In this document: positions 1 to 64,000 of the stretch, piece by piece
How positions within the stretch are numbered: the stretch's first letter is position 1
How the letters are laid out: each line of letters begins with the position of its first letter
Assembly (NCBI GenBank): GCA_037976565.1
Contig: CP137673.1
Location: 1,910,851-1,974,850 of the forward strand
DNA from: Mesocentrotus franciscanus
Taxonomy: Eukaryota; Echinodermata; Echinoidea; Camarodonta; Strongylocentrotidae
Reading direction: 5' to 3'
DNA: 64,000 bases
The notes under the pieces: model-generated
Told to the model about the DNA's origin: nothing
What the model saw: only the letters and a program-made list of their open reading frames with translations
Database searches by the model: none
Position numbers and translations under genes: made by a program

Positions 1-289
1 TATTCATGATATAAGTAGGAAAATTGACAAACAAGGGGACAATAGAAAAGTAGGGAAAATAGAAAAGGGACAGGAAGAAATAATCAGGGATGAGACAGAG
101 AAATTCCCAAAAAGGAGTAAGATTAAATGGGGGTCTGGGGGCAGCGCCCCCTTATGGGGTTAGGGTTAGAAAAAGAAAAAAATACGGTCTTGAAATCTCG
201 AAATCGGCGGATGTCAGCCATCGGCGGAGGAATCTCATCCCTGAATAATACAGGGAAGAGCAAGAACAGAGAGAGTGATAAAGAAAGAG

Positions 290-343
290 AGATGAACAGA
301 GAAAAGCACAGAGATAGACTAAATGAGAGAGATAGAGAGAGAC

Positions 344-381
<38 letters not shown>

Positions 382-470
382 GGCGAGGGAGGGGCGAGAG
401 ACAAAGGAAGGAGGGAGGGGGTAGCAGGTAGAGACAAAGGAAGGAGGGAGGGGGTAGCAGGTAGAGACAA
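290..470. repeat. GA-rich microsatellite with 31-bp direct duplication
   Basis: Purine-strand GAGA/GACAGA runs occupy roughly 290-385. They are followed by two adjacent near-identical copies (about 409-470) of a segment beginning GACAAAGGAAGGAGGG and ending GTAGCAGGTA. Long ORFs read on both strands here are artefacts of the simple repeat. Confidence 0.85.
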
Positions 471-693
471 TATGATACCAGTCGTTGACCTATAGATCCA
501 TCTAACTCTTACCATTTGGTGCATCTGGTAGTGGGATAGACTCCACAGTGACCTGTCTTGCATCTCTAATAGCCTCTGTAATTAGAGAAACATTTATAGA
601 GTTCTGTCACACAAAATTTAATATTTTATCCTTAAGCTGACAACAACAACAAGTAAAATTGGGGCAAACCATCAGACCTGTACCCATGAACAA

Positions 694-935
694 GTAGAGG
701 TGTCGTGGTCTAGTGGATACGTCACCAGACTTTGGATCACATGGTTTGCAGTTGAAGTCCTGCTGCAGCACTAATGTCCTTTGGCAAGACATTAATCTAC
801 ATTTGCCACTCTCCTCCAAGGTGAAGTAAATGGATGACCGGTAGGAAGAATTCCTTGAATGCTTTAGTGCCTTATTATGGCAGCTCAGTTACAGCCGGGG
901 TAATAATAAGATACTTTGTATTAAGTGCAGTAGAA
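694..935 (+). mobile_element. tRNA-derived SINE (diverged copy)
   Basis: The segment starts GTAGAGGTGTCGTGGTC and contains a tRNA-like A-box region followed by a decayed B box. It then carries the body motif CCTTTGGCAAGACATT, also found in the copies at 62727 and (inverted) 53475. Its 3' part is diverged and lacks the clear ATT tail of the 62727 copy. It is a retroposon, not a functional tRNA. Confidence 0.7.
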
Positions 936-2009
936 TATATTCACATAGTAGCTGCACTTTATATATATACCTATTATTAACAACAAACTGAGATCCCAGT
1001 TGTGATATATTTCATATTTATATAGTTGGAGAAAAAACATGTAGACAATACACTGTCCGATTAATGCACATGACTGCTGCCATTTTCCCAACAGATTGGA
1101 TAATGTAGTTTACTGAAAGGCCTATGATACCTTCTAATTTAATGTTATCATTCACATAGTCCTACTCTTTGGGACTCTATATGGGATTTCATTTTTAATA
1201 CCATCTCTTCCAAATTTGTTTTTGTCGGATCGTCTTTTATGTAATGAGCTTTAAAGGTAATGCAAAGTTTTGGGAATTTTTAAAATTGGATGGATAGTAA
1301 TTCTTTAAAATTTTGTATATTTGGATGCCCCTGTGGATGTATTATAAGCACTAGAAATTTTAGCCCCTAAAACACTTCTGCTTTCGAGCAAATTGAATAA
1401 TCAAAATTTACCGGTGCTCCCGGTAAATTTCAAATATTTCAAATAGCGCCCAAGGCCATTCCATGGTAGCTGCGACCATGAGAATCTCAGAATATGCAGT
1501 TCTGATATATAATTTCCAAACGTGAAGAGCAAATCGATTGATTGCAGTCAAGAAACATTGTTTTAAAGCTAAAGCAATATCACACTTGAGAGGGAGCTAT
1601 ACGACAAAAAGAGTTTATTATTTACAATTTCATCACTTTAGACTTGATTTCAACCGCGACAACGATCATAGAATATTGTAAAATCGCATATGCTTCCAAT
1701 ATGTTCATTTGAACCAAATTCATGACCCCATACCAAAACTTTGTATTACCTTTAATAAAACTAATACAATCAAAATCATGGTACTCGAACTCAACTATGG
1801 TACTCAAATGTTGCATAATGGATCTATGAGCAATACAGTTCTGCAGAACTTTGCACAAACACAAACAAAGTAACGGAACACTCAAATCAGAAATTAGAAA
1901 GCATGTGGCACATACGGAATTAATCATAAAAAATTGAGTTTCATCACACAGAATTTTTATAGGGTCCGTTTGGATAGTAAAGAAATAAGTTTGCTAATAT
2001 TTTTCTTAC

Positions 2010-5000
2010 CATAATCTTTGACCTTTGAGGTTCTCTGTTTTTCATATTTCTTCTCTGCCTTCTTGAAATCACCATAACGTTCTGGTTCTTCACGACTCTG
2101 TAGATAACAGAATGAAAACATCAGATGATCAAGAAACACAAAGAGACATGGTTCATAGCCATGCATTATGCATCAAACAAAAATGAACTATATCAATTAT
2201 TCTACCTAGACATTGAAAGTGAACAATTATAAATATTATGAATAATATGTACATGTAAATACTGAATTTAAGTAGCTACATATATTTTAATAATCTTCTT
2301 GGAGCTGGCTTTAACAAGAGAATAAGATGATCTATGAAGATGGTATCCATCCAAGGTGTTAATATTCAGGAATCAATAGTGGCATGACGATCAGGTGAAA
2401 GCCCTATAAATGTCAGTTGTTAACTCCATTCTGGTTGTGAGCAGATGATGTGGCATAAAACAATAACAATCTTTCAGTCCCTTTGGAGTAAAGCAAAATG
2501 GACTGACCAAAATATTGAAAAGGGGAACTAAAAAAAAAGAATGAAACTTAGTACTTCCTTTTCACCAAAAGTTCTAAAATTATGCATTAGACATTCTTTG
2601 TAAATATAAAGTAATAATTTCTCACATAAAGCTTTAAAACTCTCTCAAGTGTTTCCTTGATTTTCTTTCTCTTGTCTCTGATAACCTTCTCATTCAGGTC
2701 TGTTGACACCTCAGGATTCAACTCTGGAAGGGAGGAGGGGAAATGAACAAAAGCATTTTAAAAAGTGGTTTAGTTATAAAAAAAAGGCTTAAAGATAAAG
2801 TTGAGTTCTGGTCATGCGATTGCACTGTGAAAGAAACGTTGTGGAATCGATCAGAAAAGGTTGATCATCTAGCATATAAGTGTTGGTGTGTGCTGCAAGG
2901 TTCTGGAATCATCAAAATGATAGGAAATTTGGCCCAGTCTTGGTAAAGTTACAAGCACTGTACACAGAAAGATGTATATGGGACTACACGAACATGTGAC
3001 ATAAAAAATCTGTCCCAATTTTTATGATGTTACATGCCATAATTAGAATATTAAGGCATTTGAAGAGCCAAGCTTTTCAGAGAACAATTTTTATCTGATG
3101 TTCTTCCACACTTGCATAATACAATGATAACGCTCACAAATAATTTTTCACCTCTTCCCAGAACTCGACCTTCTCTTTAATTATTTTTGTTTCCATGTTC
3201 TCCAACTGTGCTTCCACGTGGTAGAATCATTGTCATTAAATTAGCACCAGAACTTTTGAATCAAATGTGCAAAGCCATTGGTTTGAATAGGTAGTCCTGT
3301 TCAAGTATTACTGTCTTCATGTATCAGCATAGTTAAATTTGGTAAGAGAAAAACAGACATCTGAGAGAAACAGACAAATAACACTTACAGTTTGAGTCTT
3401 TGAGAAAATTCATATAAAAAATAGAACTTATATAATTATTAGAGATTTTGAAAGTTGAAATAAGTAAACAATTAAGGGCAACCAGAATATCACTTCCCAA
3501 ATAAAAAAAAACTAAGCAGGATCGCTTCAAAGTTCAAACATTAACAACCTTTCTTATTATTTCTCTGATAGTTTCAAACTTTCACTGTGGCATTTATATG
3601 ATTCCTCTGGTTTCACCCATTAAAACTTGTTACAATTTAATCAGTAGAGCAGAAATGGGGCACCAAAGCATTTATCTATCTTACCTAGTTCATCCAAGGC
3701 TTCTAAGTCCTGTAGCAAACCCAAGGGATCTTTGTTCTTCAGTACAGCAGCTCTTACTGCCATACGCTGCTTCTTGTTCTAAGAAAATAATAACAAGAAA
3801 ATAAATTACAACATATTATGGTGGGTTTATGGATAGAAATCATTTTAAAAAAGTGAAACCTGAATATAAAAACCACTCAAGGGAGACAAGAAAAGCTGTC
3901 TTTATAGGCAGGAGGTCATTATGTACAGGTTCATTTAGTACAAGTTTCAATGAGAAACCATTATCAAGGGAAATTAACAATTTGGTCTTTATATAGACAG
4001 GTATTTCTATATACTATAGGTGTTCACTAAAGTAGGTTTGACTGTACAACTCATATATTTCTTGCATTAGTTATACAAACTATCAACAGTGGGAGATTTT
4101 ACATGCATGTGATTTCTTATTGGCACAATGAATGGTGACCTATCCTACATTTTACAAATGGAAGAAAAAATTAAAATACAAGCTTTAAAGCTCTTGTCTT
4201 CTTCTAGATGTACATGTAGTTTGTTTTTCCTCCCCTCAATGAGACTGTGTGTAATACATATTATACTGTTGTACTCAAAAAAGCTTCCCTTCGCACCTTT
4301 AACCTTGATGAGATTTTGGTGAAGCAGCTTGTCTACTCTAAACTGGGATGGGATGTGTTGTAAGTAACAGCAGGTGATGGTGCACATAACAACAACTCAA
4401 ACTCGATAAATGGTAAACTCCAACTGCATATGTTTCATGTTGTGATTCAATCTCACATTCACAAATGTAAACCACTTGTGAAATTCATGATAGTTTCATG
4501 CAAGCAAAGGTTTCTGCCTGGTTTGACAGTATAGTATCATTCATCAAGTCAGTGACATAGACTATATGGAGAAGGTAAAAAACATTTGCTGAAGACCTGA
4601 AGTACATACATACGTGTTTTCAATAATTACCTTTTTTAATTCTCTTTTTCTTGCTTCCTTTCCTGTGAAAAGTAAAAAGGACAATATTCAACTACATTCT
4701 TGATCGTTCTCAAATGATTTGAATGATATAGATAAGACATATAATAAACATAAACATATAAAGAACATAGGTCTGTAAATTTTGTTTGAGATCAAGAACA
4801 GTTGTAATCCCACATAGGCTAGCTAGGTATAAAGCCACATGGTAATATACCTCTTCTTTGTCAATATTACTTCAATACGTCCTAATATGACGTTCTGCAG
4901 AATCACCCTGTCATTTTTATACAACTTAGTATTAAATCGTAACGACTGAATGTAGACAAGCGCAGAGCAACAACAACTGTATCTGCCTACGTAAACTCCA

Positions 5001-6021
5001 TCTAGAGGGCCACACCTTGATAACATTGATGAAATAGTCACTAATGCATCTGTTCCAAGCTAAATTGGGAAAGGATGTTTTGTGACAGCAGGTGATGGTG
5101 CAAACAACAGAACTGCGTAAATTTCTATTTACAATAAAATAGCGATGTGCAAGTAAAGAATCATGCTCCTATAGTTTACAGCCGATCGTTAGTAACGGAG
5201 CACTTTTCCTCAGAGGGAGGGCGCCCTTTCATATCTACGAATGCGTGACGTCATACGCATAAGGTCTATAGTTTACAGCATGAGCACAGGAGGTAAAACA
5301 AAACTGTAGGAAGAAAAAAAAAGGTGGCAAGATTTTACCCCCTTTTTTAGTAAAAGACTAAAACTAAAAATATTTAACTAGATTCTAATTACAAATAAAA
5401 GCTTATATTTTAGATGGGTTCAACATTACACATCAGTACATCACTCAAAAAGCTGGAAAACCCTTGTAAATCACAAGAGGATCTAGAAATTTTCGTTACT
5501 TTCGTAGTGTGGTAAGACTAGAGTTTACGGGAATTATGACGAGTGCTGAAAATTCTATTTCAACGATAACGACATACTAGATCTAGGCTTATTAAAGTTA
5601 AACGAGTACTAAATTTAATAATAACTGAAAAATTATACTCTCATTCCCCAAAGACTAAACAAACTAACAAATTTAACTGATATAACTGATACTGTATTTA
5701 TGCAGTGCACACCATGCAATTCTAAATCCGACAATTCCGAATTCGGAAATAGATTGCGTAAGGGTCGTGAATGACCAGGGACTGCCGAGGCCGAGAGGCG
5801 AGACCTCGACCGAGGGCGAGGCTGACAGAACAGAACTGTGATTTACGTTACACATTTACCATGGTATGGGACCATAATCACGCAAAATTAATCATGACAC
5901 GCTCTCATACATAGCTATCCATGCTTTCTCAAAAGTAATTATAGAGCATTTACTTACTTGCTTGATCAGTAGGATTCATATATTTCCCACTCTTCGTAGT
6001 GTTGATCGATCGCCTCCCCAT
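2010..6021 (-). CDS. WBP11: WBP11, WW domain-binding protein 11 (5' part, partial)
   Basis: Nuclear spliceosome-associated protein that binds WW-domain proteins such as PQBP1 and promotes pre-mRNA splicing. Five minus-strand coding exons with consensus splice sites are visible: 5958-6021, 4631-4662, 3685-3778, 2626-2723 and 2010-2097. The protein begins MGRRSINTTKSGKYMNPTDQ, continues RKEARKRELKKNKKQRMAVR, then has ELNPEVSTDLNEKVIRDKRK and a charged coiled-coil stretch. This order and spacing match the conserved N-terminus of animal WBP11 (family knowledge). Splice phases agree at every junction. About 125 residues are seen; the proline-rich C-terminal half with its WW ligands is missing, and the last exon ends with one base of an open codon, so the gene continues to the left. 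The ATG at 6019-6021 is the only sensible start. RNPS1 lies upstream in the divergent orientation, about 3 kb away. Identification is secure. Confidence 0.93.
2789..3180. mobile_element. TTAA-flanked MITE, family A
   Basis: A 392-bp element in WBP11 intron 3 (between the exons at 3685 and 2723). It starts TTAAAGATAAAGTTGAG and its right end is the inverted complement (CTCGACCTTCTCTTTAA), giving terminal inverted repeats of about 23 bp bounded by TTAA. Related copies lie at 23029-23419, 62155-62544 and, truncated, 56591-56791. No coding capacity, so it is non-autonomous. Confidence 0.85.
3855..4047. mobile_element. Diverged MITE, 'GTCAAACC' family
   Basis: The right end reads AGGTTTGACTGTA and internal motifs (TTTCAATGAGAAACCATT, ACCACTCAAGGGAGACA) match, in inverted orientation, the better-preserved copies at 15878, 19928 and 36056. 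The left inverted repeat is decayed. Confidence 0.6.
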
Positions 6022-6598
6022 TTTGGCTTGATTTTTAAAAGAATATCTGACGAAAATTCCCACACATACCAGTACCAGAGTACCAGCTAGCTCAAATCAT
6101 GTACGCTAAATGGTCGATGGGGGCGTAGGGCGAAGCCCATGCATAACAAACAAAATGAATATCAAAAAAAGTTTCATGAGAGCCAAAAGAGTTTATCATA
6201 ATTAATAACAGAAATATTTCTTTGTTCCTTCAAAAGTCTTTAAGGTTGTCTGAAGGGAAGGATTGCAAAAGCACTTTAACTTAAAAGTCATATAGTGATG
6301 CTAATTGCCATTTGAAAGTTAATTGGGATAAAAATATTGTAGTTGAAATTTACAAATAGGCCTATAGAGATATACATCCCAAAAATTTGATGTAGGCCCA
6401 GCCCTGAATGAAAAAAAAAAGATCTTTAATAAATCACAAGTTAAAATTGATTTACACATTGTTGAAGGATGTCAGATTTATTTGTAATAAGCTTTCTGGT
6501 ATTTCTTTGATAATAATATAAAGTAACGCTCCGAGTATTTAATTACATTGTCATTTCTTTTTTAATCAAACAAATCTGAATGTATATTGTATTCAGAA

Positions 6599-7450
6599 TC
6601 AGGGGCGGCGGAGCGTCTTTCAAAGTGGGGGGAGGGGGCACCAACAAAAAGGCACTTTCTGGGACCCGTTGCATAAAACTTACCATTGATGGTAACTTTG
6701 CCATCAATGGCAACTACCATGGTAACAGGGCTCAACAGCCAATCAAAATCAAGGTTTCCTTGGTATAGTTACCATTGATGGCAAAGTTACCATCAATGGT
6801 TGTGCAACGGGGCCCTGGAGAAAAAAGGGCACCTACAAAGGGAAACCTCAAAGTAAACATACACCATTTTTTTTAGACATTGGTAGGCCTATATGTACCC
6901 TTATATCGTCATGATTGCGATATATTTACACTACCCGGGATGACATCAATATTTGTTTCTCTCTTTACGTTGTACAAGAGCAGTTGAGTGTGCCTGGTCT
7001 GAAAAAATTTAAGATTTGTTACGTTGCAGTGCGAAAAATTACATCTTTTAAAGAGGAGGACAAAAAACACCCCCCCCCCGATGAGTTTTAAGCACAATCT
7101 AATGAAGAAAGACTGTAAAGTTCTTTAATAAGTAACATTATTACAACAACTATAAATGCGAGTGAGCGTAGCGAGCGAGCTCTATGGAAAATTAAAGAAA
7201 AATGGGGCTCTAAGTCGCTTTGAATTAGGGGTGCATGTTATGGAGAAAGGAAAAGTAGGCACTTATCAGAAGGGAAAAGGACAGTTATTAGAAAAGAAAA
7301 GGTGCACGTGTCTAAGTAAAAAGGGCAATTTAATATCAGAGGTAAAAATGGGGCACTTCTTGCACGTGAAAAGGGATACTCAACAGAAATGAAAAAAGGC
7401 ATCTGTTGAAGGAAAAGGGCATCTATCAGATTTTGGTAAGTCGAGATCAG
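6599..7450. repeat. Decayed repeat with AAAAGGGCAC motifs
   Basis: Starts CAGGGGCGGCGGAGCG, a hAT-like terminus, and contains many loose copies of a GGGCAC-type motif on both sides of the foldback insertion at 6658-6815. The far end and a target duplication could not be located, so its class is uncertain. Confidence 0.35.
6658..6815. mobile_element. Foldback/MITE (CCATTGATGG palindrome)
   Basis: About 158 bp. The left arm GGGACCCGTTGCATAAAAC continues into ACCATTGATGGTAAC; the right arm is its complement, ending GTGCAACGGGGCCCT. The arms also contain smaller internal palindromes, so the whole element can fold into one long hairpin. Confidence 0.8.
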
Positions 7451-8077
7451 CTCGCTATCAGATTAATTGACGAGCTATTATGTCTCACTCGAATAGGGGG
7501 TTCTAAGTAGGCCTATAGTTATGTAGGATAGGCACACAAATAGTGACTTTGTGGTGACCTTGTGGTGTTTGTAAGGCCTCGGTTATATTACTTGACTTCC
7601 GCTAGCATTGGGAAAAAATTTGGAATCAGATGAGATAGGAATTGTACAATTAAAACTACTAGTTTCTCCGATTGTCATATATAGTACACGTTTAATTGAA
7701 ATTGCCGTTAATTTCAAATCGTCCAGTTGAAAGAAGCCTAATCAAAACAAGGCATGTGAAATTTTAATTCTACAGAAAAATAATCATATGCAATCAGGAT
7801 GAGAAGGGGGCTTTCGTCATGCATAAGTTGGGAATTTCATTTTTTTTCAGGGTTAAAAGGATGAACATCCTCTCTCATCAATTCTAAAATTGTATTGTTT
7901 CTCCCAAAGTTGCCAAAAAATTTAACCCCATGCAATTAATGTACACAGGACTTTACACGATTAACACCAGTTTGACGATCATGCAAAGCATAATAAATTT
8001 GAAACCAGCTAGGTATACTAGCTATAGCTATTCTTGTGTTTATATGCAGCAGGGAAGTCACGCTTTCGCCGGTTCTA

Positions 8078-8226
8078 GGACAATTACCCCCGCTGGACAA
8101 TCACCCCCCGGCCAATTACCCCCCAGGACAATTACCCCCGAGGACGGGGGATAATTTTCCGGCGGTTATTGTCCTTGGGGAGGGGGGGTATTTTTCCGGG
8201 GTAAATTTCCGCGGGGGTGATTGTCC
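8078..8226. mobile_element. C-rich foldback element
   Basis: Begins GGACAATTACCCCCGC and ends with the complement GCGGGGGTGATTGTCC. The interior repeats the ACAATTACCCCC motif several times. About 149 bp, non-coding; no clear target duplication. Confidence 0.7.
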
Positions 8227-8359
8227 TGATACGATTTTCGCCATATAACCTGTCACAAAAATATGACGTCAAATTTCATTAAAAAAAAAAAAACGCTTTT
8301 GCTCTACATCAATAATATTGTTTTTAAATTCCATTTAAGGGCATAACCTCCCCCTCCAG

Positions 8360-8370
8360 CTCTCGCTCTC

Positions 8371-8416
<46 letters not shown>
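8360..8416. repeat. CT microsatellite
   Basis: Uninterrupted (CT)n run with one CCCT interruption. The minus-strand RE/RG-rich ORFs over it are spurious. Confidence 0.95.
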
Positions 8417-8417
<1 letters not shown>

Positions 8418-8861
8418 TTTTGTTTTGTTTTGTTTGTTTGTTGATAATATGACGAATTTGCAACAACAACCAAAAAAAAAAAGGGGGGGGGGAGCCCAGA
8501 GGCTGACACTTGCTTCCCAATGGTAAATCTTGTCAGTTATAAGTTAAGGTACATCTATTAAAGATCCATATTCATGATAGGGCCTACTGCCACCGTCCTT
8601 CCTTACTGACAAATTTGGTTCATATAACTTTAAAGGGGAAATATTATACTTCGGGGAGACTGACAACCTCTTCATGGCGGAAAATTTTGTTAATTTTCTG
8701 TAATTTACACTTTTACATTTGTAAGCTTTTCAGGTATATTTGTAAAAATGGGGTGACCCATATTTGGCCCAGGTTCTATTTTCAGGGGCACTTGAGTCTT
8801 GAGGCTTTGAGCTATTAAGCCAGATGGACAGATATAGACAGCCTATGTCATTGACTGTAGC

Positions 8862-8881
8862 TGGACGGTTCTAGAGGAATA

Positions 8882-8912
<31 letters not shown>

Positions 8913-9014
8913 TTTGGGGTTGACAGGGTTTTTGCATTTATTCTCTACATGTGCCTCGCGATTAAAAAAAAATTGGAGGGGGGTGCTTGAGTCCCCAAGC
9001 CCCTAGAACCGTTA
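8862..9014. repeat. Inverted repeat enclosing AT microsatellite
   Basis: Left arm ACGGTTCTAGAGG and right arm CCCCTAGAACCGT flank an (AT)n and T-run. A related segment with AGCGGTTCTAGAAG and CCGCTCTAGAA arms occurs at 46587-46634. Probably a small terminal-inverted-repeat element. Confidence 0.5.
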
Positions 9015-9223
9015 CTGCTAATCTGCCAATTTGAGACTGACATAGAATTACAATGAAGTGATCTTAGTCTTTAAATATCACTGATTTATTTTTTATTTTT
9101 TATTATTTTTTAAATAATCCTTTGGCTTTACTCCTGTCTAGTTTTCCGATCCCGGGCCCGTAGAGGGCAGCTCAACTCGAGTTTCAACGTTTCTAGCGTA
9201 GCGTCCCTCCGATCACGGTGAAA

Positions 9224-12200
9224 ATGTAAGAAAAATCGCTTGATTTTCTACACATCAGGGTGTTCTAGGTGTTCTTTAATGAACTAAAATTGTATTTGAT
9301 ATATCAATTTTATATGAACCATTGCATTTTTCTTAATAATCAACACACTGCATAAAAACCATCTATTAATTATGCGCTTTTTGTTATTCGTCGGTGAATT
9401 AAGAGTAGCTATACAAACGTTGATATGAATGAGTGGGACTGTAGGAAGTAAAGATGATGATAAATTGTATTTTTAAAATCCATTTCTTGAAGAAAACGTC
9501 GGTCCGATCTTTGATCATGTGCGCCATAGTGACTCTAGCAGGAAAAATGTTACATCTGAAAATCAATGTCACAGTCGAGAATGGTTATAACATATATTAT
9601 AAGGGAGGGACGCGGCCGGGTTATTCTCGAATTGTGATGTGTGAATTCAGATTCAGAAATGACAGAACGTTGCGTGTTGATTAATATGATTATGAGATTA
9701 GATCTAGGCCTAGACTAATTGGATTTGAACAGGTTGAAAGAGGAAATCACTGCTCCCTCGGCTATAAGTACTGCAAGCTTCCTTGGAAGCCTTTATTTAC
9801 GGGCCTGAGGCTGAAGTTGGACCTTGGCCTTGGTGGTTATTTACAATGAAATATATGATATTTAAATCGCCAAGGGCGGCAAGGCCAGCCCGGCTCAAGC
9901 ATTGGCATGCTGAAGGACTTCTCTTTCTAACTCTAACGAGTTAGTCAAGCACCACACTTTGAAATCGGTCAAGAATTAAATTACAACAAAAATAGGCATT
10001 GTGATTGTCTACACGAATGACGGAGCTTTGCGTGAATCCTCTTTATGTGAACTGACATACAAAACATGATTGACCTGTGGCTGTGACAGGTGTTCAACTT
10101 TTCATATAAATGATGATTATGACTGGAACCTCAGGCTCAGTCAAGGCTACCATTGCAGTGTTTGACATTGAATAAAGCTGATTTTGCATTGTCATTTTGA
10201 TTCTGACTTTATGAAAATAGTGATTAGTTTATTGTAAAAAAAGGCATAGAAGTGTTGCTACAGCATTCAGCAACACTTCTCGCACCTACTTTTATTCACC
10301 TAGTCTAGACAAAAAATCTGAAAGCCAAGAAAGCTCCTGGAACATCACCTTCCTATGAATGTCTTATTTATCTTGTCATACCTTTTAATGAAATTTAACT
10401 TTCTTTATGCAGGCCGAGAAGTCGGACAAGGAGTAGAAGTAGGAGTGGAGGGAGGGCTGAGAGAAGAAGCCGAGGTAGAGACAAGAAAAGAAGAAGTAAA
10501 TCAGTAACCAGCAGGAGTTCATCTGGGTCAGACAGTAGCTCAGGAAGGTATGACACTTTTCTTATTTAGGTTTCATTTATGTAGACACATGTATCTCACA
10601 TTACAATTATCACTGAATGGTGATAAAAAAACTCAAGAACCAGAGCTTTGTTTAAGGACTCTTTTCTGAAGATAGAATACATGGTGTCAAGTCAAGATGT
10701 TGTTCAAAAGGGTCCTCAACACACCTTGCTATTAAACCATTCATTGAGATTCATTTTTTTCCCCTCACATGTGATACATGATCAGTCTGCAGTTACAAGA
10801 TTGATTGCTTATGTGGAACAAAGCTCTTACTGTAACTAATCCATTTCAAACTTTGTTTCTAACAGACACCTGTAAATTTTGTAATTGCTGTTTTTGTTTG
10901 AGGGTCACTACTCCTCCTTCACCAATTAAAAAAAGGAATACTGACATTATAAAGACCTAGGCACCAGCAGATTTTTCTCTAAAATGTTTGAAATTCCACC
11001 ATATTTTCATAGTGCCTATTTCTATTAAGTTCCAGATCAAGGAGCCGATCAAGCTCCTCTGGAAGCAGTTCAGGGAGCTCCCGATCGCGATCCAGTTTAT
11101 CAAGTGCCAGCAGTAGATCCAGCTCTGGTAGCTCCAGTGGGTCAGGGAGTGGGTCAGGGAGTGCATCCGGGAGCAGCAGGAGCAGGAGTAGGAGCAAGAG
11201 CAAAGGAAGGAGCAGGAGCAGGAGTATCTCCAAGGCAAAGGGGGGAAGTGGAGATAAGGATGGGAAAGCAGGAGCTGGGACAGAGAAGGACACTTCCAAA
11301 AAGCCTGATGATAGGAAGGAGAAAGAATCAAAGGATAGATCCAAACCTAAGAGAAGTAGATCAAGGTGAGATCAATAGAGAGTGATCAAGCAGTTTTTAT
11401 TAAATGTCTTAAATTACTCAAATACAACTCAATTTAGGGATACTGTGACATTGCATAGCTTTCTTCAGGATACATTTCTAAAGGATTTCAAATAATTCCA
11501 CTTTCCATTACTTTCTGGTCTAACCCTTTCTCTCTAGGACTTGCTTCTGTTCTGTTGATCGTTTGAAAACACATGTTAAATCATTTTTACTATCACAGAT
11601 TTTAATGTAGCTCAAAATACTCCCACCTAGAATCTATGTGCAATATCGTTTATTATTTCCTACCATTCAATTTATTGTATGGATCTTTTCTAAGTTACAA
11701 CTGTCATCAATAATTTTCATCACTCCACTTGCACCTTGTTAGCTGCACTATGATTTGAACAAGTGGACTGTAAAAAAGGAACAAAATTCAACTTGTTTTA
11801 GAGGTCTTTCATTCATGGATACAGTTCACCTAGTCTACTGAGACCACCCAAAGAAGACAGAATATAAGCTATTGAATGTAGAATGCTTTCTAGACAGGTG
11901 CTACACCACTTTACCCAGAAGTCACCATTATAGGGAGGTGACCTTTATATTAAAAGAGATGGCTATAAAGACAGAAATGACAACATTTTTTCTAAAGGAC
12001 CCTCCCTTATCCTCTTTGTTTGTCCTCAGATCTAGGTCACCCCCTCGTCGCAAGCGTTCTCCTTCTCCCAAGTCATCAAGGCTTCACGTTGGAAAGCTCA
12101 CTCGCAATGTCAACAAGGAGCATCTGATGGAGATCTTCTCAATCTATGGTGCCGTCAAGAGCATTGACATTCCTCCTGATCGGGTCCATCCACACATGTC

Positions 12201-13692
12201 CCGTGGCTTCGCTTATGTTGATTTCATGTCTTCTAATGATGCTGATAAGGCCCTCAAACACATGGATGGAGGTAGGAATGTGGTCTCTTCTTTGTGGCAT
12301 CTTTGTTAAAGGAGCTCAGTCATCCCCCAAATGACTCTGCTTTGGGTTCAGTGCTGGTAGCCTTTTTTCAAAATGTCAGTTTGAAATAGTACTTATAAAT
12401 ATAAATATATATTGCAGGTTTGAATGCTAAAATTGCATCTTAAAGGAAGGGGAAAACAACTATTGAGTAGATTAGATGATATTCATGCATAAAATCTGGC
12501 ATACCTAAATACTAGTAGACGTATAACTTTTCTGACCATAATATTTGCTTTCTATCGTTAACCCTCAAAAAGAAGGGGGGAATTATGTTTCTGTGTTTTT
12601 GTTTATTCCCCCCCCCCCTCTTTCAAGAAAAGCAATCACTTAAAATGCTTAAATTGATCACTGCAGTAACTAATAACTCTCTCATCATCAAGTCTGTTTG
12701 AAAACTTGTCCAGAATTAATTATCATTTTATTTTTTTGAGATGTACTACCTAAAATCCATTTTCTTCATATTGATGATCTTAATCACTCTGCTTTCCTTT
12801 GCATTGATCATGTATAGTCAAATCATTATTGGTTGCTGTAAGATGTGTATATTGATTACTCTGAATTGTGTTTGATTCTAGGTCAGATTGATGGTCAAGA
12901 GATCACTGCTGCATTTGTCTTAGCTCCGGTAGCTCGTCCCAGACCCCCTCCTCCACCCAGACGTAGTCCTCCAAGGAGAGGAGGAGGACCAGGATGGAGA
13001 CGATCACCTCCCCCAAGATTCAGGGACAGGAGAAGGTAATTACAAAGTACCTAGGTCATACTACATGATTGCTAACATTTGTTACACCTGTTTCAGATTG
13101 AATGACATTGTATTGTAGGGGGTAGGGAATAGGTGGATGACAATGTTTGCTTCAAAGTTTTCTGAAGTTTAATAATGTACTTTTACACCAAAATTACACA
13201 TCTATGTATTTCTCTTTCTCAAGCTCCCTAAACAATTTTTTACATGACCATCGAAAGTTGAATTTGGCAACTAAAGCAATTGTCTAGGTTGCCTGTCTAG
13301 CAACCAAGATAACAAGTTTGGCGAGAGCCCTGATTTTGATATGTTCTAGCTTGGCTAAATTATTATCTTAATGGATAAGATCTGATTTAGGTAAAGTTCT
13401 GATCAACTGCATTGCCATTAATATTCCAGATGCTTCTTGTCATCTGCATTGTTAACTTACCATGATAATCCAAGTTTTTCTAGGTTTGCAATAATGCCAT
13501 TGGCTTTTCTCTTTAGAGTTTATCTAGGGCTGTAATTTTGTTATTGTCTTTACTCATTCTATCACCAGGTCACCACCACCTAGGAGAAGATCACCCATTA
13601 GATCCAGGTCCAGATCTAGATCAAGATCCAGGTCTAAATCGCCAGCCAGACGTCGTAGATACAGCCGATCCAGCTCCAGCTCTTCTAGATAA
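9224..13692 (+). CDS. RNPS1: RNPS1, RNA-binding protein with serine-rich domain 1
   Basis: Nuclear SR-like protein that joins the exon junction complex through the ASAP/PSAP modules and influences splicing and nonsense-mediated decay. Coding exons: 9224-9225 (AT of the start codon), 10413-10547, 11030-11365, 12030-12271, 12882-13035 and 13569-13692, giving 330 residues (human 305). Residues 2-157 are Arg-Ser and Ser-rich; an RRM follows at about 176-250 with RNP2-like LHVGKL and RNP1-like RGFAYVDF; then QIDGQEITAAFVLAP and a Pro/Arg-rich RS tail ending YSRSSSSSSR. RRM and tail match animal RNPS1 closely. The proposed start codon is split: exon 1 ends AAAAT|gtaag and exon 2 begins GCCGAGAAG, giving ATG CCG AGA. 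All phases agree. Exon 3 has tandem acceptors (11030 or 11036), differing by two residues. The start is inferred; the rest is secure. Confidence 0.93.
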
Positions 13693-15385
13693 TCCATCAA
13701 TGTACCTTAATCTTGTTCTCCCTCTTTCATACATACGGCTCATGAGGGTTAAAGGTAGTCTCATTCCGCACCAGTCCATGCCTAAAGGCCACTATGACCG
13801 GTGTCTGCATTCATTGATTCATTCTCAATCTCCTCTCCTCAATCAACTTCTAGATTATCGCTCACCGTATCCATGTCCATTCAACCACTTTCATACATAT
13901 GTCTCACGTGGGTCGAGTGTGGATTCATTCTGAACTTAGTCTTCGTCTGAAAGCTATGAAAGTTATCTGAATTTCTTATGCTGCATTTGATCCTCAATCA
14001 AGTTCTCTAAGTGTGGTGATTGCTGAGCGAGTCTGCACTGAAAGTTGACTATCCTCAATATAAAAGGTGTATACACATAAGTTGATAAAACAAAAAACAG
14101 ACAAAATTCAGAAGATGGCAGGAAAAGTCAGAACCAGTTGGAAATGTGATCACCAAAGACATGCATTGTGTGGTAATCATACAAACAAGTGCTGATAACA
14201 ACATACATATATGTCTCAAAAAGTCACAGCACACAGTTGGGGTCCAGATCGAGTGTAGGTTCTTGGTTGGGTTAAGCCATAAGTATGACAGATAAGCGGT
14301 GTACATGCTCTTTTAGATAGAATACTCCTAAAATGCTGTCCATACAAAAAATCTGTCCATTGATTAATTAGATATTGCAGCAGTTGTACGACCTGTATGA
14401 TTTGTGCGAAGTGGCACAAATTGTTCATTACATGATGTTCATAATACTTTTACAATTTTTTCATCTCTGGTAATTTAATATGGTTTAATATTTAAATATG
14501 GTTTCATAGGTGATTCAGTACTGATAACAGCACAATTAAGGTTGTAACTGCATTTTAATACCAAGTGCAGTACACTGGGATATGTTATTATGTCATTTGA
14601 AATTATTTTGCTTCTAATTCAACAAAATATGAGAGTGATAAAATGAAGTATTGTAGACGAATCACTTTTATACCCTATTATTAAATCCTTGTGGATATTC
14701 CAATTTGTTTCATTGCGTAAGATCACATTTATTGTGAGAGAAATGATTTCCAATGAAACATGGATTACTCAAACAACACACACTCAAACAAATCTTGACT
14801 AGATTCATGAGTTTGGTTCACCTTTCGTTTACTGTATGCTTGAATCTGATTAATTGAAATCTCATCTACCTGTATATCATCTAGTTTTGTTCACATTTTC
14901 TTTCTATGTGGTGAGGAGGGATAGTGATGTTTTTGTTGTTGTAAATAGCAAATGTATAGTTCCCGTGACAATTCATGGTTCATTCTTAGTTTGTATTAAA
15001 TAGAAGCATTCAGTGAAAACTGTTTACAATCCAAGTAATCGTATTAAAATGAAGTAGTTAATGACTGGAAGGCCTCTGTATTTGATTACTCATTTTGTAT
15101 ATTTATAGCAGACACATAATTGCACCACAAAACTGTATTTTAGCCCCAAACAAGCTTTTTATTCGGAATCCAATGTATGAAAATAAGTATCATAATTTGA
15201 CTTTTATTCTTCAGTTACTGGTATATGTTGTGTTGTCAACATTTTCCGCAACCCCATATGATTTGCAAAAAAACAGTTCTTGTATTGATTCCTTATTGTG
15301 TTTGTGTCATTGCAATTTGTGTAATTCTTTTGTAGTTATGATACCAACTTTTTTGACAATAAATGTGAAAAACAAATACACGACT
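13693..15385 (+). other. Probable RNPS1 3' UTR
   Basis: There is no intron signal or coding pattern after the RNPS1 stop. A consensus AATAAA at 15358-15363 is a plausible polyadenylation signal, which would make a 1.7-kb 3' UTR. The short ORFs in this stretch have no recognisable similarity. The transcript end is inferred, not seen. Confidence 0.4.
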
Positions 15386-15877
15386 CTTTTTGCTGCAATT
15401 TCTTCAAGTTTCAAGTTGTTCAAGCATAGATGATTGTAAAGTGTTATACATGTACACTGTATATAGTATTCTAATTTTGTACATCAAGATTAAAAACAGA
15501 AACATGTATAAGATATTAAGATTCTATCGACAGAGTCTTATCAGTGATGGCTTCTTTCAGGGGCATTCTTTGATAGATTGGGGGGGGGGAGAGGGGGATG
15601 CTAATCAGCCTCTGTCCTTATTTCGTCTATTTTGTTTTAAAGTACAGCTTTTTATTGTGTCCAATCCGTTTCATCTCTAAATATAAAAGTAAATCATTCT
15701 CCCACATAGATTATGGGATTCGACAGCTTGTGGATGTCAATCTATCTGCTCAAAGATAAAGATCTTTCATAATCGAGGGTTAGAAATTATGAAAGAGGAA
15801 GGTAATAAATGTTTCCATATAACTACATTTTAATAACTAAATTATTCATACCCTTACCAAGTTTTGTAATTTGTAAG

Positions 15878-16081
15878 TACAGTCAAACCTGCTTTAGTGA
15901 CCACCTGTCCTGTCTACAAGGACCACCTGTCTTCAAAGACCACATTTTTTGTTTCCCTTGGAAAATGGTTTCTCATTGAAACATGTACTAAAGGAACCCG
16001 TCTACAAAGACCACCCGTCTACAAAGACCACTTTTTGTGTTTCCCTTGGGCAGTCGCTATAGACACTGAGGTTTGACTGTA
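15878..16081. mobile_element. MITE, 'GTCAAACC' family
   Basis: Begins TACAGTCAAACCTGCTTTAG and ends GAGGTTTGACTGTA, an inverted-repeat pair with TA at each tip. The interior has repeated GACCACCTGTCTACAAA motifs. Sister copies are at 19928-20104, 36056-36232 and, diverged, 3855-4047. Confidence 0.85.
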
Positions 16082-16197
16082 TGTGAAAAAGTGATTTGTC
16101 CCGATTTATGTTTGAGAATGTGACAAATTAAAAGTATTTAACAAAGGCCTTAATACAACCAGTTCACCTTTCATTCTTGATTTACAAAATACAACAA

Positions 16198-16700
16198 ATT
16201 CAACCCTTTTAATAAGTTCATTTGAATGAAAGCATAAAAATCAGAGAAACAGAATGGCGAAAGTTTGAAATAAATCAGACCAATACGAGATCACTACAGC
16301 TGTGCGAATCTCAAATCGGCAATTTTGTCAGTGGATTGTGACGTATTGACGGATTACTCTCCCGTTTGTCGCATACAAAAATATCACATTTTCTGTTTTT
16401 CTTCCAAAATATATTATGGAGAGTACATTATTACAGGTCCTCTAAAAAGAACAGACCATCCCAAGTCATACATTTATGAAAGTTGAAATTTTAGTCCTTT
16501 TGTGTATTGGAGCAAATGGGAAAGTTGTACGCCACTACATCACATACATTATCAATTCAGCCAATTTGAAGAGCCCATATCTATAGTAATTGCAACTTCC
16601 TAAAATTCGCAACTTCCAAATTTTTTGTCTGATTTCATTCAAACTTTCATCAGTATGCTTATCTGATTTTTCTGCTTTATTCTAGACAAGTTTGCTTCCC
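16198..16700. repeat. Dispersed repeat, same family as 32731-33322
   Basis: Shares with 32731-33322 (in opposite orientation) segments such as TGAAAGCATAAAAATCAGAG, GAAATAAATCAGACCAA and AGTGGATTGTGACGTA. The tips are diverged. Non-coding. Confidence 0.6.
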
Positions 16701-16915
16701 TTTAACTGTAAATTGTCCAAAGACATTTATGCATACAGCATTGGACTACATGTATTTAGAGTTCCTGACTAGGGGGTTGGTATTCTTAAAAGTATTGTCC
16801 TTGCATTATAGTGAAATGATAATTGTCACAACAGATTTAAAGTTGCAACTTTTAAATTGCTACAGATATCTCCCGATGCCCCTTCACCTCGGGTTTATTT
16901 TAGTACGTCTCATAG

Positions 16916-17103
16916 CAGTGAAAAAAATACACGGGGGCTCAGGGCGAATTTGCCCCCGAAATGCCCAAAAGAGCCCCTGAAAATCAGAAAAGAACCCCTG
17001 TAAATTTGCATAGAGTTCAATGCAAAACAAATTTTAGAAGGTTATTTTTATGCAGGCAAGCTTGAAAAGTAGTCCCCGAAAAATAAATATTAATTTTTTC
17101 CCT
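16916..17103. mobile_element. Repeat with hAT-like tip (CAGTGAAAAAAATACACG)
   Basis: An inverted, highly similar copy lies at 35285-35475 inside the TSEN54 introns. Both contain GCCCCCGAAATGCCC and GCAGGCAAGCTTGAAAAGTA and end in TTAATTTTTTCCC. No 8-bp duplication was found; the class is uncertain. Confidence 0.6.
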
Positions 17104-17212
17104 GTCTCATAACTAGAAATATCTTTATAGGATGCAATTTATGCATTTACATACCAATCACTAGAGAAGAGATGTACAGGAAGGCAATTCAGTAAATGTC
17201 ATTTGAAGCACA

Positions 17213-17218
17213 TTTATT
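17213..17218 (-). other. Candidate TSEN54 polyadenylation signal
   Basis: AATAAA on the minus strand (TTTATT on plus), about 3.7 kb beyond the TSEN54 stop codon. A nearer AATAAA-like site exists around 19567. Which is used cannot be told from the sequence. Confidence 0.25.
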
Positions 17219-18306
17219 GTCACAAATTCTTAAATCACATATCACATTTTCAAGTCACACATTGTACAGTGCCACACCAGTGAATATACGTATTGATTGC
17301 TGTAAATAAATAGACATACATGTACAAACAGACATCTCCTTTTAGAAGATAAAAATGTGTCTTACAGTGAGTATTATCAAACCCTATCTTGTGCATAGCT
17401 GAAGATAAGACCAGTCTCAAGTGTTTATCAGAAGTGCGTTAAGAAGCAGAAGGTCTCAACTCTTGTGCATGGGTCTGGAGATAACATCATTTTGTAACTT
17501 TCTCTTTCAAGTTTAAATGACAATAGATGTACAGTACATTCTTTTCAAATATTTTCCGTAAATATGTAAGTATTGTATCAAAGCTAGATAGATTGTAGTA
17601 CCGGTAGGCCTACATGTACCTTTTTTTCTGAACCACATTCTTTGAGTAATCTAGAGATGAACGGCCCCAGAAGTGGCCCATAACTTTCCATGCATGCAAG
17701 ATTTGTACAGGAAATGAGAAATGCACATCATCTGATGTGAGCCCACTGTGATACAAGGACAAAACCACTGTCCTAATCATAAAACTGTTCAGGAGGTCTT
17801 GAGGCTCGTTCAGATTAGACGTGGTAAACCACTGACGTTTTTTGTTTGTTTTTACATGTAAAAGAATGGCAACTGCGCTCAACATAGGTCCTGCACATAT
17901 TCAATGAGCTCCATTTTGCCGCATCATATCATAACAAGTCTTTTCTAACACCTAAAGGGAGTTGGGGGGGGGGGGTCTGGGGCCTGCCCCAAATGGATAT
18001 TCCCCTTATAGGGTTAATGCCCTTTTCATTCTCATTCTGATGGGTTGAGGTCATGAGGTCATGCACAGAAATTAATTCAATTCTTGCCATACTAGTAATG
18101 TAAATACATAAAATCACATCAGAAAGTTACATGAATCATGAAAACAACAGGAAAACATACAGAATGATAGCAAAATCACAAGTCTGAATATGTATTTATA
18201 TTCCACATCAAGAGGAGTATACTCATATAGTACATAGCATATTGGGAGAGATAGTTGTGACACAAGCATACACGCGTACGCAAGCGAGGTCATAGGTTAA
18301 ATCATG

Positions 18307-18356
18307 AAGCTCCAAATAGTTCCCTCCCATGTACACTCTCTGACGGAACTATTTGG
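18307..18356. repeat. Perfect 14-bp stem-loop
   Basis: GTTCCGTCAGAGAG-type loop DNA is flanked by exact complementary arms CTCCAAATAGTTCC and GGAACTATTTGGAG. It would form a stable hairpin in DNA or RNA. Its role is unknown; it may be the core of a small MITE. Confidence 0.75.
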
Positions 18357-19927
18357 AGTCGCATGAAATGACTGACCAATCAGAAGCGACCTCCATTGTC
18401 TCATTCTTTGTAAATTGATAAGCTCCGACAAAGTGGTTAATAAATGTACAGCATACTTTACTGTTGAAGAAATCAATCTCAAATTCATTCCTTTTTTCAG
18501 CTTAACAAGTACTCTATCCAGGAGTGAAATTAAAAAAGCTACAAAGTTTTTTCAACTTGCATGATGTATTCAGAACAATTACTTTGGGTACTTTGAAAGC
18601 ATAGAAACGTCTAGTTCAAAATTCAAAGTAAATTCTTGACTCACATATTTCCCATCTTTCTGAGGTATGATATTACCCAATATAGCACTTGACATGTCAT
18701 TACGTGAAAGCTAGTTGACTGCACATTTTTATTGTAAATTAATCATTTAGTTTGAAGCTTAATATCACTTAGTCTGTGCATAGTGACCAGGGTTAAAACA
18801 TAAGAATGAATATTAAATTAAATTCTATTTCAAATAACCACGATTATTCTTCCTTTGACAGATGTGAAGGCGAGGTACAGAGATTGAAACAAGTGTATAT
18901 ATATATTCTATGAATGCACCGCAATATTCTAGGATACACAAACTAACAGTCTTTTCAAGTAACACTTGCATGGCTGTATATACTTAAAATAGTAAATATG
19001 AAAATAACCTATTAATTACTTCTATGTGAAGTACACCTGTGCCTTGATTAATGTTTCGTAGAAAAATAACTATTTTCAAATGCAATTTCATACACTGAAA
19101 TCAAGTAGGAAAAAGCTGGACAGAACTTGACTTAACTTGAGTATACAAACAATGACATCTTTTCAGTAAGTGATCATTCATAACAATGTTATCATAATAT
19201 GAAATTTGCGACTTCAAAGTGACGAAGGTACGTGCAGCTACATGTATAGTCATTTTGTACTACAAAATCAGAGAATAGCAATGAAAACAAGACATACTAA
19301 AGCTTTTTGTCTTGCACTTGTCGGAGTTAATCGCAAGAATGAACAAAAAGCGGAAATCAGACAAAATCTGAAAGTTTGAGTGAAAACAGACCATTATTAA
19401 TGCTAAAAATTGGGAAAAACTGATCTGATCGATTCCTTAATTCACCCAACTATATTATTATAATTTAATTTAATTTTAGGTGAATGTAAATCCTCACAAA
19501 GCAATGACTTGGCTCTATATACCAATTCCAAACATTTAGGTGTTGAAAGATTTTTAAAAGCCTGTTTTATTTCTTATTTTCATGGAAAAACGGTTGGAAA
19601 AATTGGTTGGGAGAACTTACTGTTACAGGGTGTCGCACAGTGACGCCTTCAAGAAAACCATAAATATCTTTGTGGTTCTGAGAATTTTTAAGGATTTTTT
19701 GCATGTTAGAGAGTTAGTACAGTAGAAGGAATATAATACGTAACATTTCATACAAAAAATACATTTTTTTCATCAACCTTCAACAATGTTACTGAGTCAC
19801 TTTAAAGAAGACTTGGATTCCCCCTATTCTTATATCTGTAAAAGCATACAATTCACCTTCTAGAATTGATTCCAGAAAGGTTGGTACTGCTTTCATATAC
19901 CTTGGAAAGTAGAAAAAACCAAGTTAA

Positions 19928-20104
19928 TACAGTGAAACCAGCAACCACCTATATAGAAAGACCACCTGTCTATAAAGACCACATTTTCTGTTTCCATTCA
20001 ATAGTGTTTGTCATTGCAACTTATACATAAAGACCACCTACCTGTAAAGACCGCTTTCCATGTCTCCCTTAATTAAATGGACTTTATACACAGGTTTCAC
20101 TGTA
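19928..20104. mobile_element. MITE, 'GTCAAACC' family (variant tip)
   Basis: Tips are TACAGTGAAACC and GGTTTCACTGTA, a matched change in both arms relative to the 15878 copy. The interior keeps AAAGACCACC repeats. Confidence 0.8.
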
Positions 20105-20907
20105 GTATGAAGTGTGTATTCAATGCCACAGACATTGCAAAATAAACTACTTTACATCACAGTACATACACACATGCCATAGACAATAATATCACATATA
20201 TATATTTTGTTTACCTTATATGAAAAAAATCTCTCATTATCTCTCTCCACTTAACACATAAAATTAATATTATCTTTTCCAAAATGAGAGCTTGCACAAT
20301 AGTGCATAATCTATACACTACACATAAGGTGATGAATGATAAATACAATGCAATCAAGGCAAATGCTTACAGCTATATGCTTCATATGCTTGACCCAGCA
20401 CAAAAATTCAAACAACGTCATTGTGCACTACACATATATAAAACCATGTGTAAAACCTACACGAGGGTCATGTGTCTGTGACACACACACACATTATCTC
20501 TGTGCTGAGATTGTGGAGTGGGGACCTGTCAGGGTGGAAGGGTCCTCGCACAGTCAAGTGTACAAGTATATAGCAGTGATCTAGCATTCCTCTCAGATAT
20601 TTACACTAAAAATTCACTGGAAATCGAAGATAGAATATCTAATGCTCTCGCACATGTACCTTTAGATCTTTTGATGTATAAGGAGAGCAATTAAACAAAT
20701 TCTTTCCAATTTCCCTTTGGCTCCCAAAACTGTACAAGAGCTTTAATGAAAGCTTAGTGCTAGCATAAAAGATAACAGCAATTCACTTGCTTCTATATCA
20801 GCTGAGATAACATATGCACAACTAGAACATGAAGTACAAAAAATTCCTGAAATCCAAGCACTTGTATACAGTATATTCCATCTTGAGTGTAATCGGTATG
20901 TATATGA

Positions 20908-22671
20908 TCAACCTATGGTGATGTCAACAGGGAGCTCGATGTCATTGAGGTTATAGAAGTTGATGTCAGTGTTGTCTACGACACCCCAAACCAATGGGAC
21001 GGGGGCAGCCTTCATCAGCAAGTCTAGCTGAGTGGCAAGCTCAGGGACGGGATCTTCTTCACTGAATGGACATAAAAGAAAAATCATTATAATTAGACAT
21101 TGAAAAACTACATATTGTCCAAGCATTCAGACTTATTTGTTCAACATTGCTTTCAATTAATTGTTCTCTCTCTCTCTCTCTCTGCACCTAATACCGGTAA
21201 TATGAATGTGATATAATCTGTTTATTTTGTTTCTACAGGTACATGTATATTCCCTACGTCCTGTTTGTTACGCACATGTGCGCCTTGAGCATTTAATCTT
21301 TAAATGGCTTTGGCACCCTATAAGTCTTATATTATAAGAAGATTTGACTAAAACGCATATATACACATGTATTACATATACCATATTCAAGGGAATACAC
21401 ACACACCATGAACAGTGAGGGTGATCTGTCAGGCTTACATATGCCTTGAGTTTAAATTAATGAACTCCCTTCCACTTCTCACATACCCTGTAGTTAAACA
21501 TGAGAAGAATTATTGGTGTAAACGTTAGGCTAAAAAATAAGTTTGTTCGTGAGATATTTGATGGGGCCCAATGACAAATCCTCAATATAAAGATGAAATG
21601 TGATTTCTTGGAAATCATACAGGCATTCTAAAGTGTCATGGACTTGTGTCAAACCCTCCTAGGTGTTTCCACTGATTGACAATGACTGATACAAGCTATA
21701 CTGTAGATTAAACCTTTACAATCATCAGCGACCTTTAACCTCGGTGACCTTTGAACCATAGTTACACTACAACTATAGTTTTGTTTCCTACCTGCATACA
21801 ACCACACAGAAGTTGGGCTGACCAGGGTTGGTTTTCTTGTATTTCTTGTCTGGCAGGAATACATCAAATGCTATCTTAGAGTCCACAATGAGTGGAGAGA
21901 ATCTGAATAAAGAATACAAGCATACATAGTAGTAAATACCAAAATAATAATTCCACATTTTCTTTAAAAATCAGTAGAATGGCTGAAAATGGTAATGGTG
22001 GGGTAATAATAATTGCAGGGCCTGAAGAAAGAGCAGTATTGATAGTGATGTTACTACCCTGGGTACTTAAGACCCATTTATTTACCATTCTTATTATTTA
22101 TCAAAATTAGATCAGTATAGTTTCAGTGCACTAATGATATTGAAAAGCTTAAATCCCAGGACATTTAGAAAATTGACTTTAACAGGGAATGTTTAACAGA
22201 TAGATAAAAACACATTTGTAACAACACAATCATTTCTTCACATCTATTCACATGAATTATTCATCTGGTTGATAAATACATGTACATGTACATAGGTGTA
22301 CTAGCTGCAAACAAGGCATTAAAGGGTTTGAAAACAACAAACTAGTGGACAGTCATTACTATTTTACTCAAAGTGAGTATCAAGGGTGAAAGTGATCTAG
22401 TGGGTGACCTCTTACCTTTGACCTGAATGTTCACAGGTCAGATTTGCTCCCTGAATGACCTGCAGTTTGTTCAATACATGACCTGCAATGACAAATGATC
22501 ACAAATAATAATTATTCGTACCTTAACATAACACAGGCAATACGCTCACAGCTCCTTAAAACTGCAAACTAGAGCTAAAGGAACTTATTAAAAGGGCACA
22601 ATAGTTAATTTAAAAAATGGGAGTATTTGAAAGGTCTGTATACAGTGTAGCTTTAATATGAGACAAATTAG

Positions 22672-22714
<43 letters not shown>

Positions 22715-25700
22715 AATCGGAGAGATGAGATGAGACTCAAACCAGTGCTAAAAAAGAGAAAAGAAATACAGAATTAGGGGCTAGGGCTGCATTAAATTGT
22801 ATTTTCAGCTCAGAGTAAAACAAATAATTTGAGTTTTAAAACAGAAATCATAGAAATATCTCTAAGTCCTTTACAAATAAAACCCTATGATCAGCTGTCA
22901 TATCGGTGTATCATTTGCAAGCAATATACTGTATAATGGCAAAACTCTACATTTAACATTACATTTTTTTAAATACCTAATATTTGGATATATCATGCAC
23001 TGACATATTGTGCAGCCCTGTAAAGAACTTAAAGATAAAGTTGAGTTGTGGTCATGCGATTGCATTGTGAAAGAAACATTGTGGAATCGATCAGAAAAGG
23101 TTGATCATCTAGCATGAGTATTGGTGTGTACTACAAGGTTCTGGAATCATCAAAATGATAAAAAATTTGGCCCAGTCTTGGGTAAATTTACAAGCACTGT
23201 ACACAGAAAGATGTATATGAGACTACACGAACATGTGTCATAAAAATCTGTCCCGATTTTTATGATGTTACATGCCATATTTAGAATATTAAGGCATTTG
23301 AAGAGCCATGCTTTTCAGGGAACATTTTTTCTCTGATGTTCTCCCACACAAATTATTATAAATAAATAATTATAATAAATTATTTTTCACCTCTTCCCAG
23401 AACTCAACCTTCTCTTTAAAAACAATACAACTAAAGCCCAACCATGTAAAAGCTGACACTAATTGAAGATAACATACCAACCAATTCATAAACTTTATGA
23501 AAGTAAAGTGATCAATATCAGGTAAAAGCATACCCGACAAGTAAAACCTTTTATGCAGAGGGAAAGGAAACAATAGATATTTTATCTTTTTATCTTTCTC
23601 CATCTCAAGATCTAATCCATGTATATAAGCTCCTATTAGCATAAAATTAACCATCAGCATCCTGTATAATCAAATCAGATATCAGGAGGGCCTGGAAGGG
23701 TTATCCTACACCATCTTATGTGCATTTAATGAGGGTTGTTAATTCACTCATAATCAAGCATGCATCACTGAATCATACTGATCATGGGCGTCAATCCGAG
23801 TTTGAGCATGGGGGGACACAATTACATGTCACTCTCTCTAGTTATTCTGTTTCACGGCATGTACTTTCATTGGTGACCAGTTCAGTTCTTGCCTTTTTTA
23901 TCTTTGACATTTTATTACATTTTTAGAGAAAGAAGACGATTTGTTGTACCGTTCTCGACTCTTAATCTTTGTCTGAATTCAGTTTCCCACCTCCCGCGCG
24001 CGTAATTTTTGACGTTTCATTAAATTATTAGAGAAAGAAGACGATTCATTGTACCGTTCTCGACTCTTAATCCTTGTTTGAATTCAGTCCCCCCCCCCTC
24101 CCGCGCGAAGCACGGAGGCTTTGACGTTTCATTAAATTATTTTAAAAAGAAGACGATTCGTTGTATGTACGTTCTTGATTCTTAATCTTTGTTCGATATT
24201 TGACATTTCATTAAATTATTAGAGAAAGAAGACGATTGATTGTACCGTTCTCGACTCTTAATCCTTGTTTGAATTCAGTTTCAACCCTCTCGCGCGTAGC
24301 CTGGAAGCTTTGACGTTTCATTAAATCATTAGAGAACGAAGCCGGTTCGTTGTACCGTTCTCGACTCTTAATCCCTGCTTGAATTCAGCTAGTTTCCCCT
24401 CTCCTGTGCGAAGCCAGGAAGCTTTGACGTTTTATTAAATTATTTTAAAAAGAAGATGATTCGTTGTACGTAGGTTCTTGACTCTTAATCCTTGTTTGAA
24501 TTCAGTCCCCCCCCCCTCCCGGGCAAAGCGCGGAAGCTTTGACGTTTCATTAAATTATTAAACTAGATGGAACTTCAACTGCGTGCAGTCGAAAATGATG
24601 CCTCCGCCATAGAGCAATTTTACAAACCAAAATGGAAGCAATTTTTAAAATTCAAGTTTGATTGTAATCCATCTGTTGGTTCTAATGATAACGTGATCAC
24701 AAGCTATTTTAGGATACATAATGAGCCCTGTGACCTTTGACCTCGTGACCCCCAAATCTAATCAGTTCATTAGCTCTGCAAGATACATACATGACCCAAG
24801 TTTGGCGGTAATCCATCAATCGGTTCTTGAGATAATGCGATCATGAGCTATTTTTGCATACATAATGAGCCCTGTGACCTTTGACCTTTGACCTCGTGAC
24901 CCCAAAATCTAATCAGTTCATTAGCTCTGCAAGATACATACATGACCCAAGTTTGGCAGTAATCCATCAATCGGTTCTTGAGATAACGCGATCACGAGAA
25001 CGGGACGTACGTACGTACGTATGTACGGACGGACGGACAACCAGAAAACATAATGCCTCCGGCTACTTTGTAGCGGAGGCATAAAAAAGAAGACGATTCG
25101 TTGTGCCGTTCTTGACTCTTAATCTTTGTTTGAATTCAGTTTCCCCCTCCAGCGCGAAGCGCGGAAGCTGTGACGTTTCATTTAATTATTAGAGAAAGAA
25201 GACGATGCGTTGTACCGTTCTCGACTCTTAATCCTTGCCTGAATTCAGTTTCCACCTTCTCTCGCGTAGCGGAAGCCGTTTGACGTTTCATTAAATAATT
25301 ATTAGAAAACGAAGATGATTCATTCTACCGTTTTCGACTCTTAATCCCCGTTTCATGAAATTTTTAGAGAAAGAAGCCGTTTCGTAGTACCGCTCTCAAC
25401 TATTAATCCTTGTTTGAATAAAGTTTCCCCCCTCCTGCGCAAAGCGCGGAACCTGTTACGTTTCATTTGATTATCAGAGAAAGAAGATGATTCGTTGTCA
25501 ACACAGAGAGAAAGAGGGAGAGAGAAAGAAAAAAAAAAGATTTTATCCCCAAATCGTAGGGGGGACATTTCACCACCTGAAAATTTGTGGGGACATGTCC
25601 CCCGTCCCCCCCCCATCCCCCCTGGGATTGACGCCCCTGATACTGATATGCATGAATAAATTCACCTAGGAATATAATGTACATGACATCAAATCATGAA

Positions 25701-28700
25701 CAAAAATAATTGTAATAATGTTATGCTAAAGGAAAGGCTATTATAGCATGTAATACATTTTGGAATGTGTCTGACATCCACTATAATTCTTTTTCAAAAT
25801 AAATTGAGATTACATGGTGAAAAAACTATGCTAAGTTTTGAATAAGGCAGAAATTTCCATGTCCACTTTGAATTTTGTCATAAAGTAAGTTAAAGCAGAC
25901 TAGAACATAATATCACTGGATTCCATGGTAACTGAAAGGATAGGCAGGGATTTACAAGGTCAAACAAGCCACTTAAGCTTTTACAAAAATTTCAGCCTGT
26001 GCATGGGCAGATAAATGCCTTGTTAACCGAAACATGAAATCCACTAAGTTAAATCTAGATACATGTGAATATTTGAGGGAATTATTCTACAATTCAAATA
26101 CACCCCAGCTGAGAAATCCACAATCAAGGGTAAGGGTCATTTAAGATTCTGCAAAACTATTAAATGGGTGACACCAGATTTAATGAAGGTGGAGGAAGAG
26201 AACTTGAGTAAGGGTCCCATTTTTTCTGTGTTTCTTTATATCTTTTTTTATTATTGAACATTAATCTTATGCTCAATAGACTGCTGTTATTTATCAAAGG
26301 CAATCTACAATTTACAAGCGTAGCTTTTCACTAGATTCCCCCATATTTCACTACAAATATATTCATCTAATTTCAGTTTAAATACCATGCAATTGTATTT
26401 ATATCTCTGTATGTTAATTCAACTGTATTATTACTTTCATGGCCTGATGTTATTGTACAGTGTATGTATTTTTACACCTATTGAAAGAACAGTTCTTTTC
26501 ATTCTTATTTTTTATTGCTTTTGATTTATGTAATGAATGTGAATGTGAAATGTGAAATAAAACTGAACTAAAAACTGAAACTGAAACTATCTAATAAGGT
26601 GAAACAATGCACATATACATGTAGCATGACAAACAAGGTTCCTTATATAATGGCAGGCAGGCAGATTCTGTACAACGTACACTTTAGTATGTAATGAATA
26701 GACTGAAGAGCTGGGGGTGGGGGTGGGGGGGGGTGGGGAGATGATTTTACATATTTTGGACCATTACATTGTTTTGTAGGGGGAGACTTCCTCTTTCCTT
26801 CTCTGAGAATATTTTTCATAATGTACTGTAAATGTACATGTATATGGCAGCTTTGGGAAATATAACAAAAACAATTACATTACCATAGGTTAAAGAACAA
26901 AAGTGCAGAAGAAAATTAAAGGGAATTTAGAACTTTTTTATTTATTCATCACTATCATTATTTAAAAACTTTATTCTATACAGATAATGCTTATTTTGTG
27001 CATGTATGCTTAAGTTTCTATTTTCTCGTACAGGTGTATATCATTAGTACAGCAAAGTTAGGACCATATAGAACTTGTTTTAAGAAAGAAAGCAAAAAAG
27101 GTAAGCTGGAGATATATGAAGAGATATTATAACAAAAACAAAAAATTTCAAACTGTATAATTTAGGTTACTATTATATTTTTAGGGGTTATTCTTTGTCA
27201 CTGATAAATATCATGTGCTACAGCTGATTAAAATCAATATGTCACTAAACTATTGAAATTCACACGTAGGTCATTTTTCCGTCTGATAATGGTAAAATGG
27301 CGGATTCCAAAAAGAAAACAGCAAATATTTGTCCCATCAAACAGATAAAACCACATTTGTTGTTCCCTTTACATAAGGCAATAAAATTCAAGTAAAAATG
27401 AATTCTAAAATGTGATTATAAGATTTGGTCAGAGACCATGCACTAAGAAAATTAATCTTCATCAGATCCATGACTTTAACGAGCATTTCTTTAACTTCAT
27501 TAAACTTCAATAAGGTTAAAAAACAACTGTATTTTGCTTTTATACTGATTAATTGAAAAGAAAATCAGTGACATACCTGTTGATTTAGCATCCGATGGTT
27601 TGACCAAGGGCTTGACAGCTCCACTCCAGAGATGACTCACAGGAGAATTCATCAAGTCACTTAAGTTTTGCTCCTCAAGCTGTTTCTTATCCTTGTATTC
27701 TTTCCAATTGTCAGGTTCCTTGGTCGTGTCACTAGAAGGAGTCTTGGAGTCCTGGGTCTTTTCCTTCCTATCACCAATGATTTCAAGAACATCAATGATC
27801 TTCTTGGACTTGGCCAGGATCTTCTTATTGTTGTTGCACAGCTTAGTGAGCTCCAGCTGCTTCTCTTTGACTGTTGCTACATTGTTGATGCAACGCCCAG
27901 CAGCGATGCTTGCAGGGACCAGATCCTTGGAAGGGAATGGAAGGTGTGCAGGCTTGATGCTCGAAGCAATGTCTGGTAGAGTAATCTTATCAAAGTTCCA
28001 ATGAGAATACTCAAGGTAGGCCTGGATGTCCTGGTCATTGATCTCAGGTCCCTTGGGTTCTTCTTGCATCATCGGAACCACCATGTCTAGGAACTCTTCG
28101 AGATCTACAGATGTATCAGAGGCCGTGTCAGAGAGCCCTAGATCTGAGCTAACACTCCTGTCATGGTGCTTGTGCTTGCCTTGCTTCAAGCCCTGTTTGA
28201 CCCGTTTCCTTGACAATCTGTAATTTTGATCATGTTTGGCAGACTCTTGGTCAAGATCACTTGGTGTATCTTTCCCACTATCATCAAGTGTACAAGCTTT
28301 TCTCCCAGAGTGAGGTGGAAGTGGTGGACAAACATTAAGATGTGAAGAGAAATTGAATTTCGCTTTTCCTCTGCTACTATCGCTTTCAGTACCACTCATC
28401 TTCATCTTTTTGTGTTTCTTTGAACTGTCCTCACTGCTTGCTGCCAACCTTCTCTTGTGAAAATCTAATAGACTGATACTCATGTCTTCAAATCCTGAGC
28501 CTTTGCCGGTATCATCATCAGGGTAAACAGGACCATCAGAATACACAGAACTTTCATCAGAAGTGTCTTTCGAATGTTTGGTGCTATCAATCGGTTCCAT
28601 TGGTTCAACAAACTCACAAGTCTTTTCCACTCTTGGAGACTCTCCATCATGCTCTTCAGATTGTTTACAGTCTCTAGACATCCCTGAACATGTCTCATCA

Positions 28701-31700
28701 TCTGTCATCTTGGTGGGCTTAGAATACCTCTCCCCCTCACTGGCATCTTTTCTACGTTCCAGGTTTTCAGAGTTCATTCCATTTTTATCGTCCTCCTTCT
28801 GGCAGGTTTTGTAATTTTTCATGTTAACTGGTTTGTTTGATTTTCCAGGAGATCTATGACTTCTCTGTCTGGCTTTGATGGCTCTTGACATCTCTCCTGC
28901 ACTGCCTACCTCTGAGGAGTCACAGCCAGACTGCTCCCTCCCGCTGCTGCTGTTCGTGTTGGCATTGCTGTAACCTGCTGACATCCTGTTGCGTTTGTAC
29001 CATTTCCGGGAGGATACGGAGCTGAGACTTCCAGAGTTGGAGTCACTGTCAGGCCAGATGGAATTCATAGGTTCATCGTCCCGAGTTGTTGAAACCAGCC
29101 CTGGACCTTGTGGTAAGCCAAGTTCTGGGTGTGACGGTACTGGTGCATCCGAAGCCGATATTCATAGTCAGTGACATCAGACCTTAGAATGATCAGTAAC
29201 AACAATCACGTATAACTACTACATGTAAGCCTAACATCAGACCTTAGAATGATCAGTAACAACAATCACGTATAACTACTAGGCCTAACATTAACAGCAA
29301 AACAACATATGTCATGATCATCCTCATAAAAAGTAAATTTCACAAACGCAATTGATGATTTTAAAATATATCTAGAAATGCATGAAAAATGTGTTTAAAA
29401 TCAACATCCACAAATCCCGAATATTCCCCCCCCCCGTTTTTTTTAAACCAAACTTTTTAAAACAGAAATAAATTTCTACGGATTATGACTACCGAGTAAA
29501 CTCTATGGCATATACAGATTCTTATATTACTAGAATTGATGACTCACTCGATGTGACGTGTAGTGATGTATCCAAGACGCATAAGATGACAGTATACCTA
29601 AAGGAAAAAAAAGAAGAGGAGTTTAACTTCCAGAATTAGTCTTACTTCTTTTACTCTAAGCAATACCATACCACAGATCAGTTCTGGTCTTGCACAGGGT
29701 GGGCTAGCCTTGTGAACCCCTGAAAACTTCTTTGTTTTGCTCTGATTACAGCATATCTCCTATCGTTAAAAAGACAATCATCCATTCTCTTCCGTCATCA
29801 CCTTTAATCAAGAGTACCAAATCAGTCTATTTGGCTACTGTAAAACGACGAATTGCTCATGATGGCCGTTTTTGGCAGAGAGGAAGTTTTGTGAATTGCA
29901 AAAATCTGATCTTGTCATTCAATCATTTCAAGGCACAAAACTATTGCAAACTATCTGAACCACTCACAACTTAGTGGACGTTTCTGATTTTACAGATTAT
30001 CATCATGGATCCCTTATACCAGATGTTGGGCATTTCTTAAAGCCCCTCTAAAGTGTTGGGAGCCCCATATTCGGCAATTATTTGATGGCAAAATTTCACT
30101 TAAATTGTTTCATAATGTGAAAGAGAAGGTCATTTGAGACACACTTCTGCAAAGATTTCCCCCCAAAAATGTGTTTGAAGACAAATATTGATAAAAGAAT
30201 TTTCGGTGCTCCCAACACTTTAGAGGGGCTTTAATATAGTGTTCTCCATGTAACTTCATCTCTTCCTAAATCTGATTTTGACAAATTTTGTCATCAAGGA
30301 GGATACAATCTACCAATGATTTCTTTGGTCTGCCTCATTTGCTCCTTCCTTCTTCTTTCTGCAGCCCATTTTGTCAACTTCTTTTCTCCTGTCCTCTTTT
30401 AAAAGTGCCCAAACCATCTATAAATATTTACTTTTATTACTAAACTGTATGAATTGATAATACTACTCCATGTTCTATGTAACCCTCACATGGAAACACA
30501 TTTTACTTCTGCTAAAGCCACCAGTATAGGTCTATGAACTTAATGTACGATTTATTTAATGTGTTGTGTTACTCTTGAATTTTAAAGGATATCCAATTAT
30601 TCGTAAATATTGTGATTCTGTTTTGATTCAATAAAACATAAAAAACCTTTACGTCAAGATTTCTACTTACTCTGTAGTGTTCCTTGTCTATGTAGGTCGG
30701 GATCAAAAGATTGTACGCTCGCTGGACAGAGAGGGGGATACCACCGTATTTCAGCTCCATTGAACCCTGAAATCAAGACAAACGAAAGGCTCCAGATCGA
30801 TTGACAAAATTACTCTTAAAATCTAATCTAAATCATTTAGGTATTTCATTTGTTGCCAATCATCAAATGGACAAAGATGCTAAAATTCAGACTTGTATTT
30901 GACAGAAGCCCTTATAACAATAAATGTATGTACATTACTGTGAGCTGATTGACATGACTCGATAAAACCTCCTAATCTTTCGTTGTTGCTAATTAATCAG
31001 CGATTATCAATGAATATTATCTATCAAATTCCTTCAACAAGCAAACCATACATTTGTAACTTGAACATTCAGTATGAGAGAATTCTGTAAATCGTTTTTA
31101 ATTTGTCATCATTACCAGGCCTCAAGACCAACTATAGAATTGACCTTAGTTTGCTTACCACTTCTAAAAGAAACAAGCCTTCTTCAGGATAAAGGTACTT
31201 CTGACCTTGCAGCATGTAGCCCATGGTTCGCCAAAACTTGCCCTAAACAAATGAAAAAATATATATCATAGATAATTGCACGAATATGAGACCCAATAGG
31301 TAATAACCAACAACAACAACAACACCAACAGCAAAAACAAATGTCGGAATATGACAACAGAGCAAATAGGGAAGTAGGTTGGGATTTCTCTGAATTTATC
31401 GATTGTCCTAACTCCTCAATATAACATATGTGGGAACTACTGGAGTAAACTCTTATGGGGCGTTGCAAGAAAGTTGCAATTGATTGCAAGTTGCGATTGA
31501 TTGCAATTTGCAAAATTTGCAACTGATATTTGCAATCGATTGCATCTCAACTTTCTTGCAACGCCCAAATAGTCTCCTAAATTTCCTTGGATTTTGTTAG
31601 GATTTAAGTTTTTGAAAATTCAATGAAATTAACTAGATCTAGCTTTTATTCTCCCCCCTCTCTTTCTCTCTCTCTTACTAATGGGGCGATGCAAGAAAGT

Positions 31701-34700
31701 TGAGTTGCAATCAATTGCAATTTGCAATTATCGCAAGTTGCTTGATTTTGCAAATTGCAATTGATTGCAACTTTCTTGCAACGCCCCATAAGAGACATAT
31801 TCTACTTGTTCAGATAAATCAGACTTCAGGAATAAGATCAGCGAAACAAAAGGAAGACTTAGACCGCATACGTCATAGGACCACGTTCTTTAAATTGTCT
31901 TTCCTCCTCTTTGCTTCTCCACATTTCCCCCGCCCTGGTGCCCCTATCTATACCACAAATAAATAAAAACAACTTACCTTATGACTTTTGACGACTATCA
32001 GCTCTTTATCCGGCTCCCATTCTCCAACTGATAGAGTACCACTGAAAGAGAAATGAGTCACTTCAGAAATGCTGTTGTATGACCTGGGGGGTGTTTCACA
32101 AAGAATAAGATCGACTTTAAGTTGGACTTAAGTATAACAGGCCGTTCATGCCATTGTTTGCTATCATTATTTACTGGCATTGGTCTCTCAAGGGATGTAC
32201 AAATCATGGTAAAAAATCTACAAAACTTACATTTTTGATAATTCATTATTGAAGGAAAAAATATTATCTAAAGATTATAATTTAGAGACCAATTGGGATA
32301 GCAACCAATGGCATGAACGGCCTGTTATACTTAAGTCCAACTTAAAGTCGATCTTAGTCTTTGTGAAACACCCCCCATATCTACCTTCCATATTACTCAT
32401 TGTAATATGAGCAATGATTTTCATGTTAGGTATACCTGGCTAAATCTCATTCAAACATGACAAATAGTCAAAGATAATTTACACAGAACAGGGCCCCGTC
32501 TTACAAAGAGTTGCGATTGATCCAAATGAATCGCAAGTCCTCTAATCAATCGCAAGTTTGCAGTCTCCTATCTCTTATGTACATAATTGCGTTTGATATC
32601 AATCGCAAATAAGTTGCGATTAATATCATCTCTTTGTAAGATGTATCTTGAACGAGCAGACTTGTTGAGGCAGGTAAATCATCAAGAACATGTAAATATA
32701 TGAAAATGTACAGTCCTGCATTATAGGAAAATCCAACCGTAATCGCTATTTGCTCTGACAGAAGGCAGAAAAATTGGAGAAGCAAATTGGTGAAAGTTTT
32801 AAAAAAATTGACAAATAATAAGAAAGTTATGAAATTTTAAGTGTTGCAATCACTATACAAATGGGAATTTCAAATTGGCCGAATTGGTAATGTCACTGTG
32901 ATGTAGTGGCAGACAATTCTGCCATTTGTTCCAACACACAAAATGAATAAAACGTCAATTGTTTCAAAATATATTACTCATGAGGGTATTTTTGTTTAGA
33001 GGAGCTATAATAATATGCTATCCATATATTATTGAGCAGTGCCCCTAGAGAAAATGCGTATATAGGAGAAAAACAGAAATTAAAGATAATTTTGTACACA
33101 ACAAAAAAGTCAACAATCAAAGGGTTGTCACTTGTCATTGACTATGTCACAATCCACTGACCAAATTGCCAATTTGAGATTTGCACAGATGTACTGATTT
33201 CATATCTTAAATCCATAACTTTCCGATTGTTGGTCAGATTTATTTCAAATTTTCATCATTCTCTTTCTATTATTTTTCTGCTTTCATTAAAATGAACTAA
33301 TATACAAAGGTTGGATTGCCCTTTAAAGGTACTATGTCCCATTTGCAGGCCAAAAAATGAAAAGGTTAAATTCCAACGGCATTTGAAAGACAATACTAAT
33401 TTAGAACTTCCCTGAAAAAAGGGGGGCTTGAAAATGTCTTTAAGTGGGAAAATAACGACTATTAGTTGTCGAATCGACTTAGGAGCTATAGAGCCAGTAA
33501 GTAATAGTCTGATTTTTCAGACCATTGTACCGAATGGTCGTACGTTTTATGCTGCGCAAAGATTCAATCAGTTTAATTTTGGCCATTACAAGAAGTGGGT
33601 TATTGATGTAGACAAATGCTCATGTACCCTTTACAGCTCATTTTATGTATGTTATTACCAAAGAAAAAAGCCAGTCAGTCACTCAATAGTGTCTGACAGT
33701 GAAGTCTAGCAAGTAAACGGGTTTCCTTGCATAATTTGAATATTAGGACACTGCTAACGTTTAAATTTCACAGATAGGACATACATGACATATTCATAAT
33801 TCCTGCAAAGTTCTACAGAATTTGATGTTGGCTGTAAAAGGGACATAGTATCTTTAACAGTAGCCTGGCTGGCAGAGGAGAGCAGGAGTATGGCTTGTGG
33901 ATGCCAGGCAATTTCAAGGAATACAGTCAAAAAGATAATTAGCAATAAAAGGATAGGGTAAAAGAGACAAAGAATTCTTTTTAATATGCTTCCTAAAGCA
34001 TCTCTCATCAGCCTTAAGGATACATGTAAATGACCAGAAAACAACAGAGAAACTTGTTTATGCTTTCATTTCAAGTCATTTAGATAATAATAACAGTTTG
34101 CTTTTCAGATTCCTAGGACCATTACTTTGCAAATTACAGTGTATCCAAAACTCTGTTGATAGACTCATAGTAGCCAAAGGGTAACATGTATCTCCTATCC
34201 TATCTGATCTTCACTTGTTACCTCTAGATAGTAGATAAGATACATGTAATATCTAGGATTGAATATAAACTACTTTTACTGGTATTCAAATGTATACAAG
34301 GTAGCGCACCTGTTTATCTTCGTGTACGCACCCAAATGCAATCTCCCATTATGCGAATTACAAAACATGTATCACACTTTTTAGGAATTAAAAATGCAAA
34401 TGTTTTGCTAAGTTTTTTTTTTAAAAGTCACTTGTAGCTGTTGTACATGAGTGATCAGAATCTGGTTTGATTTCTAGTGCATTTATGCTTAGATTGATTT
34501 CGATCCATCACCAATCTTAGGGTGCGTTTATGCTCACTTTTGAAGGCAGAATGAGCGATTTGAAACGCTCATTGTAAACGCTCATCGTAGGTGTACTGTT
34601 TATGCTCCCCTTCTCCGGCTCCTCCAGGCAAATTCGGGCTCTGCAGCTGGATTCGCAAACCTGCACTGCGCATGCTACGTTGACCCCCGGAACGTCATTT

Positions 34701-37700
34701 AAATGCGTTTACAAATGATTGTGCGTTTATGCTTCCCCAGAAACTGTCTTTTTGGAGAATCGCCGATCGTAAACGCACCTTTTTGTGAGTAAACGCACCA
34801 TGTTTTGAACTAACCACGTAACAAAAGCCTCATTCTGGCCAGAAAAAGTTGAGCATAAACGCACCTTTAGAAGCGTAAATGCACTAGAAATGGTGTTTTC
34901 AAAGGATTGAAACTGTGAGAATTAATTTCTTTCCAGCAAGTTGTCATTTAGCTCCTTTACGTTAACATTTCTTCAGTATTTCCTTTTATTTCGCACCCCA
35001 AAACATATATTTTCACATGACATGGTTGAACATGGTTGAACATGGTTAAACATGCATCAAAAATTGTGCTAATCCTTGCTTTCTCCACCGCCTGTGTATG
35101 TAGATTTTGTCCAATATGGGCCATCAAAACCTTGTATGTCAAGTTCAAATACAAACATTTTCCTTAAGATTTTTTTTTACTCAAATGCTAAAATAATCAA
35201 TTGGTGCATACTGCATTTGTAGTTAGGTGTGTAATTTTGTGCATGATATTGATGGTATAGCAGATGTGTGGCATGGTAAACCACAGATTGGGAAAAAATT
35301 AATATTTATTTTTCGGGGGCTACTTTTCAAGCTTGCCTGCATAAAAATAACCTTCTTTTGTTTTGCATTGAACTCTAAGCAAATTTACAGGGGCTCTTTT
35401 CTGATTTTCGGGGGCTCTTTTGGGCATTTCGGGGGCAAATTTGCCCTGAGCCCCGTGTATTTTTTTCACTGCCACAGAATTTAAAAGAACATTAATATCA
35501 TATCTTTCTGAACTCCTTCCTCGATACACTCCTGTCCGGACTTTGCGATCTGCTTCTCAATCTCTCCTCTCTCGGTCTCACAATATTTCTTATAAACAAT
35601 ACGGTCAACGTTCTTTCGTTTATGCAGCTACATTTCTTTGGAACAATCTCCCCCTTCAAATTCGCAATGCCAGTTCTTTAAATACATTTAAAACAATGCT
35701 AAAAACACATCTCTTTAAGTCTTGTTCTTAAATAGCCCTCTGACATTTTGCCTTTTATATTTTGTATAGATTAACGTAGCATACTATTAATTTATGAACT
35801 ATTTGTATTTTGGTTGTAAGTGATTAGTAATTATATACATGTATTATTTTCATTTGCAAAGTTTTAATGTTAATTGATTTGATGTAATTTGTAATGCTAA
35901 TTCTGTTTCCTTTACTTCTCAACTTTTTTCCTTCTAAACCGCTTAGAGGCTTTTTGCAATTTGCGGTATAGAAATGTCTTATTATTATTATTATTATTAA
36001 TAATATATAATGACATACTGCTAAGTGTAATATGCTTCACATTTCTGTATCTTTATACAGTCAAACCTGCTTTAGTGACCACCTGTCTACAAAGACCACC
36101 TGTCTGCAAAGACCACATCTTTTGTTTCCCTTGAAAATGGTTTCTCATTGAAACATGTACTAAAGGAACCTGTCTACAAAGACCACTTTTTGTGTTTCCC
36201 TTGGGTGGTCGCTATAGACAGGTTTGACTGTATAAGACAGTCTAGGACAGTGAATAAAATATGTGTAGTTTCCATTCATTTACACATTTACATTTAAAAA
36301 AACCTACCATGGTTAACAAGTTTGTATCTGAACAAGGGTTTCGTTTGTCAAGATCTACCCCACCCTAGCCTGGATCCATCACGTTGAAAAGGAATTTAAA
36401 TAAAAGACGTAATTTGGAGCAAAATCTCACTAATTTTAAAGCTTCTTGCAAATCTTTGTTTCAATTATATCCCCCAGTGATCCAGAGACATGATGTGGAT
36501 TTACAAATTACAGTAGAAAATTCCTTGGAATAATACCGCAAGATTCGTTGACCTGCTTCCAACGTCACACTGCCGTCATAAAGACTGTGATTTCAAGGTA
36601 CCTGCTCGGTACGCTCACATGCGTGGACATGTGCTTCTTCGTTTCCATTGTCTGAGCATGCCAATATCAATCATATATATCTGGTGCTAATGGATTTCAC
36701 CTTCCTCATGTTATGCACAGATATCCATCTACATTGTGCATGTATCATGGATGCACAGTGACTTATCAACATCTTGCTCTATACATTTCTCTCATTTGAA
36801 AAAAAAAATCATAATTCCAAATTAATTAGTTGATTTCACAAGTACACTATACTTCTGAATTGTTTGAGCTGGAAAAAAAATATAATTTTGATCAAAATTT
36901 AACCCTTGCCAGTAGTAGAGTATTCAAACATGTGTTTTGTCAGTATACTGCTAGGGTCATGCTTTCATGCAACATTATTTCACCCTTTTTCATACATTTT
37001 TAAAACCCTTTATTACATGTCCTGGTGATTTTCCACTGAATTTTTACCATCAAATTCAAGTTTTTGTTTTAAAATGTCAATATTTTTATGGTCAGTTTAA
37101 AATCTGATCTTAAATATTATACAAGTATTCATAACAGAAAAAAAGGCAATCAAAAAGAGTTTTATTAATTAAAAAAAAGAGCAATTCTCACAAAGTTACA
37201 AAGTAATGTGAAAGCTTTTCCATTATTTAAAGCTTTTACAACAAAAATAGAACATGTTGGGTTTTTTTTTTAATTATAAAAACTTCAAAACAATTCTCCT
37301 TTTAAATCAGAACCCCGACTGAATGTCCAGAGAAACCCAGACCTAAAATAAGATTTATGCCTTTTTTATGGCTTCTATTTCCTTGACAAAATTCAGAGAC
37401 AACTTCAACATTTAAGCCACACACACTGTATCTGAAGTTGATGATTCTCGGAGAAACAAATCATCTACGTATTTGAACAAAAGGTCTTCTATTCCATAAT
37501 ATTTACATTTACTAAATATGTACATGTACATGTAAACTAATTTCACATTACTACCCAATCCAACCTTTGTAACACAGACTGTAGAGTCAAGAAATTTACA
37601 GATGGTAGAAAGTTATGAACAATTGAACTTTAGGTTAAATTAGAAAAAGTCCCCCTACTGCATCTTTGTCTTTATATTTAATGAATATGTTTTCTGTAAA

Positions 37701-40700
37701 TTCTCAGATCGATAGTTATCCTACAAGAAATGCAAACAAATTTCACCGGTGGACATATATTAATGATTATTCAAGATTCTCTCTGAAACATTTGGGTCCT
37801 GTTGTTTGGAATAATGTAAATTGTAACCAATTCAATATTTCATTTAATAATACTTTCAGGAGGCAATATAAGAAACAGTTAATTTGTTCATACTGATTAC
37901 TTTTAATTTGTTCAATATCTCTTTTAAAATTATCCTGTGGAACCATACCACACTGTTCGATGCTCTTATTTTTATGTTTTATGTTTTATGTATTGTTTGA
38001 CCAATCTCTAAATTTTATAATAATAATGTAAAAACAAACAAACACATAAACTAGGTGTACACACTCTAACAAGCCACAAACCTGGCTTTCATTGTGTTCA
38101 CCATTTTCCAATTATCCACTTATGTTTTTATTTACCATTGACTGTTTTTACAAATTGTTTTAATTGATGTTGGAATCTGGAAATAAATGATTTGAATTTG
38201 CACAAACATAAAAAATGACAGCTTACATGTGTACACATAATATTCCAAAGGTACAAAACACAACATGTTAAAGGTACTATGTCCCATTTGCAGGCCAAAA
38301 ATGAAAAGGTTAAATTCCAACGGCATTTGAAAGACAATACTAATTTAGAACTTCCCTAAAAAAGGGGGCTTGAAAATGTCTTTAAGTGGGAAAATAACGA
38401 CTATTAGTTGTCGAATCGACTTAGGAGCTATAGAGCCAGTAAGTAATAGTCTGATTTTCAGACCATTGTACCGAATGGTCGTACGTTTTATGCTGCGCAA
38501 AGATTCAATCAGTTTAATTTTGACCATTACAAGAAGTGGGTTATAATGTATGTAGACAAATGCTCATGTACCCTTTACAGCTCATTTTATGTATGTTATT
38601 ACCAAAGAAGATAAAAAGCCAGTCAGTCACTCAATAGTGTCTGACAGTGAAGTCTAGCAAGTAAACGGGTTTCCTTGCATAATTTGAATATTAGGACACT
38701 GCTAACGTTTTAATTTCACAGATAGGACATACATGACATATTCATAATTCCTGCAAAGTTTTACAGAATTTGATGTTGGCTGCAAAAGGGACATAGTATT
38801 TTTAACACACTACTACAAATGAACAAATAAATTTTTTATCATAATTTATGTGTGTACTTACAGTCTTGATACCCTTTGAATCCTAAGAAGTTCAAGTCTC
38901 TGCTCTCGCTTTCGCTCAACCTGTTGGTCTTGTTTCATGCTGCCATCAGGATGCCCTTCTTTAGGCCCTCGGTAGGGTATCACAGTCTGATTGTGGTTGT
39001 GTTCAACTAGATCCTGAGCACTATCAAACAAAATAGAAAGCCGTGTAAACAGGTCTATGTATGGTATCACTGTCTGATTGTGGTTGTGTTCAACTAGATC
39101 ATTAGCACTGTCAAACAAAATAGAAAGCCGTGTAAACAGGTCTATGTATGGTATCACTGTCTGATTGTGGTTGTGTTCAACTAGATCATTAGCACTGTCA
39201 AACAAAATAGAAAGCCGTGTAAACAGGTCTCTGTATGGTATCACTGTCTGATTGTGGTTGTGTTCAACTAGATCATTAGCACTGTCAAACAAAATAGAAA
39301 GCCGTGCAAACAGGTCTATGTATGGTATCACTGTCTGATTGTGGTTGTGTTCAACTAGATCATTAGCACTGTCAAACAAAATAGAAAGCCGTGTAAACAG
39401 GTCTATGTATGGTATCACAGTCTGATTGTGGTTGTGTTCAACTAGATCATTAGCACTGTCAAACAAAATAGAAAGCCATGTAAACAGGTCTATGTATGGT
39501 ATCACAGTCTGATTGTGGTTGTGTTCAATTAGATCATTAGCACTGTCAAACAAAATAGAAAGCCGTGTAAACAGGTCTATGTAGGGTATCACAGTCTGAT
39601 TGTGGTTGTGTTCAACTACATGTAGATCATTAGCACTGTCAAACAAAATAGAAAGCTGTGTAAACAGGTCTATGTAGGGTATCACAGTCTGATTGTGGTT
39701 GTGTTCAACTAGATCCTGAGCACTATCAAACAAAATAGAAAGCCGTGTAAACAGGTCTATGTAGGGTATCACAGTCTGATTGTGGTTGTGTTCAACTAGA
39801 TCATTAGCACTGTCAAACAAAATAGAAAGCTGTGTAAACAGGTCTATGTATGGTATCACAGTCTGATTGTGGTTGTGTTTAACTACATGTAGATCCTTAG
39901 CACTATAACACAAAATAGAAAGCCGTGTAAACAGGTCTATGTATGGTATCACAGTCTGATTGTTGTTGTGTTCAACTAGATCATTAGCACTGTCAAACAA
40001 AATAGAAAGCTGTGTAAACAGGTCTATGTATGGTATCACAGTCTGATTGTGGTTGTGTTCAACTAGATCATTAGCACTGTCAAACAAAATAGAAAGCCGT
40101 TTAAACAGGTCTATGTAGGGTATCACAGTCTGATTGTGGTTGTGTTCAACTACATGTAGATCATTAGCACTGTCAAACAAAATAGAAAGCTGTGTAAACA
40201 GGTCTATGTAGGGTATCACAGTCTGATTGTGGTTGTGTTCAACTAGATCCTGAGCACTATCAAACAAAATAGAAAGCCGTGTAAACAGGTCTATGTAGGG
40301 TATCACAGTCTGATTGTGGTTGTGTTCAACTACATGTAGATCATTAGCACTGTCAAACAAAATAGAAAGCTGTGTAAACAGGTCTATGTAGGGTATCACA
40401 GTCTGATTGTGGTTGTGTTCAACTAGATCCTGAGCACTATCAAACAAAATAGAAAGCCGTGTAAACAGGTCTATGTAGGGTATCACAGTCTGATTGTGGT
40501 TGTGTTCAACTAGATCATTAGCACTATCAAACAAAATAGAAAGCCGTGTAAACAGGTCTATGTAGGGTATCACAGTCTGATTGTGGTTGTGTTCAACTAG
40601 ATCATTAGCACTATCAAACAAAATAGAAAGCCGTGTAAACAGGTCTATGTAGGGTATCACAGTCTGATTGTGGTTGTGTTCAACTAGATCATTAGCACTG

Positions 40701-41415
40701 TCAAACAAAATAGAAAGCCGTGTAAACAGGTCTATGTATGGTATCACAGTCTGATTGTGGTTGTGTTCAACTAGATCCTGAGCACTATCAAACAAAATAG
40801 AAAGCCGTGTAAACAGGTCTATGTATGGTATCACAGTATGATTGTGGTTGTGTTCAACTAGATCATTAGCACTATCAAACAAAATAGAAAGCCGTGTAAA
40901 CAGGTCTATGTAGGGTATCACAGTCTGATTGTGGTTGTGTTCAACTAGATCATTAGCACTATCAAACAAAATAGAAATGGAATTATTCTAGCAGTGTAAA
41001 CGGGTCTCTGTATGGTATCGCTGTCTGACCATGTTTGTGCTCGCTTATTTCAGAAATTTTAAATGATCATATTAACATGAAAATACATAATTCTCCAATA
41101 GAATAAAAAACGAAGACTGTTCAATTGCAATACTAATTAATGACTATGCCTCTCAGCAAGTTTTTAAAATGACTCAAACTCATTTTGGTAAAAATGTGCA
41201 AGTTCCAATATAAAAGTAAGAAAGATCTTTTAAAAGATTTTTACGTCGAAAGAATACACAGTACTACTCTTTTACATGCTCAGTTGGAAAATGATTAAAA
41301 CAAATGTTTTTCTTGTAGTACATGACTGTGACATGTACATGATACTTTACCTCAGCATGAAAGCCTTTATTGGACCACCTCCTGCAGCAGCACCAAAGGT
41401 AAATTCAGACGCCAT
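20908..41415 (-). CDS. TSEN54: TSEN54, tRNA-splicing endonuclease subunit Sen54
   Basis: Structural subunit of the nuclear TSEN complex (with TSEN2, TSEN34 and TSEN15) that cuts introns from pre-tRNAs. Ten minus-strand coding exons: 41351-41415, 38862-39020, 31978-32041, 31159-31242, 30671-30766, 29548-29597, 27577-29182, 22416-22482, 21792-21902 and 20908-21061. Sen54 signatures: MLSAQDL, YRGPKEGHPDGS and QRVSRLGTLSVGEW (N-terminus); GKFWRTMGY, PEEGLFLLEVGS, IPLSVQRAYNLL and YCHLMRLGYI; in exon 7 HWNFDKITLPDIAS and HLWSGAVKPL; finally FDVFLPDKKYKKTNPGQPNF and VPLVWGVVDNTDINFYN. Length is about 818 residues against 526 in human, the excess being an acidic Ser-rich middle in exon 7. Splice phases all agree, but exon 7 is one base short for a continuous frame (29060-29180). 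Intron 1 contains the amplified acceptor array. Identity is certain; exon 7 is doubtful as sequenced. Confidence 0.93.
21165..21183. repeat. Short CT microsatellite
   Basis: (CT)n run in TSEN54 intron 9. Confidence 0.9.
22676..22715. repeat. GA microsatellite
   Basis: (GA)n run in TSEN54 intron 7. Confidence 0.9.
23029..23419. mobile_element. TTAA-flanked MITE, family A
   Basis: Same element as 2789-3180, full length. Starts TTAAAGATAAAGTTGAG and ends CTCAACCTTCTCTTTAA. It lies in TSEN54 intron 7. Confidence 0.85.
23783..25639. mobile_element. hAT-like non-autonomous element carrying a minisatellite
   Basis: Tips CATGGGCGTCAATCC and GGATTGACGCCCCTG form 15-bp inverted repeats with one mismatch. 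They are flanked by a perfect 8-bp direct duplication ATACTGAT (23775-23782 and 25640-25647), the hallmark of hAT transposition. The 1857-bp interior has no transposase ORF. It consists of about eleven diverged copies of a ~112-bp unit with conserved words ATTAAATTATTAGAGAAAG, CCGTTCTCGACTCTTAATCC, GAATTCAGTTTCC and GCGCGAAGCGCGGAAGC. Another element is nested at 24561-25085. Confidence 0.88.
24561..25085. mobile_element. Nested element in the minisatellite
   Basis: Interrupts one minisatellite unit. Its ends show ATGCCTCCGCC and GGCGGAGGCAT-like arms (the right end has the pair GCCTCCGGCTAC and GTAGCGGAGGC). Internally a ~145-bp segment containing CTGTGACCTTTGACC and AAGTTTGGC is directly repeated (about 24722 and 24866), followed by a GTAC/GGAC simple repeat. 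Non-coding; the type is not recognised. Confidence 0.65.
26380..26590 (+). repeat. Possible LINE 3' tail
   Basis: AT-rich DNA ends in AATAAAACTGAACTAAAAACTG-like short GAAACT repeats, as often seen at the 3' end of non-LTR elements. No reverse transcriptase residues were recognised upstream, so this is weak. Confidence 0.3.
29174..29280 (-). repeat. Tandem duplication of the intron 6 acceptor
   Basis: A 47-bp segment is present twice with a 60-bp period (29174-29220 and 29234-29280). On the sense (minus) strand each copy carries TTACTGATCATTCTAAG, a branch-point-like sequence and AG acceptor, followed by GTCTGATGT, the first bases of exon 7. The copy nearer the exon (acceptor at 29182) keeps the reading frame; using the upstream copy (29242) reaches a stop after about a dozen codons. 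Confidence 0.85.
30037..30234. mobile_element. TTAA-flanked MITE, family C
   Basis: A 198-bp element with perfect 23-bp arms: AGCCCCTCTAAAGTGTTGGG at the left and its exact complement at the right, with TTAA at both outer edges. It lies in TSEN54 intron 5. Confidence 0.88.
31457..31789. mobile_element. Two foldback elements with GGGGCGTTGCAAGAAAG tips
   Basis: Element one (31457-31566) and element two (31682-31789) both have tips GGGCGTTGCAAGAAAGTTG (or GGGCGATGCAAGAAAGTTG) and the complement. The interiors are TTGCAATTGATTGCAA-like palindromes. The outermost bases of the pair (TCTTATGGGGCG and CGCCCCATAAGA) are themselves inverted, so the 340-bp block can fold as one. Confidence 0.8.
32086..32377. 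mobile_element. Foldback element with GGGGGGTGTTTCACAAAG tips
   Basis: Arms of roughly 60 bp, nearly perfect: GGTGTTTCACAAAG, GACTTTAAGTTGGACTTAAG and GGCCGTTCATGCCATTG, with the complement at the right. Related by its tips to 41666-41982. Confidence 0.88.
32500..32650. repeat. Small foldback-like repeat with GGGCCCCGTCTTACAAAG tip
   Basis: Left tip GGGCCCCGTCTTACAAAGAG; the right side has ATCTCTTTGTAAGA. The interior carries several ATCGCAA/TTGCGAT motifs. The right tip is decayed. Confidence 0.55.
32731..33322. mobile_element. Dispersed terminal-repeat element, same family as 16198
   Basis: Left tip GGAAAATCCAACC and right tip GGTTGGATTGCCC are complementary with a few mismatches. The interior matches 16198-16700 in inverse orientation. 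It abuts the TTAA element that begins at 33323. Confidence 0.65.
33323..33857. mobile_element. TTAA-flanked element, family B
   Basis: 535 bp. Left tip TTAAAGGTACTATGTCCC; the right tip is the complement GGGACATAGTATCTTTAA. A nearly identical copy lies at 38268-38805, in the same gene and orientation, and an internally deleted one at 42243-42545. No ORF of transposase length. Confidence 0.88.
34090..34400 (+). pseudogene. LINE reverse-transcriptase relic
   Basis: In broken frames the plus strand gives LQCIQNSVDRLIVAK, SDLHLLPLDSR and LLLLVFKCIQGSAPVYL. This matches the pattern of the C-terminal part of LINE (CR1/L2-like) reverse transcriptase (family pattern LQ..QN..ARL, LHWLPV, APxYL). Stops and frameshifts show it is dead. 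Confidence 0.6.
34521..34865. mobile_element. MITE with GGTGCGTTTATGCTCA tips
   Basis: The left arm GGTGCGTTTATGCTCAC and right complement GAGCATAAACGCACC enclose several further inverted GCGTTTA/TAAACGC motifs. About 345 bp; TTAG/TTTAG flanks. Confidence 0.75.
35285..35475. mobile_element. Inverted copy of the 16916 repeat
   Basis: Plus strand ends GAGCCCCGTGTATTTTTTTCACTG, split here as GAGCCCCGTGTA and TTTTTTTCACTG, the complement of the 16916 tip. Highly similar over its length. Confidence 0.65.
35476..35998 (+). pseudogene. LINE 3' end: RT C-terminus and ATT tail
   Basis: The reading frame gives YLSELLPRYTPVRTLRSASQ and, at 35543-35731, YGQRSFVYAATFLWNNLP, LNTFKTMLKTHLF and a stop. This is the typical last segment of a CR1/L2-type LINE ORF2. 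It is followed by a 250-bp 3' UTR with CCGCTTAGAGGC and a (TTA)n tail. 5'-truncated, in TSEN54 intron 2. Confidence 0.8.
36056..36232. mobile_element. MITE, 'GTCAAACC' family
   Basis: Best-preserved copy: TACAGTCAAACCTGC at the left, CAGGTTTGACTGTA at the right, interior GACCACCTGTCTACAAAG repeats. Confidence 0.85.
37630..38040 (+). pseudogene. Second LINE 3' end (different family)
   Basis: The ORF at 37666-37896 contains YPTRNANKFHRWTYIN, FSLKHLGPVVWNN and FNNTFRRQYKKQLICSY followed by a stop. This is the pattern of the C-terminal end of another non-LTR reverse transcriptase clade (TRN..., GP..WN, FK..K). An AT-rich 3' tail follows. 5'-truncated. Confidence 0.65.
38268..38805. mobile_element. 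TTAA-flanked element, family B
   Basis: Near-identical to 33323-33857 with the same tips (TTAAAGGTACTATGTCCC). It ends 57 bp from exon 2 of TSEN54, on the downstream-intron side. The high identity of the two copies suggests recent movement. Confidence 0.88.
38972..41035 (-). repeat. 87-bp tandem array: duplicated TSEN54 exon 2 acceptor
   Basis: On the sense strand each unit is an exon-2-like part (TGCTAATGATCTAGTTGAAC onward to GTGATACCCTAC, about 49 nt) plus intron-like DNA ending CTATTTTGTTTGATAG. Twenty-three units can be counted in the continuous ORF (22 complete, the last running into true exon 2), with one decayed unit at the far end (40985-41035). Units are 87 bp, except four of 93 bp that carry an extra CATGTA. 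No unit has an in-frame stop. The last copy (acceptor before 39020) leads into the conserved Sen54 sequence, so the array is a multiplied intron-exon boundary. Confidence 0.95.
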
Positions 41416-41511
41416 TGGAGTAGAAAAGTCCTTTATTTCTTCAGAACGGACCTTGACTCCAGCTTTATCTCCTTTTCACAACCCAGCTCCAATGTTCAGA
41501 TCATCATCAGA

Positions 41512-41665
41512 ACCCTGTTTCATAAAACTTGTTATCATTAACAAATGCTGAACTTCTATGACAAATAAACTCTCAGCCAATCAGATGCCACTATTTGATT
41601 CAGTAGCTTATAACAGTTATTGAAACTTGTTACTGATATTAAACAAGTTTTATGAAACAGGGCCC
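41512..41665. mobile_element. Foldback element with GGGCCCTGTTTCATAAAAC tips
   Basis: Left ACCCTGTTTCATAAAACTTG, right complement CAAGTTTTATGAAACAGGG. About 150 bp, just upstream of TSEN54 exon 1. Confidence 0.8.
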
Positions 41666-41982
41666 AGGGGGGTGTTTCACAAAGATCCTAAGTTGAACTT
41701 ATCTCTAAGTTGGACTTAACAATTATGGAAAGCTGTTAGCATCTTTGAAAATACATGTATGTTGTAAAAGTTATTTTGAAAGGCATAAAATGTTGATTGA
41801 AATCATTCATAATTTGTATTATAAAGGAGATTTCATGTTCTTGATATGGAATCTATGGAAAGTCTAAAATACTTGAATTTTTGCTTTTGAATATATTTTA
41901 TTTTAAGTCTACAAATGGCTCTCCATAATGTTTAAGTCCAACTTAGAGTTAAGTTCGACTTAGGATCTTTGTGAAATACCCC
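41666..41982. mobile_element. Foldback element with GGGGGGTGTTTCACAAAG tips
   Basis: Abuts the preceding element. Left arm GGTGTTTCACAAAGATCC and AAGTTGGACTTAA; right arm GTCCAACTTAGAG and GGATCTTTGTGAAATACCCC. Same tip family as 32086-32377. Confidence 0.82.
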
Positions 41983-42242
41983 TGAACTGTTTCCTTTTTC
42001 TGTCACTTATTCTAAGTGGAGTGAGAAAAGAAAACAAATTGCAATTGACCATGATATACAATCAACTGATCTTAAGCTTTGTGTTACGGGCCCCAGGACT
42101 GTATTCTCTTTGTATAATTTCATTGCTGGATTGGGGCAGGGGAGCGACATGCCCACCTGGCAAACTTCAATCTGACATACCTTAAATTACACCAAAGAGA
42201 AACGTGCCCCCAAGTCATGCTTACCCCAAACACTTTGAGACC

Positions 42243-42545
42243 CTAAAGGCACTATGTACCACTTGCAGGCCAAAAAAATGAAAAGGTTAAATTCCAATGG
42301 CATTTGAAAGATAATACTGATTTAGAACTTCCTTCAAAACGAAAATGCTGGAAAAAGTCTTTTTGTGGGAAAATAACGACAGTGAAGTCTAGAAAGTAAA
42401 CGGTTTCCTTGTATAATTTGAATACTAGGACATTGCTAACGTTTGAATTTCACAGATAGGACATACATGACATATTCATGATTCCTGCAATGTTCTAGAT
42501 TCTAGACAGAATTTGATGTTGGCTGCAAAAGGGACATTTAAATTA
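42243..42545. mobile_element. Internally deleted family B element
   Basis: Retains the left part (AAAGGCACTATGTACCAC) and right part (GCTGCAAAAGGGACAT) of the 33323 element, with about 230 bp missing inside. Confidence 0.7.
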
Positions 42546-42831
42546 AAAAATAATTATAAAAAAAACATTTTGGTTTGTCAGAGATTTTAGGGATTTGTTT
42601 TTCCCCTGCAAAGTGCTAGAGAATCCTAAATCAGCAGTGCTGTGTTTTGGAACAGATATTATTTAGCTGAATAATGAAAATAACACCATCAATTATCATT
42701 ATTGTAAATTTGTAATTAACACTGTAATATGCATACTTGCATAGTTACATGCACCTAGATACTGGTACACATACTATTCAAAGGCTTTATTGATAACAAA
42801 GTTAAACAAGCATACTCTACAAATACAAGCA

Positions 42832-43085
42832 TCCAGGGGCCACCTTAGGGCCCTTGGTGGGGTCCAGGGGGCAGAGCCCCTGGAAGCTCAAGGGTTTAAG
42901 GCATTTAATTACCGTGAGATGAGCAACCAGGGAATCGCCTTACGGCCCTTGGTGGGGTCCAGGGGGCAGAGCCCCCGAAAGCTCAGGGGTTTTAGGCATT
43001 TAATTACGGTCAGATGAGCATCCAGGGCCCCCCTTAGGGCCCTTGTTGGGGTCAAGGGGGCAGAGCCCCCAGAAGCTTAGGGAAA
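42832..43085. repeat. ~92-bp tandem repeat, three units
   Basis: Each unit contains TTAGGGCCCTTGGTGGGGTC, GGGGGCAGAGCCCC and TTAATTACGGTCAGATGAGCA. A single related unit is at 46040-46120. Confidence 0.85.
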
Positions 43086-43332
43086 ATTTATGCCATTTCA
43101 GCAACATTTGTATATAAATCACTGGTATCGAATTAGAAATAAACCAGCCCCATCAGAACGCTAGTGCGAGGGAGCATAGTGTCCAAGAGGGGTGAAGGTG
43201 ACGGAAGTGACCCCCTCACAGGTTTTTGAAAAATTGTTGTATTACAAAATTACATTCCTTAGCAAAACTATAGTATAAAAACAAGCAATATACTCTTTTC
43301 ACACTTCACTTTTCTACAATATTTACTTGTAG

Positions 43333-43665
43333 GCCTACATTTTGAAGGATATTATGCGAGGGAGCATGGGTCCCGAGCTAGAAGATTTTTGCATTTTTAT
43401 TAGGGTATTTGTCTAAACGCTGCACTCTTGGGCAGCGCCGTAGCTAGAGTTTGATGTTTGGGGGGCACATACATGTAATTGAACGACTTCCTGGGGAGGG
43501 GTCTATGAGGAGGGGTGTCTGATCTTGAAATTTTTTGGGGCCACGTGCCCCTGTGTCCCGCCTGTACTTGTACATTTTGAAGGATATTATGTGAGGGAGC
43601 ATAAGTCCCGAGCTAGAAGATTTTTGCATTTTTATTTGTCTACACGCTGTACTCTTGGGCCTTCA
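43333..43665. repeat. Direct repeat with GAAGGATATTATG, ~237-bp spacing
   Basis: Two copies (about 43333-43430 and 43572-43665) share TTGAAGGATATTATG, CCCGAGCTAGAAGA and TGCATTTTTATT. G-rich DNA containing GCCGTAGCTAGAG lies between them. Confidence 0.7.
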
Positions 43666-44240
43666 AGAGCCTAAAAGTGTGTTGTAGTCTTCAGTCAGTA
43701 TTTGCTATACATTTTTTTTGGAACTTTTCACATTTTCAGGGGACAACCCCCTGGGATCGCCGCCCTGTCCAATGAGAATGAGAGATGACAGTCACTAGAC
43801 AGTGGTAGACCATATTTATATACTTGTAAGTTGTAAGTTGTAACTTGTATTGTGCAGCGGTTTGCAGTGCAGTGAAACCTGTGAGAAAGTGTATATTAAT
43901 TTTTATCTTCTTCTTCAAGATAATCTGCCTTCTTCAAAATACTGAGGATTCTTGCAGATCGATGCCGTATATACTCGGCCTGATTGGGGTGTGCAGATGG
44001 ACCACTTCACCGGAGTTTCCCCCTACTGTTATACATGTACTATAGGGATTGTTATACATGTACTATAGGGATTGTTCTCGTCAACCGATACCGATATGAT
44101 CGTGATCGGTAGTTGTAAAATGGACAGGCAGGACAGTGGTCTGTGATATTCTTATCGTTGTTTCAGAGGCCGTTGTCGCCTGATTAAAGGTGTTTTAATC
44201 TCCAATTCCTGTCTGATCTCTGGTCATTCCTGCACCTGTA

Positions 44241-44379
44241 TGTAAAATGGAGGCCCTGTGTACAGGAGAATCACCACCACAAACAGCTGTTTGCACTTTA
44301 ATAGTGAATCCCTACAATACGAATAGTGCAGTGGGTGCAAGGGTGGCGATTCTCCTGTACACAGGGCCTCCATTTTACA
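44241..44379. mobile_element. Short palindromic element, perfect 31-bp arms
   Basis: The left arm begins TGTAAAATGGAGGCCCTGTG and continues TACAGGAGAATC; the right arm is the exact complement. About 139 bp; no clear target duplication. Confidence 0.8.
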
Positions 44380-44970
44380 TCCTATCCGAGGGACGGAGTG
44401 TTTTCCACTAATAACATAGCCTGCATCTATGAAACAATGGGAGGGGCACATTAACACACAATGCAGGCTTCAGTCAGTCAGTCAGTCAGATTTAGTTGAT
44501 TTGGGGGTATGTTTCAGTCTCGTTTCAGTCTCGTTTCAGTAGGGTACATCTCCACGCCGGAGTTACGGGTCAAAGTACTATGGTAGTAAGGATATGATTC
44601 TGAATTAGCGCCCTGTTTCTACTGTTGAAAGGGGAGAATACACCTGACCAAGAACAAGACTTCAAACAGGATAGTTTATGTTAACACAACAATAATAATA
44701 GCTTTATTCTACTAAGACTCTTGAACCGAAACCATAGTTGTTGCTAGCCTTTCCCAAAGTCCCTGCATCTTTTTATCTTACTTCTGTACAACAAGTCATA
44801 TGTAGTCTAATCACTTTGTGTGCCAACAAAAGGTGCAGGTGCTAACTTCATGTACTGTACATTATAATCTCTTATACTGTAGGGGCGAGAAATTTTACTA
44901 ATAGATCTATAGACCTACTTGTATTAAATATAAACGATTAAAAAGACATGTGAAAATACATAAGACTTAC

Positions 44971-45300
44971 CGTGAATTTCGGATTCTCTTAGGCATGGTA
45001 TTCTTTGACTTCTATGCGAAATGTAATGCATGTACTGTGTGTGTGCGAAACATAATGTAAATCATACGAGGTATAGGTCGTCACCGCACCGTCAGCGCTG
45101 TTTATCGTATCGTACGCAGTACAGCTAGCCTATGCTACTCGTTTCGTCTCAACGTCCACCCACGTACGTCTACACCGTACCGTCACACGGCAGTACACGT
45201 GCGTGCAGTACACCGAGACCTTGCACACAATCATAAACACGGACGCCGCAGCATCTCATACACGCGCGGTACGGTACATGCGATTGCATAATATTGCGTA
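44971..45300 (-). promoter_or_regulatory. Candidate TSEN54 promoter and non-coding first exon
   Basis: The minus strand has a strong donor (CACG|gtaagtctta, exon end 44971) preceded by an ATG (44994-44996) giving only nine codons, MPKRIRNS plus a split codon. Upstream, about 45060-45290, the DNA is unusually rich in CG (ACGTACGTC, CGCGCGG) compared with the surroundings, as at active promoters. The intron would lead to TSEN54 exon 1 at 41415. No in-frame join to TSEN54 was found, so if transcribed it is 5' UTR. Inference only. Confidence 0.35.
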
Positions 45301-47954
45301 ATATTGAAAACGAATGTCATGAGGGAGGGAGGGTAGGCCCTAATGGTTAGAGGGAGAGGGAAAGGGAGGGGATATAGGGGAGGGAAGGGTGGGGGGGGGA
45401 TAGGGGAAAGGGGGCGGATCGAGGGGGAACCCTAATGCAAACTTCTACCACTTCTACGCCCTTCCATCGATAAACAGTTTTTATCTGCATGGAAATTACA
45501 AAACATACAGGCCTGAATCGGATCACGTCCCGGTACGTCATTCATAGGCCTATCTTATTTTTCGATAGGGCCTATTAATTGTTTGAGAATTATTTTCCTG
45601 GAGAGAAACCTTTCATGTGCAAATATTGTGAGAAGATATTCAACTCATCTGGTATGATAACTCTGGATATAACCGTTACTTGATTTAAAAAGACGTTATC
45701 ATGCACTGCTTTTTATGGTCTCCATTGCGTTAGTAGATTCCAGGAAAATATCACTTACGGGGGTTCAAAATAGCAACAACAAAAATCGCCTCGCCGCTAC
45801 GCTCCGCATCGTCACTGGGTCAACCCCCCCCCCTTAGCTAAAAGCTAGATCCGCCCTAGATAATGGTGACCAGCAGTGGCGTAATGAGCAAAAAAAGTTT
45901 GGGGGGGGGGGCAGACAAAACAAATCCGCATCACCCCACTCTTACATGCAGGCCCCGCTGAACGTTTTTCAAAGTGGGTGGGGGAGGCTAAAGTATTTAC
46001 GATCAGGTAGAGCGTAGCATAAGTTGGCGTGGGGTCTAGTGGCAAACCCCGGCGGGGGTCAAGGGGCGGAGCCCCCGGAAGCTCAGGGGGTATGGGCACT
46101 TAATTACGGTCAGATGAGCATATTTTGGTACCTTATTGATGACACTGGCAGGTCACTAATTCTCTCTCTCTTTTTTGCGGGGGCAGGCCCGCTCGGCCAT
46201 CCCTGGATCCGCGCCTGCAAATAACTGTATCTCAACAGTCACAATGTGCATTGCATACAGTATTTGTTGCTAGGCTAGGCAAGACAAACTTTATGGTTTG
46301 CCCTACCTAACACATAATTATGCAGTCTAGCTGCAATCTGACTCATTGAAATACAATTAGTTTGAACAGGTGAATGTAATAATTTGTACTGAGGCACTCC
46401 ACAAAGACGCATGCATTATATTTGGTTACACAGTCATATACATTTGGCAAAGTAAGGGCGAGTTTCACCTTTGATGTTTTAAATATCGTCAGCAATTTTG
46501 TGAGTAGTAGGCCTAATCGAATCATATTAAATGTACTGGGCGATACAATGAACAAATCAATCTCCATGAAATCAGAAGCGGTTCTAGAAGATTTTTGGGG
46601 GGCGGGTAGCTTGAGCCCCCAAACCGCTCTAGAATCTCTCCTGAATGAAATAAAACTCGTCAACATTCTGCAAGAACTAAATTCTTCATGTTCATCTTTT
46701 AATCAATACAATATAAAATAGAATAAAACATATCATACACAGGTATCAATAACAAAGATGAGGCAGATATTTTCATCAATATTCGAAAGAGGCAGCAAAC
46801 AATGATATCGTCAAATGATATTTCGTGGTTTATGCCGCTGGTTTAATTGGATTAAGTCTTGTATAATCATCTGTTACATCCTCAGGGATTGAATATAGAT
46901 CGGACAAAGGTTGAACATGCTGAAAAATTAACCACCGATGAAGATCTTCATGCCCGACAATAGTTTAAAGATATTTTTACTCGGGAAAGGCCTCAGCTTG
47001 GAGATTCAGCACAGTATACAACAGATAGATACATTTGGATGGTAAATTGTATTCTTGATCGTAGTGAACTTTCAGTTCCTTAATATATATTGCACATTTG
47101 AATGGATTTTAGATGGATGAAACCGAGCAAATAGATTGTATATATGAATATATGAATATCAAATTGATTTAAAATGAGATTAACGAAGATACCAATGTTT
47201 GAAAAATCTCTGACAATTATAGGAGTCTCCGAACAGGTGGATTACAAAACACAACAGGTGGCGCCTTTTCACCCTGCAAGTTGTATGAAGACAGGGGCAG
47301 AAGGGCTGACATGATGAAACGATCATCAATGAAGGATTTTCAAGGGATCCACAGCTTGAATGGGCCCATGGATCTGTTCCCTTCGAATGTATTGGCTGGC
47401 AAATTATTCTTGAAGATTTTGTAGTACTTAGGTACCACTCTCGACTATAACAGTTGCATAAAATACATCATCAATATTGCACTTGAGTTTGTCGTCGACG
47501 TATCATCAAACTGGAGCTAAAATGCATCTGGCTTATAAATTCATCCATGGTTCTGAAGATTGTCAAATTGTAATGCGGTCTGAAACATGTTAATTGAACC
47601 GTATGCATGGCATACTGTTGAGTTGTACTCAAACAAGGAATATATAATATGTTTACAACAGAATACACATGTATAAGTTTTAGTGAGGCGATATCTTTTT
47701 TGAAAGACATAATTATGACGTTTATAACTGAATACAAGTTTCTTAGTAATCAATGACCTTTTCCTGACTCATATCAGAACCTCAACATATTTTAACATGA
47801 AAGAAACATAAAATAACAAAACCTTCATACAGACATTATTAATAAAGAAAAAAACACACCCTAAAGACACGTTTACAATTGATAAACAGAGATATAAGCA
47901 ATTATGTGTAAAACAATTTATGAGACATTTATAAGAATAAAATATTTTCTCATT

Positions 47955-47960
47955 TTTATT
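47955..47960 (-). other. Probable polyadenylation signal of the TRAF6-like gene
   Basis: AATAAA on the minus strand 156 nt past the stop codon at 48116, a normal distance for a short 3' UTR. Confidence 0.5.
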
Positions 47961-48115
47961 GAAATTGTAAAAATCGAGACACATTAAACATCATTTCAGA
48001 AGGCCTCAAAAGAGAACAAATTCTTGGATTAAACATTCAGATTCATATCTCTACCACGTCTACCATCAACGATGCCACTGACAAGTACCATACAGCTAGG
48101 CTGATCTTTGATTTG

Positions 48116-51100
48116 CTATGTGGTGTGGGATGTAGGGAGGGTGTTAACACGAGCCTGGAAGAAGAGTGTCCCAGTCTTGCAGAATCGACCATTGATAAGA
48201 GTATCCGTCTTCATGAACTGTAGCCTTCCACGACGTTGCATTGTGCTCTGTACCTCGTGAGGGCGTGGCATCTTGTGGCACGTGATAGTGGTATTCAGAT
48301 GATTCTCGCAGTCCGACTGGTCAAATAGAGTCAGGCTACAGACAGCACTGAATGGGAAATACAGGTTCCTGTCGTTCTCTCCTTTGCATAACATGATAAA
48401 GATGGAAGTATAGGAGTCTGAACGTGTCACATGACCTCTCAATTCAAGGCAGAGGCGGAGCTTGTAACCAGCTTGAGAGGTGTAGAAAGGTGGGCTCAAA
48501 ACAGGTGCAGTGAAGTCACGGGAAGATATTTGGACCTTCCATTGAAGCTGGCCTGAGTAATTGGTGTTCGTTGCAAGCGAAATTTCGTTTCTTAAACTGC
48601 TGACTTCTCCAGAGAGCTCTCTTATTTTCCTGTAGAAAAATAGCATGGATAATACTTCACGTATAATATGTGCTTCTTTTCACAATAAAATATACTTAAC
48701 GAATTCATGTTCACCGTCAAATTTTTATCAAATTTTAAAATGTGTTGGACATTTAGTTTCAACGAATTATCCAAAGGCATGAAATATACAATGCCCCCAA
48801 TTTCGCCCAGCTTATGAAAACATAAACCATTGTATACCTCACCCCCACCCCCTCCCCTCCCCTTCTTCAATCGTCATCATTTCAAAGGAAAATCGCGCAA
48901 ATCTTTGTGGAATATGTAAACCATCAAATTAATCTCTTCCAAAAACAGTTAATGTGTTTTTTATCAAAGTTACTGAACACGACATACTTATGACGTTTTA
49001 GAACTACCAGCGACCATGTTAAAGTATACGGGAGAAGGTTTCTTTTAGTACAACCTTGCATATAAGTTCATAAAAATAATCGACTTTTGGCTTATGCTAT
49101 ACTTCATCAAATGACATGTGCTTTTGGCCTATAAGGTGGTACAAATTGAGATTACGAACCTGTCATCATCTGCATTCTGTCCGACTAATCTGGAGCAGGT
49201 CTCCTGTAGCTCATGTATAGTGGAGGACTGTTCCTGGACATGCTCGGTCTGTGTGGTGTAGTGAACTAACAAGAGATCTAGATGGAGACCTTGAGATTCC
49301 TGGCTATGGAGCTGAAGATCACATCGTCTTACCTGTAATACAGAAAGGTTATAATCAGTTAATTTCAAATCTCTGCTCATTGATTGGCTTGTCGACTGAC
49401 TTTCTCGATTGATGGTCAACTGTGTGGGTTGCATACCTATCGTATTGCCTATTGGAGTGCCAAGTTAGGTGCCGAGTTGGATGCCAAGTTTGGTGTTGTG
49501 AGAGATGCAGGTAGGCTACCAATTAGGTTGCCAAGAGAGGTGTCAATATGGGTGCCAATTTGGGTACCGATAGGGTGCCGACAGGGTGGCGAATGGGGTG
49601 GCCATAAGGATGCTGCTGACAACAGTACACAGAGAGGTGCTGAGAGGGCTGCCAACTGGGATGCTCAGAGGGGTACCGAGATAGGTGCTGGATAAGTTGC
49701 CGAAAGGGGTGCCGAGAGGGTGTCGAAAGAGGGTCAGACTTTGGTGCGGATTAGGGTGCTAAGAAGGTTGCGATGCCGATTAGTGTGCCGATTTTGGTGG
49801 GAGTACAGTACCCATTATTGTGCCCATTGGGTTGCCGAGAACGGCGCCGAAAGAGGTGTCGATGGGGCAAGGGCGGATCCAGCCGGCGGCAAGGGAGGGG
49901 GCCTAAAAAGGGGCCCACTTCGTGCGAAAATTTGAAAATCGTGCCGGTCGATATTTCGCTCAGTGGGGTAGTGAGCAAAAAAATTGGCACCAGAATTTTT
50001 TCCACCCCTTAGGCGCCAGGGGGGCCCAACTTCTTTTTTCAAAAAGGGTGTTTTTACCTGTTTTTTTCTAGGGAGGGGCCCGGCCCCTGATCCGCCACTG
50101 CGATGGGGTGCCGAGAATGGGGTGCCGAGATAGGGGTACCGAGTTGAGTGCCGTGTTGCCAACAGGGGTGTCGATGGGGGTTTCCATTGGGTTATTGAGA
50201 GGGGTGGCAAGAGGGTGCCGAGTAAGGTGTCGAGTAGGTTGCCGATTAGAGAGCCAATTGGGATACCGAGTGGTGTAACGAGTTGGGGTAAAGGGAGGAG
50301 GGGGTAAAGTGTAGTGCCGAATAGAGTGCTTATGGGGTCCATTTTAGGTGCCGAGATGGGTGTAGAGTTGGGTGCAGTATTGAGAGCCGCGTGATGTGTC
50401 GATTCTGGCGACAATTTGGGTGCCATGTTAGAGTCGACCCGGACCGGACCAGCAAAGCACGTGTCGTAAAAACGATGAAATTACCCTGTGTAGCTCAGCA
50501 CACATCGTAGTTACACATGGTTGACAGATGAACATTTTGAATATGTCAACAATAATCGTAGGGTAACTGTTGCTCCTGTTTTCGTTACCAGGCTCCCGAT
50601 TCAGCCAGGAGCACCCAGAGCTCGATCGGGAAAGATCGTCAGCCAACCCGACAAAGGCTTTACTTATACTGTTTCGAGCGTCTGATACGATGAGGAATAC
50701 CCCCTCTCCCACTCCCACACACTCACACACACACACATACCTAACTTCAAAAATAAAAACACGTCATCGCGGACAGGCAGTGTCTGTCGATACCTCGAAA
50801 CTTTTTCGTAATTTTTGGACACTCCTTAATTTTACCCCACGGAGCCACAATATTGTGTCTGGTCTGCACGTTGTTTGACATGCAGTAAAATAGTTATCAA
50901 TTTTCAGATGTCTTCCGGCTCACTGATAATGATAACTTCGTAATGCCTGCGTCACTTATCCAACGGTCTCCGGCCGAATTTGTGGATCGCCAGAAAGTCG
51001 CCGAATTTCAAACCCGCCAGGGAGTCGAGCGTATTTTTCGCTTGAAATCTACCCTGTCACATATTGGACGGGTCTTTGGAGGTGCCCTTTGAACACTAGT

Positions 51101-54100
51101 GATCAAAAATCGCCCATCGCCCGTTAGTAAACAAACGACATAATGGCGGGCGCCGTCCGAGTTTCGGTCGATGATCAATAGGTCTGTCGGTGACCGCCCG
51201 ACGTCCTGCCTGGCGTCCTCCGACGCGTCCGCGCCTCGAATTTATTATATAGGACATTTAAAAAGTTGTACACATCATAAATCTGAGGTCTGGGATTCCT
51301 GAGTTGACAGGAAGAGCCCAGCTGTACAAGTCGGGCGGGAAACGGGAGGGGGTCGTTCGAGTATCGTAGGGAGCCCGTGTGATGGCGGCCCCGCAGCTCT
51401 GCCGACCTCCGTCCGAATTTTAAAGCCCCAAATGGTCTAAAATCGTCGGATTGCCGCCCGAAAATATAAATCGAATGTTTGCCTATGCACGAGCGATCTA
51501 CGGGCGACCTGCTAACGAGCTCTGCGACCTCTAAATTCGCCATTGGAAAATCGCTGAATTGGGAGCAGGTTTCGGTGCCCTGGGAACGTCGGCCAACCCC
51601 TAGAAAGCGCGGCGGAACCCGCAGTGATCGAGCAGACACCGAACGTATTCCTGGCGAAAATGCCCTTTTGAGCTCGCAAAGAAGTCGGGCGGGCTCCGTC
51701 AGTGGCGGATCCAGGGGTGGGGCCCGGCCCCTCCCTAGAAAAAAACATGAAAAACACCCTTTTGGGAAAAAAAGAAGATGGGCCTCCTGGCGCTCAAGGG
51801 GTGGGGTGTTTTTTTTTCAATTTTCGAAGGCAAAAAAAAAAAAAAATTGTGCTCACTTGGAATTTGCATGTGTAGTTATACGAAAATATGTCTTGATTTT
51901 TTGAGCTGTTCAAGAAACTTATTTGATCATGAAAATGGTACACATGTATTTGAAAACACATTCACATAGCATGCATAAACCATTGAATGGAGAGGGTATA
52001 TGAGAGACACGGTATTAGAGACACAAGATAAAAGAGGTTACAGATAGAAAGCGACAAAGAGAGAGAGATAGAGAGGGACAGAGAGAGACAGAGAGAGAGA
52101 GAGACGGGGGGCAGAGACAGAGAGACAGAGAGGGGGGCAGAGACAGAGAGACAGAGAGAGAGAGAGGAGGATAAATTATGAAGTTCAAATTCGGGATGAA
52201 GAAGATGTATAAGTTTCTTTATACCTGTGCATGGCATCCCATAGCACCAAACTTGCATGGAACCATAGACTTAGGACAGTCTCCGTCTTTATGATCCGTG
52301 TGCTTGGGCATCTGTAAAACACAATGGTACAAAGGTTAGAGGTCAATAAAGATCATGACTTTCATTTTTTGACATTCAGCCAAAATGATCAGGCAGAACT
52401 CGTGGGAATAAACTATATTTATTTCAAGTTTGTGGCATATTTGGAATCATTATTTGTTTATGCTGTCTTGGAGGAGGGAGGCTGTCGCAAAGTGAACAAT
52501 TATTAAAGGGCATTCTAGAATATATCAGGATATTTATTTAAAGAAAAAACCTCAATAAACTCGACTCATAACAGTTATATGCCCTATTATCAAATGTGTA
52601 ATAAAAGCAATATGGGGAGGGGGAACGTTAGCATTTTTAAGGCACATCCCTCTATAAGTGGCGAGTAAGTCTGCTAGCTATTATAAAGATTAAAACCTAG
52701 CTTTCAACAAATTAATCTGATTATTAAACATAATTCATGTGAATACTGGCAGATTTGAAATTTCTATCGGTAAGTTCCCTGTCTGAATTGAAAGAGCCAC
52801 ACGATTCAGAAAAATTTCCAAAATTATTGGAGGAAGGCAGGAAGCAATCATCCCCCGCCCTTCCTATAAATCGACGCCCTCGAGCGAAAGGGAAAGAATG
52901 ACGGTCTGAATGAATGGTGGTGCCACTTTAATTTTGATTGGCTCCCTTGAAAAAAAAGTTGGGCAATCGTTCAAGAATGGAAGGCATGCACTCACATCCT
53001 CTCGTATAATGTTGACCTTCCCACACAGAGGGCAGTCTATAGCATACCTAGGACACAGAAGGAGTTGATGTTGCTGAAAGAAAGTCAAGAGGCAGTATAA
53101 ACAGTGTCATAAGCAACACGGCCACCATAACAGAAGTTATTATGATTCTTACGCCATCGTCTAGTTGGCGAACAATGTTTATGTCAACATGATTTCATAG
53201 AAAGCAATAGAGTACCGAAGTGCGCACGTCATATATTCGCTCATCGTCCAGGTTACTGGTTCTAAACAACACTCTGCACATGAGGTTCACCGCGAAATCA
53301 TTCAAGCAACGGGCTGGAGCAAGGCGAATTCAGTGTTTGGGGCTGGTGTGATCACGACACCATTGTTTAGCTCAAACTTGTTTGGAACCAGCAACCTTGA
53401 CAACTTGGCCAGTATGACGTCACACTTCGGTATTCTATATAACATGGCATTAAATACGACAATAATAATAGTAACATAGAATCTTGTATAGCGCTCATGT
53501 CTGGCACATTGCCACTCCTAGCGCTCCATTCTTACCCCGCTTTAGCAGGGCTGCCATGACCATGATTGCAGCGCTCGTGCATTATTTCCTTCCAGATACA
53601 CATTTACCTCACCTGGGTCTAGTGTGTCAAAATATGTAGATTGATGTCTTGCCAAGGGACATTTAGTGCTGCGACAGGGATTCGAACCACGTACCTTGTG
53701 GTTCACAGTCCGGATACTCGTTCACTATACCACAACACCTCTATGGCAAAAGATTACACTGTCTACATCATTAAAGTGCCGGTTCAAAGAAAATCACAAA
53801 TATGGCAAATAACGTATCACTAGAAACTGGTAAGCTAACGGATGGCCATCGTACAAGTTTTAGGTCAACTACATATCGGGTGATTTATAAAAATACAAAT
53901 AAAACCACCTTCATAGCATCTGGGATATGCGAGAGATTCGCCAGAAAAATAACGATGTTTTAATGCCGTCACAATATGAACTAATCCTGCCCAAGCAGAC
54001 GACATCCCATAAAGAATGAACATAATTGCAATGCTATTATTTCTCAAATTATAACGAGTTTAGTTCAGTGGTGGATTTTTCACCATTCAAAAAGGGATAT

Positions 54101-56274
54101 GAAACCGATTCTGATAACTAAATTCTTTTGTTTGTAAATACACAGGATAGGGGTTAATGAACAATCAAAGAAACTACACTTTCAAATTAAAAAAACCCCG
54201 GAATGATAGCATGGACGGCATTTGTTCCCTCTTGAAACGCCGAACATACCGCGGTGTATGCGGCTGAAAATACAATGGCGTCTTATTTTGTTTACAAGCG
54301 ACGGATTCCTTTATATTTTTAATCCTTGCATTTTTCATCAAAATAATACCATGCACGGGGTTTAGAGTAAGGCAATAGATTAAACATTTAGCCTGAGGGT
54401 AGTGAAGTAAGAGAAATAACTGAAGAGAAGATAATAAAACAGGCACTGAAAATGTGTGAGATGTCATGGGACATCGTCTGCTTGTGCAAATCATGTTCAA
54501 CATGTGACGTCACACATCTCAGCAGCGATCGGAGAGATTTTCAGGTGCTATGCCGGGGCTGTATTTAAGCGTTTTGTAATTGATAATAATCATTACTTCG
54601 AATGTTTTCAAGCATTGAATTTTGATGACCTTGTCCAATCAAAGTTTTACCTTTGCAATAATCACAATAAAGTTAGTATTTAAAATTAATGAACCTTACA
54701 CATTTAAAGCATTAACAAATTTGACTTACATCGAGAGATTTATATGCTACGCTTTGCTGACAATATGTACATTCTACCAGCCTTGCAGGGCAGTTATTAT
54801 GGTGCTCCTCTGCATCCATTCTCTTGTGGTGTGTGAGGCATCCATTGGAACACGGTATCATCGCATGGAGACAATCACCGGTGTGCTCCTAAAACAAACA
54901 ACATTCATATAGCACATTTCATATTTGATACAACGCATTCAAATCTAATGCATCGACAAATTTGAAGAAGAAAGAAGAAGTTACAATTATCATAATACTG
55001 CCTGCCACAGATACAAGTGTCCCGGTCTATGAAAATTTGATCAGTTTTATTGGCGTGTCAGTGAACTTGAATGCCATTGTTCTCCACCTCCCCATAAGCC
55101 AAGAGTCACGATGATTTTCACTACATAAAGTGCAGCTGCATGTGTTTATCTTTATGGTCAACAAAAGGTACTAAGTTTCCAAGTTGGAGTAATTCATGAA
55201 ATGGATTTGTCACTATTATGTAAAAAGAAAGAAACAAAGAAAAAAAAACCCAAATGAACAAAAATTCATTATTTTGAATACATTAATAAAATACATGGTT
55301 ACTCGTTTGCCATTATTTAGAATACAACCCACCTCTAATAAGCGAAGCTCTCCCTTCCATTCACAGTCCACATTGGTGCAGAGTACTAATAATGATAATA
55401 CTTCTCTCTTCATGGCAACGTCTTCAAACACCTGAGTAGCAAATACACACTGTGAATTGAAGACTGTATTCATATACTTGTGAGACAATATCGATAAAAA
55501 GCAAAGACCTAGAGGTACATTTGTTTACATAACACATCACGATTACAGAGTATCGTCTTTTTATAAATACAATTCAGATTTTAACAAATCTACCTTTGTT
55601 TTTCTTTAGACACTATACACGTACAATTTCAGAGTGAGCCCCTGAATCATGATTCGATTTGTCACTTTATCCAGCTGCAAAACGTCAAACGAAAGAAGGA
55701 GAAGAAGAGTTTCGAAGAAGAAAGTGTCATTTAAAGTTTATTGGGATATATATATATATATATATACACTGTATATATTTTAAATTGAATTGAATTTATT
55801 TTCTTCTGCACACCATACAAATCAAATTACATTTTAACGATACAACATATACAAAATATAACAATTTTTTTTTGAACGTATACACAATATAATAATAGAA
55901 ATGTTGACATTAAAACAAAATGGAACTGATACACACTATCAAGAATTATTCATTAATAAATTTGCAGAAGAAGAAGGGCTAACACAATAAGCGTTTGCTC
56001 GATAGCGTGATAGCGTGATAGCCCGGGATGGGGTGGATGATTAAAAGTAGGTCAACCCCAATATCCAACATGCATCATTGAAAATAAACGAATAATGACG
56101 AAGTGAATGTTAGGGAATGGGAGTTTGTGTGAGAGAGTTGAAAGGGAGAGACACAGATACAGAGAATGAGTGCGAAGGAAGGGAAGAGAGCCGGATGGAG
56201 TGAGAGGTCGTGAAGCTTTAAAAGAGAACGAGAGAGAGAAAGAGAGAGAGAGAGAAAGAGAGAGAGAGAATGAG

Positions 56275-56313
<39 letters not shown>

Positions 56314-58008
56314 GGGAAATGCAAAAAAAAAAAAAGAGCGAGAGAGAGAGAGACGGCGTGGGGAGTAGGCGATACGATAGAGCGGCGTTTTTAAACTTTA
56401 TTTTTCAATCACGGTTTCTAATATTTGGTGTTTCGCGAAATCGAAATGGAAGCTCTCATTACCAATCATGTGAAAGAATATGTTTTGAATAATACGTAAT
56501 GATATTTTGCCGGGAAACCGCCTACTAATTGATATATTTGGTAAATTATTATATCTATTGGGACCAAATAGATATCGCGCACTTGGTCGAGTAGTCCCAT
56601 ATACATCTTTCTGTGTATACAGTGCTTGTAACTTTACCAAGACTGGGCCAAATTTCTTATCATTTTGATGATTCCAGAACCTTGCAGTACACACCAATAC
56701 TTATATGCTAGATGATCAACCTTTTCTGATCGATTTCACAACGTTTCTTTCACAATGCAATCGCATGACCAGAACTGGTCTTTATCTTTAATGTAACTAT
56801 ATTTCTCTCACGGCACTCCTAGAGATGTCTAGATGTCTTGCGGCACCCCGGTTGAAAAACGCTATATACGATAGAGAGTAACAAAAAAAGATGAGAGAAG
56901 GAGAGAAATGAGAGAAGGAGAGAAATGAGAGAAGGAGAGAAATGAGAGAAGGAAAGAGATGAGAGAAGGAGAGAGAGAGAGAGAGAGAGAGGAGGGAGAG
57001 AGAGAGAGAGAGAGAAAGATGATAAAAACTTACTTCACTGCGGACATCAAAGAAGAGTTTATCCAGAGGACATTTAGCAACGTTACCCGGACTGAAAGAT
57101 TTAAAGAAGAACACATGCAAATTGAAATAACCATTAAACACCACACCTGACTCAATCCTACATTTTCATTTTTTTCAATTGCATGTCGGATTAAACAACT
57201 GACGTTCAATTCGTTTTGAGGAATATCACAGGTTACAGATTATCATATATATTAATTGAAACTAAGTTCATAGAAATGCGAATTAAGACACAACATTTAA
57301 TTCATTTTTTTAAAATTAAAATTCCTTGCGATTATAAAACATTCTATACTATGTATTCCTAAACCTCTGATCCACAAAGTGATTAACAAAATATTATCTG
57401 CAACCATCACCTGTCCATAACAAATGAGCTAGGTGCACCTTAAATAAGACATTAATATGTAATATTTGTGCGTATATTTTCAATTTCCCAACGAATATTC
57501 CATTTTTGCTGTCCTACATAGAACTGCATGCCTGAAAAAAAATTAATATATAATGAAAAAGGACCTTTTTTAAATAGATATCTTACCCGCTTGCTAGCGT
57601 CAAGCATACTTTGCAGAATCTGTGCCCACACTTAGTCTGTAACGGATCACGAAGAGCTGACAGACAGACCGGACAAACATATTTCTTATCCAGTGGAGTC
57701 TCGAACTGAGCCTCATATCCACACACTGCAGAAACCTCTGAGCCATCATTGGTCGACATGGGGCTTGGTGTCGGGGAGACGGCAGTTGCCGTCGCCGCTC
57801 CTTCGGTATCGTATGCCGCTCCTTCGGTATCGTATGTCGCTCCATTTCCGATGGGGCTATCTTCCTCCAGCACCATAGTTCCTTCTATCCCAGTGAAATG
57901 GTCGAAAGTGCCCCGCCCAAATCGCACACCAAAGCGTTGATCTCTGCGTTCTCGCCGAGTACCAAAGTGATCATAGAATCCACGAATCGTACGACGACTA
58001 ACTGGCAT
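48116..58008 (-). CDS. TRAF6-like RING/TRAF-zinc-finger/MATH adaptor
   Basis: Signalling adaptor and probable E3 ubiquitin ligase acting downstream of Toll/IL-1-type receptors. Eight coding exons: 57587-58008, 57034-57091, 55333-55431, 54730-54888, 52996-53073, 52225-52311, 49160-49332 and 48116-48629; total 529 residues (human TRAF6 522). The RING uses C112, C115, C127, H129, C132, C135, C148 and D151; its text [20 protein letters not shown] and the final Cys-x2-Asp resemble TRAF6 more than other TRAFs. Then come [19 protein letters not shown] and TRAF-type zinc fingers, a coiled coil ([25 protein letters not shown]) and a diverged MATH domain from about residue 386 ([24 protein letters not shown]). 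Start: an acceptor-like CTTCTTTCAG precedes 58076, with the first good frame at M58008; a longer in-frame ATG exists at 58158. Family is sure; one-to-one TRAF6 orthology is likely, not proven. Confidence 0.88.
48630..49159. other. TRAF6-like intron 7
   Basis: AT-rich intron with a C-rich run near 48840. Nothing else seen. Confidence 0.6.
49470..50420. repeat. Degenerate GGTGCCGA-rich minisatellite
   Basis: Within TRAF6-like intron 6, loose copies of a 12-16-bp motif, roughly GGGTGCCGAGATAG, recur across almost 1 kb. The hAT-like element 49868-50100 interrupts it. The motif gives false ORFs on both strands. Confidence 0.75.
49868..50100. mobile_element. hAT-like MITE with perfect 8-bp target duplication
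   Basis: 233 bp. Left tip CAAGGGCGGATCCAGCC, right tip GATCCGCCACTG, flanked by CGATGGGG on both sides (49860-49867 and 50101-50108). A related left end starts at 51700 (CAGTGGCGGATCCAGGGG). Confidence 0.85.
50430..51699. other. GC-richer intronic stretch, no gene recognised
   Basis: The region 50900-51650 is richer in CG than the flanks and has open frames on both strands, but none shows a protein family pattern, and words such as CGCCCG and GTCGCCGAATTTC recur. It is probably old transposon sequence inside TRAF6-like intron 6. Confidence 0.4.
51700..51860. mobile_element. Left end of a second hAT-like MITE
   Basis: CAGTGGCGGATCCAGGGG, GGCCCGGCCCCTCCCTAG and AAACACCCTTTTG match, inverted, the right part of 49868-50100. 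The far end was not found. Confidence 0.55.
52030..52170. repeat. GA/GACAGA microsatellite
   Basis: GAGAGA runs with two GGGGGCAGAGACAGAGAGACA copies, next to exon 52225-52311 of the TRAF6-like gene. Confidence 0.9.
53475..53745 (-). mobile_element. tRNA-derived SINE
   Basis: Minus-strand copy: GAGGTGTTGTGGTATAGTG head, B box GGTTCGAATCCC, body CCCTTGGCAAGACATCA, 3' end AGCGCTATACAAG. It lies in TRAF6-like intron 4. Not a functional tRNA. Confidence 0.8.
55748..55772. repeat. AT microsatellite
   Basis: (AT)n run in TRAF6-like intron 2. Confidence 0.9.
56222..56355. repeat. GA then AT then GA compound microsatellite
   Basis: (GA)n, (TA)n, A-run and (GA)n in succession within TRAF6-like intron 2. 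Confidence 0.9.
56591..56791. mobile_element. Truncated TTAA-flanked MITE, family A
   Basis: Inverted relative to 2789-3180; from GTAGTCCCATATACATC to the tip CTTTATCTTTAA. The other end is missing. Confidence 0.75.
56885..57015. repeat. 18-bp GAGAAATGAGAGAAGGA tandem repeat
   Basis: Five or so units grading into a GA microsatellite, ending about 20 bp from exon 57034-57091 of the TRAF6-like gene. On the sense strand it is a long CT tract, though the exon's own acceptor is on the other side. Confidence 0.85.
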
Positions 58009-58625
58009 CCTGACTTGATTTTTGTCCTTAGCTCTCAGGTAATGGCAACACAATGAAATAGTGAATTTTAGAGCATCTGAAAGAAGATGATGATGAAAGT
58101 ATCTCCTATCAAAATACTCCCTCGAGGACAACTCATTCACTTCATAGGAACGAACCAATTGAAAACGCTGATGCCGCTAAAGCGGTGGTGCGAACAGTTC
58201 TTGTTGAAATGCAATGGACCAGTTCACTGTATTCAAGAACATGAAATGGATTTCATCTACAGTTAAAAAAACATTCAGTTCCCCTGTTACGCGCTAATGT
58301 TCCTCAACTATTCCATTCGTTTGTATTGTACATAATTATATCGCATTCTCCGTTGTTGGAATGCAATTTGCATACATTAGTTGTTGATTTGTCGGGTAAG
58401 CCTCACGTAAGAATTTGGGTCGTTATGCAACCATTGCAGAGGTATGCATACAATGTGAAGATATTTCTGAACTAATCTATTTAAATGGTCATCAACCGAC
58501 CCCAACAAGTCGAGTTCATTTAGGTGTGTCTATAGTGACATGTACGAAATTGTATAACGCTCCAGACTTATATAGACAAACTCATAATGGAGCATAGCAA
58601 TATTTATGACAGAGCAATCCCATGA

Positions 58626-59223
58626 CAGGCGCGTAGCTAGGATTTTATTTTAGGGGCGGTAGTGAGCACGCAAAACGTGCGAATAACTTACAGAGCGCCC
58701 GAAGCGCGCTCCCTGGGGCGGGGTGCAGGAGGGGAGTTTTCCCCCTCCCGCGCGGAAGCTATGACATTTCATTAAATTATTAGAAAAGGAAGATGATTCG
58801 TTGTACCGTTCTCGGCTCTTAATCCTTATCTGAATTCAGTTTCCCCCCTCCCGCGCGAAGCGCGGTTCAGCTTTGACGTTTAATTAAATTATTAAAGAAA
58901 AAAGTCGATTCGTTGTACCTTCTCGACTCTTAACCTTGTCTGAATTCAGTTTCCCACTCTCGCGCGAAGCGCGGAAACTTTGACGTTTCATTATTAGAGA
59001 AAGAAGACGATTCGTTGTACCGTTCTCGACTCTTAATCCTTGTCTGAATTCAGTTCCCCCCCCCCTCCCGCGCGAAGCGCGGAAGCTTTGACGTTTTATT
59101 AAATTATTAGAGAAAGATGAAGATTCGTTGTACCGTTCTTGACTCTTAATCCTTGTCTAAATTTTCAAAAAATGTTTCTTTGTCTGCTCCTTTTTCTTTC
59201 TTCGTCCTCTTACTTTTTTCTCT

Positions 59224-59254
<31 letters not shown>

Positions 59255-59320
59255 TTTTTTGGCCGGCGGGTTTTTTTGGGGGAGGCGACCCACCCCCCCC
59301 TCCCCCTGGCTACGTGCCTG
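58626..59320. mobile_element. hAT-like element with minisatellite, short version
   Basis: Tips CAGGCGCGTAGCTAGG and CCTGGCTACGTGCCTG, flanked by perfect 8-bp duplications TCCCATGA (58618-58625 and 59321-59328). The 695-bp interior has four to five units of the same ~112-bp repeat as 23783-25639 (CCGTTCTCGACTCTTAATCC, GCGCGAAGCGCGGAAGC) and a CT microsatellite. No transposase. Confidence 0.88.
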
Positions 59321-60189
59321 TCCCATGACCTCTTTCGTGTCCCACGCAGCGATAGCCTTGAATGATATAAAATAGCCCCACTTTCCGCCATGGTGGACAT
59401 TTTTGTGCCGTTATGCTGTTTAATCAAATGCGATGTAAATAATTCATTCGTGTAATCTGAGTACAATAAGGAAGATATTGAATTCTAAATTATCACCCAA
59501 TTTATGTTTTTTTGAGATTACCAAAACCAGTCAGGCTCTCATCTATTTTGATTAAAATTAATGATAGGCCTAATGGAGAAGTGAAACGAGGCTCAAAATA
59601 TCTTTATATTCCACAAGAAGGTGAATACGTGCCTAATATAAGAATGATTGTTCTCTTTGTTCATAAATATTGGTGGCAAATCTTAAAGTGTTGGCAACGT
59701 TTCCATGTTTTTTACTTGATGGAAAAATGTTAGCAAATTTGCCCAATGTCAACTTCCCTTGGAAATGGTTTCCGCTGACAATATAATGTTGATGAAATTA
59801 ATATATCTAGATTTCTAGATTATTGAAAACAATGAAAGAAACATGACCTACGCATGTACTTTGGTTTTAATAGCGCCACGGAAGAGTTCGGGTCTAAAAG
59901 TGGAGACCCGTGGGCCTACCCTTTCCTAAAATGTCACTAGGTCACTCACCCGAGTCCCTGCTTAGGACCCAAGTTACGAGGGAAGGCTAATGTGTAAGCA
60001 TAATAATATACATTACACTATCTGTCCTTTCTTTGATGAAACCTCGGCTGACAATTATATAAATGTTTTTAAATTCTTCAGTGTATGTTTCCTGAGAAGT
60101 TCTTAGGTTATTAATTAATTGCTATTATAACAAGATATTAGTTTGTTTTGGTAAACAAATGCACGTGTGTAGCGCTCAGCTGTTTTGCC

Positions 60190-60360
60190 AAAATACGTGA
60201 CGTCAGGGGGAAGCCCGGGTCATGTGACTTCATTCACGGGCCGAGATCTTGACGTCAGAGCAAAGCTGATTGGCTTTGCAAAGAAGAGCTATTCGCGCGG
60301 GCTTACGGCCGTACGTGCACGTTCGATCGTACGTCCGTACAACAACAGCTGAACTTCAAA
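60190..60360 (+). promoter_or_regulatory. UNK promoter region with two CRE palindromes
   Basis: Two perfect TGACGTCA sites (60198-60205 and 60250-60257) 52 bp apart, an inverted CCAAT box (ATTGG, 60269-60273) and CG-rich DNA (GCGCGGGC, GTACGTGCACG) lie within 170 bp of the UNK start codon. TGACGTCA is the classical CREB/ATF site. Function is inferred. Confidence 0.55.
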
Positions 60361-60746
60361 ATGCCGTCCGAGCAGCAGAAGGCTTCGGCTAATCAAGTCG
60401 TTTCTTCACAACCAGAAAAACCTTTCCACTACACGTAAGTAGAAGAATCATATTTATACAATTTTCTGCTTCATTCTGTGATTGTTTCAAGAAATTTCCG
60501 TGATGATTTAACCATGTTTTATGCTTTACTTTTCAGTTACTTGAAGGAGTTTCGTACACAACAATGCCAGGATTTCTTGCAGCACAAGTGCCCAAATCAT
60601 CGGCCGTTTACCTGTTTTCATTGGCATTTTCTGAATCAACGAAGACGAAGACCGATTCGTAAACGTGATGGAACTTTTAATTATAGCCCGGATATATATT
60701 GCTCCAAGTACGATGAAACTTCAGGCCTTTGTGAAGACAGAGATGA
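60361..60746 (+). CDS. UNK: UNK (unkempt), CCCH zinc-finger RNA-binding protein, first two coding exons
   Basis: Unkempt is a cytoplasmic RNA-binding protein with six CCCH fingers that represses translation of target mRNAs and shapes neuronal morphology. Exon 1 (60361-60434) encodes MPSEQQKASA..QPEKPFHYT; exon 2 (60537-60746) encodes YLKEFRTQQCQDFLQHKCPN, RPFTCFHWHFLNQRRRRPIR and GTFNYSPDIYCSKYDE up to the first half of the second finger, ending in phase 2 (GA|gtgag). The first finger ligands C, C, C and H are present (QQC, HKC, FTC, HWH). This matches the extreme N-terminus of vertebrate and fly unkempt almost residue for residue. The paralogue UNKL shares this region, and an urchin should have a single gene. 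The rest of the gene, four more fingers and a C-terminal RING-like domain, lies beyond the right edge. Confidence 0.93.
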
Positions 60747-62154
60747 GTGAGTATTGCCATTGTTTTTGTCAAAGATTGGGCGAGTCGTAATGAAAATCAG
60801 TCGGCAGCTGTAGCTGTAGCGTGTGTTATTGACGCCATGTTTGTTATTGCCGATACGCAGATAACTTGTTGACATATTTTGACAGATATTTGCACTCAAG
60901 TAGGCAAAATGACAAGAAGAATTCATTGATGTAATGACCACCAACTTATGTCAAATTTATTCCAGACTCTTTTGTTACTATCAAGATAATGTGTTACATG
61001 TGTAAAACGGCAAAATGGGCCGCAGTGTCAATGTAGTTACAACTAAACAAGGCAATGTGCTATTGCGAAATGTAGTGTAGGCCTAGTGGATTCATATTTG
61101 GGCGCGCTCCGCACGTTTTATGCGTGCCTTGTTTTTGTTTGGAGCATGACCACTACAGTATGGGTTGGGCACGGCGTGTTATGATCCAGGCAAGCGAATG
61201 GATCAGTTCGGCTCGGCCCACATATTTGTTTAGGAGTTGGGGTAATCGGTTGATCATCAGCATTTTCTCCAAAATAGAGGCTATTTGAAGATATATTGGT
61301 TGTAAACATTGATATGAATAGAGCTATTTTCAGGCTTCTTCAAAATCAAAAAGACAAATGCAAGTAGACTTTTCTAGACTAGCTAGATCTAGACCTATGT
61401 AATGTTTAACTTAAGTAGACCTACTCTAAGTAATCTCATAGCCATTTACTACATCATTATGTGAATTTAATTTGTTCATATTTTCTTTGTGTAGTAATAT
61501 TGCTACATGTATGACCATGAGCATTTTACTGAAGCTTTGTGCACTTCAAACAAATTTATAATTGTACATATTAATTTTAGTCATAATTAATCTACTAGTA
61601 CTACTGGAGTACTGGTATGCATTTTTCAAGGGTTGTTTTATGCAAAATTTATCATGAGCTTTAAATTTTAATGAGTTTTAGATTTATCTGGGCACAGAAA
61701 GCTAACAAAGACAAACTAGCAGTAGCATGGAATGAAAAAAATAGCTTTTAGTTTTAATTAATGTGGAATGGGGTCCTTGTTAAATTGATGTCTATTGTCA
61801 ATTGTCTAGTTTAATCTCCGAAGGTTTTTGAAAAGGATGATGAGGGATTAAAAAAATATATATATTTGATATATGAGTGCAAATTAATGGTGTAGGGTCA
61901 ATTTTAACAGAAGTTTATAAATGCAATTTAATTTAATACTTTTGTGCACAATATGCTCCAATCAAGTTGCAGTTTTCTGTGTAATTAATATTCTTTGTTT
62001 ATTGTCAAGATTTTGCAGATTTTTTATTCATATGAGAATAAATAAGTAAAATGGTGATGAATTGGGAAATACATGTAGATGTTGAGACATGTACATGTAA
62101 GGACTCAGGAGTAAGGATCAGTTTTAATTAGACTTACACATTGACATAGAGTAC

Positions 62155-62544
62155 TTAAAGAGAAGGTTGAGTTCTGGGAAGAGGTGAAAAATAATTTGTG
62201 AGCATTAACATTGTATTATGCAAGAGTGGAAGAACATCAGAGAAGAAATGTTTCCTGAAAAGTGTGACTCTTTAAATGCCTTAATATTTTAAATATGGCC
62301 TGTAACATCATAAAAATCGGGACAGATTTTTATGCCACATGTTCGTGTAGTCCCATATACATCTTTCTGTGTACAGTGCTTGTAACTTTACCAAGACTGG
62401 GCCAAATTTCTTATCATTTTGATGATTCTAGAACCTTGCAGTACACACCAATACTTATATGCTAGATGATCAACCTTTTCTGATCGATTCTACAACGTTT
62501 CTTTCGCAATGTAACCACATGACCATAACTCAACTTTATCTTTC
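62155..62544. mobile_element. TTAA-end MITE, family A (inverted)
   Basis: Inverted full-length copy of 2789-3180: starts TTAAAGAGAAGGTTGAG and ends CTCAACTTTATCTTTCA; the right TTAA is mutated. Confidence 0.82.
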
Positions 62545-62726
62545 AGGTTGTTTTGTAAGGTTTGCAGCAGGTTCTGTCTTGACTGTACACACATGTACAT
62601 GTACATTGCGTACATGTATCTGCAGTCTTGCCTGATATTAATATCAAGCAAATCTAAGTACCGGTACATGACATGTAATTTTGTCCCTTGGTCATCATGG
62701 CATGTAACCAAATGAATGAAAGTCAT

Positions 62727-63090
62727 CTAGAGGTGTCGTGGTCGAGTGGATACGTCACCGGACTGTCGATCACAAGGTCCGCGGTTCGAGTCCCACCGCG
62801 GCACTAATGTCCTTTGGCAAGACATTGATCTACATTTGCCACTCTCCACCCAGGTGTTAAATGGGTACCCGGTAGGATGCGAAAGCCAATGTAGTATGCT
62901 TAGCAATTTGAGCTTAGAAGCTCTTGCTGGAATGCTCCCCAGGGAGTGGAGAAAGTGCATACATTGTGTGCGGGCAAGCCAGAATCCGATGACCGGGGGT
63001 AATAACTGTAAAGCGCTTAGAAACTCGGACTTGCCGATGTATTAAGCGCTATATAAGCAGATATATTATTATTATTATTTATTTTTTTTA
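62727..63090 (+). mobile_element. tRNA-derived SINE, best-preserved copy
   Basis: Head GAGGTGTCGTGGTCGAGTGG (A box), B box GGTTCGAGTCC, body CCTTTGGCAAGACATTG, 3' domain GTAAAGCGCTTAGAAACTC and AAGCGCTATATAAGC, then (ATT)n. A pol III promoter is intact in sequence. Copies at 694 and 53475 share the body. Confidence 0.88.
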
Positions 63091-64000
63091 TTTTTTTATT
63101 ATTATTATTATCTAACTTTGACTTTTACAGCACATCAAGGTGACTACCAGATAATGGACATGTCCAAATATCAAGTACATGTATATTGACACCTCCAAAT
63201 ACTTTAAAGTAATGTACCGGTATACAGCTTATTTCAAGTGGTTAAATATAATGTAAGAGAAACCTATTTTGCTTGAATATTTGTAACGAAGTAAAACCTG
63301 TGGTTGACAATTAACATTAATACCATACCACATGTAACCTATTTTACTTGTGTGAAAACTAAAAAATTCCTCTTTGATCTTCATTGAAAGAAGTCATACA
63401 TGTGAACCGCCCCCCCCTCCTTGTTTTAAAAAGAGTTTTGATTGATCCGAATAAAAATGTAATCATTAGCTGTTAAAAATATCCAATGCAACTATAGTGA
63501 ATGGAGTTGCAAGTATTCACAATTCACAATTCACAATTACCTGGTACATCTTGAACTACTGTATTGAAAACTACCTAGTAGTTAAACCCCCAATTTCATT
63601 ACTGCACTTGGTACTCCTACATGTACATTGTATAATATATGAAGAGTTTAATTCCAAAAGGAGCTACATGTACATGACAATCCACTTCTGATGAAAATTG
63701 AGTTATTGATATCAGAACATTGTCATTCTACAAAAGTATATACCTACATTTTGGGAGCAATTATGAAAAAATTCACCTTCTAATATCACTTTTCCATAGA
63801 CGCATATACAAAATCTGGTAAACAAATCCTTTTTTCTCTGAAGTTACAAAAGTGGATTTAGCTCCTTTTGGAATGAAACTCTTCATATATTATTGTTAAT
63901 GTAGCAAATTTCTTCAAATTGATTTCTTTTCTACATGTGCTGTATGTATTTTGACATGATCTTCCAATATTTTCAAACTAACAATTAAACAATGCCAATG

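Follow-up and report, generated by a model that had tools for sequence, protein, structure and literature searches.

The window, 64,000 nucleotides of Mesocentrotus franciscanus contig CP137673.1, carries the gene for TSEN54 on its minus strand, with a tandem array in the first intron of that gene. The features are as follows.

41351..41415, minus strand: TSEN54 exon 1 (coding part), ending in phase 2 at AG/GTAAAG (from the sequence and alignment with the S. purpuratus and L. variegatus N-termini)
40959..41055 (upstream limit approximate), minus strand: older decayed copy of the repeat unit (sequence comparison)
39021..40958, minus strand: 22 complete tandem units, each an exon-2-like start followed by an intron-like 3' splice site (TRF and acceptor splitting)
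38861..40987, minus strand: 709-codon open frame through array and exon 2, reaching 1 base past the exon end (ORF reading)
38862..39020, minus strand: TSEN54 exon 2, whose first 49 bp (39020-38972) are the last, partial unit copy and which is followed by the donor ACT/GTAAGT (sequence, homology)
27576..32041, minus strand: TSEN54 exons 3-7, at 32041-31978, 31242-31159, 30766-30671, 29597-29548 and 29182-27576 (homology)
20909..22482, minus strand: last TSEN54 coding exons (GHVLNKLQV.., DSKIAFDVF.., EEDPVPEL.. to the stop), borders approximate (homology)

Human TSEN54 gave collinear matches along the minus strand between 39022 and 20920, some of the pieces matching weakly. Its residues 19-74 aligned at 41% identity from the junction Ser-Ala through exon 2, as read from the last acceptor. 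PDB Sen54 chains matched exon 7 with an E of about 7e-05, and PF12928 was present in all eight relatives recovered by our protein search. The host gene appears closer in sequence to Strongylocentrotus than to Lytechinus, with identity over ungapped residues of about 703/774 to S. purpuratus P0001 and about 635/774 to L. variegatus P0002 (partly faulty gene model). Exon 7 contains a one-base frame break at a G run (29082-29080, minus strand), so that reading on from exon 6 leads to ..GWFQQLGTMNL and a stop. Because the frame homologous to that of other urchins (DDEPMNSIW..) is open from there to the exon end, the break is more probably an error of base calling or assembly than the mark of a dead gene; a non-functional allele is a caveat for our reading of the array.

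Other repeats were seen in and around the gene. A MITE-like dispersed repeat, about 540 bp long and bounded by short inverted ends, occurs at 38268-38807, 33323-33859 and 42244-42537; two copies lie in TSEN54 intron 2 (96.9% identity) and a partial one lies upstream of the gene. Also upstream are 2.7 copies of a 95-bp tandem repeat (42828-43082), with a related stretch at 46055-46121. Intron 3 has several short repeats of the TTGCAATTGATTGCAA kind at 31471-31778. Tandem repeats of about 105-113 bp, of one family (..TTTGACGTTTCATTAAATTATTAGAGAAAGAAGACGATTCG..), were found about 34 kb apart at 23902-25493 and 58750-59163.

Structure of the array

The array extends over 38972-40977 in intron 1, with a period of 87, 22.8 copies and 94% matches by TRF. 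Splitting the minus strand at the acceptor gave 23 starts of the form AG/TGCTnnnGATCTA, with first exon bases at 40958, 40871 ... 39107, 39020, the 23rd start being exon 2 itself (39020). The distances between acceptors define 22 complete units, 18 of 87 bp and 4 of 93 bp, the longer ones all having the same 6-bp insertion. Each unit joins about 38 bp of intron end to about 49 bp of exon 2 start, and the last copy continues into RGPKEGHPDGS, in the region aligned with human residues 19-74. The first-pass annotation had described about 22 tandem copies of an 87-bp unit of this composition, the last running into conserved Sen54 sequence, and the count, the composition and the junction were all borne out.

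All 23 AG/TGCT acceptors share one phase, each lying a multiple of 3 from the last. Exon 1 (41415-41351) ends in ATGCTGAG/GTAAAG, and because its final bases are AG, any acceptor completes AG+T as Ser; joining exon 1 to any of them gives ML-S-A-(N/Q/K)-D-L. The earlier proposals of some 23 near-identical acceptors in a common frame, and of stop-free units with lengths divisible by three, thus hold, the latter as the 709-codon open frame from 40987 to 38861; the remaining two minus-strand frames of the unit both contain stops. The length of the open frame, however, is not beyond chance in itself, since one open unit remains open when it is copied many times.

Variation among the units was used to look for coding constraint. 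Substitutions affect 16 positions, split evenly between the exon-like part (8 of 49 positions) and the intron-like part (8 of 38; Fisher p 0.59). Classified by hand, these changes are 13 nonsynonymous, 3 synonymous and 0 stop, for neutral fractions of about 0.73-0.76, 0.22-0.25 and 0.02, respectively. In a neutral test of low power, the probability of three or more synonymous changes was 0.72-0.81 and that of no stop was 0.73-0.76. The unit variation thus looks neutral, and a coding repeat under detectable selection was rejected at this low power. Pfam matches over the whole array, to DUF5504 (78 bits) and PAH (28.8 bits), were also rejected as real domains: the scores sum over copies, and pieces of two or three units fell below the cut-offs (16.0-16.5 bits against 27 for DUF5504; 16.6-19.3 bits against 21.3 for PAH). 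A transposon origin of the unit was rejected because, when compared with the window, the unit had no match starting outside 38960-41000 better than E 0.57. No Rfam family reached its gathering score in 38000-43500.

Turnover of the array and related species

Pairwise identity among the 22 units averages 96.2% (range 90.8-100%), and 16 distinct types are present. An exact 266-bp repeat, with its two copies 714 bp apart, points to block duplication. Immediately upstream lies a 24th copy, ending at 40959, that is older than the array units. It is 79-82% identical to them, with 82% identity to unit 39281 over 84 aligned bases, and it has a 13-bp insertion, an in-frame TAG and no AG at its own start. 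Its 3' end nevertheless supplies the first intact acceptor (40958). The higher identity among the units than to this 5' boundary copy is the pattern of concerted evolution.

The real start of exon 2 appears to take part in this turnover. Its first 49 bp are identical to those of three of the 22 units (40436, 40256 and 39722). It also carries a CAG (Gln) codon, present in four of the 22 units, where the three other echinoid proteins have Lys, and this codon is a derived Lys-to-Gln change. Together, the identity and the derived codon suggest that exon 2 and the array exchange sequence, as in minisatellite turnover with a coding exon as one of the copies. Among the 23 starts, which are preceded by 13 CAG and 10 TAG acceptors, the Gln codon follows five of the TAG and none of the CAG acceptors (Fisher p 0.007, descriptive only as the copies are not independent events). 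A Ser/Asn difference at NH(S/N)Q was dropped as proof of exchange, as Diadema also has Asn and the polarity is therefore ambiguous.

A unit was found in one of the eight related proteins. S. purpuratus LOC100890147 isoform X1 (P0001, 843 aa), which comes from an automatic gene model, has exactly one unit at the same place as the array in the window; this unit reads SAKDLVEHNHNQTVIPYRDLFTWLSTLFD and leads into the S. purpuratus exon 2, SAKDLVEHNHSQTVIPYRGPKEGHPDGS. Of the 29 residues in this unit, 12 correspond to the window intron end, and nine of these match the common window unit. Residue states of the S. purpuratus unit also occur in individual window copies: Arg in unit 39281 and the decayed copy, Trp in unit 39542 and Lys in unit 39902. 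The unit duplication is, judged by these sequences, apparently common to both species, which makes an assembly artefact unlikely, and the gene model of a relative includes splicing to an upstream acceptor. This independent result favours use of an upstream copy and so gives partial support to the first-pass proposal that the gene could make a ladder of N-terminal isoforms or else that the last of ~23 acceptors must be picked. The X1 model could be mispredicted; another possibility is that S. purpuratus carries just one duplication and splices to the first of its acceptors.

No extra unit was present in L. variegatus P0002, D. antillarum P0003 or the five more distant relatives (two sea stars, two sea cucumbers and one more). 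A 1428-residue array-bearing query, with 7993 candidates scored, gave three matches, which were the same three echinoid proteins, none of them with two or more extra units. With a 408-residue piece of the array as query, no protein matched at E 0.001 among 8000 candidates scored, a search whose length range ended at about 714 residues.

Splice signals and comparable systems

Each unit carries what looks like a complete 3' splice site. The consensus unit contains TTTAC, whose A lies 25 nt ahead of the junction, and no AG occurs in the 33 nt that precede the acceptor AG; the stretch before the acceptor is 68% pyrimidine. As 13 of the 23 acceptors are CAG and that of exon 2 is TAG, exon 2 does not stand out by its acceptor sequence. 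Donor-like sites within the units are weak, the best matching 5 of 9 consensus positions compared with 6 for the exon 1 donor and 7 for the exon 2 donor. Internal exons ending inside a unit were thus thought unlikely, and a chosen acceptor most likely keeps all the units downstream of it. Depending on the acceptor, the predicted exon 2 measures 159, 246, 333 ... 2097 nt and the predicted intron 1 shrinks from 2330 to 392 nt; intron 2 is 6820 nt.

Published work leaves the choice of acceptor unsettled. The accessible text of one study reports no order preference among equal-strength tandem acceptors in a designed library (PMC6783452). For human 3' splice site pairs, the available portions of another describe an overall preference for the upstream acceptor, which long introns on both sides of the exon weaken but do not reverse; the abstract of that study says that sites closest across the exon are preferred with long introns (PMC9225289). 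TSEN54 exon 2 falls under this condition, with both flanking introns long (intron 1 at least 392 nt).

The array has the features of a "mirage": a boundary-spanning unit, retained splice signals and concerted evolution. The closest parallel is the amphioxus globin BflGb6, where, in the available text of PMC3087553, tandem units likewise consist of an intron 3' end and the 5' part of exon 2, and many units carry splice signals. The globin units evolve in concert within their cluster with the boundary copy left out, whereas in TSEN54 the 3' boundary, exon 2, takes part in the turnover. BflGb6 has units of 150-160 bp in 6 and 3 copies in two haplotypes, compared with 22 units of 87/93 bp here, and, unlike BflGb6 as described there, the TSEN54 units are all in phase and open, occur in an echinoid, and have a counterpart in a relative's annotated protein. 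RT-PCR of BflGb6 suggested regular splicing (PMC3087553). The amphioxus Adh3, TnC and PGBD5 mirages are also minisatellite repeats that duplicate splice sites, with units of 10-72 bp in Adh3 and of 60 and 108 bp in PGBD5, and are said in the available portions to yield no aberrant mRNAs and no splicing interference (PMC3087553, PMC3902484).

Internal tandem repeats that lie at exon-intron boundaries in human segmental duplications are similar in that copy number alters exon-intron structure, the repeats being kept or spliced out (PMC2812944, as far as its accessible text goes). On average their unit is 30 bp long and repeated 4 times; they occur in recent primate paralogues, act mostly via new introns and, in contrast to TSEN54, are not described there as arrays of whole 3' splice sites. 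The TSEN54 array differs from the amphioxus mirages in its clade, in having more copies than the globin cases, in full phase retention and in the unit in a relative's annotated protein. No report of such an array in an echinoderm was found in searches of the open PMC literature.

How the array may be spliced

The array is a mirage-type minisatellite whose unit spans the boundary between TSEN54 intron 1 and exon 2, and each copy therefore brings along the exon start and the acceptor AG together with the pyrimidine tract and a sequence resembling a branch site. In the account we favour, the founding duplication would have preceded the split from S. purpuratus. Expansion in the window species would then have come about as blocks of units slipped or were exchanged unequally, and the start of the real exon 2 would have been involved too. 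Most mRNA would use the last acceptor, giving the 159-nt exon 2, and a minor fraction would use the nearest upstream acceptors (246, 333 nt ...). Any chosen acceptor would retain every unit downstream, and each retained unit would insert 29 or 31 residues just before RGPKEGHPDGS with the frame intact. We give this combination, a mirage array spliced mostly to its last acceptor with leakage to neighbouring ones, about an even chance of being correct. It has to contend with the reports that amphioxus mirages do not disturb splicing (PMC3087553, PMC3902484, in their available text), the automatic origin of S. purpuratus X1, the lack of any longer array-bearing protein among the 7993 candidates scored and the frame break in exon 7. 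The overall upstream preference in human pairs also argues against the last acceptor as the default (PMC9225289, in its accessible portions).

The array may instead be intron only, every mRNA having exon 1 spliced to 39020; the long frame would then be open simply because the 87-bp unit that was copied is open. The regular splicing reported for the amphioxus Adh3, TnC and globin mirages (PMC3087553, PMC3902484, as available) and the neutral variation among units are consistent with this, as are the L. variegatus and D. antillarum proteins, which are joined without a unit and keep the conserved N-terminus. The translated unit annotated in S. purpuratus X1 speaks against it, however, and the last copy has no advantage in acceptor sequence, so we regard silence of the array as credible but somewhat less probable.

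A bolder form of our preferred reading is that a mirage has turned protein-coding. The intron 3' end would have been captured as coding sequence in a process begun before the S. purpuratus split, 23 nearly equal acceptors would yield a ladder of TSEN54 forms with 0 to 22 N-terminal repeats, and the array would be rewriting the real exon start by exchange. We consider this full version rather unlikely. At the other extreme, the first intact acceptor (40958) could be the usual one, and the protein would then be about 1430 residues long, with 22 repeats in its N-terminal part. No stop interrupts the frame between 40987 and the end of exon 2, S. purpuratus X1 could follow the same rule with one duplication, and human pairs lean upstream overall (PMC9225289, accessible portions). 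Exon 2 would then reach 2097 nt, though, the 13 nonsynonymous and 3 synonymous changes indicate no constraint, and no long protein of this kind was among the matches from 7993 candidates, all of which makes routine translation of the whole array improbable. Least probable by far is an assembly artefact, the animal having a different number of copies or no array at all: the exon 7 break allows for small sequence errors and near-identical blocks (266 bp exact) are hard to assemble, but the 16 unit types, the decayed boundary copy and the unit in another species' protein all argue against it.

TSEN54 offers a natural competition experiment for the spliceosome, with 23 acceptors in one gene that have nearly the same surrounding sequence and differ mainly in their distance to the donors. 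Junction counts would tell whether the choice is first-come, made by exon definition or random. The apparent exchange between array and exon would amount to a minisatellite editing the coding start of exon 2 in a housekeeping gene. If the upstream copies were used even rarely, a minisatellite would be producing a length-variable protein from intron sequence, with the reading frame undamaged.
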